Assembly (NCBI RefSeq): GCF_964204865.1
Contig: NC_135250.1
Location: 9,858,001 to 9,922,000, forward strand
Direction: 5' to 3'
Source of the DNA: Styela clava
Lineage: Eukaryota; Chordata; Ascidiacea; Stolidobranchia; Styelidae
Length of the DNA: 64,000 nucleotides
The position numbers and the translations under genes were made by a program. Shown piece after piece: positions 1-64,000 of this stretch. Each line of letters opens with the position of its first letter. The stretch's first letter is position 1. The notes below the pieces were generated by a model. That model had not been told where the DNA came from. It did not search any database and saw nothing but the letters and a program-made list of their open reading frames with translations.

Positions 1-567
1 GAATAAACACGGGAAATCCCGTGGTATTGTTGTTTCTCTGTCGTCTCAATCGCTTTACCGATGCCGAAAAGACTAGGTTGCGTTGGTTCATTACGCAATT
101 TCTCTTCCGTCTTTATATTGCTGTTTGATGAGTGCGACATTAATTATCACGGCATTTACAAATAGACCATGTTTTATAAGTTGATCTCTTACATTCTTTA
201 GTCATTTCACCCGAAGAAGTTGAAACCAGGTGTGTTGGCGTACATCGGTCTCAACACAATTCTATTCCTTATCTACGGTTAATATGTACATTGGCCATCC
301 TAGATAAGTTCATAATAGGTTAGTAAATGACGCGTTATGCCTTCCCCATCTGCCTAACAAGAGAGAGAAAAACGGCTGCGAATACCGGAACTCTAACTTC
401 TTTTACTTAAACTTTAATTTTTTTAAATCGACGGAATTGACTGCTCTGAAGAGAGCTCGTTTCAATCGCGAAAGCGCTCGACCAATCATTACGACCTTAC
501 GTAATTCGTAACTTCGCTCCCGTAACTCGAAATAATTCCGTAAATCCGTAAATTACGTGCAAGCCTA
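1..567 (-). mobile_element. hAT-type non-autonomous element (TAGGCTTGCACG family), copy A, cut by window edge
   Basis: The right end reads CGTGCAAGCCTA, the reverse complement of the terminal repeat that starts the copies at 2334 and 48246. The sequence just inside it (stretches rich in ACGTAA/TTACGG) matches those copies in inverted orientation. The other end lies outside the window, so the target duplication cannot be checked. No transposase reading frame is visible. Homology to the complete copies is seen directly; the hAT assignment is inferred from their 8-bp target duplications. Confidence 0.8.
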
Positions 568-2333
568 CTTCGTATCATTTATCTTATATATATATATATA
601 TTGATTGTAAGCTGAATATGATATTTATTGTATTTGTTTCCAGCAACTCGAATTGTATTTGTTGAAGGTATTCCTTGATGAGAACTTTTGCCTCTCTTCA
701 GCCGAGTCAAAAACATGCTGCTGGAATTTTTGTGCCTGGGGGATCCATCAAAATATAAAATCCACATACAGTTGAAAATATTGAAGTATTCGATTCGATT
801 CTGAAATCATCAGGTATTCAAAAATGGCCAGCCCTAGCTGATATTGCTCCTCTTGGTTACAAGTGATTAATACCAGCTTTCCGGACCTATGATTCAACAT
901 TTTCAATCGCTGGCTATGCTAGAGTCGTTTTTTGCTTGGTTTGCAATGATATATGATGAAGTATATAATAATTCAATACTTACGACCAGTGAAAATTACG
1001 ATGAAATTCCTCGTGAAAATTAGTTATATACTCTTCCGATAAACTTTAAAACACCATATGTTTTGATCTATTGAATATAAAATTCAAACTATTTCCAAAT
1101 GGCAGGTACCAACAGATATATAATCTGAAATACTTTAGGAATAAGCTCGCTTGAGCTCGCTGCCTGTGTCTCACCATAAAATAAGTAATAGCTGCAAGTA
1201 TTTAAATATATATGATATCAATACTCTTCAAGACTTGCATAATAAGTATATACATACAGTAAGTACATACAGCACTCGTGTAGTTTACATGCACCCCATA
1301 AACATATATATTTGAATTAACATTTATTACAAATATATATTTTGGAATATACGAAAAACTAGACGATAAAAGTAAATTTACATTTCGGAAGATTCAAATT
1401 CTTAGCAATTGCCAAAGTGATGTATTAATTCAAGCCCCCAAAAGTGCTTTAGGTACGCTATGAGTCTATAAGAAATAACTCAAATAAGATCAAAATTCCG
1501 TAAATAAAAGGTATTCATATACAAATTTGATTCCTGTTCTTTTCAACTTTTCTTCAACTTGCGGTCTATTTCAGCAGAATGTTCCGCAGTAAAATGGTTT
1601 ATCCATTTACCAATAGTTCCTGAATGAATTATAAATCACTGAATAAGAGAGAGGATTCGTACCTGTCAAGCATAGTTTCCTTCAATTGCGGTTCATTCCA
1701 TCTCCTGATTTTAATACCATATCCGATTTCTTCACATTTCTCGTTCAAAATATTCGTTCCAGTCGTCGGTAGCAAATTTTGCCAATTAACCCTGGAATGG
1801 AAATCCATTCAGAAACTTGAAAAATGATACCAGCCTGTCCTTTGGATTTCACAACGTGTAAACGATCTGAAAGATAATCATAAATATTATTTTTTCCACT
1901 TGCATTCTGGCATCAGTTCAAACTTTTGGATGTACACCACCGTATAAACTTGATGATTTGATTTTCCTTTCTATAACTAGAATATCATTTTACGTGATCG
2001 CGCTAACATTTTGCGAGCCCAGAATTTTATTCTCAAAAATAATATGAAAAGTACAATAGGCTTGCCTTAATGTTTTTTTTTAATATTTTTCTAAATTTAC
2101 CAATTCCGTTGGTAGATGCGTAACAAAATATCTTCTAGATATGGGAATTTGTTGAACTTATTGAATGGACGCTCTTGCAATAAAATAAAACCTTCTCTGC
2201 AGTTGTTTATTTACCTTCTTTGGATTAAATCAACTATGTCCCTGATACTTAGTTTCCAGACTTGTTCAATGAAAGCAGCATTCGTTATCATATTTTCGCA
2301 TGAGACTAGTAGATGTATGGGGTGTGTGTGTGT
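568..2333. other. Intergenic; remnant transposon end and a decayed exon
   Basis: No intact gene is seen. About 780-836 holds a degraded right end of the TAGGGCTGGGC MITE family (compare 5069-5443), recognisable by GATTCGATTCTGAAATCATC and a mutated GGCCAGCCCTA end. A sulfotransferase-like exon lies at 1543-1619 and is listed separately. The rest is AT-rich with (TA)n tracts near 590. Confidence 0.6.
1543..1619 (-). pseudogene. Cytosolic sulfotransferase-like C-terminal exon, probably a gene relic
   Basis: Read on the minus strand after an AG acceptor, this piece encodes TIGKWINHFTAEHSAEIDRK then LKKS and a stop, when one G from an upstream exon completes the first codon. This resembles the C-terminal PAPS-binding and dimerisation block of cytosolic sulfotransferases (family pattern RKGxxGDWKNxFTxxQ). 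A possible preceding exon at about 1648-1890 joins in phase (GACAG followed by GTACG), but that frame contains two TGA stops, so the locus looks broken. A different frame of the same stretch is open but does not join in phase. No earlier exons with the PAPS-binding loop were found. It may be a pseudogene or a mis-assembled end of a real gene; the family match itself is by eye and rests on about 25 residues. Confidence 0.35.
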
Positions 2334-4441
2334 TAGGCTTGCACGTAATTTACGGATTTACGGAATTACGTAATTATTTGGAGTTACGGAAGGGAAGTTA
2401 CGAATTACGTAAAGTCGTAATTATTGCATTGAAACGAGCTTTCTTCAAAGCAGTCAATTTCGTCGATTGCGAAAATGAAAGCTCAACAAGTAGAAGAAGT
2501 TAGAGTTCCGGTATTCGCAGCCGTTTTTCTCTCTCTTGTTACGTAGGTGAAGGAAGGCATGACGCGTTGCCATTTACTAACCTATTATCAACTTATCTGG
2601 CGTGGCCAATGTAAATTATTAACGTAGTTAATGGGGGAAGAACTGAGTAGGGCCGTTTGACGCCAACACACCTGGTTTTAACTTTTCCCGCAACTTAACC
2701 GTAGATAAGGGATAGAATTGCGTTGAGACCGATTGACGCCAACACACCTGGTTTCAACTTCTCTCGCATCTTATCTAGCATGGCCATGGCCAATGTACAT
2801 AATAACCGTAGGTAGGGGGGAGAATTGTGTTAAGACAGATGGACGCTAACACGCCCGGTTTCAACTTCTTCGGGTGAAATGACTAATGAACGCAGGAGAT
2901 CAATCTATCAAACATTGTCTATCAAACAGTTGTATCCATTTTACTTTTATTTATTATTTACTTGTTCCAGTTTTCCGTTACTTATGGTATATATGTTCCG
3001 TTTCTATTTTATTCTATTTTATAGTCACGCGTTCGAATAGTGGGAATTCCCCACCAAGTGTGGATTAGCAATGCTTAACCATTCTTTATTGTTAATATCA
3101 ACACTTGATATATGAACATGGAATATCATATTGTTTTTGGCTGGTTCATTTCAGACTTGGGGTATAAACAGGAAAATATCCATAACCTTTCAACACGACT
3201 ATCTTGTGAAATTTAACGAAGAGCTTTCGTGACGAATTGGAACCAAATAAGCGAAAAGAGCGATTGATCACTCGCGTCAATACCTCGCCGTGATAATTAA
3301 TGTCGCGCTTATCAAATAGCAATATGACGACAAAAGAGAGATTGCGTAATGAACCAAAACGACGGATTCCTCCCGTTGAAAATTTAACTGCTATCATATA
3401 TAATCAAATATGAGCCTGTGTGTTTATTCTGTGCGAGATCCATTTTCTATTACAAAATCTTCATGTTCTGTTAACGGTTTTATCGTTATATATCAGTCCG
3501 GACTTGGCCTTGCTCATGATGTTTTTCACAATTCCTATCAATATTTCGGCCATATTCTTACCAAATGCGGCAACTTATTTTGATTTATTGTCGACTTGAA
3601 TACCACCGGCACTCGACCAAACTTTTGTCAATCTTGGCCGATAGGATCGCCAACTTGAGTTAGCAAATAAATGTTGTGAGTGTAAAATAAATGTCACAAA
3701 ATGCATTGTTTTGCGATATAACTTTGTATTTTCGAAGAAGGCATGTCATATAAGTTCGGTATTTAAATTATACGCAAATAAATATTATTTGATCTAAATT
3801 TATCGCAAATAATGTTATAAACATTCAGTCCGCGAAATGATTGAATGTAAAATGAAGCATGGTAATAGGAATATCGTCAATAAGTCGACATCAATAATTA
3901 TTATTATAAAAATGCTAACAAGGCAGTAATGTCGGATAATGCAGAAAACGCTGCAAAAACAAGTCTTCGTCGCGAGGAAATCGCAAGTATAATTAAATGA
4001 GAAAATACGCTCGTCGTTGGTTAATAAATTAAAAACCCGTAATTCTTATTCAGTACTCAGGTGGTTTTAAAAAACTATCGTTTCCATAAATATCCGTATA
4101 CCAGTGTCGGTAATGATAAAATAAAATTGATCGCATAAAAATGGGACGGTTAATTTGCGAAGGTGATAAAGAAAAACCAAAGCTAACACAAAAGATAAAA
4201 ATCAGAATAAAATTAATTTGAATTCACTCCTTGATAGTTGTCTTTAACATCTGCCGCCGGCGTGTAGTACTGCCAAGAATAGGAAAACCCAACTTCAATG
4301 TCCCATTCGGAAAAAAAGTGGATTCAATTGGTTGTTACGATAGGTTTAAATGCGTGGAAAAATATCGCAATTACGGGGTCATTACGTAATTAATTTTGCC
4401 GTAATTACGGAATTGATTTTTGTCAATTACGTGCAAGCCTA
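2334..4441 (+). mobile_element. hAT-type non-autonomous element, copy B, complete (2108 bp)
   Basis: It starts TAGGCTTGCACG and ends CGTGCAAGCCTA. It is flanked on both sides by GTGTGTGT (2326-2333 and 4442-4449), an 8-bp target duplication as expected for hAT transposases, although the site is itself a GT repeat. Compared with the copy at 48246, an inner block containing CCAACACACCTGGTTT occurs in three tandem versions (about 2620-2880), which helps explain the greater length. No transposase frame was found; small frames inside have no recognisable domain. It is presumably mobilised in trans. Confidence 0.85.
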
Positions 4442-4449
4442 GTGTGTGT

Positions 4450-5068
4450 ACGCGCAAGACAAGCGACACCGAACGCAGTGGCAGACACTTTTCATAATTT
4501 GGAGGGGGGGGGGGGGGACTTGGATCGCCAACCAAAAAACACCGCGCCGTTTATCGTCAAGTAACAACAACAATCTTTCGATGTCTGGGCACGGAATCCG
4601 CGAGAGCTACACCACGGCTCTTGCTAACAAACCGAAACGACAAATTTGATGGGTCGTATTTGCGCGTATTGTTTCAATTCTTAGTATTGCCGATATTTCA
4701 AATCATCTATTGAACTCAAAATAATATTCATGATATACGCAAAGACTTTGCAGGGTTTTTATTCACTTTTTATTACGAATATAGAACGGGCACAATAGAA
4801 AAGTAAAATCCTAACAAAAGAGCTACGCCCAAATATATGGACACGTCTGTTTGCAGTACAGTACGGTTTACCTAAAGTGATCACTTTGGGTTTACCGTAC
4901 CGTCAGATCACAGTCTACAAATATATTCAAACCAAGCGAAGCAGTACAGTCGGACACAAAATGGCATCCGATGTCCGCAGAACGTTCACTGGCGTCATAG
5001 AAAACAAAAACAAATCTCACAGAGCTAACAGAAATATTTGAAATAAATAAAAGTAATAGCCTTCTGGT
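4450..5068. other. Intergenic, no gene seen
   Basis: This contains a 14-base G run at 4504-4517 and otherwise unstructured AT-rich sequence. An imperfect palindrome near 4861-4905 (AGTACGGTTTACC against GGTTTACCGTACC) may be another small element end. I see no exon signature. Confidence 0.5.
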
Positions 5069-5443
5069 TAGGGCTGGGCATTTCGAATCGAATAGTAAAT
5101 TATTCGAATCGGTTTAGAGCAAATTTTCGAATTGCCGCCATCTTGTTTTACTCTTTCCGCCAATGGTCGAGGTAAATTTCTCAATTTCTTTTTCTTCGAA
5201 GCCATATTTTTTCAACACAATTCTGACTTATGACTCTTTTCTGTATTTAGGTATTGATGAAAACGTGTTTTTTTTATTGTCAGTGATGTATTCTATGTTT
5301 TCAGTAATTTATATGTCTGGAGGACCTAAAATACTAATTAATTTACATACAATTTCATACCTTCCAAGTATTCGAGATTTGATTCGAAAAAATTAATCGA
5401 TTCGATTCTGAAATCATCAGGTATTCGAAAATGCCCAGCCCTA
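5069..5443 (+). mobile_element. hAT-type MITE, TAGGGCTGGGC family (375 bp)
   Basis: The termini TAGGGCTGGGCATTTCGAA and TTCGAAAATGCCCAGCCCTA form an inverted repeat. The element is bounded by a perfect 8-bp duplication CTTCTGGT (5061-5068 and 5444-5451). It encodes no transposase. A truncated relative lies at about 780-836, and a more diverged relative may lie at 25290-25570. Confidence 0.88.
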
Positions 5444-5559
5444 CTTCTGGTAAAACATTCTATCTTCAACTACTGAAAATTTCAAAACATTTGGTCCAGT
5501 AAGCAAAGAGAAAAGCGACTTTTTAGATTTTCCACTAGGTGTCCAAAAAGTGTCAAAGA

Positions 5560-6340
5560 ACAACAAGGACAACAACAACATAATATTGAAACGATCGTTA
5601 TGTCCACTACATGTCCAATAAGGTCAACTATCGTCTTATAAATATCCACATTCCGGCGCAGAAATGATAATATTATTAGTTTGAAATCGACACAGTTAAT
5701 TTAAAAACGGTGACGAGAAAGATCAAATTCGGATCAGAAGATGAAATCGGAATAAAACCCCGAATTCACTCCATAATAGCTGTCTTTAACACATGTCGTC
5801 GATATGAACGCATAACATTCATATATCAAAATAACATTCAGGATTCGCGCAATGACTTTGCAAGGTTTTTATTCACTATTCAATACTAAAATAAAACAGG
5901 CACAATAGGAAAGTAAAATCATAAGAAGGTCAACTATCGTCGTCATGAGTGTCCGCATATCGGCATCAGGATTGATAATATCGTTAGCTTAGAATTGGGA
6001 CAGTTAATTTCAAACGGTGACGAGAAAGATGAAAAGCCAGGGCAAAAGATAAAAATTGAGATAAAATCCCGAATTCACTCCTTAATAGCTGTCTTTAACA
6101 TTATGTCGCCGATAGGAAGGCATAGTTCTCCCATGAATCTAAAGCCAAACTTTGACGTTCGCCGTTGCGTAAGAATTGGTACTTGGAATAAAAAGAGGAC
6201 GGGAAGAAATAGCTCACCAATATTAGAATGTCTAGCGTTCTGGATGCCTGTTGTATATATGTTAAAAATACCCGATATTCGACAATCTGTTGAAAAATAT
6301 CGAATTATTCGATTCGATCAAAATATTATATTATAAAATA
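5560..6340. repeat. Degenerate duplicated blocks related to the inner part of the TAGGCTTGCACG elements
   Basis: Two diverged blocks, about 5615-5800 and 5930-6120, share AAGGTCAACTATCGTC, GGTGACGAGAAAGAT and AATTCACTCC..AATAGCTGTCTTTAACA. The same string, diverged, occurs inside the complete hAT copies (about 4060-4260 and 49490-49670). They appear to be old dispersed pieces of one element family lacking recognisable ends. A 113-codon frame at 5995-6336 runs through this repeat and is not considered a gene. Confidence 0.55.
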
Positions 6341-7116
6341 TATTTTGCCCACTGTCGCATCTGTCATCACGTTGGTAATCTGGCGAAACACGTGGTAGCC
6401 CAAACACTGATGCAATGAAAATTAATAATATAACTTTCATTAAATTTAGTGAATTGCACTACTTCACGAAAGCGTGGTGGAATTGGCGATTATTTCATAC
6501 CTGGAACACAAAACGGTTATCTTTTTCGGATAGTTTCTGCGGTCTGAAAAGCCGAATAAGCGTTTCCACATGTTATGATAAATAAATGTTATGATCTTTT
6601 GCCATCAAATTATGCTCGGCCCTTGCACGAATTTCATAACTTGAAAAGACACTTCCAGTTGTAAAGATTGTTCATAACAACTTTAAACCTATTTAGTGTT
6701 TTTAGCGATAATAATTAATTGTTGTAAGGAAATATCGTTTGTTTGCTTCTTTTATTTCCCTCGCAAGTGCCAACAACAACACTATTGAATGATTTTGGCA
6801 ATAGTTGAAATATGTTTCTAATATTGCTGCAACAGGCGTATCAGTCCCACTGACATTCACCATTATTATTCTATACATGGTACTGTATACAGGGTATGTT
6901 TTTTTTTTCAAGAATAAAATTACCCTCATCTGATCTTCCTTGTTTTTTACTATTTGATAGCAACATTGCTTTATGAATAGGAAATGTTCAAGTTTTGTGA
7001 TAGGTGTGCTGCGAATATCTAAAGAGCTCAATAGTATGCCGCGACATAAAAAAAAAGGTTGGGAACCACTGCTCTAAGCATTCCAGAATATATATAGCTA
7101 TATATAATATATATAT
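6341..7116. other. Intergenic; isolated transposon end
   Basis: No exon is recognised. At 7050-7074 the sequence AGGTTGGGAACCACTG is a typical right end of a CAGTGGTTCCCAACC-type hAT element; I could not find its partner end nearby. Confidence 0.4.
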
Positions 7117-7932
7117 CGTCACGCTAATAACCGAATTGCGTAAGTCATTTTTGACGATTTTGAGTTTTTTATAAAATAGGTATTTATGTAATGCTGCGCA
7201 CCTGTCTGTTAACTCAAATTTTATTTTAAGAATTCCGAAACCCATAAAAATCAAGATTTAGTATGACATGCACATTTTTGCAATTATTTCGTCATAATGA
7301 GTTATTATTGTTACAGCTTGACTATTGTGACGTCACAAAGGCAAAATAAGCTCGTCGAAGTATTTTCGAGTTTTTGCATCTCGGATTCTAGCTTATCGCG
7401 TATTAATTTAAATTTATACTACAGTATAGGAAGACATGCACTTGTGATATTCACTGTCCGAGTCTAATTCACCTTGGTTGGCTTTTATGTTGGGTGCATT
7501 GCTGTTTTATTCTTTATATTTAATCTTATTTCGGTGGGTGTGCAGAACGTGTTATATTGATGAAATATATAATTTTAAACATAAAAAATAATGTAATTGA
7601 AACTGATTAGCTATTTTGGGGATTGGACATTGTAGATACTGGGAATTACATTCGTTTTTGGAAAGTTCAGTTTCCAGGACTGGTGTATATAGTAAAGTTG
7701 CAAAATTGCGTATGTCCCCAAGTCATAGACACATTTCTGCCTAAGTCACAGTGCGCCATTATGACGTCACTTAACTGCGTCATACAAATTAACTTAAATC
7801 CGGCTACGATCGAAAAATTGAATCATGGCAAATCATTGACTCTCAATGGCATAACAATATCCTAAGGAAGTTTTTTACGTTTTTCTCAAAACTGCTAAAA
7901 ATGACTTACGCAATTCGGTTATTAGCGTGACG
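7117..7932. mobile_element. Terminal-inverted-repeat element with perfect 36-bp ends
   Basis: The left end begins CGTCACGCTAATAACCGAAT and continues identically for 36 bases. The exact reverse complement closes the element at 7932, and similarity continues more weakly inward (a shared TTTTGAG motif). Both sides are flanked by (TA)n, so a TA target duplication is possible but cannot be distinguished from the surrounding repeat; this would suit a Tc1/mariner-like origin. Two inner TGACGTCA motifs occur, about 7330 and 7761. No transposase is encoded; an 80-codon frame at 7623 has no recognisable domain. Confidence 0.8.
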
Positions 7933-8573
7933 ATATATATTCCAGTAAATATAGAAATAGACGATTAGCTATTCCCATACCTCCAACCAAGGGCAGGGCA
8001 GGAAGCAGGGCCAGATACTATTGGTTGCCTGTCATATTATCAAGCTGTTTTATTTTTCCACCTCCCCCAAGAGATGAATATGGAAATACTAATTGAATAC
8101 TTTTTGAATTATTCAGTTAACCAAATAACTTGCGATGCGTTAACATGTATTTAGAATGCCGGGAAGTATAGCGAAAGAACAATGGGAACGTTTACGCCGT
8201 AGTAAATTGTGGATGATCCACAGAACAGCGACACAGAATCTTGCTGTCGTGGACTGTCGAGACTCGGATATTCGGGTCGCCTGAATATATTCTATTTCCG
8301 TATTCTCTTAGTATTTAATGTTCGTCTTTCTATTCCTTTATAAAATTTGATGTTAGACTTCCTTGTAGGTGACGCTGCTCGATAACCATTACTGGTTTAT
8401 CGCGTCTTCCTTCACACTAAAATGCATTTTTTTCTTTTTTTACTTAATCCTATTCGTATAATGTGTATTTTCGGCATGTGTAAAAATAAACTACTGATAC
8501 TGATACTGTCGTGGAGAGTCGATGGCCCAAAATATCATGAAGATTTTACATAACCAAGGGTAAACTATAAACT
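7933..8573. other. Intergenic, no gene seen
   Basis: AT-rich sequence without a convincing exon. It contains AATAAACTACTGATACTGATACTG near 8487, a phrase with a close counterpart at about 54340 (AATAAACTACTGACTGACTG), so it may be a retroelement tail. Confidence 0.35.
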
Positions 8574-8915
8574 AGGATAGGATTTACATATTTATCCCGG
8601 GGGAGAGGGAAGCCGATAGGACGGCTTATCCATATGGCGAACCACGGCCTCTCGTCCGGTTACCATTCCAAGTCGGGTATGGGATTAGTTTTTACTGTAT
8701 TGTTTGTTTTCGGAAGCATGGACTTGGTGGTGGCGGAAGCCGTAACCGACCAGCGGTTACGTGAACCACCCAACGACGGCGAGGAGTCCAGCAATCCTCT
8801 CGCACATACCCATCCCTGCATGGGATTCGAACCTGCGAACCCACGCAGAGTAATTAGAGGTGCGGTGGCGAGCGTATTCCTAACGCTTAGCCCGTTGAGC
8901 CACACCGCCGCGCCA
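8574..8915 (-). mobile_element. tRNA-derived SINE, best-preserved copy
   Basis: Read on the minus strand from 8915, the head has an A-box-like TGGCTCAACGG and, about 60 bases further, a B-box GGTTCGAATCCC, the two internal Pol III promoter elements of tRNA genes. The body carries family phrases AACGGAGGTAA-like GGTTACGTGAACCACC, GAACCACGGCCTCTCGTCCG and a GGATAAGATTTACATATTTA tail (plus-strand reading). Other copies: 16205-16445 (+), 16521-16855 (-), 27430-27565 (-), 38130-38245 (+), 45014-45180 (-), 58878-59095 (-), with fragments elsewhere. Reading frames of 107 and 88 codons here are by-products. Confidence 0.85.
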
Positions 8916-10709
8916 CTATGGTACATGTCATATAATATGGCATTTGAAAGGATTTAGTTCTAGCTGCACACGGCGTCAGTGACTGTAATATGAGTACTTT
9001 TCTTATCTTGCAATAGTATTGTGCCACATTCCTTGCGTAATTTCCGGCGTAAGATACGATGTAAATGCATTACGTAGCGTCATTCTTTCGTATTAAAATA
9101 GCTGAAACAGTACACAGGTAGCGAAATTTTATTTTAAGGTGTAAGACGAAAGGTGAAACATGTTCCACGAATAACGAAAGACCAGTTTGAAATTGGAAAT
9201 ATGACGTGATAGTATTTTGGAACCTTTTGGATTGAAGTGAGATCGTTAACATTTGAATTTCGTTCGTACCGTAGACAACATCTGGAACTTTTTGTGGTGA
9301 GTGCAATTACTATGATATTATATATATTGAATTATTAGACACAAGACGTGAATGAGTTGATAATTTTGACTCTAGAATTTACAAAATAAAAAATTTCAAA
9401 CATTCAATCTGTTCGTAGATTAGAAAATTATATGTACATATATATATAATTATATATATATCTATATGAAGATGTAGATATTACTGCGATCCACGCATAG
9501 TATCGCATAGTACTTCCTTGTAAATTTGTAGCGTGAGGATAAATGTTCATACGTTCCGAAAGGTGATGGTAGCAATAGGAAAACAGGACCAGAAAAAATA
9601 ATTTGTGTTGATTTAAAAAATCATTTGGGTTTCTTTGAGGAATATTTCATAGTCAGTCGACGAGAAACTTAAATCACTTCTTGTAAATCATATACATTTC
9701 TATTTGATAGGTAATTAATATGGTAGCTATATATATATTCGTTAGCTCTTCGATATTTTTGTTCAAGCCTTATACCTAATATTTAATCCTATTAGCAATT
9801 AGTATTTTTTATGGAATCTTTTGTAAGACAATTTTTTTTTTCGGGAAAAAATAGTAAAAATTACCAGCGTAAAAATTAGTCTTCAGTGGGTTATTGGATG
9901 GCTATATCGCTTTACAAAGTCTACTATACATTACTTTAATGGTTTCTTGTTAACGAGGAAAAAATCCATGTAACCATAAAAGTATACAATAAGAATTTTA
10001 ATTCCATACGTTTTATGTCTATAGTTTCTCTGTGAAATTATTCAACGCAAATTAATATTACCAGAAATGGATGAAGAAATTTAATTCTATACGTATTATG
10101 TTTTTCATATCGTTTCTCGATGAAATTAAATAACGTGAATTCATATTAACAGAAATGGTAAATATGTCGCTCGGAATGATATTGATTTATGACCAGAATA
10201 GAGTTTACTCTTTAAATAAACATGCAAAAGCCTTGGCTTACGCAAAGCATATTTCTGTCAGATTTTCAGTCGAATCGTGTAACCTAAAATGGTTTCTATG
10301 GTAATTTGATTTCTTATCGTTCATTGGTTATGACGTCGCTCTAAAACTGAAGGTAACCAGTGTCGATGAAACTAGGAGAAAATCAATTAATCTATGACAC
10401 ATATTGACTGAGAGATAGATTTATGATTAAATTGAATCCATACTTTTGAAAAAACGATGAATGCGAAGCAAATATAACTATTTTTATGGCCTGAAGTATT
10501 TTTAACTTTACAAATATATAAATTTACGTTAAAAACCTATGAATAAGTCCTCTGGAATGAAATCACCAATATGCCATATCACGCAGCGCGTAAACGCTGT
10601 GCCATAATGACGTCACAATTAGTTCACATATAACGATGAATTACCACACGGTTTATAATTATTCGATTGAAAATTTATATGGAGAGCAGGGCTGCCTCCA
10701 TCTATAGAT
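8916..10709. other. Intergenic region upstream of the C1q-domain gene
   Basis: No exon was recognised. The stretch is AT-rich, with (TA)n at 9440-9465. Two similar blocks near 9995-10060 and 10080-10155 share CATACGT..TATGT, TCTCTGTGAAATTA-like and AATATTA..CAGAAATGG phrases, suggesting an old local duplication. TGACGTCA occurs at about 10609 and GTCGCTCT at 10333. A promoter cannot be delimited. Confidence 0.4.
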
Positions 10710-13700
10710 ATGGATTCTAAGGGCGATCAGCATATACTACTTTCTCCACAGGACCACGGTAAAGACATGTACAAACTGACGTACGATTCAGACGATAACG
10801 ACGAAGTGGTAGCACCTAAATCACCGTCTCCAACACCTGCACCAAGACTACCTTCGTGAGTTATATTTCAGTAAAATGCTTTAAAAGTGCAAAAAAATTA
10901 TAATTTTTATAACAATATACAAGCTTCTGTACTTGGTTATTTTAAATTACAACTTATGACTATTTGTTGTTCTTAGTTGACTGAATTTATAATGCGATTA
11001 TGTTGCAAGATTTTCGCTTCTTCCTGATTATTCAAAAGTTGTTTCGAATCACAATTATAGCCTAGTACATATGTTGGCCTTTTAGGTAGCGTATTTAGAT
11101 ATGTTTGGTTTGAATAAAAAGATATTTTCACTCCACACATTATTACATCATATTATTAGAAAACGCATGTCCAAAATCGAAATGTGCTGCAGGTAGCAGG
11201 GTGCGTGAAAATACCATTACAGGGAGTCCTCGACTTACGACGGCGTTCCGTTCCTGAGACGCGGTGTAACCCGAATTTCGGTGTAAGTCGGAACATTATA
11301 CTGTACAACGCATAAATTACTCTATACATATCGTACTGTATTGTCCACGTCTCTACAGCAGATAGAGTCTTGCTCGTGCATTATGTTTCCGGAATAAGAA
11401 ATTAAATTTTCCTATTATGACGTGAATATACATACAAAAAATTTCCGCCTAAAATCTCAAATGATTCGAAAATAAATAAACGATTTCGCTAATACTAATA
11501 CTCGGACTTACATTACTGTTCGTGTAAACCATTTGAACTATGCATGCTACTTTTTCCTTCATAAAATTGGTTTATGTTTATTTGATACAATTATCGACAT
11601 GTTTGGATATGAATTTTGGCCCCAAATTCAATACAATTTTGAAGTTTCCAATAAAAGTAGACTCGGAAAAATAACATAACACCGCTGGTGACAATAATTC
11701 AAAAATATTTCACATGAATGAATGACTCCACATCCATAGCAATGTGGAAATCCCTGAGAAGTTTTTATGGAATAGTCTCTCAAAGTTACAAAACTTTCAG
11801 TTGTGATGTCATGACGTCAAAGAATGAATAAGGTTTCCGGAGAGTCATTTTAACGCGCAGATATTCCTATATCATGCCTATGAATCAATTCAAATATCAT
11901 GCTTTATCACAACACACAAACATAATCATCACCTTTTTACAGATTATTAATTGTGCGATGAGGATGATCTCTCGACGCCAGAATCAAGGTCATTTACCGC
12001 ATATGGTAGTGACTTTGAATTATCCCCTTTACATACTTACCATTTACAAAAGACTTGGGGTACTCCTGAAGTATGCGCACCAAGATGTCGCATAACCTGA
12101 ACCCTAAACTGGTACACAACCTGAGTTTAAGTTGTGCGCCATCTTGGTGCGCATACTTCACAAGGTCCAGACTTGGAATAACCAGCAGTGGGTCGAGATT
12201 AGCAATGTTCGATTACTATTTAAATTCAGTATTCTATTCATGCTTCAATTTATTACAATATCAAACTGACTCAAATTAGGCACTAAATTTTCCGCTACCC
12301 GACGACATATATATATACCTGTCAACAATATTTACCGTACCATTTAGTAGATATCTTCAACAACATGTATCGAATAAATGTTGAAATACATCTGAGAAAA
12401 CATAGATCAAAACGTTTTATAAATGCATGAATGCATGAGGTTCCGTCAAAAATAAAGATGACCAGAGCCACCAGTATTCCGGTCTTCGAAAAATCCATTG
12501 TTTATCGAGTTTTCAATCCTTAAATTGCGTTTTTTGCGCATATCTGCTATAGGTAATATCGGATAAAATCTGACCTGGCATCTTATTACACATATGCCAT
12601 TATTATTGAATGAAATGAAAAAATAAAATTAGTTTGCTATATATTGTATAATAACAATATACCTAATATATATATTTGAAACCATTTTGCACAGAGAAAA
12701 TGGTCTTTTGAATATACAGAGCTTTTCACCTAATTCTGAACTAGTCCCTATTTGTAGAGAGAAAATTGACTAAAATTTATCCGAAATTTGAATTAATACT
12801 GAACCGAAAATCTCGGGGAAAACAAGGTTGAAATTCGAACACGTTTGCGTCAGTTTCCTTTACTTTCGATTCAATAAATACATCAGTATTATTTTCAGAA
12901 TATATGCATATCGCATTGTGTGTCTTGGTAGACAATAAACATTTCAGTCATGTGATGTAGTATTTGTGTTCCTTATTTGGCATAAGCCTGATCCAATGAC
13001 GGAGGCATTATATTTAAATTTGGTAATACGTTATTTTGATATATACACGCATAAATCCCAAAAGATTTATTTCAGACGACTTTAGAAGTTTGTAGTACAA
13101 TATACAATTTATAGTGATCGATTTCATCCGCTAGAATTATTATTTGACCGAGTGGAAGAATATTACTTAATTTATGAACACATTTTTTAATGTCCCGATC
13201 TAAAGAATAGACAAGTAAAACACGAATTACTGAGACGAGAGCATGGGAAACAGGCCCTTTTGAAGGGTGTATTCATAGGTTGTTCGTCACCATAGTTATA
13301 TGGTCGAACAGCCGTTCCAAACCAATGGATTAAAGACGAGATCTTCAACATTTCGCGCTCGAAGTTACAGTTGAAGACGATCCAAAAAACAACCAAAAAA
13401 TGGGTTATTGAATAACACTTAACCCGTTATATACAGACCTACAACTGAGAACCAAGCGTCAAAAATGAAAGTGACTGTCAAGGAAATAAACGGTATGTAT
13501 ACACTAACATTATCTCAACTGTAACGGCATCCTTATATGTTTCATTATATGTTTGTTCTGTGTACATAAGTCTCCGACAATAAAAAAAAAACGAAGTTAA
13601 TAAAAACAAGAAACATCTTCGTTGAATAAATCGCGAAGAAATCTCGATTGAGATGCCGCAAGGTTCTGTAGTGAGAAGCCAAGTAGGGAAACAATTTATC

Positions 13701-15894
13701 TTGCACAAAGAATATTTTGTAATAGTCAGTAACTTATTTAAAAAATATATATTTTGTTATTTATATTCTTAGAAAAAGGAGCAGGAGATCTGTCAAATTC
13801 TCAACAAAAGCGCACGAAAGATGCTGGAACATACCAAGGAAACGGAAGGTGACTCATTGTTTTTTCTTCACTTGTAAGCCTACTGTCGCTCTTATAGTTA
13901 TGTTGCAGAAGAAAGATTGTCTTAACAGTGCTTTCTCGGTTAATATCAATCATATTTAGTATTCTCAATTAAAACAGTAGTAAATAAATTTGGTATTTTT
14001 GAACAACTCAGTTGGAGACTTTGTTTTTAAGATTTTATCAGTAGCAAATTATATTTTCAGATTTTATTCTCTGTTTGCAAATGACAACTTCGTTACGGAA
14101 GATCCAAAGCAGAAGAAAAGGTCATGTTGTGAGTCCATTGTTTACTTATACAAAGCTTGAGATTCTCAACTGAGTCGCCAAATAAGCACTTTTGAAAATC
14201 ATTTTTTCATTCACTAATGTCGTTTTTTTAAACAGGTGTTGGGTGGAAAACTGGACTTCTTATTGCCACCGTGATAGTTTTAGCCATGGCTATTTTAGGA
14301 ATGATGTGGGTTGTACGTGGAATGCAGGTCGAACAAAACAATTTAAGAAGAAGAGTTTCAGAGCTGGAGGATGAACAATTTGCTGCTGCTACTTCTTCCG
14401 AAGATTCTACCAGTAATTCCGCTGGTCCTGCATCGGCAACGTCTATAGAGCAGGTAAATAAGCAAGATGTAGTCTCGAAATGCAAACTGAGATGTCATAG
14501 AAAAATAGGAAACAGAAAAAGTTCAGCTGTACAGTTGGATGTACTACAGTCTATATATATGTTTTTTTTATTTTATAAAGTATATTCAAAAATGTGTTTA
14601 TTTATTTTTAAATTTCAGCCACCGCCCGAATTAGTTGGTTTTTTGCCTGCGCCACCAATGCCACATGATCAATCCTGCTGCGCACAAAATCAAGCCCAAA
14701 TAGACTACCTCAACAAAGTCCTAAAGGGCCAATCGTCAAGATTTGAAAACATCGAATCACAGTTGCGACGTCATATTGGTGTCGCCGGTATTCGCGAGTC
14801 TGAAGTTACAAGAAAGCTGGGAGAAAATTTTGCTGAAACTGAAACGGCATTGTCCATGATATCCTCGGTAAAAAAGAATCTGCAGAAAGTCAGCGAAGTT
14901 GCGAACGCTGCTCAAACTATGGCACTATTTGCCATGTCGGACGAAAAGATGGACAAAGAAGAAATCGACGATTACTTGAAGGCTATAGTACAATTGGAGG
15001 TTGACAACGACAAGGGTGTGTTTTGCTTTTTTGGTTATTTGTATATAATAACGATTGTAAGGGATACTTTGTCTTTTTTTTTAAATTTCGTAGCCTGGCC
15101 GTGATGATTTCTTAGAATGTTATATCGGATGCCATAGGCTACTGGAAATAGCTGCGAAACTTCCATTTTTAGATAAAAAAAAATCCTATATATACTTTAT
15201 ATTAACCAGTTGTTTAGAAACTTTAGTGCACGGTCCATGGCGTTGAATACAACGTTTGATATGGATATTTTAACTTCTGCATACAGATGTCGCATTCGGA
15301 GTAGCACACGCAGCTAGGAATTCACAGAGTGCACCAAATTCTGGCGGAATACCAGACGACCAATATCTGACAGAGTATTACGATATATCCGCCGGTATAG
15401 CACCGATGCTCACATTTACTCAAGAGATCATCGATGCAAAGAAATACATACAACCGGAAATTGGAAACTTCAGAGTACCTTCAAACGGAAATTACGTCAT
15501 ATTTATGAATTTCTGTATCCGGGGAGGACAAACAACATCTGTCCATCTCATGCGCAATCGAGAGCTACTGCGAGAAATGGAAGTAACATCCAATGGTGAA
15601 GAACGAATATCCGACGACAGCGACAACACAGAATTACTTGTTCCTCCACCTGCATTTCAACCTCCTCCACTTCCTGCCATGAATGCTCCACCTCCGTTTG
15701 CCGAACCACCGCGACAACCTCCCCCAACCTCAGAAAATATCAGGCCATATCAGTTTTCAGAGGTAGTGTCACTCGAAGAAGGCGATACTGTATACCTGAA
15801 AATTTATGAAGGCAGCCTCGTGGAATACAATAGTTCACCAGCAGAGAGAGCACCCGCATCCTGCACTCGATTTTCAGGATATAAACTCAATTGA
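10710..15894 (+). CDS. Type II transmembrane protein with coiled-coil stalk and C1q-like head
   Basis: Supported exons: 10710-10855, 13773-13848, 14061-14128, 14236-14453, 14619-15015, 15287-15894 (stop). The last five join in consistent phase; between the first and 13773 one small exon is still needed (phase 2 to 1) and is unresolved. The first exon gives an acidic, Ser/Pro-rich cytoplasmic tail from MDSKGDQHILLSPQ. Next come a basic stretch KQKKRSCC, a membrane segment GLLIATVIVLAMAILGMMW, RGMQVEQNNLRRRVSELEDE, a proline patch (PPPELVGF) and a long coiled coil. The C-terminal domain starts VAFGVAHAARNS, has EIGNFRVPSNGNYVIFMNF, VHLMRN, VSLEEGDTVYLKI and ends FSGYKLN, the spacing of a C1q beta-sandwich. 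A roughly 30-residue Pro-rich stretch interrupts it. I infer a trimeric surface ligand or adhesion protein, N-terminus inside. A TNF-like fold is the alternative. AATAAA lies at 16004. Confidence 0.72.
11222..11300. mobile_element. Fragment of a mariner-like element end
   Basis: The string CAGGGAGTCCTCGACTTACG, then a GTTCCG..CGGTGTAAGTCGGAAC segment, resembles the ends of mariner-type MITEs in which CAGGNAGTCCTCGACTTACG is common. The opposite end was not found, so the boundaries are nominal. It lies in the first intron of the C1q-domain gene. Confidence 0.4.
12059..12168. mobile_element. 110-bp near-palindromic MITE, copy 1
   Basis: Left arm GGTACTCCTGAAGTATGCGC followed by ACCAAGATG; the right arm carries CATCTTGGTGCGCATACTTC and ends GGTCC. 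It is flanked by a perfect 8-bp duplication AGACTTGG (12051-12058 and 12169-12176), consistent with hAT-type transposition. The whole element can fold into a hairpin. The second copy is at 46821-46930, the same length. It lies in an intron of the C1q-domain gene. Confidence 0.88.
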
Positions 15895-16204
15895 TTCATG
15901 TCTATATATATATCGACTCATTGTAGATCTCATTCATAAGTTTTGCTGTTATTTATTTTATTCAAAGCGTTAAGATAGATACGTTGTGCATACATTTAAG
16001 AAAAATAAACACATTTAGATATGTGTTCTTATGGATCACTTTCACATCAAAAATTGACTCATATAACCACTTTAAACAAAACGTGGTGGAATGATTGTCG
16101 TGTGTACCAAATAGATCTTTAATTTTTTTAATATATGATAATAAACATTGTATGGAATAAATATTAAAATCTGAGACAACTTGGACTGTGTTCTGTACGG
16201 GCCA

Positions 16205-16445
16205 TCGTGCTAAACGCCGAGAGCGCGCTTGTTGGTATCCCGTGGATGATAATTATGCCCGAGAGGATTGCAGTACTGCTCGCTCTTACGTAAACGCTGG
16301 CCGGTTTCGATTTTCCACACCTTCAAGTAGATAGATATAAATGATATCTGGTAACATTAACGCAGCCGACATGGTAACCGAACTACTAGAGGCCGTGGTT
16401 CGACTTAAGATCAAGGCGTCCTTCCCCCCTCCCGGAATAACATGA
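16205..16445 (+). mobile_element. tRNA-derived SINE, diverged copy
   Basis: Compared with 8574-8915 this copy is inverted: CATCGTGCTAAACGC, then GAGAGGATTGCAGTACTGCT, GTAACCGAACTACTAGAGGC, CGTGGTTCG, and a tail reading CCCGGAATAACATGAAAATC. The B-box region is missing or too diverged to see. It lies downstream of the C1q-domain gene's polyadenylation signal. Confidence 0.65.
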
Positions 16446-16520
16446 AAATCTTATGGCTCTTATCGAGAAATCGCAGGCACGAGTTCGCAAGTGATCGATA
16501 TTTGTTCACAGCGTCAAGAA

Positions 16521-16855
16521 AGGATAAGATTTACATATTTATTTAGCCGAGACGATCAAGGCGAAATCGCATGAGCCATCTCTGTCGTTCAGTGCCAGGT
16601 GCAAGCCTTCGAAGTATTCACATATTGATCATATGGCGAACCACAGCCTCTCGTCCGGTTACCAGTTGTTTGTTTTCAGATGTATGGACTTGGAAGGTGG
16701 AGGAAGCCGTTACCGGCCAGCGATTACGTAAACCATACTACGGCACCGAGGAGTCGAGCCATCCTCTCGCACGTACGGTAATTATCCCCGAATGGGATTC
16801 GAACACCTGCTGGGTAATCAGAGGTACAGTATTCCCAACGCTTAGCACAGCGGTT
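16521..16855 (-). mobile_element. tRNA-derived SINE
   Basis: In plus-strand reading it has GATAAGATTTACATATTTAT, TATGGCGAACCACAGCCTCTCGTCCG-like phrases, GAGGAAGCCGTTACCGGCCAGCG, GGCACCGAGGAGTCGAG, ATGGGATTCGAACACCTGC (a B-box complement) and CCCAACGCTTAGCACAGCG (head). It is therefore transcribed from the minus strand and faces the copy at 16205. Right of it, 16860-17115 looks like a degraded CAGYGGTTCT hAT element (GGGGGCC and GGAGGCCGCGAGCCATAAA phrases). Confidence 0.75.
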
Positions 16856-17527
16856 CTGAATTGAGGGCCGGGAGCAGTTGGGGGCCACAATGCTGGTCGC
16901 AAAACTGATTTTACTTTTCACTTCACAAGAAATCTTCCCGTTCTTCTTAGTTTTATCAGCTTGGTAGGATTATTTCACAAGGCGTTCTCACATTGTTGGG
17001 CATAAATTGTTTGAACATAATGGGATTCGGAATACACCAATCAAAATAACACTGAAATGATGAACAGGGTCCATGAGTGCGGAAAGCCTTTAGAAGGAGG
17101 CCGCGAGCCATAAATGTTTGGAAACCAATGGACCTTGGCACGCGCAAGATTGTAACTTCCGCAATTCGGTCTCACAAAAAGGTAGGTACGGTTCTATGGT
17201 AAGCTTAACACAAAACGGCAGTTTGTCTGCAATGTCACAAAATACCAGGTCGAAGAGTGTTTTAAGAAGCCAGACAACTGTTGTAACACGGTCATTTTCA
17301 ATCCAAACGCCAAGCAATGACATTTTTCTGAAATCTCATTCAAGTTATCATACTAAAATTGGGAATTCAAAATGTATTCAATTTTTATTATCAAAAATTC
17401 ATTATTATCATATAATTCATAAACAGAGTTCAATGGGATGATCATTTCAAACGTAGTTAGTTGACCAACAATTGAAGGTAAAGAAACCACAATTTTTTGA
17501 ACTTTTCAATTTTGTCAACTCCATATA

Positions 17528-17808
17528 CCCGGGGTGTGCAACATGCAGCCCGCAAAAAAAAATTGTGCGGCCCGCGAACAAGTGCCAATTTTGAATGAAT
17601 AATTCAATTGAATCTGGTACTTGCGAGCGATCTCATTGAGTTACAAAGCCCATACCCAAACCCAATTTAATATCTATGCCTATGACGCTACAATGCTTTT
17701 TTGTGCCGGTAATTACTGAAAAGCCTATGTCAAATAAAGGTGCGGCCCGTGGTTTCACCCAGTTATTTGTATCTGGCGCTCCTGTACTATAGGTTGCACA
17801 CCCCTGGG
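17528..17808. mobile_element. hAT-type MITE, GGGGTGTGCAACC family (281 bp)
   Basis: The ends CCCGGGGTGTGCAAC and GTTGCACACCCCTGGG are inverted repeats, with the inner motifs GCAGCCCGC / GCGGCCCG. Flanks CATATACC and CATATAAC are a near duplication. The same element, carrying another transposon inside it, lies at 50307-51481; shared inner phrases include CCCAGTTATTTGTATCTGGC and AATCTGGTAC. Confidence 0.75.
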
Positions 17809-17907
17809 CATATAACCCTGCATCATGTAAATGAGTTGGTAGAAGAACTTGTTTTCATATTTATTGGAAAGAAAGATAATGGAGGGCACTAAATTGGTAA
17901 ACTATTT

Positions 17908-20900
17908 TCAATAAATGCCAAATACTTTCGGTCTAGGCGGTCGCCATTCTCCTTCAAAATCAGGCTTTTCTGCTTTGACTGGCATGGCTTCCACACCAAT
18001 AGTAAATGTAATGGGTGGTTTGCCTTTTAGTTCCTTTTTTAGATCCTTCGCTCTCTGCTTTCTTTCATGCTTTATTGTTTTCAATTTCACTTTTAAATTT
18101 GTTTTCTCTTTAGCATTATTGTTGTATTCTCTGATCATTTGCCTCAAAGTCTGTTTTTTCTTATCAGATTGAATGAATTCCTGTAGAGCAATTGAAAAAT
18201 TAATTGGAACTCTTCTGATAAGAGCAAATTGAATTTGGAATACATTTTTTAGATCAAGCAAAACAACCCACATTGTGTTTTAAATGTCGATTATCCAAAC
18301 TTGTGATGAATGATGGGTAACATGATCAAAAGTTAGCAGTTTGAGTTATCACCGGACTGCTTTTTATGAAAAGATTATATTGATATATAGCTGTACTTAC
18401 TGGAAAATCCAACATTTTCTTGACTCGAGGTTCAACTAACAGCCGTTGCATCCCAAGAGTGATAGTACTTGTCGTCAGTATATACAAGTAGACACCAGAA
18501 GACATGTTCCCAAAAAGCAGTGGAAAAGCAACAATAGGTGCATACTGTAATTTCTTCATGACACTAGAAGTACAAATGTAAAGAGAAATGAGAAAAACAT
18601 CCAAGGTATAAGAATCTACATACCTATACTGTATTCAAAATTTTTAGAATCATTCAAGTAATAAAACGATTACAAATAATGTAGCCGACCATCCTAAACT
18701 AGTAACTTGACAAGAGGCAATGAACATGCATATACCAATGTTTTTCTTGTCAATGTTTAGTCTACACAAAGTTTAGAGCTAATTCGAAATTTTGTCAGAG
18801 CCGGAGTTGTTAGGTGTCAAGTTCTCAGACTCCACTTCTCAGGAAAATATCCTGTACCAATCCCATCTTATTATCTGTTTTACAATAAAAATTTCATGGC
18901 GGAAAAATATCATACTGTTAAATCCAACAAATATTTTTAATGTGCACCTTGATACCACTAATCAAGAGACAAAAATCTCAAACTAATCTGTTTTAAATAC
19001 AGTTCATTTTCAATTTAGTTCTTACCAAAGTGAAATTACTTTACAATTTTCGACCAACATTCTATATCAGTGTTGTCATCATGACCCACTTGGCACTCAA
19101 TTTTTTCGAACTTTAATGAAACCGATGTGCTTGGATATTCTCGCTCAAAAGATCAAATCTTTGCTCTATTTCGGTGATGATGGGTCTCCGCACTGGTTCC
19201 AAATTTAATCACTATTTTATTTTAACTAAAATTAACGTGAAAAAGATTTTTCACGCAGATAAGTAGAGGCAAAAGGAAGAAAAAGTGTGACTAGTTCTGA
19301 CATTAATGGGTACCACAACCCCACTGATTTGTTTCGTGATCCACGAGGAGTGAGGAATCCCTGTTCCATACGGTATAAATGCAAATAGAATAAAAAAACC
19401 TTGTTACCCTGCAACTGCACTTGCACGCTGCATTGTTCCTGCCTTCAATGCAACATTCAAAGTGAGACCGACCACTGCACCAGTGAGAATAGGAAGAGCA
19501 TAATATGGGTCACCAGATGTTAGATCCGTAAACCACAAAGCCCCACCCTCTGTCATTGACGGGACAGGAGTGGCACACATTTGACGAAGAGCAGTGATGC
19601 ATGTGATGAAAAGAACCGACATAGATGAATTGACGAAAAAACCTAGGCAATATGAGTTTGCTAATTAATACAAGAGATATTTTTCAAAGACAAAGTCATA
19701 TTGTTGAAAGAGCATTTAATATATATTAAAGTGACGTCACTCCCGTAGTGTGTGTACCAGGTTTGAGTTAGGCCATAATTTTATTCCGATTATCCTTATT
19801 TTAGTTATATTGCGAGTTCGGGGACTGTCTGTGTTAGCCAGGTGAATATACTACCCTACCCTGCCCATAGATTTCAATCCCTTTACACAACTTGATGTAA
19901 TTTAGGCGAACAAGATTAGTTACCTCCATATTGGTACACATACTTCTGGAAGGCTAAAGTGGCAACTAGTGTATTTTGATATGACCAAATAACAATTGAC
20001 AACATAGTAAAATTTGGTTCATGGAGTGTTAGACACATGCTTGTCCTTGCACCTCTAATTAACCTTCTAAGGTTCGCAGTTACAAATCTTGTGGGTTATA
20101 ATTATGTGCGAGAGGATTGCAGGTCTCCTCTCTGTCGTAGGGTGGTCCACAAAACCACTGGTTGAGTATACCTTCCTCCAACATCATGTTCATACCTATC
20201 AAACAAATGAGTAATCGATTAACTATTTCCATAATCGACATGGACTATTGCCCAGGAAGCATTGGTTGACATACGGTAAATTGGTTTTACTATATATGAA
20301 AAAGACATTAATAAAACTGTTGGGACAGTTCTTGTGTATTCAACAACCATTCATATTTGGAACAGACTGGTGGTAGCATGGAGTCACAAAATTTCGCGAC
20401 TACTCACAAGTTAAATAACTAACTTTTTGACTATTACTAATTGCGAACATTGTCGTGTAACAAACCTCTAATAGGTCCAGTTCCGGTTGTTTTATAATAG
20501 TCTTTCAATTTTTGTCTGGCTACCATTTGTTGCATCATACCCCCTTCCAATTGTGCTGCTGACGCCTTTTCTGTTAATTCCTGTGTATTGAAATATTTAG
20601 GAAATATTGAATATCAATTTATCACTAAAATATGTGGTTCCATACCAGATCATAATGGAACATATTCTGGGAAAAACATAACTTCTGGGCAAGCATCCAT
20701 GATGACTGATAATTTTGGGTAAAATGATACAAAAGCAGAAATTCAAAGTGTTCAATTATGTTTTTTCTTCATTTTTGAAAAAGTAAAGAATCCTTTTTCC
20801 ATTTGCAAAGTGATTATGACGGATTAGGCCAAATTAACAATCAAGGAAAAGGGAAAAAAGTGCAATTCTTAGGTAATCAGTTTGGCGTAAAACAATGCTA

Positions 20901-22788
20901 AAGCATAATCCCAGTAATAACGAATATTTACAACATTCAGGGTTGCTTGGTTGTTGGAAGTTGGAACCCATAGAAATATTGAACTATCCAGATAAGAAGC
21001 TATTATACCTATGTACTTTGTTTTTCAACATTGAAATTTATCTTTTATTAATCTTATTGATGAAAATAAGACAAAAAAAAGGATATAGCTTAAAACTAAA
21101 GAAAATCTTCAAAATGATGAGTATTTTGGATTAACCCCAGCAGCATAGTCAATTAACTTGGTAATATCTGTATGAAAACATAAAAATGAAAGCCTAGACA
21201 ACCTGGCAGCGTGATGGTCTATCTCTGGGTTGTGCAAGGATTTTGGACCAGGGGCCAAAAATATTGCCCAACCAGACTGGCGAGCCATGCAAGTGTAACT
21301 TACAAAGTTACATTTTATGAACAATATTTACAGTGTTGCAAAAGTAGAAAACAATGCGCCTCGTGCCAAAACTTTAACAAATTCCTTGAGCTATTATTAG
21401 CTGAAATGTCAAACTTTGGTTTTAGTTTGGTTGTGGCAACATCAGACGGGCTAGATTGAATCAACAAACGGGCCAGATTCATGACTCTATAGTGACACCG
21501 CATGTCCCATAACTAATTAATTAATAACTCGCTAATTAGACGACATAATTCATCCAAAATCAATAGGCTTCTGGTCCGAGATATGATGAATGCACATGGA
21601 TGCACAATTTGGAGCAGATTCAACCACGCCTTCTAAAGATCGATAAGTTAGAAGCTATTTCATGACTTTTATTTAGTTGTAACACAGAAACATACTCCCA
21701 ATTCCTCCCTGTGATTGTTGTATCTGACAGAATATTTTCTTGTATAAATATATAGAGGCATGCTGACAATTCGGATAATACATGTTCCAATGATAATAGT
21801 ACTCCACCATTGTAAATCTGAATATATGATATAGAGAACGATAAAATCATATAAATTTTAGCTTCTCAATACCTATATTCAAAATTTATTAGTGAAATAT
21901 AGATCACTGTGAATTGCACACCTGCCGAAGGATATCCAAATTGATTCCAAACTAATCATATTCAATTCGGGGAAAAGTTTCGTTAAATAAAATTGTCATA
22001 TGGAGCCATTGAAGTCATTGTCTAAGTGTAACTTAGCTTTCGTCCATTTTCAGATGAGGAAACTTTGAAAATGCACGTAGTGTTTCCTGAACATGCCCCA
22101 ATGCTATTAGATATTCAGAAAAATAGTTTTAGGATGTATTTGACATAGTGGGTTACTATTCGGTTTCAGAGATCTCTGAGTCACTAACCCTGTTTAAAAA
22201 TTAGAAGACAACTTGGGGCGCAATCATGTTTACTTCCCCATAAATGATAACTGAAACAGTTAAATAATATTATCAGAGAAGGCATAAATATTTCAAATGG
22301 AACATCGTACCTGTGGAGGTATGAACAAATTCCAAAAGTTGATGAACCAGATGATTTGGAAACCAACTGGATGCGAGGCCTAATTCAATAAACGGAGGAT
22401 CAATAATAGCACCGGTAATCACTTCTGTAACGCCAGGATCTGCAGTAACAGTACTTGTAACAGAGTCTGACACAGAAGCGACACTTGCGACTGAATCAGC
22501 ATTAGGTAATGTTGACGACACTACTTCATTTTCAGTGAATCCTGGTGGGAGTGCTGGAACAGGAGGGTCCTTGAAAGGCCATATATTTGGAGTCCATATA
22601 TTCCTTGAAGTTGTAACAGAAAATTGTCTATTGTATTGATTGAGTAATGTGACAGAAGAATTCCCATTTCTTTTATTGGTGTTCCTTGTCGTACAGCAGC
22701 AAATATGAAAATTTTTCACGCTTTGCCTCAAAAATGAGGTTTTATTCAGAAATAATAAGGCTTTATCGAAACGCATGTTTTTGATCAA
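17908..22788 (-). CDS. OXA1L: Mitochondrial inner-membrane insertase OXA1L
   Basis: Six exons, all phase-matched: 22311-22788, 21696-21817, 20466-20580, 19408-19642, 18401-18563, 17908-18180; about 461 residues, close to the 435 of human OXA1L. Exon 1 starts at a Met followed by a basic, Phe/Leu-rich mitochondrial presequence and ends in the family phrase ELGLASSWFPNHLVHQLLEF. Membrane segments follow: WWSTIIIGTCIIRIVSMPLY, MSVLFITCITALRQM, YYALPILTGAVVGLTLNVAL, and two in the 18401 exon around YAPIVAFPLLFGNMSSGVYL. The last exon is a Lys/Arg-rich helix (KKKQTLRQM, KHERKQRAKDLKKELKG), the matrix tail that in this family binds the mitoribosome. The protein inserts mitochondrially made and some imported proteins into the inner membrane. 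AATAAA sits at 17860-17865 on this strand, 43 bases after the stop. Confidence 0.93.
20085..20200 (+). mobile_element. SINE fragment inside an OXA1L intron
   Basis: ATAATTATGTGCGAGAGGATTGCAGG and a following GTGGTCCACAAAACCACTGG match the middle of the tRNA-derived SINE family in the same orientation as 16205-16445. Head and tail are absent or too diverged. Confidence 0.5.
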
Positions 22789-24637
22789 GATTTGTCCACT
22801 GCAACATTGGATTCCATCAAAAAACTCGGTGATTTGTCAATCTACCTAATGTACTCAGTCATATTAAATAATCATAGTACCTTAAAAACAAAATTTAAAC
22901 ATATAATTAGATGAGGAAATATAAAAAGCACATAGAAATAATCATTCCTAGAAATGAAATTTTTTTGGCAGAAAGAGCTCGACTACTGTGCGATTTAAAA
23001 GGTTTTTCACATGAAACAAACATGATATTCCATTTTATATTCCAATACACGATTCTCCCAAAATTAGACCATTACCAAACAAAATAGCAGTGGCCGGCTA
23101 TAATCATTCCGCATTGTAGCTCGCTACTAGCTTGAAACGTAGAAAAGTCTTACTGATGAAAGCAAATTTTAATTGGCCCATTGGTTGAAGCATTGAACTC
23201 AGCTGTTCGAATTGTAGACTACAACCTTGGGTTAAAATCCCATGCCATCACATCAACAAGGGCGCAATGAATTGGATAAACAATACTGAACTGGACAGAT
23301 TACGATTGTCAAAAAATATAGATCTTACTATTGGTGGCTACTTGTACAGAGTCTTGTTCAGAGTAAAAGCGTTGTCAAAGACAAAATTTACAAATATAAT
23401 GGCAATGAAATTTCAAATTATATCTAACATATATATAGTAGTACCTAACCTGAATTTAGTCACACTCTGAAAGAAATAGTAAAATAGTCTTGGATTATAG
23501 AATTCCACCTTGTATTTCTAATATTGTCAAACAATCTAATTTGCCACCATGAAATGCAAGGCCAAGTTCACATACTAAAAAGAAAGCTGCAAAAAAACCT
23601 GTTATGAATAATTCAATGACATCTGTCCTTGTAATATGGATTGATACTCGAATAAGTAAAATAATACATCCATCTGAATATTACTTTCAGCAAATGAGAA
23701 GTAGCAAGGAATCGATTCAAAATTAAATTATATCCCACATGTCGAAGTCTTGATTTTATGAAAAATTTAAAATAGTTTTAATGGAAACATTAAGGCTGAT
23801 TCTAACCACATTCTAACCATAAATGAGTGATGACTGATAATATTTGTTTATTCCAATGGGCCGTCAATCAAATAGGCAAGGGCTATATTTAAACTGGGAG
23901 CCCGACTCCCCCGTGGGTTCGCGACAAAGCTCAATGATGATCGCTGTAAAATCCTTTTCAACACCAACTTATGTTAAAACAAAATATTGATAAAATTTAC
24001 AAGAATTGTAACCCACCATCGCCCAAATAGAGCCGAGATTCGATCATTTGTGCCAGAATATGCAAACATATCGGTATCATTAAAAGGTATTGTCAATTTT
24101 TTATTATTTTTCTAATATTCTCAATAGTATTAAATTTTACTTAAATGTCATTGACTTTCAATCTTATCTATCCTATCAAATGGGGATAATTTTATTTGTA
24201 TGTGGGTTGCCACGTTTTGCCATTGATTATGGATTTGTAACCAGTAATATTTTTAATGTCCCTCTTACTAGGCAATACAAATAGGGGATTATTTCAAATA
24301 TATAACTTAATCTAACATTTACGCAGCTAATTTGAATTGTATGATGAGATTGTGCATTGGCATCAGCGCCAAAATTTCATTCCAAATTCCTTTTTATTGT
24401 TTTCCTTATAAATTCCATTTCTTCGTGAACAACATCTCTAGAAACATTTATAAGTTAAGACCATTCCTATAATCTCTTCAACGAAGTGGACTAGTATTCC
24501 TTCTCTGACTGGAAGGGAAAACATAACTTGAGCACTGTCTTCTGCATTCCTACATTTGCATCCACTGAACCTACAATCTGAATCTGCTTTTATCAGACGC
24601 CAGTATCCTATTTCCCAGTAATGGAAATTGATTTTTA

Positions 24638-27600
24638 TCAGTCTTCTTCTTCTTCTTCACTAGATGATCCGTTGACCTAAAATTATTTTCATATGATAAA
24701 AGATAAGGAAAAAATATACTCCATATTCTGAATCATTTTCAAACGACTCTGAATCTAGCAAATATTTTGACTTTGATACAAGGTTGAAGAAAATGTCGAC
24801 TCCGAATTCAAATCGAAGAAAATTTTGATCCGACTCAAGGTTGAATAAAATGTTGACTAAAACCCCAGCACCCAACTCAATGAAAATCAAATTTTGACCA
24901 CATGCTAGCCTTCCCTTTTTGATAAGGGTTGTTGCGATAAAAATTACCTTTCTATGCAACCAATCAATTTAAAATCTTCAGTGCTTGAAAATGGAGGAAG
25001 TCTTGTGTTATTAATTTATCACATGAACATGCTTGAATCAATCCTGATAATGCTTACCTCTGTCGTATCAGATTTGTCATGGATTAAAACGTATTCTCTT
25101 GAACTATATGCAAACTTTACAACATCTTTTTCTTTCAATTCCACATATCTGTACGAAAGAACAGGAATGAAAATTATTAAGGCTATTCCGACTGCAAAAG
25201 TAGCCCCTAATTTGTAAGAAATTACTTTATTTTTGAAGGACCAGAATTATCCCAGTTTAGCATTATTTACCCGATTCATTACATCCTGGGTAGCGCTGAC
25301 CAAACAAACCGAATATTCGAAATCGAACCAAAAATTATTCGAATCGTTTTGCAGGTAATTTGCGAATCTGTGAAATAAGGTACAGAAGACTGAAAAAATC
25401 TTTAGACCACAAATGTGCGGCGTTTTTCACTGGATTTATCTATAATAACCGTTTTTTATCTAAAAAAAATGGAATTGGAAGTAAATTAGGTATGTGGGTC
25501 TGTGCAATTCTCAACTATCAGTTGAGAAAGTTTAATTTGATCAAAAAAATATCCGATCCTGGACAGCCCTAACCCTGGATGAGATGGTGGGATTTGAACC
25601 TGAGATTTCGACCTGCCATGCCATCATAGTTAAGTCGAATGGTTGGACTGAACCATTAGTCCAGCACCAACCTACTACATACCTTCGAGGTTGAATCTTT
25701 TGATTATTTACAAAAGTTCCGTTTGAGGAATCAAGATCGATAATATAAGGTTTTATGGTTCTTCCAGTTGTACCATCATCTTTCACTCTTTCAACCATTC
25801 TGGAAAAATCAAAACAGACTAAAAACAGAGATGATATCTTACTGAAACATTAACATTGATCAACAAAAAGAATAAAATTTCAAAGTTTTCAAATCAGTTC
25901 TCAGTATATTTTAACCCGGTTTTGTTTTATTTTAATCAGTGTTTATTCAAGTTTTTTTTACTTCATATAATATGCCTTTATACGCCTATCATAAGGTGTC
26001 ACAAAGCATCAAAGTTCTTTGGCCTAAATTAAAACAGGACTTTTTGAACAGCCTGTATTTGAAAATTTACATTGAAAACATCCCTTATATGAAGAGAATT
26101 ATTAACAATTGGGAGCAGTTTGAATTGAGAAGCTTTCACCATAAAGTCAACATGATAAGGCTTTTTGTTTCTAAATAGAAATATCATTGCAAATAATCGG
26201 CAACAACATAAGTTTATTCTAAAACTTCTGCTACCTGAATTGAAACACTGCATGCTGTTTCGAACATGATGGATGATCTATCGGAATATCAACAATTCGA
26301 CGCATTTTCCCAAGGAGATAAGCACTTTGTCTATGCAAATGAAGAACCTGGATAAAAATATTATTGAAAAAGCTTGAATAAAAATATTATTGCATATAAA
26401 TAAAGCAAGAAAATTGCACTAGAGCTTGGTGGTACGCCCAAACCTCGTTTTATACTAAATGCGAGTTTTGAGCAGCTTTCGCTATGGCCTAGCAGTGTTA
26501 GACTCAACTGTGTTAATATTGCAGGTTACACACTTCTGGTTCTTCTAAAATTAGTCAGCTGGCGGTATTGCACATCGTGCTAAGCACAAGGAATACGCTT
26601 GCCACCATGCTTCTGATCACCCTGCGTGGGTTCGCATGGTTCTGTTGATAAATATTTTTTAAATGACGTTTTAACGCCTTCTCGTTGAGCAAGGCTCTGG
26701 ACAATATACTGATATACATGAAGCTACCACAATCCCTGGAATCTTTCACATTTGTAATTGACTACCCAATTCCGTGTGACATGGGGTGAGCGTGGCCATT
26801 TTACGTTATAACATCCACCATATATATAAATCAATGTCAGTCTCATCATATTCTAATGCTATTTTATATAAAACTTAATTGTCCACCTTCAAAGCTTCAT
26901 CTCCTTTAAAAGGATATAATCGCCATTTTTTCTTTGGGACTCTAGCTTCTGGAGGTTCATTATATTTAATAACAACTCCTCGAAATGTGTTGGTATCTTC
27001 CGTCAGCGCACCAGATAGTCCTAGATTTGGTTTTTCTTTTTCTTTTGGTTCATCTTCGCCTAAAATAGTAAAAAAAAGTTGACTAATATTTCAAAGTTAA
27101 TAATAGTGTTGTCTCTTCAAATGCACTATAGTTTGTATAGAAAATTTGGGCAGTGATAGAATACCTTCAGCAACTAGAGCTTCCGCATTCTGACCTCCCT
27201 GACTTTCTCTCTTTTGCCAGGCTTCTGCTCTTCTGGCATCATTTTGTCTTCTTTCTTGTTCAATATCACCTCTTTGCCTTCGTTCATCTGTTGAAATAAA
27301 ATTGTAATGATCACGACCAGTAAGATATCATTGCGAGACAAATGATAAGATGACACTTTAAAATATAATTTGATTGGTCTATTGTGAATAGCTCTAGTTA
27401 TAAATGAGAAAAAAAATTCATAGCTATCTCGGAGGCGAGGAAAAGGGATAAGACAATATAATCATATGGCAAAACCCCACCTCTCGTCTGGTTACCAGTC
27501 CACGTTGGGTATGGAAATAGTTGACGTGTTAATCATGTGAGAAGCATGGACTTGACGGGTCTAACGTAGTACGCACCGCAAGTGCTTAAATAACGCCAAA

Positions 27601-30600
27601 CCGAAGTGTGATGTAAAATACATCTCAAATTTTTATTTTTTTAAAATAAAAATCTGTCTTGCACGAAACGACATACATCAGTTAAACCACTGCAGACAAG
27701 GGATGACAGCTTGAACTAGTAGTTAAACTGAAGTTCGAAGGTTATAAACAAAGACACGTTATTTTATTGCCTGTTTAAGTCACATTTTGGACAGTTTATA
27801 GTGAGTAAATTGCATTCCTAATTAGGAATCTACCTTCCCACTTCTGTGTGAGATATTTTCCCACTTAAAAAATTTCCATCTTTAATTCAATTTGAAATAC
27901 TACAATACGTAGATACCCCAGCTAAAGATAATCTTAATCTTAATCATAATCATAATCTTAAAACAAAAATAGTCTTACTTCGTTGTCGGTGCCTATTATC
28001 TTCCTCAGCTGGTTCTCTCTTTATTTGTATTTCTTTATCATGATGAGGACGGCGTTCCTCTCTCGTTGCATTTTCTGAAAAAAAATAAAATAACATAAGG
28101 AATAAAGTACAACTGACATTACTCAATAACAAAATTTCATGCGAAGATCATGGCTTATATTTTTTTATCATAATTCAGGTCAGCTATTTAAAGATGTGGA
28201 TGTTATAACCTATTTTCATTGATAAACCAGTGCATCAACATATATAATAGCTTAAAAGAGTAATGTCTAACAATGTTTTAATTGCACACACAAGAAATCG
28301 CGAGTTCTAACAGTTTATATTCAGATCTAGGATCACAACTGGGTCCTATAAGTGTGCTAATTTTGGAAAGGTATAAAAGCTACTTAAACTATTCTTTTAA
28401 TTCATGCCCTGTGATACTGTGATATATAAGCTAACCAATGGCCAATCAATCTTTCATTGTACCAAAATAAATTGTAATCTTTGGGATTTCATCGCATTTA
28501 TTTGGAATTTTCCAGCAGCAAAAACAAATTTGAAAGATTGAAAAAATGAGAAACCACACATTTTTATGTCCGCAGATTAACAAGATATTTTAAGGTAGCA
28601 ATGAGTTTATTTTGTCACACAATTTACGTTGAACTTGGCTTAAATCTAAAAATACATTAAATGCTTGGAGGTTGAAAATGAATTCTTCTCAAAATCATGA
28701 GAAGTCCATGAACATTAATTGAGTTAATATTAATTATAGGAAGATTTCCTGTTTCAGGAAATAAAAAGACGGTAAAAAAAGGAATAAACACGGTGCATTT
28801 CTCCCATAATTTGCATTATTTGTATAATGAATGTATTGGTAACTGTTTTATTTTGAGTTTCAATGATGTGTACGAAGAATATAACTCACAGGCTTTTAGG
28901 CGACAATGATTTCAGTGAATTATCTAACATAATAGTGAAAGACTATTTTACTAACGAACCAACGTTGATGATGTCAAACTCAAGTAAAAAAAGCAGAAAA
29001 ACTAGCTGAAACTATTGTAAATCCAGTTTTGTTACTTAACCTTTCATATGGTGCTTTTGATACTGAGATTCAGTATCGTGGACATTGAAAAATAAAAGAA
29101 ATCAGAAATTTCATTTTCTGTAGAACAATATATAAAAATTGAAGAAGAGCTTCTAGGAGAAAGTTTGGAAGATTATTTTGTGCACAAAACATGAATATAC
29201 CAAACAAGAAATTGGGTCTGAACTGTTGAGGAGAATGGATGAAATTGCAAAGAATGAAAAATGTGGAATATTTGTGTGATGACATCAAGTTGTTGCACTG
29301 AAAAATTTGTACAAAAGCGATACGACCCAAAGATAAAGCTGGATTATATTGAGCCATTAACTGGTAACAAAATACACGCTAACATACCAAGTCCTCACAA
29401 AAACATAACAGTGTGGATAAAAGACATTTTGAGGGTAGATTAGCGGTATGAAACAAAATGAAAGATATGCGGAAACCTCATATCATCTCATTCATAAATT
29501 CCTGTATTGAATTAGGTTAAACACAATTAGATGTGTTTCAAGCAACTAATGTTGGGCATAAAATGGTAAAGTAATAAAATGAAATAAACACTGATTAAAA
29601 TAAAACAAACCTATTTAGAATACATAAAAAACTGTAGACAGACTCATAACAAAATTTGAAGATTGCAACAGGACTTCATGAACACCCTGTATATTTTGTT
29701 TTCGGTCATGTTAATCTCTGCTTGATTACCTTTATTATATTTCATTCGCAAAAAAGAAAAGATATGTATCACTGGATGATTATTATGATATCTCGTTATG
29801 CAGTTTCAATATAGCCTTCCATATCGATAAGTACATTCTGATTATTTCTATTTTTTTCGCATCTTATATCTTACAGACTAAAAATTTAGACAGCCTACAA
29901 GCAAAAACACACGAGAACAATATCAATCAATTAATATCTAAAATACATCTATTCTTATACACCATTACCGAAACATGTGTTTAATAAATGAAAACAGCAG
30001 ACAAAATGAAATAACCTCCCTATCCAATATGAAAAAAGTCAAATGATTGATTGTGGCTTTTGCTCAGGAAAAGAAGATCAAGAATACAAAATCAAATGCA
30101 GGAACAAGCAAGATGTCATCAGGGCGATGAACTAAACTTTTAATTACACCCTGATGGGTGACAATTGTTTGTTGTCAGCGAAATCATCTATTCAAGTCAA
30201 ACTAGATACCAATAAATTCTCCATCAACATTTATCAGTATGTGGTAACTTGACGATAGAGCAGAAAATGCAGAAACGTGCTAGTCTTTATCGTTTTCAAT
30301 TTGGCAGATACCGGTATGTACCATGCTCAGTCCTCTCGCTCCTAATCTAAATTCAATTATTTGTCCACTGTAATTACCACCTAGTACAGGGGTTCCCAAA
30401 CCAGGGGCCGCGAGGTCTGTGTGGTCGCTGAGTTATTGTAGAGGATAGATGTACAAAACATCTAAGATTTGACAAACCATGTTAAATTTAGCAGTTTGTA
30501 CCATGGCTTAGTGTAAAACAGGCCCATAGGCATCGCTCTATGCTTATGCTATAGAAAATGTAGGTGATTATTGTAACATCACTGTTTGGTTTTAGCTTAT

Positions 30601-31458
30601 TTTACTTAATACCATCACATGATCAATCTCAAAAGTCCAGTGAAAGAAGCTCTAAAGTTCCATGAAAAATATATATATTGACCTGGGGTCGCACTGGACA
30701 CTTGAAAGTTGTCTTTGGGGTCGTCCTGAAAAAAGCTTGGGAACCCCTGACCTAGTATGATGTCAATCACATTTTTTTTATATTATTATTGCAAATTATT
30801 GTCTGTTTTATGAGCAAATGAAGACAATTACAGTAAATGAGGGGAAAGTTGAAGCGCATGCCATGAAAGAAAACCCTGGTCTCTAAACGATAAATAATTA
30901 CATGAGAAAATCATAGCACAGAGCCGAAGAGGTACAACCAAATTTTTCATCTGATGCTTTCAAATTCAAAGATCTGAGAACTCGCCCATCCCTAGCTATG
31001 GATTGAATGACATCATCAAATATCAATAGTCAAGAAATTGAGCACTGATAATTATAAACATATTGGGAATACGGATCAGTCTATCTATGCTAGTCATGGC
31101 TTATTCTGAAGAAAAATAAGTGAATACCTCTTCGTCGCTTTCTTCTTAGTTCTTCCTGTCTTTTATCAAAATCTTCTTCTTTCTTGATTCTAACTGGTGA
31201 TGAGGAACGTTCTCTACTTCTTCTTCTATCTCTTTCATCCCTTTTTCTTGCATGAGAATTTTTACGCGTTGGTGACTCATCACTTATATTTCCATCTTTT
31301 TGTCTCGATCTTTTATGCTTTTTCGAGTAGTCATCACGATGTTGGGAATGTTCTTTCCTGTGTGTTTCTTTATGTTTTTTGTGATGTTTCCGAGGACTTT
31401 CATCTGAAAATTCTGGAGAGGATTCCTTATGAGAACGCTTCTTGTGTTTTACTTTCAT
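24638..31458 (-). CDS. SNIP1: Smad nuclear-interacting protein 1, FHA-domain spliceosome/transcription factor
   Basis: Eight exons join in frame: 31128-31458, 27979-28074, 27165-27287, 26887-27059, 26235-26347, 25683-25799, 25058-25148, 24638-24676, giving about 360 residues (human 396). The first 140 residues are Lys/Arg/Ser/His-rich and RS-like (KHKKRSHKESSP, RRRSRERSSSPVRIKKEE), expected for a nuclear protein. Then comes GVVIKYNEPPEARVPKKKWR and the FHA domain: HRQSAYLLGK, DIPIDHPSCSKQHAVFQFR, IIDLDSSNGTFVNNQKI, VELKEKDVVKFAYSSREYVL, with the Ser/His and Asn-Gly residues for phosphothreonine binding. The tail is acidic (SSSEEEEED), as in the family. SNIP1 acts in the nucleus in the RES-type splicing module and as a modulator of Smad/CBP transcription (family knowledge). 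The FHA motif LLGR is LLGK here. Intron 1 (3 kb) holds a hAT element at 30387. Confidence 0.94.
26560..26650 (+). mobile_element. SINE head fragment in a SNIP1 intron
   Basis: GGCGGTATTGCACATCGTGC, TAAGCACAAGGAATACGC and CCTGCGTGGGTTCGCATGGTTC match the tRNA-like head of the SINE family seen at 8574-8915, in the reverse orientation to that copy. It breaks off after the degraded B-box. Confidence 0.65.
27430..27565 (-). mobile_element. SINE fragment in a SNIP1 intron
   Basis: The piece AAGGGATAAGACAATATAAT followed by CATATGGCAAAACCCCACCT, CTCGTCTGGTTACCAGTCCA and GCATGGACTTGACGGG corresponds to the tail-side half of the SINE family; the tRNA-like head is missing. Confidence 0.6.
30387..30749. 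mobile_element. hAT-type MITE, CAGGGGTTCCCAAACC family (363 bp)
   Basis: The ends CAGGGGTTCCCAAACC and GCTTGGGAACCCCTG are inverted repeats. A perfect 8-bp duplication ACCTAGTA flanks it (30379-30386 and 30750-30757). Inner phrases GGGGCCGCGAGGTC and GGGGTCGCACTGGA are typical of CAGGGGTTCCCAA hAT MITEs. It sits in the first intron of SNIP1. Confidence 0.88.
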
Positions 31459-32741
31459 TTTAAATATGATTTCATTTAGTAATATAAAACTGTAAAATTA
31501 ACTTTGATTTAATTGTAATTTGATTAAAACGGAAATTAGTGGATTCTAATTTGATAAGTTCTTTCAGTTAATGTAGGTTTATTTTTGCATATATAGGGTG
31601 ACGAAGAAAGAAATTGTAAGAAATTCAAAGTAACAATATAAAAGAACAAATAGATAAGGGAAATAAGTAAAATTATGAGAAGATGAATAAAGTGATAATT
31701 ACAAAAATAAATTGCATATAGATTAAAACATCTTTATAGAGTTAAAAAATTTGGAAAAACAAATTAAATAATTAAAAAATAAAATAAGCAATGCAAATCA
31801 GAAGCTATGATTAAAGCTAATTACCAAACCAAAAAAACAATGAATAGTAGTAATCTGCATAAATTTCCACAAAATAATTCAACACATTATTAAATGAAAT
31901 CCAAACATACAGTTGATTCAAAAAAACAGAACCCATGCCAATTGAAACATATTCTATACTATATAGATAATATTACTCTTGTGCAAAGCATCCTATATTA
32001 CTGAAACTTTTGGGTGCAATCATACGATTTTTATTTTTTATTAAATAATCGTATTTGCTACGCCGATTTTATGCATTTGTACCCCCACAACTAATCGATC
32101 AACTAACGAAAAACTAATAATCCTCTGCTGCCCACTGATGGCTCGTTGGAAAGCTTATTTGAAGAGCTTGCGATTGGCGATTAAAAAAAAAAGTTTTTTT
32201 AAAAGTGGTGGTCTGAGTCACAAACCGGATAGAAAAAAGGCATTTTTTTTTCTTGGGAGTCGAAACTTCAAACCAGGATAAAAAATAGAAATATTCGCTA
32301 AATCCTTTACTGTTACCGCTTCGTGGTTGGCAAACAATAGCTTAATATTGCTGTAGCAATTTCGTGATATAACTCAAAATACTTTGGTAGATGGAAGGGA
32401 TAATAATATGTCTTCTATTACCACCCAAAAAACACCGAAATTTGCATAAATTTTAAAAACACTCCCTCGTCTCGCCGCAAACAAAATTCCCGTCGTAAAC
32501 AAAAGCGAGATTTACCATCGCATATGCTAATCTCGAAGAAAATTTCTTATCAATAAACTAAAACCAGGAAAAACTAGACCAACAGTTTGCGACCGATTGC
32601 TAAATAAACAGTGGAGTACATCAACGTACCCGCCGCAATCTAGCGACTTTTGTCGTTGGTACGTATACGTGCCTACCGCACGGAAAGGGTTAAAGCCATT
32701 AAAAAAAGGCATGGGTTCAATTTTTTTTTTTTGGGGGGGGA
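31459..32741. other. Spacer between SNIP1 start and the BTB-Kelch gene end
   Basis: This contains the SNIP1 5' side (minus-strand transcription) and the 3' side of the Kelch gene. It is very AT-rich from 31500 to 32060, with no exon signature. A short T/G homopolymer tract at 32720-32738 lies directly beside the Kelch stop codon. No CpG-rich promoter is visible. Confidence 0.4.
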
Positions 32742-34433
32742 TTAATCCTGGATTATGCAATTTTGAACAGTGAAAAGTTCACAAGAGTTTATTCTGATTG
32801 ACCATATAACTCTCATATTTGTGAAGTAGTAAGGTAGCTGAACACGTTCCCATTGGCCTTCAGTAACATTGAATTTTTCCAGAGTGCTTGGATTCTGTTC
32901 ACAATCACCAACCGCATAAATGTTTTCATTTATACTAAAAGCATTAAATCTCCAACGTGGATTGAGCATTGAAGTCAGTTCCGTCCAGATATTACTGTCT
33001 GGATTGTAATACTCAACATCTACTAATCGCTGTGATCCTTCATTTCCACCCAACACATACAAGTTATTTTGGAAAATCACGACTGCAGGAGAACTTCTAG
33101 CTTCTTGCATAGGAGGAATATTAGACCAGGTCATGGAAGAAATATCCAATCTTTCAACATTTTTGAATCTCCATTGGTTATCCATATTTCCACCCACACA
33201 ATACAAATATCCTTTCGAATAAACAGGGGATGAATTTATACATGGCATCTTCCTGTTGACTGATTTGGTCCAAATATTTTTTAAAGGGTTATATATTTCA
33301 ACTGATCTTGATCCACGACACGGGTAAGACACTCCAGCTACAAATATATTATTCTTTACAATTACTGCGGGTGGCCAGCAACCATGACTATCGAACATGT
33401 CAGGTAACCTTCTCCAAGAGGCCAAAGCATCAATGTATTTAAGACTATAAACGAATTTCTTTTCAGTGAAGACATAAATAACGTCATGCATTGTTACTGC
33501 GGTAAATGAATTTGAAACCATATCATTATGAAGTTGATGCATTTGAGTACATTTACCAGTACGAGGATTAAAGATTTGTATATATCTGGAATTGTCATCA
33601 AAGAGTGCAATTGAAAAATCTTGATTGTCCTCAAAATCATCGCTTTCATGAGCTATCTCAATATTGCCCAAAAAGGACTCGCAAAGTAACCTGACACAGT
33701 CAATAGATGCAGACACTAGATCTATGCTTTTAAGAAGATATTTTCGATAGCTAAGAGGAAGCCGAGATAAGTCGATGCTTTCAAGTATGGAATAAAAATA
33801 TTTTGATCTTTCTTTCAAATCGAATTGAGTCCAGGATATCAACGCCTTCACCTTTCGCTGAGCTAATGACTTGTTCTCAGCTGAACCAATCAAAAACGCA
33901 ATATAAGAACTATCAAGATGGTTGAACTCCTCTATTTTGGAGATTGCTGTAAAATTTTCCAAAGCAAATTCATCGCATTTCTCCTCTACAGTTTTACAAT
34001 TATAGGTTTTAGCCAAATTCTTGATAAAAAAGAAAGTTGACATTTGAAGTTTGTTAAGATATGTATCTGCAATAAGATTACACAGCTTCTGTAGTTGAAG
34101 CTGGTGTGCAACATGAATCAAATTTTCGCGATCCTCATTTGAAACAATGATATTTCCTCCGTAAATAAAGTCAATACAATGCTTGATGCTATCAACATCA
34201 ACTTTATCAACCTTCAATTCAATATATCCAGACTCATTTGCAATCGTATTATCCTTCAACATATCTTTGAAGTAACCCGAACTAGCCGATAAAATGTTGC
34301 GATGGACAGAAAATTCTTTACAGCCGACTTTAATAAGCAAGTCACAGTCATGTTGTGTTTTCCTGAATTCATCCAATTCCTTGAAAACATCACTGAAAAG
34401 ACTTTTATCTTCAAGAATAACATGACTTTCCAT
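32742..34433 (-). CDS. BTB-BACK-Kelch protein (KLHL family), intronless
   Basis: An uninterrupted 563-codon frame. Residues about 28-125 form a BTB domain (HDCDLLIKVGCKEFSVHRNI, LSASSGYFKDML, IKHCIDFIYGG). About 130-240 form a BACK domain (LNKLQMSTFFFIKNLAKTYN, HLDSSYIAFLIG, KALISWTQFDLKERSKYF). From about 285 to 545 run Kelch blades, several with paired Gly and a Tyr/Trp (SVEIYNPLKNIWTKS, GYLYCVGGN, NNLYVLGGN, VEYYNPDSNIWTEL). Such proteins usually dimerise through BTB and link substrates to the Cul3 ubiquitin ligase; the substrate is bound by the propeller. I cannot assign a KLHL subfamily. The start is the Met of MESHVILEDKSLFSD, followed soon by the conserved DV/HDCDL block. GTF3C5 lies 1.1 kb upstream on the same strand. 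Confidence 0.92.
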   Translation of the reverse strand: MESHVILEDKSLFSDVFKELDEFRKTQHDCDLLIKVGCKEFSVHRNILSASSGYFKDMLKDNTIANESGYIELKVDKVDVDSIKHCIDFIYGGNIIVSNEDRENLIHVAHQLQLQKLCNLIADTYLNKLQMSTFFFIKNLAKTYNCKTVEEKCDEFALENFTAISKIEEFNHLDSSYIAFLIGSAENKSLAQRKVKALISWTQFDLKERSKYFYSILESIDLSRLPLSYRKYLLKSIDLVSASIDCVRLLCESFLGNIEIAHESDDFEDNQDFSIALFDDNSRYIQIFNPRTGKCTQMHQLHNDMVSNSFTAVTMHDVIYVFTEKKFVYSLKYIDALASWRRLPDMFDSHGCWPPAVIVKNNIFVAGVSYPCRGSRSVEIYNPLKNIWTKSVNRKMPCINSSPVYSKGYLYCVGGNMDNQWRFKNVERLDISSMTWSNIPPMQEARSSPAVVIFQNNLYVLGGNEGSQRLVDVEYYNPDSNIWTELTSMLNPRWRFNAFSINENIYAVGDCEQNPSTLEKFNVTEGQWERVQLPYYFTNMRVIWSIRINSCELFTVQNCIIQD

Positions 34434-35525
34434 ATTTTAAACATCCTTTATTAATCTACCAGCTTATATCAACCAAAAAACAAAGCTGTTTGATTATATC
34501 GCTAATACATGTTCTGGAATAGGATAACAAAAAATAGGAAAAATATTGATGAAAAAGATGCCCATATTTTTAGGGCTGATGTTGGGTGTAATGTAGACAT
34601 TGATCAGAAATTCCTCTGTTATTTGTAACAAGTTTGCATCTAAGACTTAAGAAACAAAATTTTAATATTTGAAATTTGATTAGTGTCAGAATCGGAAATT
34701 TAATCAAAATACAATAATTTCTTTCCTTAATGAGTATTACATGCTATTTGACATGAGTCACATGACATATATTTAAAATGAAAATCGGAGAAGCAAAGAG
34801 AATCTATTGATAAAAAAGGCAAATATTCATTCACATTTTTCATATTAAACAAAATTATCAATTTTTAGGAAATAACAAGCATGCTGGAAAGTTTCAAATT
34901 TGATTTGTAAGTTGGTTACATCGATAATAATTTCTGATATAGACTGAACGTTTGACTAAAAAAAAAAAACCCATACATTTCTTAATTACAAAAATTTAAA
35001 AAAATATTCAATTTTGTTTGCGCTCGTACGTCTGTTTAAGTATTTTACTTACCGGTACTTAAAGTTTCAGAAATCTTTATACAAAAATTATGTTCCCTCC
35101 AGAATATGTTCCATTATTTATCTCCTTGGCATCAGGGACAGACTTGCATTCGTTGCGCAAAATTAAATCTTTCCCTTCATTTTCGTAGAATTAAGAAACT
35201 CGTGGGTTACATTTTTTTGGGTCACCTGTATCAGAGTATTTGAAATAAAATTTTCAACAGAAAAAAAAAACAGAGAAAGTTATGAACAGCACTCTAATGA
35301 GACAATACAAATGATCTGAAAGTAAACAGGACAAGGCAACTAAGAATAATCAGATTTATAACATGTTATGTAGGCAAAAATAACTATAATTTTGAGTCCA
35401 TAATACTTCCGAGTACATAACACATGGAACATACTTCAAAACAATTGGATCAAATTTTTGCTCTGTTGCCAACCAATAAAAAAGACAGACAGTGTATCCT
35501 ATACTATATTCAATTTTGTTCTCCA
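34434..35525. other. Spacer between the GTF3C5 stop and the BTB-Kelch start
   Basis: AT-rich, with poly-A/T runs at 34960-34970 and 35262-35271. No repeat or exon is recognised. It must hold the GTF3C5 3' end and the promoter of the Kelch gene if the latter has its own. Confidence 0.4.
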
Positions 35526-37235
35526 TCAATTGTCTTCAATGTTATCATCAAAATCATCTGGCGAAAAGGCTTCGAAATCGTCTAAGAAATCTGTTAATTC
35601 TTCATTGAAATATGGTTGACTGAGATCAACAAAATTATTAGAATCTTTTAACGTGTTATCAACTTCTAAATTTTCATCTTCCTCTTCATTTAGTTCAACA
35701 TCATCCATAACTTCTGCATCATTGTCAGATAAAATTTCCTCCTGCTCACTACCAGAATCCCCAACTTCTTCATTTAAACTTTGCTTCTCCTCATCACTAG
35801 ATAAATCTAATAGAAGATCTTGGAAGGAAGGTTCCTCAAAATTTTCAGTGCTTTTAGATACCCGAGACTTATATTTTTTTCTGGTTGCTCTTTCCATGTT
35901 TATTATCGGCTGCTCCATTCCTTCTGTATTTGATATAGTATTTTGAATATCTTGTGATAAAATGTCTCTTATTTTTGCAGCCATACCCTTGGGATACCAT
36001 CCTGATTTCATGTCACATTTGTTAGATAATCCTGTTTGACTTTGCACTATATCTTTTACGGAGGGATGGAGTATATCACATACTTGATAAAAAGTTTGTC
36101 GATATGCTGGAAGTACACCAGACTTGAAGATATACATAGCTTCTGTTTGCTCTTTGCTATAAGAGGAGGATGCAGTAGATTTTTCATCTAAATTATTCAC
36201 TATATTAGATTCGAGTTTAGATCGGGGCATCAGGTTTGGTAGTCTGTAAGAAAGGGTGCTACGTTTTGCTTTGATTGGTATGTGTGGAGTGTTTAAACCC
36301 TGTCTAACTCGGAAGTCAAGAAGCTGATATTCGGCAGCTCCTGGGTCCTTTCTAGGATCATATCCAAATTTGACCCATAAAGAACGCCAGGGACCTGTGA
36401 TAAAATAATAAGCCAATGCAGGCAATAGAAATTTAAGTCGTTCCCCACTACATTGAAGTATACATCTAATTGCATTTTTAGACCATATGGGACGTTTCTC
36501 AAAAAGATCTTTAATCCCTTGCACTAGCCCTTCTTCAGTTTTCTTAATTTTTTCCAAAACTTCTTGTGCTGCAGGCAAGGGTTCTTTGGGGGTCCAATTC
36601 TCCTCATATTTAAGATATTGAGCAAAGTGAATCCGCCGCGGTCGAGTAATACCAATTTTATTTGGATTTCCATGCGACTGATTATATTTTGGTACACTTC
36701 TAAATAACACATCTAGTTGTTGGTCAAAACGACTGAACGTAGCAGGCGGAAGAAAAAGTGGTACCTCATTTGTGTATGCAGCATCATCAAGATTATTAAC
36801 TTTAAGATGCGGTATCATGTTCACTAGTTTATCATTTTCCACATCATTATGCAAGGGAAGATATTGAAAATCACAAAGAGCATTGAACTTGTAAGCAGTC
36901 TCTACAACACCAACAAGTTCAGGACGATAGCGAAACTCATCCGCGCTTGAATTGTTGTTTGGAGACTTTTTCCGTCTATATTTCTTTACATTTAGTAATA
37001 ACGCATTTACTTCTTTGCGATCGCCACATACAGCATGACAACAAGGATCATCTGGTCGAAATCGTAAATCAATACGTTTGTTTTCTTCTCTATATGTTCC
37101 AGAAATGTTTTTCTGTCCTCCGAGTGTTTTTAGCATTTTGTCGGCATCCTTAACGATTCCTGGATATTCAATCCAGACAAGAGGTTTCTCCTGATTAAAT
37201 TTAGGTATGACATCACAAACAGAATCTTTTTCCAT
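35526..37235 (-). CDS. GTF3C5: General transcription factor 3C subunit 5 (TFIIIC63), intronless
   Basis: An uninterrupted 569-codon frame; human GTF3C5 is 519 residues and has many introns. The N-terminal Tau95-type triple-barrel region shows LVWIEYPGIVKDADKMLKTL-like opening, DPCCHAVCGDR, NALLLNVKKYRRKK and GVVETAYKFNALCDFQYLPL. The central DNA-binding region shows KRPIWSKNAIRCIL and the highly conserved AYYFITGPWRSLWVKFGYDP followed by RKDPGAAEYQLLDFRVRQG. The C-terminus is a long Asp/Glu tail, as in the family. The protein is part of TFIIIC (tauA side with GTF3C6), which binds the A-box of tRNA genes and recruits TFIIIB for RNA polymerase III. Start chosen at the first Met, MEKDSVCDVIPKFNQ, just before the conserved block. 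The absence of introns is odd and discussed under findings. Confidence 0.95.
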   Translation of the reverse strand: MEKDSVCDVIPKFNQEKPLVWIEYPGIVKDADKMLKTLGGQKNISGTYREENKRIDLRFRPDDPCCHAVCGDRKEVNALLLNVKKYRRKKSPNNNSSADEFRYRPELVGVVETAYKFNALCDFQYLPLHNDVENDKLVNMIPHLKVNNLDDAAYTNEVPLFLPPATFSRFDQQLDVLFRSVPKYNQSHGNPNKIGITRPRRIHFAQYLKYEENWTPKEPLPAAQEVLEKIKKTEEGLVQGIKDLFEKRPIWSKNAIRCILQCSGERLKFLLPALAYYFITGPWRSLWVKFGYDPRKDPGAAEYQLLDFRVRQGLNTPHIPIKAKRSTLSYRLPNLMPRSKLESNIVNNLDEKSTASSSYSKEQTEAMYIFKSGVLPAYRQTFYQVCDILHPSVKDIVQSQTGLSNKCDMKSGWYPKGMAAKIRDILSQDIQNTISNTEGMEQPIINMERATRKKYKSRVSKSTENFEEPSFQDLLLDLSSDEEKQSLNEEVGDSGSEQEEILSDNDAEVMDDVELNEEEDENLEVDNTLKDSNNFVDLSQPYFNEELTDFLDDFEAFSPDDFDDNIEDN

Positions 37236-37454
37236 TTGAATTTTTTATGTGAATTACATGAAATCTGTAAAATATAAATGAAAAAAATGAGCCCCACTTC
37301 ACTATAAAAATGACACTATAAATGATGAGAAAAATAACGGCGAGGAGTCCAGCAATCCTCTTGCACATAATTATTACTACTCCTTTATCTCATATATGCA
37401 GTGTGACACATCGTGCTAAGCATTAGGAATACGCATGGCAGCACACCTCCGATT

Positions 37455-38115
37455 AGCCATTTAGTAGGAATATAGCGGACATCGCTATTGTAGAAGGGAC
37501 ATAGCCATTTTAGTAGTGGCATAGCGGACATAGCCATCATAGTAGGGACATATTGGACATAGCCATTTTAGTAGGGACATAGCCATATTAGTAGGGACAT
37601 AACGGACATCGCTATTTTAGATGGGACATAGCCATTTTAGTAGGAACATATCGGACATAGCCATTTTGGCAGGGACATAGCTATTTTAGTAGGGACATAG
37701 CAGACATAGCCATTTTAGTAGGGACATAGCGGACATCGCCAATTTAGTAGGGACATCGCCATTTTAGTAGGGATACAGCGGACATCACCATTTTAATAGG
37801 GATACAGCGGACATCGCCATTTTAGTAGGGACATACTGACATAGCCATTTCAGTAGGGACATAGCAGACATGATCATTTTAGTAGGAACATATCGAGATC
37901 GCGATTTTAAAAGGGACATAGCCATGTTAGTAGGTAGGCCTACATATCGGGATCGCGATTTTAGAACATACATAGCCATTTTAGTAGTGACATAGCCATT
38001 TTAGTAGGGACATTGCCATATTTGTGGGAACATAGCAGACATAGTCATTTTAGTAGGGACATATCGGGATTGCGACCTTAGAAGGGAAATAGCAATTTTA
38101 GTAGGGACATAGCCA
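37455..38115. repeat. Minisatellite with ACATAGCCATTTTAGTAGGG unit
   Basis: About 660 bases built from imperfect tandem copies of a 20-base unit ACATAGCCATTTTAGTAGGG, often extended by ACATAGCGG or ATCGGG-type variants into a 30-34-base higher unit. Variants include ACATCGCCA, ATCGCGATTTTAGAA and ACATATCGG. Both flanks are SINE sequence. Frames running through it (for instance codons giving SLLKSRSRYV) are repeat translation, not a gene. Confidence 0.88.
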
Positions 38116-38129
38116 TTTTATAACTACCC

Positions 38130-38245
38130 ACATGCAGACATGGAATGGTACGGTAACCGGACGAAAGGCCGTGGTTTTCGTCATAGGGTTAAGTGGTCGT
38201 ATCAGATTTCCTCTCCCCCGGAATAAATATGTAAATCCTATCCTG
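38130..38245 (+). mobile_element. SINE tail fragment right of the minisatellite
   Basis: GGTACGGTAACCGGACGAAA, GGCCGTGGTTTTCG and CCTCTCCCCCGGAATAAATA, ending TGTAAATCCTATCCTG, match the body and tail of the tRNA-derived SINE in the orientation opposite to 8574-8915. Together with the head piece near 37400-37450 it may be one SINE split by the minisatellite. Confidence 0.65.
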
Positions 38246-39161
38246 CCCCTGCATGTAGGCTAGATCGTTGTAATCCAATACCGTAATCACAGGAAAAAAG
38301 TAGCGCACGTCTATGCAGCAATATCAGTGACTACATAATAGGCTATGACTTTACACATTAAATTACCATTTGGTTAGGCAATCCAACACCAATCCACTGA
38401 TGACTGAATCATGCTGAATTCTTCAGACAGCCAGAATTGCGGCATCGTTTAATCAGAGACGACACATAACATAACAACATTGCCGTTATGTAAAATCTTT
38501 GTGCTAGATGCACAGGAACCCGGAAAACTGTAAACGGGTGACAACTGAAAAGTTAAAAAAACATGGCCATCCGTGCTCTGACTCTCATTGTTTCAACATG
38601 TATATATTATTATATGTTTACTTTTGAAAAGCTATTCTGCGACGTTTGCAGTGAGACACAAACTCGTACGTATTTTCAACAGTACTTTGCCCCGTTCGTG
38701 AGAGATTCCTGGCTTCCTACCAATCCTTTCCCCAAGCGTATCAACCGAGATACCGGTAGATGAAATTGCGCGCTTGTCTCATTGAGTTGTTATATACACC
38801 TCAATGGCTTGTCTATCCGTGAAGTGCTTCTTCAATATTTCGTTTGATATCGGTTTTTTAGTTAGTGTTTATTTTGATTTTCCGTTACAACAAAACAATA
38901 CATGGCAAAACAAACAAATATACGGAAAATCAGGAAAGTGGGCAAAATCTAAAAAAGATTTAGGACGTGCTGATGCACGTGCCCTAACAATTGAATTCAA
39001 CAGTGAATTTAAAAAAAAATACACAAAAGATAATTCGGGCGTAAGTACCTCGGTGCGGTAGTGAGTTTGAACATAGACTGCAGTTTCTACTTTAAATAAC
39101 GAGAAGTGTAGAATCGGTATCATCAGCTTCGATCAGTTTTCCAAGATAAACAGCTTGTATA

Positions 39162-41161
39162 CAGGGCCGGATTTACCAATAAGCTAGGCGACTGAAGCCT
39201 AGGGCCAGTGATTTCCCTACACCCCCCCTATAGGGGGTGAACACCCCCCCTAAAATTTCAAACACCCCCCTAATTTTGAGGTGCGATTCCACACTGAGGG
39301 GTTCTAAACCGCAGTCTGTGGGCCAATTACGGCCCGCGTGACGATTTAAAATGGCCCGCCGAACTTGAGTGAAATAGTTTAACCCTTCATGTGGTACCTT
39401 TTAAGTTTTAAATACCGTCTATTGTTACATCATTATCACAGTTTAGGCACGTTTATTTCATAACAATTAAATTATTCCGGTATCTTATGTATACGTATGG
39501 GTATTAGGATTACATACTGCAGTATTTTAGATATCAGCCGTATATTAAGAAAGCTCAAAGATGTCACAAAACGAAAACTAGGCACTGAAAACAGACTTTT
39601 TTTAGATGAATGACAGCGTTGTTTATTTCTTTATTGAAAAGAATCAAACTTCAGCGATTTGTCTTCTTACCAACAAAATATTTCAGTTCTGAAGGAATAC
39701 AACATTATGCGACATTATGATCAGTTGACGAGCTTATTCCAAAATTTAATTCATACAAAAGTCAAACAAACATGTTCAAAAAAATTAGAAATGTGTAACA
39801 AAACAAGCCATAAGTAGCCATTCATACAATGCCAGATGAGCAAGTAACTTCATTAGTCACTATCAGTTGCAACTTGCAAATTACTTGTTGAAACGTAGTA
39901 GTATATATTTACGGTTGAAAGCCGTGCTTGTTATCTATTCCCCGGGAATTCTATCAGCTAAATATTATAATTATTGATTTCATTACATAACAAACTGCGA
40001 TGTTAGGTGTATCTAAAATCAAGCTTAGAGCCTATTTTGGTGCCTATTTCTCAAAATTTTCTCAGGCCGCTTGAGCGCGCCCTGAACCCCAGCCGTGTCG
40101 TCCCGCAGTTTTCCTCGCTCCCCTTTTCTGGCCCTACAATTACATTCTGCTGTGGATTTTGGCTCGCGTCAATCAACTTGGGGGGCCCCCATGTAGCCTA
40201 CATCGTTTCTTAAATACATATCATTTTTTTAAGAATACAAATAGCCTAGTTTTATATCTAACAGCAAATTATTTACCACCCCCTAAATTTTGAAACATCC
40301 CCCCTAAAAAGAAAAGCTGGGGAACATACTGCCTAGGGCCTCAACGTCCAGGGGCCTCGAAATTCGGTTTTGAAGTTTGTAATTCTTTTAAAAACTTGAC
40401 ACGTTCAAACCGTACCTAAAGTATATATATATCAAGCTTTTCAGAGTAGAAAATTCTATACACAACTTGTTTCCATCACGTTGTAAACAGCCATTATTAC
40501 GTCGTTTTCATCATAATAAAGGCAATTAGGTAATATGCTCATTCTGCTGAAAGCTTCTATTGTTCTATGTTAAAGTCGTGGGGAAAAAGAAACACATGAA
40601 AGTAATGGAGATAGTCGAAATTTTCAATTCACACTTGGTGAGATAAATCAATCCCAAGGTATTGAAGATACTTATGCGGATGACGCCGAACATAGATCTA
40701 CACACACACTGAGTTTAAAGGACATTGGTTTGTGGAAGGGGTTATCAAATGAAGAAATAGTCTGTGCACTGAGAGTGACAAACTTAAACAGATAAATTTT
40801 GATAAACTTTTGCATGATTAATTGCTTTGACGAAAGCTGGAAAATTTTGTAGTCTAGTCTTACTCTATTTGATGGCTGTAACTATTTTTTATGTGCTCTT
40901 AAAAATAACTTCACAATAAGTGTAACGATTGTTTGATCAAAGAAATTAAAAGCAAAACTGCCTCATGTAAATTTTTATTCTTTTAATTAAAAATTTGCAC
41001 CCATAAATGGGGAGAATGAGTGGTCTAATGCACTCATATTTTTAACATTAAGCAATGACATGCGGTGTTGTTTAGAGATAAATTCTGAGCTCGAAAATAT
41101 GGAGGAGCCTCACAAATGGTATAGCCTAGCTAGGGCCTCTCACGGTCTAAATCCGGCCCTG
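39162..41161. mobile_element. hAT-type element, CAGGGCCGGATTTA ends (2000 bp)
   Basis: It starts CAGGGCCGGATTTACC and ends TAAATCCGGCCCTG. The flanks CTTGTATA and CTTGTACC share six of eight bases, so the insertion is likely old. TAGGGCC/GGGGCCTC phrases recur near both ends, and AACACCCCCCCTAA-type blocks occur at both about 39240 and 40280, suggesting an inner element. A half-element with GGCCCGCGTGACG near 39335 may be a nested CAGTGGTTCT-like piece. No intact transposase frame was seen. Confidence 0.72.
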
Positions 41162-44100
41162 CTTGTACCTGGCCTTTCTCGAAGCGAAAAGCGTGCGTGA
41201 GCGTCGTCGTCTCACAAAAAATTGTGCTAGCCACGCTCTTGTGGTCGAGTCAATTTATTTTTAGTAAAATCAATCGTAAACAAATTACAAAAGAGTAAGC
41301 ACATCGTTTTACTGGGTAAGGGAACCGGCAGCTGCGCAAACTGGCTGGAACTGAATAAGGAAATAGCTCGTGAAAAATGTTCGAAACAAATTCCCTATCG
41401 TTCATTTCAAAAAGTATCGCAAGCTTGCTTATTCTCAGGTTGCTTTTGCACTGTTTTGATAAGCAATAAATAAGGTGAATCGCGCGGGGCAGTATAGTAT
41501 AAGTTTATTTCGACTCCATAATCAGCATGACAATAAAATGATTGGTAAAAATAAGATCAATTTCAATCCACTTGTGATGTCATAATGCACCATAAGTCAT
41601 TATGACTCTTAAATGAATTTTCACGCTGCATAAAATACAAAACATGACATCGTATTACGACGACACGACCAATATCTCGGGCATGTCACCGATTGGGAGT
41701 ATTCGATAATGTCTTTTTACCAATATCTCGGGCATGTCACCGATTGGGAATATTGGATGACGTGCGTGCGTTAAATCATTTACTTTAGAATTGGATAATC
41801 GAAGAAATGGGGTTTATAAATATTTTTATTTATTGCCCATTGGGATCCTGCAGTTTAAAAAGCTATGATTTACACACCAATGTAGTTATCATAATATTAT
41901 GATGTCATACAAACCAGTGGTGTATAGCCAACCTTTTTATAGAAAGTCGCACAACGTTTTTGTGAAAGGACCTCGGCCGCCTGCAAGATCGAGGACTTTT
42001 AGGAGTTCTATTTGATTAAAATGAATTGTCGTTTACAGATATATCTCATTGACTCGTGTCTATATTTTCTATGAAATGATATAATTTAAACGAATGTACG
42101 AAACCTATTTTTTGCCAGCGAGATTACTTCGGTGCGGGCAATGAGTTATCTTTGCACAGATTCTATTGCGAACATCGAAGCTTGATTTTTATTACTTCCA
42201 ATACCGTATATTTAGCCAGACAAGCGCAAAAGTTGTTTTCATCGACTTTCCTCAGACCAAGTGTGATTATAAAATGTTCAAATTTGCGATAATTTAACAT
42301 AAAGTTTACTGTCGATGGCTAAGTGAGCAAGAATGGCTTGGTTATTTACATAACCAATAAAATTTGTTAACTGTACTTTCCGAAAATGACTATTGACATG
42401 TACTTCCTCAAAGCTCTCCTGTCCTATCATATGTGCTCACAAAGTAAAGCATTGCAAGAAGAAACAACTGCATTGTCATGAAAATATCTTTGCAGATCAA
42501 CTTCAAATAAAGTAAAGTGTAAAATATTACTAGTATATATAATTAAGAAGGCATTACATATTCAATCAATAAAGTAATAATGAAAATTGTTAGGTGGAGA
42601 TATTTCACTACAACAAATGAGAAGCAGAAGCATGCGAATAAAAGTCTTTTTACATTGCTTGAGTTACAAATTAATGGTTCACACAGGTCGTATTACCTAA
42701 ATATTTCGATATAAATACATTCGTTTTCAATATCCCAGTGAATAAGTGAGATTCATTACCTAACTAAGCCACAATTTATAAAAGGCTAAAACAAACTTAC
42801 ATGAAATAAAACAAGCAGCATTTAAATAATGATACTTCAAGCATTTATTGATGGTATCTTTCAAATCTGTGGAAAATATTTTAAGTTCGTTGACAGGGCA
42901 GTGTCTCAAATATCGAATGACTACTTTACATTATGTTGAAATCTTTGAATCAAATCTTAAATGAAGATATTCTGCATAAGAACACAAAGACAAGTATACA
43001 TTCTTGATAATACCCACTTTATAAAAACTGGTTCTAGTTAAAACTTGATAGATGGAATGAACAGTATTATTTGGACAAAAAGGGTTGCCAACAGTTACAG
43101 CTAGAACAGGCTTTCAAATGAACTGTTAATCAATATAAGGTAAGACGTCTTTTAAACATAAATGAGTTTTTCATTCGGGTTGCACGTTTGACAACTTAGA
43201 TCACTATTTTCACCTTATAATACTCAGCTAATCCCCGTAAAGGACCGTGTAACCTGAATGTATATTATTAATGATAATGACTATCTGAGCAAACAATTTA
43301 CTACAGAAATACCCCAAATATTTTACATATATAGGTAAATAAATAATTTGCCACATAGTAGGCCATTATATTTATCAAAAAGGGGCTAAAAGATCATTTC
43401 TTACAAATGACGAATTTTTTTTTTCATGCCATCTATCAGTTTTGCTACATGGTATATAAAATATATTTTTTTATCACATACATTTTAATACTCTTGATAA
43501 TATTCAAATGACTATACAATATTGAAAATATGGAGAGTTTTGGGGTATTCTTACTAATGATTTGTGAAGAAATTGGCTGATTCACATACAGTTTTTCCAC
43601 ACATGGCATGTAACCTCAGATATTATGACAAATATGAAAAAAAATTTGACTGATAAAAGCAGCGCAAGTGTATAATGAATAATATCACCAATTTTAGTTC
43701 AACAAATCAGAGAACAAAATCTGCCTACTTGGTTGATATACTAATTTTTTTTTTATCGATGAAATTTATAATTGGAGTAACGCAATTGATGCAATCTTTT
43801 ATCACTATATTTTAATCATTAATCAAAAACATTTTCATTATCAAAAGGTAGAATAGTTTTATAACTTATCGAAAATTTCTTTTTCGAATATATTTCTGAT
43901 TACATGTTCATAAATATTAATTAATAGAGCTTTTCCTTCACCAAGTACCGAGCAGTGTGCTGTTCATACGAGTAGTGGCCAACCTTCCATAGATTTATTA
44001 ACAAACATTGCACTTGTTTTTGCTGAAAACACTGCAGCTTTAATAAGGATAAGTGCATATTATAATGACGTCTGATAGATTCTTTGTATTTGTTTGCACA

Positions 44101-44189
44101 AAAGCCTTTGTGAATAATATTATTACAAATATCTCATGCCATTTAAATGCAGTGATGACAGGCCACACAGTTTGATCTAGTATGTTTCA
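41162..44189. other. Long gene-poor stretch downstream of Rab8
   Basis: No exon was recognised. A 31-base direct duplication, ACCAATATCTCGGGCATGTC.., occurs at 41668 and 41719. From about 42500 to 44189 the sequence is AT-rich and may be partly the 3' untranslated region of Rab8, which is transcribed leftward; no single polyadenylation signal stands out. Confidence 0.45.
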
Positions 44190-44816
44190 TTACAGAATAC
44201 TACACCAGCGATCAATAAATCCTGTTTTTTGCTTAGTTTGTTCTGCTACAACAATTGTATTTTTTGCTGTTGTATTTGAGTCCATCCTGCTATCCATTTT
44301 TCTTTTAATGTCTCTTGCAATAGTATAGAATGCCTCTTCCACATTTATACTAGCTTTCGCACTTGTCTCCATGAATTTTATTCCATATTCGACAGCTAAG
44401 GTTTGCCCACTTTCTTTTGCTATTGCCCGCTTGTCATTCATATCACATTTGTTTCCGAGAATCATTTTCTCAACATCTGAAGATGCATGCTCTTCAATAT
44501 TTCTTATCCAGTTTTTAATGTTGTCAAAAGACTTGGAATTTGTGATATCATAGACTAACATGATTCCCATAGCGCCTCTATAGTAAGCAGTAGTAATGGT
44601 CCTGAAACGCTCTTGTCCAGCTGTGTCCCATATTTGTAGTTTAATTTTTTTACCGTCCAGTTCGATAGTTCTTATTTTGAAGTCAATACCAATTGTTGAT
44701 ATAAATGTAGAATTGAACTGGTCTTCCGAAAATCGAAATAGTACACATGTTTTTCCAACTCCGCTGTCTCCAATTAAAAGAAGTTTGAACAGATAGTCAT
44801 ATGTTTTACCTGACAT
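44190..44816 (-). CDS. RAB8: Small GTPase Rab8, intronless
   Basis: A complete 208-codon frame. The P-loop GDSGVGKT is at residues 16-23, the effector switch has [12 protein letters not shown], switch II is WDTAGQERF, and the guanine-specificity motifs are NKCD and ETSAK. The start [16 protein letters not shown] and [20 protein letters not shown] are characteristic of Rab8 rather than Rab10 or Rab13. ITTAYYRG retains the switch II threonine that LRRK2 phosphorylates in mammalian Rab8. The C-terminus CSIL is a single-cysteine prenylation motif like the CSLL/CVLL of vertebrate Rab8B/A. Rab8 directs post-Golgi vesicles to the plasma membrane and cilium (family knowledge). The hypervariable tail is Lys/Thr-rich and diverged. 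The single exon is discussed under findings. Confidence 0.95.
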
Positions 44817-46538
44817 GATGAAATCTAAGGCTAAGAAATAAAATCAACCCTTACTATGTTGTTTATCATACAGTCATCACTGAAATTATTTAAATGAAAT
44901 AAGACTTTGATAAATATTTTTTGTTCTGTTAGGGTTTTATACAGTTAAACAAAGAGCGCAAAGCAATTCTGAATTTGACAGAGTGGATATTGGTTTTTAA
45001 TTCAACACTCTCAGGATAAGATTTTACATATTTATCCTGTGGGTGAGGAAAGCCAATATGATGGCTTAATCATATCGCGAACCATGGCATGTCGCCCGAT
45101 TACCATCAGTCCAAGTCGGGTATGGGATTAGTTAGCCAGTTATTTGTTTCAGATGCTTGGACTTGATGGAGGAAATTACGCCACACCAATCAGCTAGTTT
45201 GATACCGTAGTTCATGGTGGTTTATTTTGAAAACTCCTGTAATGTAAATGAAGAATTCTGGAGACAAAACTTTTGAATAAGTTTGAAAAGGAGCAGTCGG
45301 ACAGTAGACTATAAAATGTAAAATACTTCAAATAAGAATTTAATGTAAAAATGTTGACACTACCACAGTACCGTACGGTACTAGGCCTACAACAGTTGTA
45401 CACGCTCCCGCATTGCTCTATTGTGATAAACGGTGTCGGTACCGATAGTCCGTCCGTAATGACTGGAAGTGGAACCCAGTACAGCAGTCAGGGAACACGT
45501 TTTTTACTTTTTTGAGCAACGGTCTTAGGAGGTAGGCTATAATTTCCACATGACTTCAGCTTCCCACCGTACCGTACATAAATAAAATCCTACACCGGTT
45601 CGCTATATGTTGAACTACTGGTACTTCGCTGGGCTGTATTGTCCATCGCAAAAGCTCAAGCTGAGCCTACTAACTGACTGACCAAGCTGAGCTTTTCCCA
45701 AGAGCCTCCGGGCCAATCCCTTCGATAAGTTACGGACAGAGAAGTTGCTGAATTCCACGCGCCGAATAACATGTTCCCTTTTTATATAAAAAGAAAATAC
45801 CTACTTTTGTTTGAAAAATATAAGTTTAATTATAACATTTTTTTCAAAAAATAAAGCTTTGTAAAATTGTCCTAAAAATTTTTTTAAAAACGTACTAAAA
45901 AGAATATTACTTCACCATATGAACATTTTGACACCTGCTGTGCAAATTTATATATTTTAGAAACTGTTCAACTTGATTTCAATAATAAACAAAACTTGGA
46001 ACGTACACGCTATGTTTAAGTGTGTGTTTACACATTTAAAAATGCCATATAGTGTATGAGAATTAGTAAATATTAGTTGAACATCCATTTTTCGAGTAGA
46101 TAAAGATTTTCATATAAATCAAGATATTTTTACTATTTGCCTATTACCACAAGGAATCGCATTGGTTATAACTTATACACGATTTTAAGCTTTATCAACT
46201 TATAAAGTTTTTTTTTTACAAAAGCTTGCGCTTCCGACGAATCATCTTATACAGAAAACTAGAAAAATTAAAAAACTGACGACACCACGACGACGTACGG
46301 CCACCATAAAAAAGTATATCAATATAAAAACAGATAATAAAATACAAAAATATCTCAAGGAAGCATTCAACAAAAGCCTAAAAAATGATATCCTATATAA
46401 ATGTAATCAAAGTATGTCTAATGACACTTTCATTCAATTTTCAGAAATTGCATAAACAACATAAGCAACAGAGAACTATTTCCCGAAACGATGGCAGTTC
46501 ATGGTCTAAGCAGCACACATCGTCGAAGTCCATCCAAA
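44817..46538. other. Spacer between mucin-like gene and Rab8
   Basis: It holds a SINE at 45014-45180 and short inverted repeats such as GCTCAAGCTGAGC / GCTCAGCTT near 45650-45695. No exon was recognised. Any Rab8 5' untranslated exon would lie here but none can be shown. Confidence 0.45.
45014..45180 (-). mobile_element. tRNA-derived SINE, tail half
   Basis: AGGATAAGATTTTACATATT, GGAAAGCCAATATGATGGCT, TAATCATATCGCGAACCATG, CCAAGTCGGGTATGGGATTA and CAGATGCTTGGACTTGATGG follow the family in plus-strand reading. The head side is replaced by unrelated sequence after 45190. Confidence 0.75.
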
Positions 46539-47881
46539 TTACATATCTGTATCTTGAGTTTGGTGATATATCTCGTCCAACCCAGGTAATTCACCGTAGT
46601 CTTTTCCTCTCATGTCATACCCTGACTTTGCGCTGCAACTGGATAATTATTGTGTGTCAGATTCGTAAAGTAAAACCATCGTAGGAAGTATTGGTAAATT
46701 AATCGAATGAAATAATTAACCAATGCTATGAGTGATTAAATATTCTCAGTGTTAACAGCCCTCACAAATTTTGCTAGTGTTATATTCCTCAAAAATCTAA
46801 AGTTGTGACAGACCCTTCTCGGTACTCCTGAGGTATGCGCACCAAGATGTCGCACAACCTGAACCCTAACCTGGTACACAACCTGAGTTCAGTGTGTTCG
46901 CCATCTTGGTGCGCATACTTCAGGAGGTCCCCCTTTTCAAAATACTCCTTGTAATGAAATAATAACCGTTCATACCTGAAACCAAAATGTCTTAAAACAA
47001 CCACTATCAATATAATTATCAGTAAAGTTCCGAACAGTGAACCCAAAACGATTCCAACAATGGCACCTGGATAAAAAAAAAATGAATTAATAAAAGCTCG
47101 ACTGAGATGATAGAAACAACTGATAACCCTAAACATAGACAGCTCAAAAGGATATTTTATATCGTTTTGACGACTCCAAAAAAGTCGTCACTAACTAACA
47201 AACCCTAAAAATTAATGCTTTAAAATATATTCCACATATCACTGTTATGTTTTATATGTTTTTTTTTTTCAACTTGCTTCTGGGTCAGATGATGTGTTAT
47301 ATGAGAAGCTTACAATTTTGACTTTTACTGGATGTCTAGTCAGTCCTGTATAAAGGCGCGATAGTTAATATTTCTAACAGTCGGAATCAAATAATCCAAG
47401 CAAGTGCACCGATTCTCAACCAGTGGGCCATGGTCCAATTATCGACTGCAGAAGCTTTTTCAGATGAGTCACAAGGATAGAATTATTGATAAATTATTAA
47501 ACTTTGATTGTATGAATGAATGATAAATGAACGATGCTGCTGTTTTTGTTACTGAGTGGTAATTCTCATTTTAATTATTATAGTGAAAAGATTTATTTTT
47601 TGTTTTTCTTGTTGTTTTTCCCTTGCATGAAAAAGTTAGTGAACCACAGAATTTTTTGTGCAACGTAAGTGGGTCACGAAAAAGATTGAGAACCCCTTCC
47701 CTAGAGTATATTGTATTATATGAAGCTTATAAACTAGAGCATTCCATCTACTACAAAACACAAAAGAGCACAAAATAAAGCATATTTGTACAAAAGTAAA
47801 AAACGAAGAAGTGAGCTAATACCATTTGTAATATCATACCGTCAGATAAAGATGATGGTTCACTATGTGGCGTTGTTGTCG

Positions 47882-47915
<34 letters not shown>

Positions 47916-50900
47916 AGTTTCTACATAATAAGAGAAAACGTGTTTAAAAATACACATGTCTATTATTTGGCGATGTTTCTGAATTTGTTTGATTTGATGC
48001 AATTATCTTTTCAATATTAGGTTTCCATTATGAGGAGAATAAAGGTTTGTGTAACACAAAACATGTATATGTTAGGTAACGCAATTTAAATAAAATAGGA
48101 TAAACTGTCTCTTTTAATCTTTTATATAATCAACTTTTGGTGTTTCAAATATTCATGCATAAAGAATAAACCACAAATGAATGAGTTAAATTAGTTTTAA
48201 AACGTCGATGTTATCACCTTCTGTGGAAGTTTCTATATTGGTGACTAGGCTTGCACGTAATTTACGGATTTACGGAATTACGGAATTATTTCGAGTTACG
48301 GAAGCGAAGTTACGAATTACGTAAATTCGTAATTATTGGTGGAGCGCTTTCGCGATTGAAACGAGCTCTCTTTAGAGCAGTCAATTCCGTCGATTGTAAA
48401 AAATTAAAGTTTAAAAAGTAGAAGAAGTTAGAGTTCCGGTATTCGCAGCCGTTTTTCTCTCTCTTGTTACGCAGATGGTGAAGGCATAACGCGTTGCCAT
48501 TTACTAACCTATTATCAACTTATCTAGCATGGCAAATATACATATTAAGCGTAGATATGGGATAGAATTGTGTCGAGACCGATGGACGCCAACACACCTG
48601 GTTTCAACTTCTTCGGGTGAAATGACTAAAGAATGTAAGAGACAACTTACCAAACATGGTCTATTTGTAAATGCCGTGATAATTAATGTCGCGCTTATCA
48701 AACAGCAATATGACGACGGAAGAGAAATTGCGTAATGAACCAACGCAACTTAGTCTTTTCGTCATCGGTAAAGCGATTCAGACGGCAAAGAAACAAAAAA
48801 AGGGGGGATTTCCCATGTTTATATTGCGCGAGAGCCATTTTCTATTACAAAATCTTGATGTTCTGTTACAGGTTTTATCGTTATATATCTGTCCGGACTT
48901 GGCCTTGTTTTCACAATGCCTCGCACTATTTCGGCCAAATATGTCTTTACAATATCTTTAAGTCTTTACCAAATGCGGCAACTTATTTTGATTTATCGTC
49001 GACTCAAATACCACCGGCACTCGACCAAACTTGTGTCGACTTGAGTTAGAAAAGTAAATTAATATTTTCGTGAGTGCAAAATAAATGTCACCAAATGCAT
49101 TGTTTTGCGGTATAACTTTGTATTTTCGGAGAAGGCATGTCATATAAGTACGGTATTTAAATTATGCGCAAATAATCAATATTTGATCTAAATTTATCGC
49201 AAATAATGTTATAACATTTAGGCCGCGAAATGATTTAATGTAAAATGAAGCATGGTAATCGGAATATCGTAAATAAGTCGGCATCAATAATTATTATAAA
49301 ATGCTAACTAGGTAGTAAGGTCGGATAATGTAAAAACACGGTACAATAACAAGTCTTCGTCGCGAGGCAAGCGCAAGTATAATCAAACGAGAGAATACGC
49401 TCGTCGTTGATTTATAAATTAGAAACCCGGAATTTTTATTTAATACGAAACTCGTATTTATACGTTAATATGATTTTAAAAAAGTTAATTATCGTTTCAT
49501 AAATATATTACCACTTACCAGTGTTGGTAATGATAAAATTGATCACATAAAATTGGGTGATAAAGTTGATAAAGGAAAATCAAAGCTAACACAAAAGATA
49601 AAAATCAGAATAAAATTAATTTGAATTCACTCCTTGATATTTGTCTTTAGCATCTGTCGCCGGCGTGTAGTACTGGCGGAAATATGAAAACCAAACTGTC
49701 CCAACTGTCGATGTCCCATTCGGAATAGAAGTGGATTAAATTGGTTGTTATGATAGGTTTAAAAGTGTGAAAAAAATATCGCAATTACGGGGTAATCGTA
49801 ATCGATTTGGCCGTAATTACGGAATTGATTTTTGTCAATTACGTGCAAGCCTATTGGTGACTGATGTCGTTGCCACATTAGACGCTGTAAAACAATTTGA
49901 CAAACTGTCAATAATTTTGTTTTATTAATTTAAAGAACAATAATAGTGGGCGACAGATTTTTGACACTTTTTTGCTATAAAATATATATTTGAAAATTTG
50001 GCGGAAGAACCTTTCGAATTTATGATAATTTTGGCAAAAGATTTAGAGAATCCCACTAAAAAAGAGACTCTGTTAATTTTTTTTTTTTTTGATTACGAGA
50101 GTTTCTCGTGAACATAATTTTTTTAAATATACATTTGCGAATAGAATAAACATATCCGTGCTGATTTACATAAAAACATGCATGAACATAACAGCTTTTT
50201 CAAATGTGATTCAAGGGTGCTTCTGAAGGCGTAGCACGTAAATCAAGATGTTCATATCTATCCTAAGAAGAAAAAAAATCGATAAGACAGCTTTAACCAT
50301 ATGACGCGGGGGTATGCAACCTGCGACCCGCGAGCCGAATGTGCCACCAGCGAAACGAGTTTTTAATTACTTTAGTTTAATTAATCTGGTACGTGTGAGT
50401 AATTTCGATTTGCGTTGTAAAGCGTATACCTCAGTCCAGTGGTTCTCAACCGGGGGCCGGGGCCCCCCAAGGGGGACACGAAGCAGTTTCAGGGGGGCCA
50501 CGACACAAGTCTAATAATTGGTCATAAGGCGACTTCGTTTGCATAATTTCCTTTCAAAATCAAATTCCCTGTTTTGGCGTTCACCGCATTTTTATTACCT
50601 AACTAGGTTATTTGCGATCACTGGGTGCAAACACTTTCTTGTGCGTGAATTGTTTGATCATACTGGAATTTGGAATCCACCAATCAAAATAGTTCGCTGA
50701 TAGGCCGTCTAACCTGCAGACGGTCGGTTTCACTAGACTGCAAGATAACTTTCGCTATCTCAATATAGATGCGATGTCCCATATGTAAATTTATAATGCC
50801 TAACATGCGAAAATGGAACGACAATTACGTTGGCTTTACCAAAGTAACTCGAGGTGACAGAGAATGTGTTCAATACCTGCATTACTCGTATGTAATGAGC

Positions 50901-53900
50901 AGTGAATCATTACGTTCACCTTAACACCAAAAGTGAAGTGACAAAAATCATACGCAGGTGGAAGACTTTGTCACAACCTTTGTGCGAATCTGTTTTTTCT
51001 GATCTTGTTAGCATCAAAACCGTCTCAAGTTTGACAGTGACATTCGTCTGGCTATATCAATGACGGTCCCTAGAATTAGGAACCTCCTCAGACAATCCAA
51101 AGCGCAAGATACACATTCGTTGTATACTAAAAAGCTTGGCCTTCCTTGTCTGTGGTTTGTTTTTGCATTCCACAAAAAGTCGTAAAACATACAATCCAAC
51201 ACGTTTAGATTTGGAATGACGCACAGGGGGCCACGAGAGCAAAAAGGCGCCGGAAGGGGGCCACGAACCATAAAAGGTTGAGAACTGTCTCAGTCCAATA
51301 TATTTTCTATTTCTACGACGTTACAATGACCTAACAGCTAGCTTGTGCGAAGCGATCAACGCATGTAGTTAGATCAATAATCAAAAGTTTTGTGCCTGCC
51401 TATATCAAATAAAAGTGGTTTCCGCGGTTCCGCCCAGTTATTTTTATCTGGCCCTCCCGCATTAAAGGTTGCACACTCCTGATATGACGATTCATGCCTC
51501 TCTCTAGTTCAGAAACCCAGTTCTGACAAAGGAATAATTGAAGTTATTCCTTTTATATGACGTAACTAGAATAACTTGGGCAGTCGCTTAAATCGCCATA
51601 TCACAGTTTGTAATTGGGGATCAAAAAGGCGACTCTTGAGCATGAATATACTCACCAGGAATTTTAAGCCCGGAGGCAGCAAATATTGACTTTTCGGTTG
51701 CATTCGAATTCCGATAGTCATCAATAATATCTTGCTCTGATATGGACTTGTCAGCTTCGATTTCGACTCTAAAATACAATGAGATCGGCATGGCTTTGAC
51801 ACACTTTACTTTCATGAGATCGATTATAATCACTGTAGGTAATATTGTTTCTGTTTTTGCATGAATATGGTGTTCTATTTAATTTTCCATTCACTAATTC
51901 ATCGCAACACAAGGTAACACGATTTATGTATCACGAGTAGGTGGTATAAAGGAGACAAAAGCTAGATAATACGTTTGTAGCATATTATGTTGTTGTTATT
52001 TGTTTTCTTTTTGTTCGTATTCCAAGCAAATAAATGAGTTTCTTTTCATTATAGGCGAACGATCTCCAGATGTTTTTGCATGAAAAGAATAGCTTTGAAT
52101 AACTTTGTTTAAGTAATATGAAACCGTGGTATTATTAAATCGACGTATTCATTAATAAGAAGGAAGGGTAAATTAGACATTATGAGCCCTGTTTAACTAT
52201 GTTTTAATATGATATCAAGTGTATAGTTGTTTCAGGTTTCTCATATTTCTAATAAACATCAACTAAAAAATATTAATCACCTGCAAATGACGCTTCCTTC
52301 TCTGAAACCTACTACTTGAATATTTCGAATTCCATTTAATGTCAGTATATTACTTAATGCTGATTCCACTTGCATTGTCAAATTCATAGATTCTTCCGAA
52401 CTAGCATTCGAAAGATTTGAACTGTACGTCCTGTTTGCTAGAGGTATCTCAAAGGCCAGGATGGTAGCTGCAGGAAAACATGAGATATACAATACTCTAC
52501 GCATAGTGTATTATTTGGGCAAGTTTATTTTTTCTAATCAGTATAAAATTATACGTATACAAATTTTGAGAAAAAAAAAGATAAACACATTGTTTTAATG
52601 GGAAAGGGAAGCCAAATCGCGAAGAACCGAAGTTGGTTATCGAGAGGCGACACACGTGGTTTTAATATACGAGTACATATACTTAAGATCGGGAAAATTA
52701 ATTTTGGAACTACAGTTATTTATTGTCGATTAGCACCGTATGGTTCTTATGCGATTCATCAAACCTAAATCGCTTAGGCTACTAGAGATAACGATTAGAT
52801 ATGTATTTCGAATATATGGAAATGTAAAATGGAAAGGATTCTTGAAATTTCGTATACGTATGTAATCAATCATTCAATTGCTTGACAGCAAACGTATAAA
52901 ATTACCGCTAATCACGTTATACATTTTACTTCCTCTTTTAGATTTAGAACGTCTGGTCATAATAGAAAAAAGCGGCTATGATAAAAAGATGAGAAAATAA
53001 ATAACTTTTCCACGAAAACCTAAATTTACCTTCAATTATGCCAGTAGTCACCATTGCGGTTGTTGAAATGTCATCGGTTTTTAGTGGTTGAGAGGTTGAA
53101 ATTTCTTCAGACCCATTTAACGCTGTTGACGTCATGATACTTTCTTCGGAGGTTGTGTCAATATCTGTGGTTGAACCTATAAAATTATAAACATGGTACC
53201 TTTTAGACAGTTTAGTCAGTGTTCCACAAAAATTTCTCACAAATGAAGGCTCAATGTACTTACTATATTTTAATAGTTTAGAAATTATTGTCTTTATTTT
53301 ATAAATTCCAAATGGCAAATGACGACTCAGCCAACTTCATTTCTAGAATATATTGTGCTATTATGCTTAGATTGTGCTTTCGCCGATTATATGAAACGAT
53401 TCACAGACAACAATTGATAATGTCCTTAAACTTTTGACATTTTATGCCACATGCAGAAAATTTTAACGGTCGTAATGAATTATATGCATTATTTTGTCAT
53501 TTTATGAATTTCACCTTCACTGAAAATAGTAGTATCTGCGATAGATGACGTAGATGAAATGGAATCGGTAGTTATTGCATGTAAGGCTGTAGTTTGTGCT
53601 AGATCTGTTGTAGAATCCGTTTCTGTGTTTGATACCACTGTACTTTGTTCAGAAACTGTAGTGTTCATAGCTGGAATATATATTATAAATAAATTCTCAA
53701 TATCAATATCAGAACAAGTGGAATCAATCACACAAGTTTACTTCTGCATTCTCAATGACTAGCCATACTTAGGGTAGGGCAACGGCAGGTATATAAAAAA
53801 AATTTGACTTAATGCAGGGGTGCACAACTCAAATGAGGGTACGTGCCAAATTTTTCAAAACAATCTTGTCGCGTGCCACGCACAATTGTGGTATTGTAAA

Positions 53901-56900
53901 TTAACTCCGTAAAACAAACAAATTGCAATAACAATACATGATAACGGATATCTATTTATTGAAACAATTTTTTGTCCTGAAAAAAAAACTGCTGTTTTTG
54001 ATATAAATGTGATATTTTAATGTATATCATAAATATTTCTTTATTTTACAAAACCGTTCGCGTGTCACGTTTGAGCGTTTGGCGTTCCAAATTTGGCACG
54101 CGTGCCTCGTGTTGTGCACCCCTGACTTAATGATATCAAGAGAGTTTTGTTCAATAACAACGAGCTCAACAACAACAACAATAAAGGGTTTAGAAAATGA
54201 TCCATAGGTCAACTTCGTGACAAACAACTACTTAATTTTACCATTGTTCACGTCAGTGGTAACAATGGTGTTCGTTGAAAATGTTTCAATAAATCAGCGC
54301 TCGTTGTTCTTACTATGTTCGGGTATGGTGAGAAATAAACTACTGACTGACTGATCGCAAACTGCAAACTTTTAAATTATAGAGAAAAGTTGGCTACTTG
54401 TTCGGCGATATTGACTACTTGTTTATCAGAGACCTTTTGTAGTCTGACTGACCTTCCGTCAGTTGCTAAAAGAAGCGCGGCCAGTAATTCACGAAATTCT
54501 ATAACGTTATAAGTTATTTTTCAAATCAGAAGATTGGTGAAACTTTTTGAAAATTTCATTTTACAGTTAACCAAGTTTAGGTGCATGTAGTCAATTTTTA
54601 TCGGACTCATTTACAAGAATTATTGCGTTATTTTATGACCCCCACCTCCACTGATGAACGTTGTCTCCACGAAATCAGACGTTGTTAACATGACATTTGT
54701 GGTAGTCGATTGTGAGGTTCTATTTTTTGATACAACTGTCGTAGAAACTGGTACCATAGTCGATAATTCTGTATTTTGTTCGTCAGCCATTGTGGTATTC
54801 ATACCTGTATATATATATATATATATTGTAATGATACATATATATTTAATATTTTAGATATATACTGATCCCTATTATGTTCAGTTGATGCTTAATACAT
54901 TGTTCTAAATTTACATATGTTTAGAGTAAATGTTTATTTGTATGTAAAAACGAGTTAACACTTAGCAAAGGTGTGAAACATTTGCCATCCAAACTTCCAA
55001 AATTACAAGATCTGGTTAAAAAGAAAAAGTGGGGCAACAGTGATAACAGAAGGAGATATGGAATATTTTTATAGCAACTTGTTATAGCCTACATGTCAGT
55101 GGCTACGTACCCATGGTGGTTGTTATTGAAATGCCATCGATTATTGGTGGTTGAGTAGTGGAAATTTCATCAAGCTCGGTTACTGTTGTTATGTTCACTT
55201 CTTCGGAAGTTGTTGCAATGTCTGTAGTGGATTCTAAAAATCAAAATTACTTTTCACCCAACGAGGTGATGTAACAAAAATTTCCTACAAACGTTACAAC
55301 TTGTAGGAACAAAGCTTAAACAAAATTGTTGATGACGTTGATCTCGCTTGTCATGCAAGCGCTTATAACTATATTGGCCTGTTCAAATATCTCACCTACG
55401 CTGAAATCCGGTGTCGTGGCATCAGACAACGACGTTGTTAGCAGTTGTGAACTTGTATTTTTGGGAAAAGCTGGAGTAGAAACCGTTATCGTGCTGGATG
55501 CAACTGTGCTTTGTCCGCCAGCCATTGGTGTTTCCGTCGTTGGATCTGTATATAGTACGCGCACTTCGTCATAAAGGTTAATAGGCTTACTTAAAAGTCA
55601 GAGCGGAAAGGTCCATTAATTTCACTAATATATATATATAGAAATTAAATTAAGCTACACTGAGTTAGGCTATGTAACTTCAGTAGTTTATGCCCAAGAA
55701 GCTATCGTGGTCTTTGACAATATATTATGCTCTCAATAATATTTGATTTCAAGAACTATATATACACTAATTAATATCAGAAAATTAGCAGAAATTTCAG
55801 CATGTTTGGCTAATACCGATCGATTTATCTCCCCATCACCGAAATATGTAGTTTCAGTAAGGCGAATCTCGAATTTCAGACCCGTACGAATTCTACGAAT
55901 TCATATTTTTAACGCGCGTATTCGTATGTGTGCTAAATTATAATATGTTATGCATTTTAAAGAATCGGATATGGAGTTTTCAACAATACCTGGTTTAGAA
56001 TACGAATAAAGTCCAACCGAAGTAGAATGCATCTGTCTTGTTCAATATTTCTGAGAAATTTTCAACAAATTTCCGAACCAATTACTGGAAGCGATATCTT
56101 ACAATGTATTGCCATACACCACAGAGTGTCTAATTTCACACTTTTATTGTTACACATCGTAGAGGTTCTTGTTGAATTTAATGAAATTCTAATGTTATAT
56201 TTTACTGGCAACAGTTTGCTCATGATTGGATCACTGGATAGATATTTCCTACCTTCACTGGTATATAGATCACTTGGTATTGACTGTGTTGTTGATACGA
56301 TGTCAGTGGTCGATGGATGTGGTGTTGTTATCAGTTCTACAATTGCAAATTCATCGTTTAAAATAAATATGTTTACTTTTAAATAATCTAATCTAAAAAA
56401 CTGACCCACCTGCATTTATGTGAAAGATAAGAGTGCGGTTTGTATATTTTGGTAATGCACTGAAAAAATCCGAAATGAAGTTTTTGGCGCCATTTATTGC
56501 AGCCTGCGTTGTTGGATTTAGAAAAGTTACTTCAACCAGGATCTTAAAAAAATAAAAAGTTTATTACATTGCATACTGTTGATGGGCCTTGACACCTCTG
56601 ACTCAATGAGAGCCTGAAATTGGATCTAGCCTGTTCCAAACCCGCGCCACTAGTCGTCTTATGACACCTCGCTTTGTGGCACGCCCTAACTGCGTCAATT
56701 GTCATGACTATTTTGACATAGACTTACAACCAACTGCATGAAAAGGATTAATAAGTACATAGATATATACAATATCAATTTAACATGCCGCTGTAGGTTC
56801 TGTAGTAAATGTGGTTATTACCGTGTCATTTCCAATAAAAGTTCCATTATATTCGAAATTTTCATTGTTTCCTTGCAGTTGACGCTTCGACCTTGACAAT

Positions 56901-57052
56901 AATTTCCCTTCATTCCCTTTAGCTATGTGCAGGCTAGGTTCCCAATTAACGGATTCTTCATATGCTTTGTAAAAATTAATACTCGAGTTGAAGACCATTG
57001 AATAGCCAGCAACCAACACAATTGCACAGATAATAATCCGTTTGTTATTCAT
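46539..57052 (-). CDS. Mucin-like single-pass membrane protein with SEA domain
   Basis: Exons: 56822-57052, 56410-56542, 56253-56336, 55396-55545, 55111-55233, 54646-54804, 53515-53670, 53030-53176, 52281-52467, 51656-51768, [51-nt exon split between 49854-49884 and 48218-48237], 47840-47920, 46976-47066, 46539-46632. Every junction keeps phase; 599 residues with, 582 without, the split exon. Exon 1 begins MNNKRIIICAIVLVAGYSMV, a signal peptide or anchor, and has a furin-like SRSKR. Exons 3-8 are Ser/Thr-rich, O-glycosylation-type segments (TTSEE, STTQP). Exons 9-10 make a SEA domain with FREGSVICRVEIEAD, where GSV matches the autoproteolysis site. Exon 13 gives the membrane helix (AIVGIVLGSLFGTLLIIILI) and the last exon a short tail with two tyrosines ending DTDM. 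I infer an apical or shed mucin. The family member is not identified. Confidence 0.8.
46821..46930. mobile_element. 110-bp near-palindromic MITE, copy 2
   Basis: Same length and arms as 12059-12168: GGTACTCCTGAGGTATGCGC at the left and CATCTTGGTGCGCATACTTC at the right, ending AGGAGGTCC. Flanks CCCTTCTC and CCCTTTTC differ at one of eight bases, consistent with an older target duplication. It lies in the last intron of the mucin-like gene. Confidence 0.85.
47411..47697. mobile_element. Degraded CAGTGGTTCTCAACC-type hAT element
   Basis: GATTCTCAACCAGTGGGCCA at the left and AGTGGGTCACG..AAAGATTGAGAACCCC at the right resemble the ends of the CAGTGGTTCTCAACC family with mutated outer bases. No clear target duplication remains. 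It lies in an intron of the mucin-like gene. Confidence 0.5.
47840..47920 (-). repeat. Coding trinucleotide repeat (ACA)n in a mucin exon
   Basis: Within exon 12 of the mucin-like gene, minus-strand ACA/ACG codons encode 16 consecutive threonines, then PHSEPSSLSDG. The tract is nearly pure (one ACG interruption near its 3' side), so length is likely to vary. The exon is 81 bases, phase 1-1. Confidence 0.9.
48246..49853 (+). mobile_element. hAT-type non-autonomous element, copy C, inside a mucin coding exon (1608 bp)
   Basis: It begins TAGGCTTGCACG and ends CGTGCAAGCCTA, with a perfect 8-bp target duplication TTGGTGAC at 48238-48245 and 49854-49861. Removing the element and one copy of the duplication restores a 51-base exon with good splice sites (acceptor TTTTACAG before 49884, donor GTGATA after 48218). 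It has no transposase frame. It shares most of its length with the copy at 2334 but has one rather than three of the inner CCAACACACCTGGTTT blocks. Confidence 0.92.
50307..51481. mobile_element. hAT-type MITE of the GGGGTGTGCAACC family, carrying a nested insertion
   Basis: Ends CGGGGGTATGCAACC and GGTTGCACACTCCTG, flanked by the perfect 8-bp duplication ATATGACG (50299-50306 and 51482-51489). Its outer parts match 17528-17808 (CCCGCGAGCC, GTGTGAGTAATTTCG, CGCCCAGTTATTTTTATCTG). The middle is replaced by the element at 50437-51287. It is located in a mucin-gene intron. Confidence 0.85.
50437..51287. mobile_element. hAT-type element, CAGTGGTTCTCAACC family, nested
   Basis: Begins CAGTGGTTCTCAACCGGGGG and ends AAAAGGTTGAGAACTG. 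Flanks CCTCAGTC and TCTCAGTC match at seven of eight bases. Inner phrases GGGGGGCCACGA and GGGGGCCACGAACCATAAAA mirror each other near the ends. Short frames (61-85 codons) give CNFEREM-like scraps without a recognisable transposase; one reading of about 51000-51110 (SSLTVTFVWLYQ, DIARRMSLSNLRRF in the opposite strand) may be a relic of the hAT dimerisation region. Confidence 0.8.
53815..54124. mobile_element. hAT-type MITE, CAGGGGTGCACAAC family (310 bp)
   Basis: Ends CAGGGGTGCACAAC and GTTGTGCACCCCTG are perfect inverted repeats, flanked by the exact 8-bp duplication ACTTAATG (53807-53814 and 54125-54132). Inner GTGCCAAATTT / AAATTTGGCACGCGTGCC further extend the symmetry. It lies in a mucin-gene intron. 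Confidence 0.9.
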
Positions 57053-58877
57053 TTTTATGTTAGTAATGTAGAATAATATGAAAGTCCAATCCTCGAATCT
57101 GTTTCTACATTCCTAGTAAGCATTCTGTAAGAGATGGAAGATGAAATCTACTAATCCAATTGAAGAATAATCATGACATGGTGGTAAACTACTGCTGGCA
57201 TTAGTTGGATGCATACATGCAGTCCGTTGCCTATTTACTTTTATTTCCACTTCGAGTCAAATTCTATTTGGTAATTTCCAATTAAATAATAAAAGATTCT
57301 GCTTAAAATGAAAAGGCAGTGAAAAGTTTGTGAAGTAAATATGACGAATAGGCTACAAGATTCTACTTTTTCGTTGTTGTCTCGTTACTGGTCTCAATTG
57401 ACTGACCTAACTGAAAATAATGGTACTGTTCCGCTGTTTCAAACACTGTAAAATATCCAAACATATAAATGGAATTTAAATGACACAATCAAAAGCCTTC
57501 AATCTTTGTCAATGGTCGCCTGACGAATCTCAGTAAAAGCGATCTGGATTGTTTACTGTGTATTCATTATTGATACAGGTAAAAAAAAATAAGTAAACCT
57601 TAGATGTGCCAATTCTAAACTTGACAAATCTACACTATTCTTCTGATTGTATCTCTTGTTAAAAATGCTAATAAAAGTAGGATTTGTTAGAATGACTTTA
57701 TTTGAAGATTTTCTTCAAAGCTAAATCCTACATTGTCCAGTTCTATTATATTTTCATTAAATATGGGCATCGTCTACAGTTACACTCAATATAACATACA
57801 ACGCATGGTCTGTATTGAATGGGACTAAACTAAACTAATGGTGACTATCTATAGCATACAGAACTTATAAGTATTGAGTAGTGTTGCCATTTCGATAAAC
57901 AAAAGGATCAGTTTTCAATCGAATTGTTGTCTTTGTTTGATACTTTCATCACAAAACTCGGTCAACATTCTTTTGCCAATCAGACACAACAGAATTGGAT
58001 CGTAATTAGCTTCACTTTTCAATACAAAGACGCCACAAACAATTAAAGACATAAGTTTAACGTAGAAATGAACTGGACAAAATTGGGATTATAGAATTCG
58101 CCTTATCCCGAACCCCTTCATAAAAACATACGATTGAATATTATTGTTGCGCCCTATTTCCGGAAAACCTAGTTTACCAAGGGTAACGTTACATTTTTTA
58201 TTTTCAAGGCTCTGTCATTTGCAGAAATGTATTTCTCATTAGTCAAATACCAACTCCGAATGAGAACTCTGTATTATCTACCTAATCTAAAGGTAATCGG
58301 AACATTCGAAGATCAGATTTCTTTTATTATTATTTCCGTCGTGTAAAATTCGTGGAAATCACTGAAGTATATATATAACGTTATGTAATTGTAAACGGTG
58401 TTTGCCAGGATTACAAATTTAAATTTGCCTCTCTATTTCAGGTAGTATCGAAATATTTATCCTGGTCAGGCAAGAGTGTGCGTCGATCCTAAAATTGTAT
58501 CTAACGTACTCCAGCGCACATGATCAGTTAAAATTCGATGACTGCTCTGATATGGACAATACATTGATATCTATCCTTTGGAGGCAAGTCGATCGCAAAG
58601 CGAACCACGGCCCCTGGTCCATTTCGGGTATAGTGAATATTTATCCTTCTTGTTGGGATTACAGCTTTTCAGTAGTTCTTCATACAGAATGGGATTTTCA
58701 TATTTATCTCGAAGAGAGTGAATATAGGATGACTCAATCATGTGGCGGGAATCCGAAACAGTGCGGAGACGTTTAGCACGATATGCCAGCCGTCAGAGAA
58801 TAAGAAGCAGTTCTCTTATAAGTAGTCTCATCCACAGACTACGCATGTTAATACTTGGGGACAAGTAGGACTAAGAA

Positions 58878-59095
58878 TGGGATAGATTTTACATGTTTAT
58901 CCAGAAGGGAAAGCCGATAAGACGGCTTAATCATATGGCGGACCACAGCCTCTAGTTTGGTTAGCAGTGCATGTCGGGTATGGAATTAGTCAGCCAGTTA
59001 TTTGTTTCAGATGCATGGACTTTATTGTTGAGGAAGCTGTAACTGACCAGCGGTAATGTGAACCACCTTACGGCGGTGAGGAGACTAACCCTCAC
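58878..59095 (-). mobile_element. tRNA-derived SINE, body
   Basis: Plus-strand reading has GGGATAGATTTTACATGTTT, GGGAAAGCCGATAAGACGGC, TTAATCATATGGCGGACCAC, AGCCAGTTATTTGTTTCAGA, TGCATGGACT and GAGGAAGCTGTAACTGACCA, the family order. The head with the B-box is lost after GGCGGTGAGGAG. Confidence 0.75.
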
Positions 59096-60184
59096 TTATA
59101 GATGTGACTAGGTGAGAAATACATAAAGACTAGACCATTGCCTGTCTCCTAATTGACATAAATCTCCTATCAACAAACTCCTTCACCTTTACACATAGCA
59201 TACGAGCATTGCATGTTTTTCTTTAAATTCTTATTATTTTAAAGTATAAAAATAAGGTACAGCAAAAATCGTATGGAACAATTTGATCACTGGAAGACAC
59301 CACATGTGGGCGTTCCCGCCAGACAATAGGTTTTGCAAAGTTGGCACTACGGGGAACGAGCAAACAGAGCGGTTTTCTGAGAGTCAAAAGCAAAAGCCCT
59401 AGTGGGTACCATTGCTGATGACCACATTGATTTGAAATAAATCGACTGGGATTTGTTGTTTTTGCTTCCGTTTGTTCACTTTTTAATATTAAACGTAGCG
59501 AATAAAATAACTGATGAAAATACGTGCCGAAAGCAGGAGAGTAGGGTCCTTAGAATGGGGGGCACCGACCATGAAAAATTGAAAATCGTAAACTACGAAC
59601 TGGATTATCAGAAGATAATTGAAATTTCGAATTCCAGCACAACACTGATTCGTTAAGATCATGACGTCATAGATTGAAGTAAGCATTCACAACTAAGAGA
59701 ATTTCAAATTCAAACGATAGATTTATGTGTCAGAGATCTATATTACGATATTTTAGTTGATGGAAAATTATTAGAGAATCAAGAGAAGCATTATTAAATT
59801 TTATTGTAGCACAGGTTAGTATATAATTTTATAGATAAAAATTTTGAATATATACAGAAAAATTTAAAACATAAAAATATCACCATAGTTAAAATCGCGG
59901 GTGAGTATTAGGCTCAAATTTGTTTTTGCATAACAGCATTATTATTAATATTAAAATAATTACAATGCATCACCACTGTGAAAAGAGCCAAGAATATAAA
60001 GTAACTAAAACGAATATTCTACAAAATAAAGCACAAAAAGCTAGACTTGATGACTTGACTATGCTGGCAATTCAGGTTAAAAATCTGCGACAAATAACTC
60101 GTCCATAACCAGTTTGAGAGTGTAATAAATTGGGCAGGCTATATTATGTCTGATAGAAATGATTCCAATTATTTTAAAAACATA

Positions 60185-60416
60185 CAGGGTGGCCCAAAAG
60201 TAGGTGATGGCCCAAAAGTAGGTAAACAGTTATTAAACTATTTTATATGCTTTGAAGCTACCCGTAGTTCACTTTATGTTACTTGTTGAGGACCACAAAA
60301 ATTGCTTATTTTTTTAGATAATAAATCTAGTGTGAATTTTACATTAGTTTTCTAGCTGCTTGGAAGGTAATAAAAAATAAATAAAATAACTGTATACCTA
60401 CTTTTGGGCCACCCTG
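60185..60416. mobile_element. Mariner-type MITE, CAGGGTGGCCCAAAAGTAGG ends (232 bp)
   Basis: Begins CAGGGTGGCCCAAAAGTAGG and ends CCTACTTTTGGGCCACCCTG, flanked by TA on both sides, the target duplication of Tc1/mariner elements. The left 18 bases are partly repeated (GATGGCCCAAAAGTAGGTAA) just inside. No coding capacity. Confidence 0.88.
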
Positions 60417-61432
60417 TATATTAGTGTAGACTTGTGATTCGATATCTGAGTGAGGTATATCAATAAAATAAGTGAGGACAAAATTTTGATTTCAAAAACG
60501 TGCTGCCAAAAGGTGTTCCACGAGCTAGGTATTGTGGCGAGTGAGTTCTTACCTACATGGCACAGTCCACATTGTTGAGCATTGCTCTCATTTCCATATT
60601 CAATTCAAGCCTACAAAAATAACTCTTGATTTGGGAGCAGTAGAGAAAATAAAATCCCTGGCAATGAATAATAGAATAAAAATACGATTTGACAATACAG
60701 CTGATGAGATTCAAGAAACGGCTGTAGTTCTTTCTCTTCTATAGTCGCACATCTGAAAATTAACAATTAAAGTGTCATCAAAAATAGATACTGTACTCAC
60801 AAAAATCTAATAGACCCATAAACAACAGCATGTGCATAGTTCGAACACGAAGATGTCGATGTGTAAAGCTGATTTATTTAAAAACTGTTTCTTTTATCCC
60901 AGCAAATTAAATTTTTTAAGTGTGGTGGCGTAGTGGTTAGGGAGTTAGACTTGATGACACCTTACATATTAGTGGCTGTATGCAGAGGCCTTATACAAGG
61001 CAAAAGGCATGAAATATTTATCGATTAAAAAGTTGATTATATTAAAAATTTTCAATTTTTCTTATTCAGGAATACTTGAGAATAGTTTCATAGCAATTGA
61101 GGTTTCCTAGTTACAACCATAAAAGTTTCATTCAATTTCAAAGGACTAAAAATAAAGTAGCAACTAGCAAGTATACCAAATTTTCCAAATTAAAACTAAT
61201 TCAATGTACATTGACTTGACCTCTATGTTCTTTGTTGAACATGGTATAATTTAGAACATATTTAATGGTTCTAGGAAAACCCGCAGCATGGAATTACGCT
61301 GCATGGAAAAAAATCCCCACAAGAGCATTGTGCTGTAAAATAAATAATTTATAAAAACGGTTGGGGTTTTGAAGTACGTTTTTTTTAAAAAAGATTCTTT
61401 GACCTAAGACCTAACTGTTTTTATCACTTGTT

Positions 61433-62214
61433 TTACAGCAAAATGCTCTTGCGGCATATTTTCATGCGACGAATTTTCCTTCGACGAGATTTCCGGACAC
61501 ATTTAGTACAAACCTCGCATTTATTGAGTGCTGCATGATTAAGAAAAGTGCAATATTTGCACGACCATTTTGTTTCCTCTTCGTTTTCGAGTGGAGGAGG
61601 AACTGGTGGAGGAGGAAGAGGAGGGGACGGCAGATCACCCAACGCTGGTGGGTTCGAAAATTTCTTCTTGATGCTCGCTGAAAATATTAAGGGTAAATAC
61701 AGCACCTAAATACTGAAACTCGGCTCTAGGCTACCCTAGTGGGCCATCGAGCAGCTTGCCCTCTGGGTTGGGGACGTAAGTTTCACAATTTCGAATTGAA
61801 GAAATTCGAATCAATATCAATTTAAATAGATTTAATCAATATCAGAAAAAATGACTCGAAATTATTTGAAAAAACAATTCAGATAACACGATTCGATTAC
61901 ACAACGCGGCGTTAGTGGCGTTATTTCAACATCGACCAACATCTTGATTTTAAAAGTAATTTAGCATATTTTAAATTTGAGCATCTGAAATCTGATGGCC
62001 AGACAAAAATAGGCATTTTACAAATACAAAATCAATAAAAACTATAGCAATCCCTATCAAACTGCTCAAATACAAACATTCATAAACTTCCAGCAAAGCA
62101 TTTTTAGTGTTTAAGACACTATTATTATTGATTTGTACAAGAATAAAAAACACTGACCTGCTGAAGATGTTTTTCTACTGATATGTTCATGAAAGTTTCC
62201 GCCTACTCGATTAC
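61433..62214 (-). CDS. TAB2/TAB3-like protein, last two exons with NZF zinc finger (partial)
   Basis: Two phase-matched exons, 62158-62214 and 61433-61677 (stop). They encode NRVGGNFHEHISRKTSSA, a proline-rich linker (PSPPLPPPPVPPPLENEE) and a RanBP2-type/NZF finger W-x2-C-x2-C-TFLNHAALNKC-x2-C. The TFLNHxALxxCE pattern is closest to the C-terminal NZF of TAB2/TAB3, where the Thr-Phe pair binds ubiquitin and the proteins bring TAK1 to K63-linked chains in NF-kB/MAPK signalling. Unlike vertebrate TAB2/3, a Lys/Arg-rich tail of about 20 residues (VRKSRRRKIRRMKICRKS) follows the finger. The upstream exons with the CUE domain were not found between 62215 and 64000 and probably lie beyond the right edge; other NZF proteins remain possible. 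Confidence 0.62.
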
Positions 62215-62327
62215 CTATAAATAAGAATTACAAGAGACATTAAAAATGAATCTGATTTATTCACATTAGCAAATCGTCTAAAATAAAATACAGTAGAATC
62301 GGGATTTAGCAGATTTTCACCCTAATC

Positions 62328-63205
62328 CAGGGGTGGGCAACCCCTGGCACACGAGCCCATTTATTTGGCACGCGACGCGGCCTCGGAAACGAGATCATTC
62401 CCCTTGAGATAAAAAGTTTCCAAGACTCTGAATTATCTGATGAAACTATAGGTGTTCGTTCATTCATTATCAGTCAATAAACCGCAATTTATTTAAAATC
62501 CTTTCGTCCTTTCATGACATATGGCTCCAAAGAAATATATTATGACGTAACATATGATTGAGCTCTCGCAATATTTTGTAGAGAAGAGCACAGCGTTCAT
62601 TTGGCTACGTTCTTACATAATATAGTTCGTCTGTGCCACCCTTTTTTGTCATTTCTGCTTGATTTATGAAAGTGTACAGCTCATGTTGGTTATGGTTACT
62701 TGCTAACTTACTGTTATAAATTGATTTTGAAAGAAATATAAGTTATTAGGGAAGAGAATACGAAAGAGAAATACAGAAAACGAACTATTGCGTGATTGGG
62801 ATGCCATTCCCAAACATTTTTCGTGCCTTAAAAATTCTGCAACCGCATCATTCTCCATGTTTTCATCTACATATATGCTTGTGAATCTCTGTTCTCAGTT
62901 ATGAACTTTATTAATAAGGTTCGTAACAGTAGTTGTAGTTCGTGTATTTCTTTGAAATTTACATAATATAAACCATATTTAAAATCTCTATCAGCGGTAA
63001 TGCAGCAGCAGAAGTTTCACTGATGTAGAATAAGAAAAGTAATCATATTGCCCCGAATAGTGAATCTGTCTGTAATGTTTAAAAGGCTATTATTGCTTTG
63101 AAAGTAACAAAGCATTGTTTTCAATTCTGGTCGGCACGCGGAAGAATTTTGTTCATAAGTTTGTTCGATTTTGGCACACGAGCCAGAAAAGGTTGCCCAC
63201 CCGTG
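62328..63205. mobile_element. hAT-type element, CAGGGGTGGGCAACC family (878 bp)
   Basis: Starts CAGGGGTGGGCAACCCCTGG and ends AGGTTGCCCACCCGTG. Flanks CCCTAATC and CCCTAGTC differ at one of eight bases. Inner motifs TGGCACACGAGCCCA and TTGGCACACGAGCCAGAAAA mirror each other. GAGAAGAGCACAGCGTTCAT and TGCCATTCCC are unassigned interior. No transposase is intact. It lies just upstream (in gene direction) of the TAB-like exon at 62158, presumably in an intron. Confidence 0.85.
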
Positions 63206-64000
63206 CCCTAGTCAAATTCCTTGGAATCATTAGTCAAATTCTCAATTCCCCGTAGTCATAATTGCAGGCTTTCAATGGTGATAAATCAAGTCAATATCAT
63301 GAATCAAGTAAAATATCATAATTTTCAAGCTACTACAACAAAGGAAAAAATGATTTTAGAACGTCAAATTGTTTGTGCACTGCACATCGTGGTAAACCAT
63401 TCAAGATCAGGCAATACCATCACAAACCCCCAGGGCATATTTTTGCATAATACATTTAAGCGATTATATTGTCAGTATCAAGTTAACATAGGCTTGCTTG
63501 CCCAGACACAAAAGCATGCAAACAATGCAAATTATCTTAAACTTTCATTTTCTCAAAAATGCAGCTGCAAAGATTTTTGACCCCGGATTCGACCCCACAA
63601 ACAGTTGAAGCATACTTAAAATACTTGGCAAGTCACGAAATAGCATTAATAATCGAAATGCTTTAATACTTTTCCTATTTTTAGTTTAATACACCAGTTA
63701 TATCTTATACTTGCCTATTTTATTACAATACCCACTATTGATCTGATCATTAATTTTATTTTATATTTTTATTTTTTTGGGGGGGGGGGGGGGGAGGAAA
63801 TAGTACCCTTTGCATTTTATGTTGTTTCACTAATAATATTTACAGGTAGTAATATTATATTACAATACCTATTCATGGACACATTATAAACTATCCAACT
63901 GTGCAAATGTCAAAGTGTGACTTGACCGTTGCACTAGATATGGATCCAATAAGGAATGAACGATTAACAGAACCACTGGTATAGTGGTTAGTTGGTTCAT
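63206..64000. other. Right edge: no gene seen, SINE-like end
   Basis: A 16-base G run lies at 63779-63794. The last 40 bases include GGTATAGTGGTTAGTTGG, a tRNA A-box-like motif, possibly the start of a SINE or tRNA cut by the window. The 119-codon frame at 63221-63580 has no recognisable domain and no homologous motif. Confidence 0.4.

Follow-up and report, generated by a model that had tools for sequence, protein, structure and literature searches.

What a gene makes of a transposable element lodged inside one of its coding exons is the question raised by a membrane mucin locus of the ascidian Styela clava. The locus lies in a stretch of 64,000 nucleotides of contig NC_135250.1 (assembly GCF_964204865.1), hereafter the window, to which all coordinates refer. 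An element of 1,608 bp, flanked by an 8-bp target-site duplication and belonging to a family with other copies in the window and in the genome, separates the two halves of a 51-nt sequence, modelled here as exon 11, and the modelled exons are in frame with one another. Skipping of exon 11 is judged the most likely response of the transcript, with the inclusion of a poison exon as its main competitor.

Structure of the membrane mucin gene

The mucin gene was modelled by eye from the sequence as 14 exons on the minus strand (46539–57052, a span that includes exons E1–E8 and the introns). Two N-terminal exons are followed by six Ser/Thr exons (E3–E8), two exons of a probable SEA domain, exons E11 and E12, and one exon each for the transmembrane helix and the tail. 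Exon 9 (52281–52467, minus strand) encodes the first part of the probable SEA domain, with the residues G-S-V in FREGSVICR, and exon 10 (51656–51768, minus strand) encodes its end, closing with the phase 1 donor CTG/GTGAGT. The Pfam SEA match to this region reaches 22.2 bits (E 1.5e-4), below the cut-off of 26.4, and a comparison by sequence with solved structures gave no significant match for the SEA region (best E 0.2, unrelated). Exon 12 (47840–47920, minus strand) is a stalk exon of phase 1-1 and the predicted partner of exon 10 upon skipping. Exon 13 (46976–47066, minus strand) encodes the transmembrane helix, judged by eye on the conceptual protein, whose ectodomain is Ser/Thr-rich, and exon 14 (46539–46632, minus strand) encodes the cytoplasmic tail and the stop codon. 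This last exon, absent from the initial annotation, completes the model, and exons 12–14 are open through the transmembrane helix to the stop. Without exon 14, the transmembrane reading frame enters an imperfect inverted repeat of about 25 bp in intron 13 (46830–46930; CTCCTGAAGTATGCGCACCAAGATG and CATCTTGGTGCGCATACCTCAGGAG), which is probably a small foldback element and maintains a misleading open frame downstream of the transmembrane exon.

SEA-domain membrane mucins have a MUC1-like organisation. The model shares with them the Ser/Thr exons, a probable SEA domain with GSV, a stalk, a transmembrane helix and a short tail, and differs from them in its sub-threshold SEA match and in the stalk exon broken by a transposon. 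Exon lengths range from 51 to 231 nt, exon 11 being the shortest. All eight stalk exons (E3–E8, E11 and E12) are multiples of three with phase 1-1, so that skippability is ordinary in this gene; the symmetry that the initial annotation had pointed out in exon 11 is real, but it is not special to this exon. Two sets of stalk exons, E4/E6/E7 and E5/E8, are tandem duplicates (53030–55545). A search of 100 kb to each side of the gene revealed no tandem paralog of the whole gene. Exon 12 carries a coding trinucleotide repeat specifying 16 Thr, likely a second source of variation in stalk length.

Several other features accompany the gene in the window. Intron 10 contains a second hAT-like element (50437–51287) with ends CAGTGGTTCTCAACC and GGTTGAGAACTG; to judge from the repeat CTCAGTCC on its flanks, it may have produced an 8-bp duplication. 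More inverted-repeat elements, with ends like ggggtgcacaac and gtgggcaacc, are located at 53812–54124 and 62327–63201. Long intronless reading frames correspond to a Ras/Rab-like GTPase (44190–44816), the Tau95 subunit of TFIIIC (35526–37235) and a BTB-kelch protein (32742–34433).

The element inserted in exon 11 and its family

The element occupies positions 48246–49853 and is bounded by identical copies of the duplication TTGGTGAC, at 48238–48245 on the left and at 49854–49861 on the right, the right copy being included in the 31-nt half of the exon. A hAT-type element with these duplications had been described in the initial annotation, and its identification is now supported by the terminal inverted repeats, by relatives in the window and by copies in the genome. 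The two arms (48246–48265 and 49834–49853; TAGGCTTGCACGTAATTTAC and TAGGCTTGCACGTAATTGAC) are 20 nt each and 95% complementary (19/20, one mismatch). Elements of the hAT superfamily have short terminal inverted repeats beginning C/TA-G, and those found here are short and begin TAGG; short repeats (TTACGG) lie inside the left end. Autonomous members of the superfamily encode a transposase that carries BED and hAT dimerisation domains. Pfam searches of 11 reading frames from the exon 11 copy detected no transposase or hAT domain at E values up to 1, the two matches obtained (E 0.16 and 0.23) being unrelated, and the presence of transposase remains was rejected on these grounds. The element is at best non-autonomous. 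Its CpG observed/expected ratio is 1.78, compared with 0.95 for the whole window.

A second copy in the window (2334–4441) has the same first and last bases as the exon 11 element, and most of the fetched genome copies have a perfect duplication at those ends; the ends of the exon 11 element are thereby fixed independently. This window copy has GTGTGTGT on both flanks, a duplication that is weak evidence because it sits within a GT run. A third copy crosses the left edge of the window and extends beyond it. The genome search covered 376.6 Mb in 379 contigs, where 40 of 2,119 first-look candidates were scored and yielded at least 43 matches. Among the matches listed, 34 of the 43 were near full length (1,461 or more of the 1,608 bases), and the first 28 of these, ordered by similarity to the exon 11 copy, were fetched. 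Perfect 8-bp duplications flank 25 of the 28 fetched copies, that in exon 11 included, when the comparison is anchored on the terminal repeats, the best pair of ends is taken and an 8-nt indel at the left end is allowed (the exceptions are L004, L006 and L024); an earlier pass with extrapolated ends and no such indel gave 18 of 28.

The duplication consensus of the Ac group of hAT elements is nTnnnnAn. Among the 25 duplications, T occupies position 2 in 16 and A occupies position 7 in 18, which fits the Ac-type pattern as a tendency rather than a rule. Because of this pattern and the lack of a transposase domain in the 11 frames, the element is best read as a member of a non-autonomous, Ac-like hAT family. 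It resembles the Ac group also in its short TAGG repeats and internal TTACGG, and differs in its length, 1.6 kb being long for a MITE. Assignment to the Buster group was rejected: its consensus, nnnTAnnn according to PMC3517528, does not fit the duplications found here, in which T at position 4 occurs in 2 of 25 and A at position 5 in 6 of 25.

Whether the family favours open frames was also considered. A stop-free run of at least 100 aa spans the insertion site in 5 of the 25 copies, as seen in the approximately 300 bp of flanking sequence covered; this seemed high until 20% of 2,000 random window sites proved to lie in such a run, so that these 25 sites give no sign of a preference. One copy (L005:1501–3110) follows a dynein heavy-chain exon (Pfam DHC_N1), about 28 nt beyond its likely donor; it appears to be intronic and was discarded as an exonic insertion. 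Another (L011) is surrounded by an open run of 128 aa that matches COG2_C weakly, under the cut-off (E 4.3e-4); this may be a further insertion into coding sequence, or a coincidence.

Evidence for exon 11 as a probable coding exon

The 5' part of exon 11 (49854–49884, minus strand, 31 nt) has the acceptor TTGTTTTACAG just upstream, and the 3' part (48218–48237, minus strand, 20 nt) ends at the donor AAG/GTGATA. Once a single copy of the duplication is taken out, the two parts make up an open exon of 51 nt in phase 1-1; retention of both copies breaks the frame. The spliced residues, A-SNVATTSVTNIETSTE-E, are half Ser/Thr and would form part of the juxtamembrane stalk between the probable SEA domain and the transmembrane helix. 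The 5' half given by the initial annotation stands, while its 3' half, drawn as 48218–48245, is shortened. The Ser/Thr residues that it listed are likewise retained except for a final G, which is spurious because the reading had been continued into the intron.

The splice sites of exon 11 were scored with two kinds of model. The own-gene models were trained on the other exons of the mucin gene, with the scores of exon 11 itself as thresholds, and are partly circular because the training exons were chosen by eye. By these models exon 11 scores above many real exons and is the sole phase 1 candidate in the 2,119-nt empty intron; no candidate exon appeared in 500 order-1 Markov nulls, and 60 window segments contained one, which was not Ser/Thr-rich. 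The generic model, built from consensus values, misses exon 11, whose acceptor scores 4.0, at the strictest threshold. At the middle threshold exon 11 is again the sole candidate, with 544 of 1,000 nulls giving an open phase 1 exon, and at the loosest there are five candidates, with 929 of 1,000 nulls giving one. Splice and frame evidence taken alone is weak under the generic model. When a Ser/Thr content of at least 50% was required in addition, a cut set after the exon had been viewed, such exons appeared in 0 of 1,000 nulls at the middle threshold and in 9 of 1,000 at the loosest. This condition is what separates exon 11 from the nulls under the generic model. A derivation of exon 11 by duplication from elsewhere in the stalk was rejected, its similarity to the seven other stalk exons being within chance (p 0.06–0.64). 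The gene model and the nulls with the Ser/Thr condition uphold the earlier proposal that the element splits a probable coding exon of the stalk, and exon 11 is very probably genuine.

Age of the insertion

The 28 fetched copies were aligned together with the window relative at 2334–4441. The exon 11 copy carries 15 private substitutions in 1,608 bp (0.93%), corresponding to a terminal branch of 0.011, and its closest fetched copy is 1.37% distant. The other 27 copies have from 3 to 26 private substitutions (21 fewer than 15, one exactly 15 and five more), and 12 of the 27 are closer to their nearest neighbour than the exon 11 copy is to its own, which places it in the middle of the range. From these figures it follows that the family spread recently and that the exon 11 copy is not among the youngest. 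Since the element is of the cut-and-paste type, the 15 substitutions set an upper limit on the time that it has spent at this site. The insertion looks recent, not brand new.

The initial annotation had also regarded the event as recent, judging by the perfect duplication and the near-perfect ends. Its recency agrees with the private substitutions, but the duplication and the ends provide no date: dating by them was rejected, as most of the fetched copies have a perfect duplication and the ends are preserved even in the window copy 2334–4441, whose nearest fetched copy is 12.57% away. At a divergence of 0.93%, about 0.7 change would be expected over exon 11 and its splice sites, so that the intactness of the exon says nothing for or against selection.

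Predicted effect of the insertion on the transcript

We consider it rather probable that a hAT element inserted into exon 11, that in-frame skipping from exon 10 to exon 12 is now the main splicing route and that the animal tolerates the allele. Mobilised by a transposase from another source, the non-autonomous Ac-like element would have entered an exon presumably in use until then, in an otherwise intact-looking membrane mucin gene, duplicating TTGGTGAC. The halves of exon 11 are now 1.6 kb apart, so that the two splice sites no longer delimit a single short exon. The main transcript would join exon 10 to exon 12 (51656 to 47920). The preservation of the frame by this junction, anticipated in the initial annotation, is borne out in the gene model, where skipping costs 17 residues and retains the membrane anchor. 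The predicted product is a membrane-anchored mucin with a correspondingly shorter stalk. Some transcripts probably take in a poison exon and would be destroyed or truncated, and the allele as a whole would be tolerated. Translation continued from exon 11 into the element yields SNVATTSVTNRLARN and terminates after 15 codons, the first in-frame stop being a TGA at 49835–49837 (minus strand); neither site model finds a donor scoring above 4 before it.

The main rival reading, to which we give a distinctly lower probability, is a loss-of-function or altered allele. In it the acceptor of exon 11 would be used with the cryptic donor CTG/GTAAGT at 49519, producing a 366-nt exon with in-frame stops (49519–49884, minus strand), and the message would be destroyed or encode a mucin without a membrane anchor. 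The acceptor is intact, and the donor occurs in 25 of the 28 copies of the element; its score of 8.7 in the gene model falls among those of the real donors, and its 10.7 in the generic model is exceeded by just two of them. The frame terminates after the 15 codons mentioned, and two ATTAAA signals lie within the element in sense orientation. On the other hand, 366 nt exceeds the length of every other exon of the model, and partial skipping would still yield an anchored protein. It is unlikely that exon 11 is a chance match and the element intronic, with no coding sequence broken. The frequency of open phase 1 exons in the generic nulls, the failure at the strictest threshold, the lack of a paralogous exon among the stalk exons compared and the position of exon 11 as the shortest exon of the model all point that way; they are opposed by its high own-gene scores, its uniqueness in the intron and the empty own-gene nulls, by a Ser/Thr content that nulls seldom equal and by a frame that holds only with exactly one copy of the duplication.

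Highly improbable, in our view, is that the element serves as a new intron, with the donor CAC/GTAATT and the acceptor CCTAG/TC, leaving 18 extra nucleotides (RLALTN) in frame. This donor lies 11 nt inside the end of the element, in the terminal repeat, and the TAG of the acceptor is made of the last bases of the element and the first base of the duplication. The possible exons so defined, of 42 nt (49843–49884, minus strand) and 27 nt (48218–48244, minus strand), are both open and of phase 1, and the geometry is exact, with 69 nt open and in frame (SNVATTSVTNRLALTNIETSTE). In 26 of the 28 copies ACGTAATT occurs no more than 40 nt from the left end, and in 27 no more than 40 nt from the right end. 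Another in-frame acceptor, 12 nt further along at 48232, reaches −1.4, a score inside the range that real acceptors span under leave-one-out. The initial annotation had suggested that the element ends could supply splice sites; a GTAATT donor and a TAG acceptor do exist there, in frame, but both score poorly. The donor reaches 2.8 and 3.5 in the two models, under all 12 real donors as fitted, although the leave-one-out scores of 11 real donors include one as low as 0.2. The acceptor, at −7.5, is under all 11 real acceptors (lowest −3.7 under leave-one-out). Moreover, the 11-base offset together with the 8-bp duplication gives the in-frame outcome by arithmetic, which counts against an intron, and the 25 sites compared show no enrichment in open frames. 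The broader idea of a family with near-terminal splice signals caught at the birth of an intron, with six in-frame residues added and the mucin still made, we regard as very doubtful.

Comparison with known systems

Precedents for intron-like behaviour of transposons exist. Maize Ds1, as described in PMC5432752, begins with TAG and carries donors at distances of 12, 22 and 33 bp from the end, and exonic Ds1 is reported there to supply both donors and acceptors. The exon 11 element likewise begins with TAG, and its possible donor lies 11 nt in from the end, compared with 12 in Ds1; it differs in the poor scores of its splice sites. Introners are transposons turned introns, some of them with duplications and terminal repeats; PMC9860276 gives median lengths of 30–654 nt and states that Introners of Aureococcus lengthen the transcript by 12 bp, or four codons. 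The element in the mucin gene resembles them in its terminal repeats, its duplication, its place in a coding exon, the possible splice sites at its margins and a possible in-frame gain of codons. Unlike Introners, this element is long, its sites are weak and its family gives no sign of preferring open frames. With intron-like geometry but weak signals and no enrichment in open frames seen at the 25 sites, the insertion of a transposon into a skippable mucin exon adds one more case to a well-known class of events.

Exon 11 offers a clean natural experiment on the way in which a gene composed of symmetric exons copes with a transposon within a coding exon; skipping, a poison exon and the birth of an intron could all be told apart at this one locus. 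Should the insertion prove polymorphic, individuals would differ in the stalk length of a cell-surface mucin.
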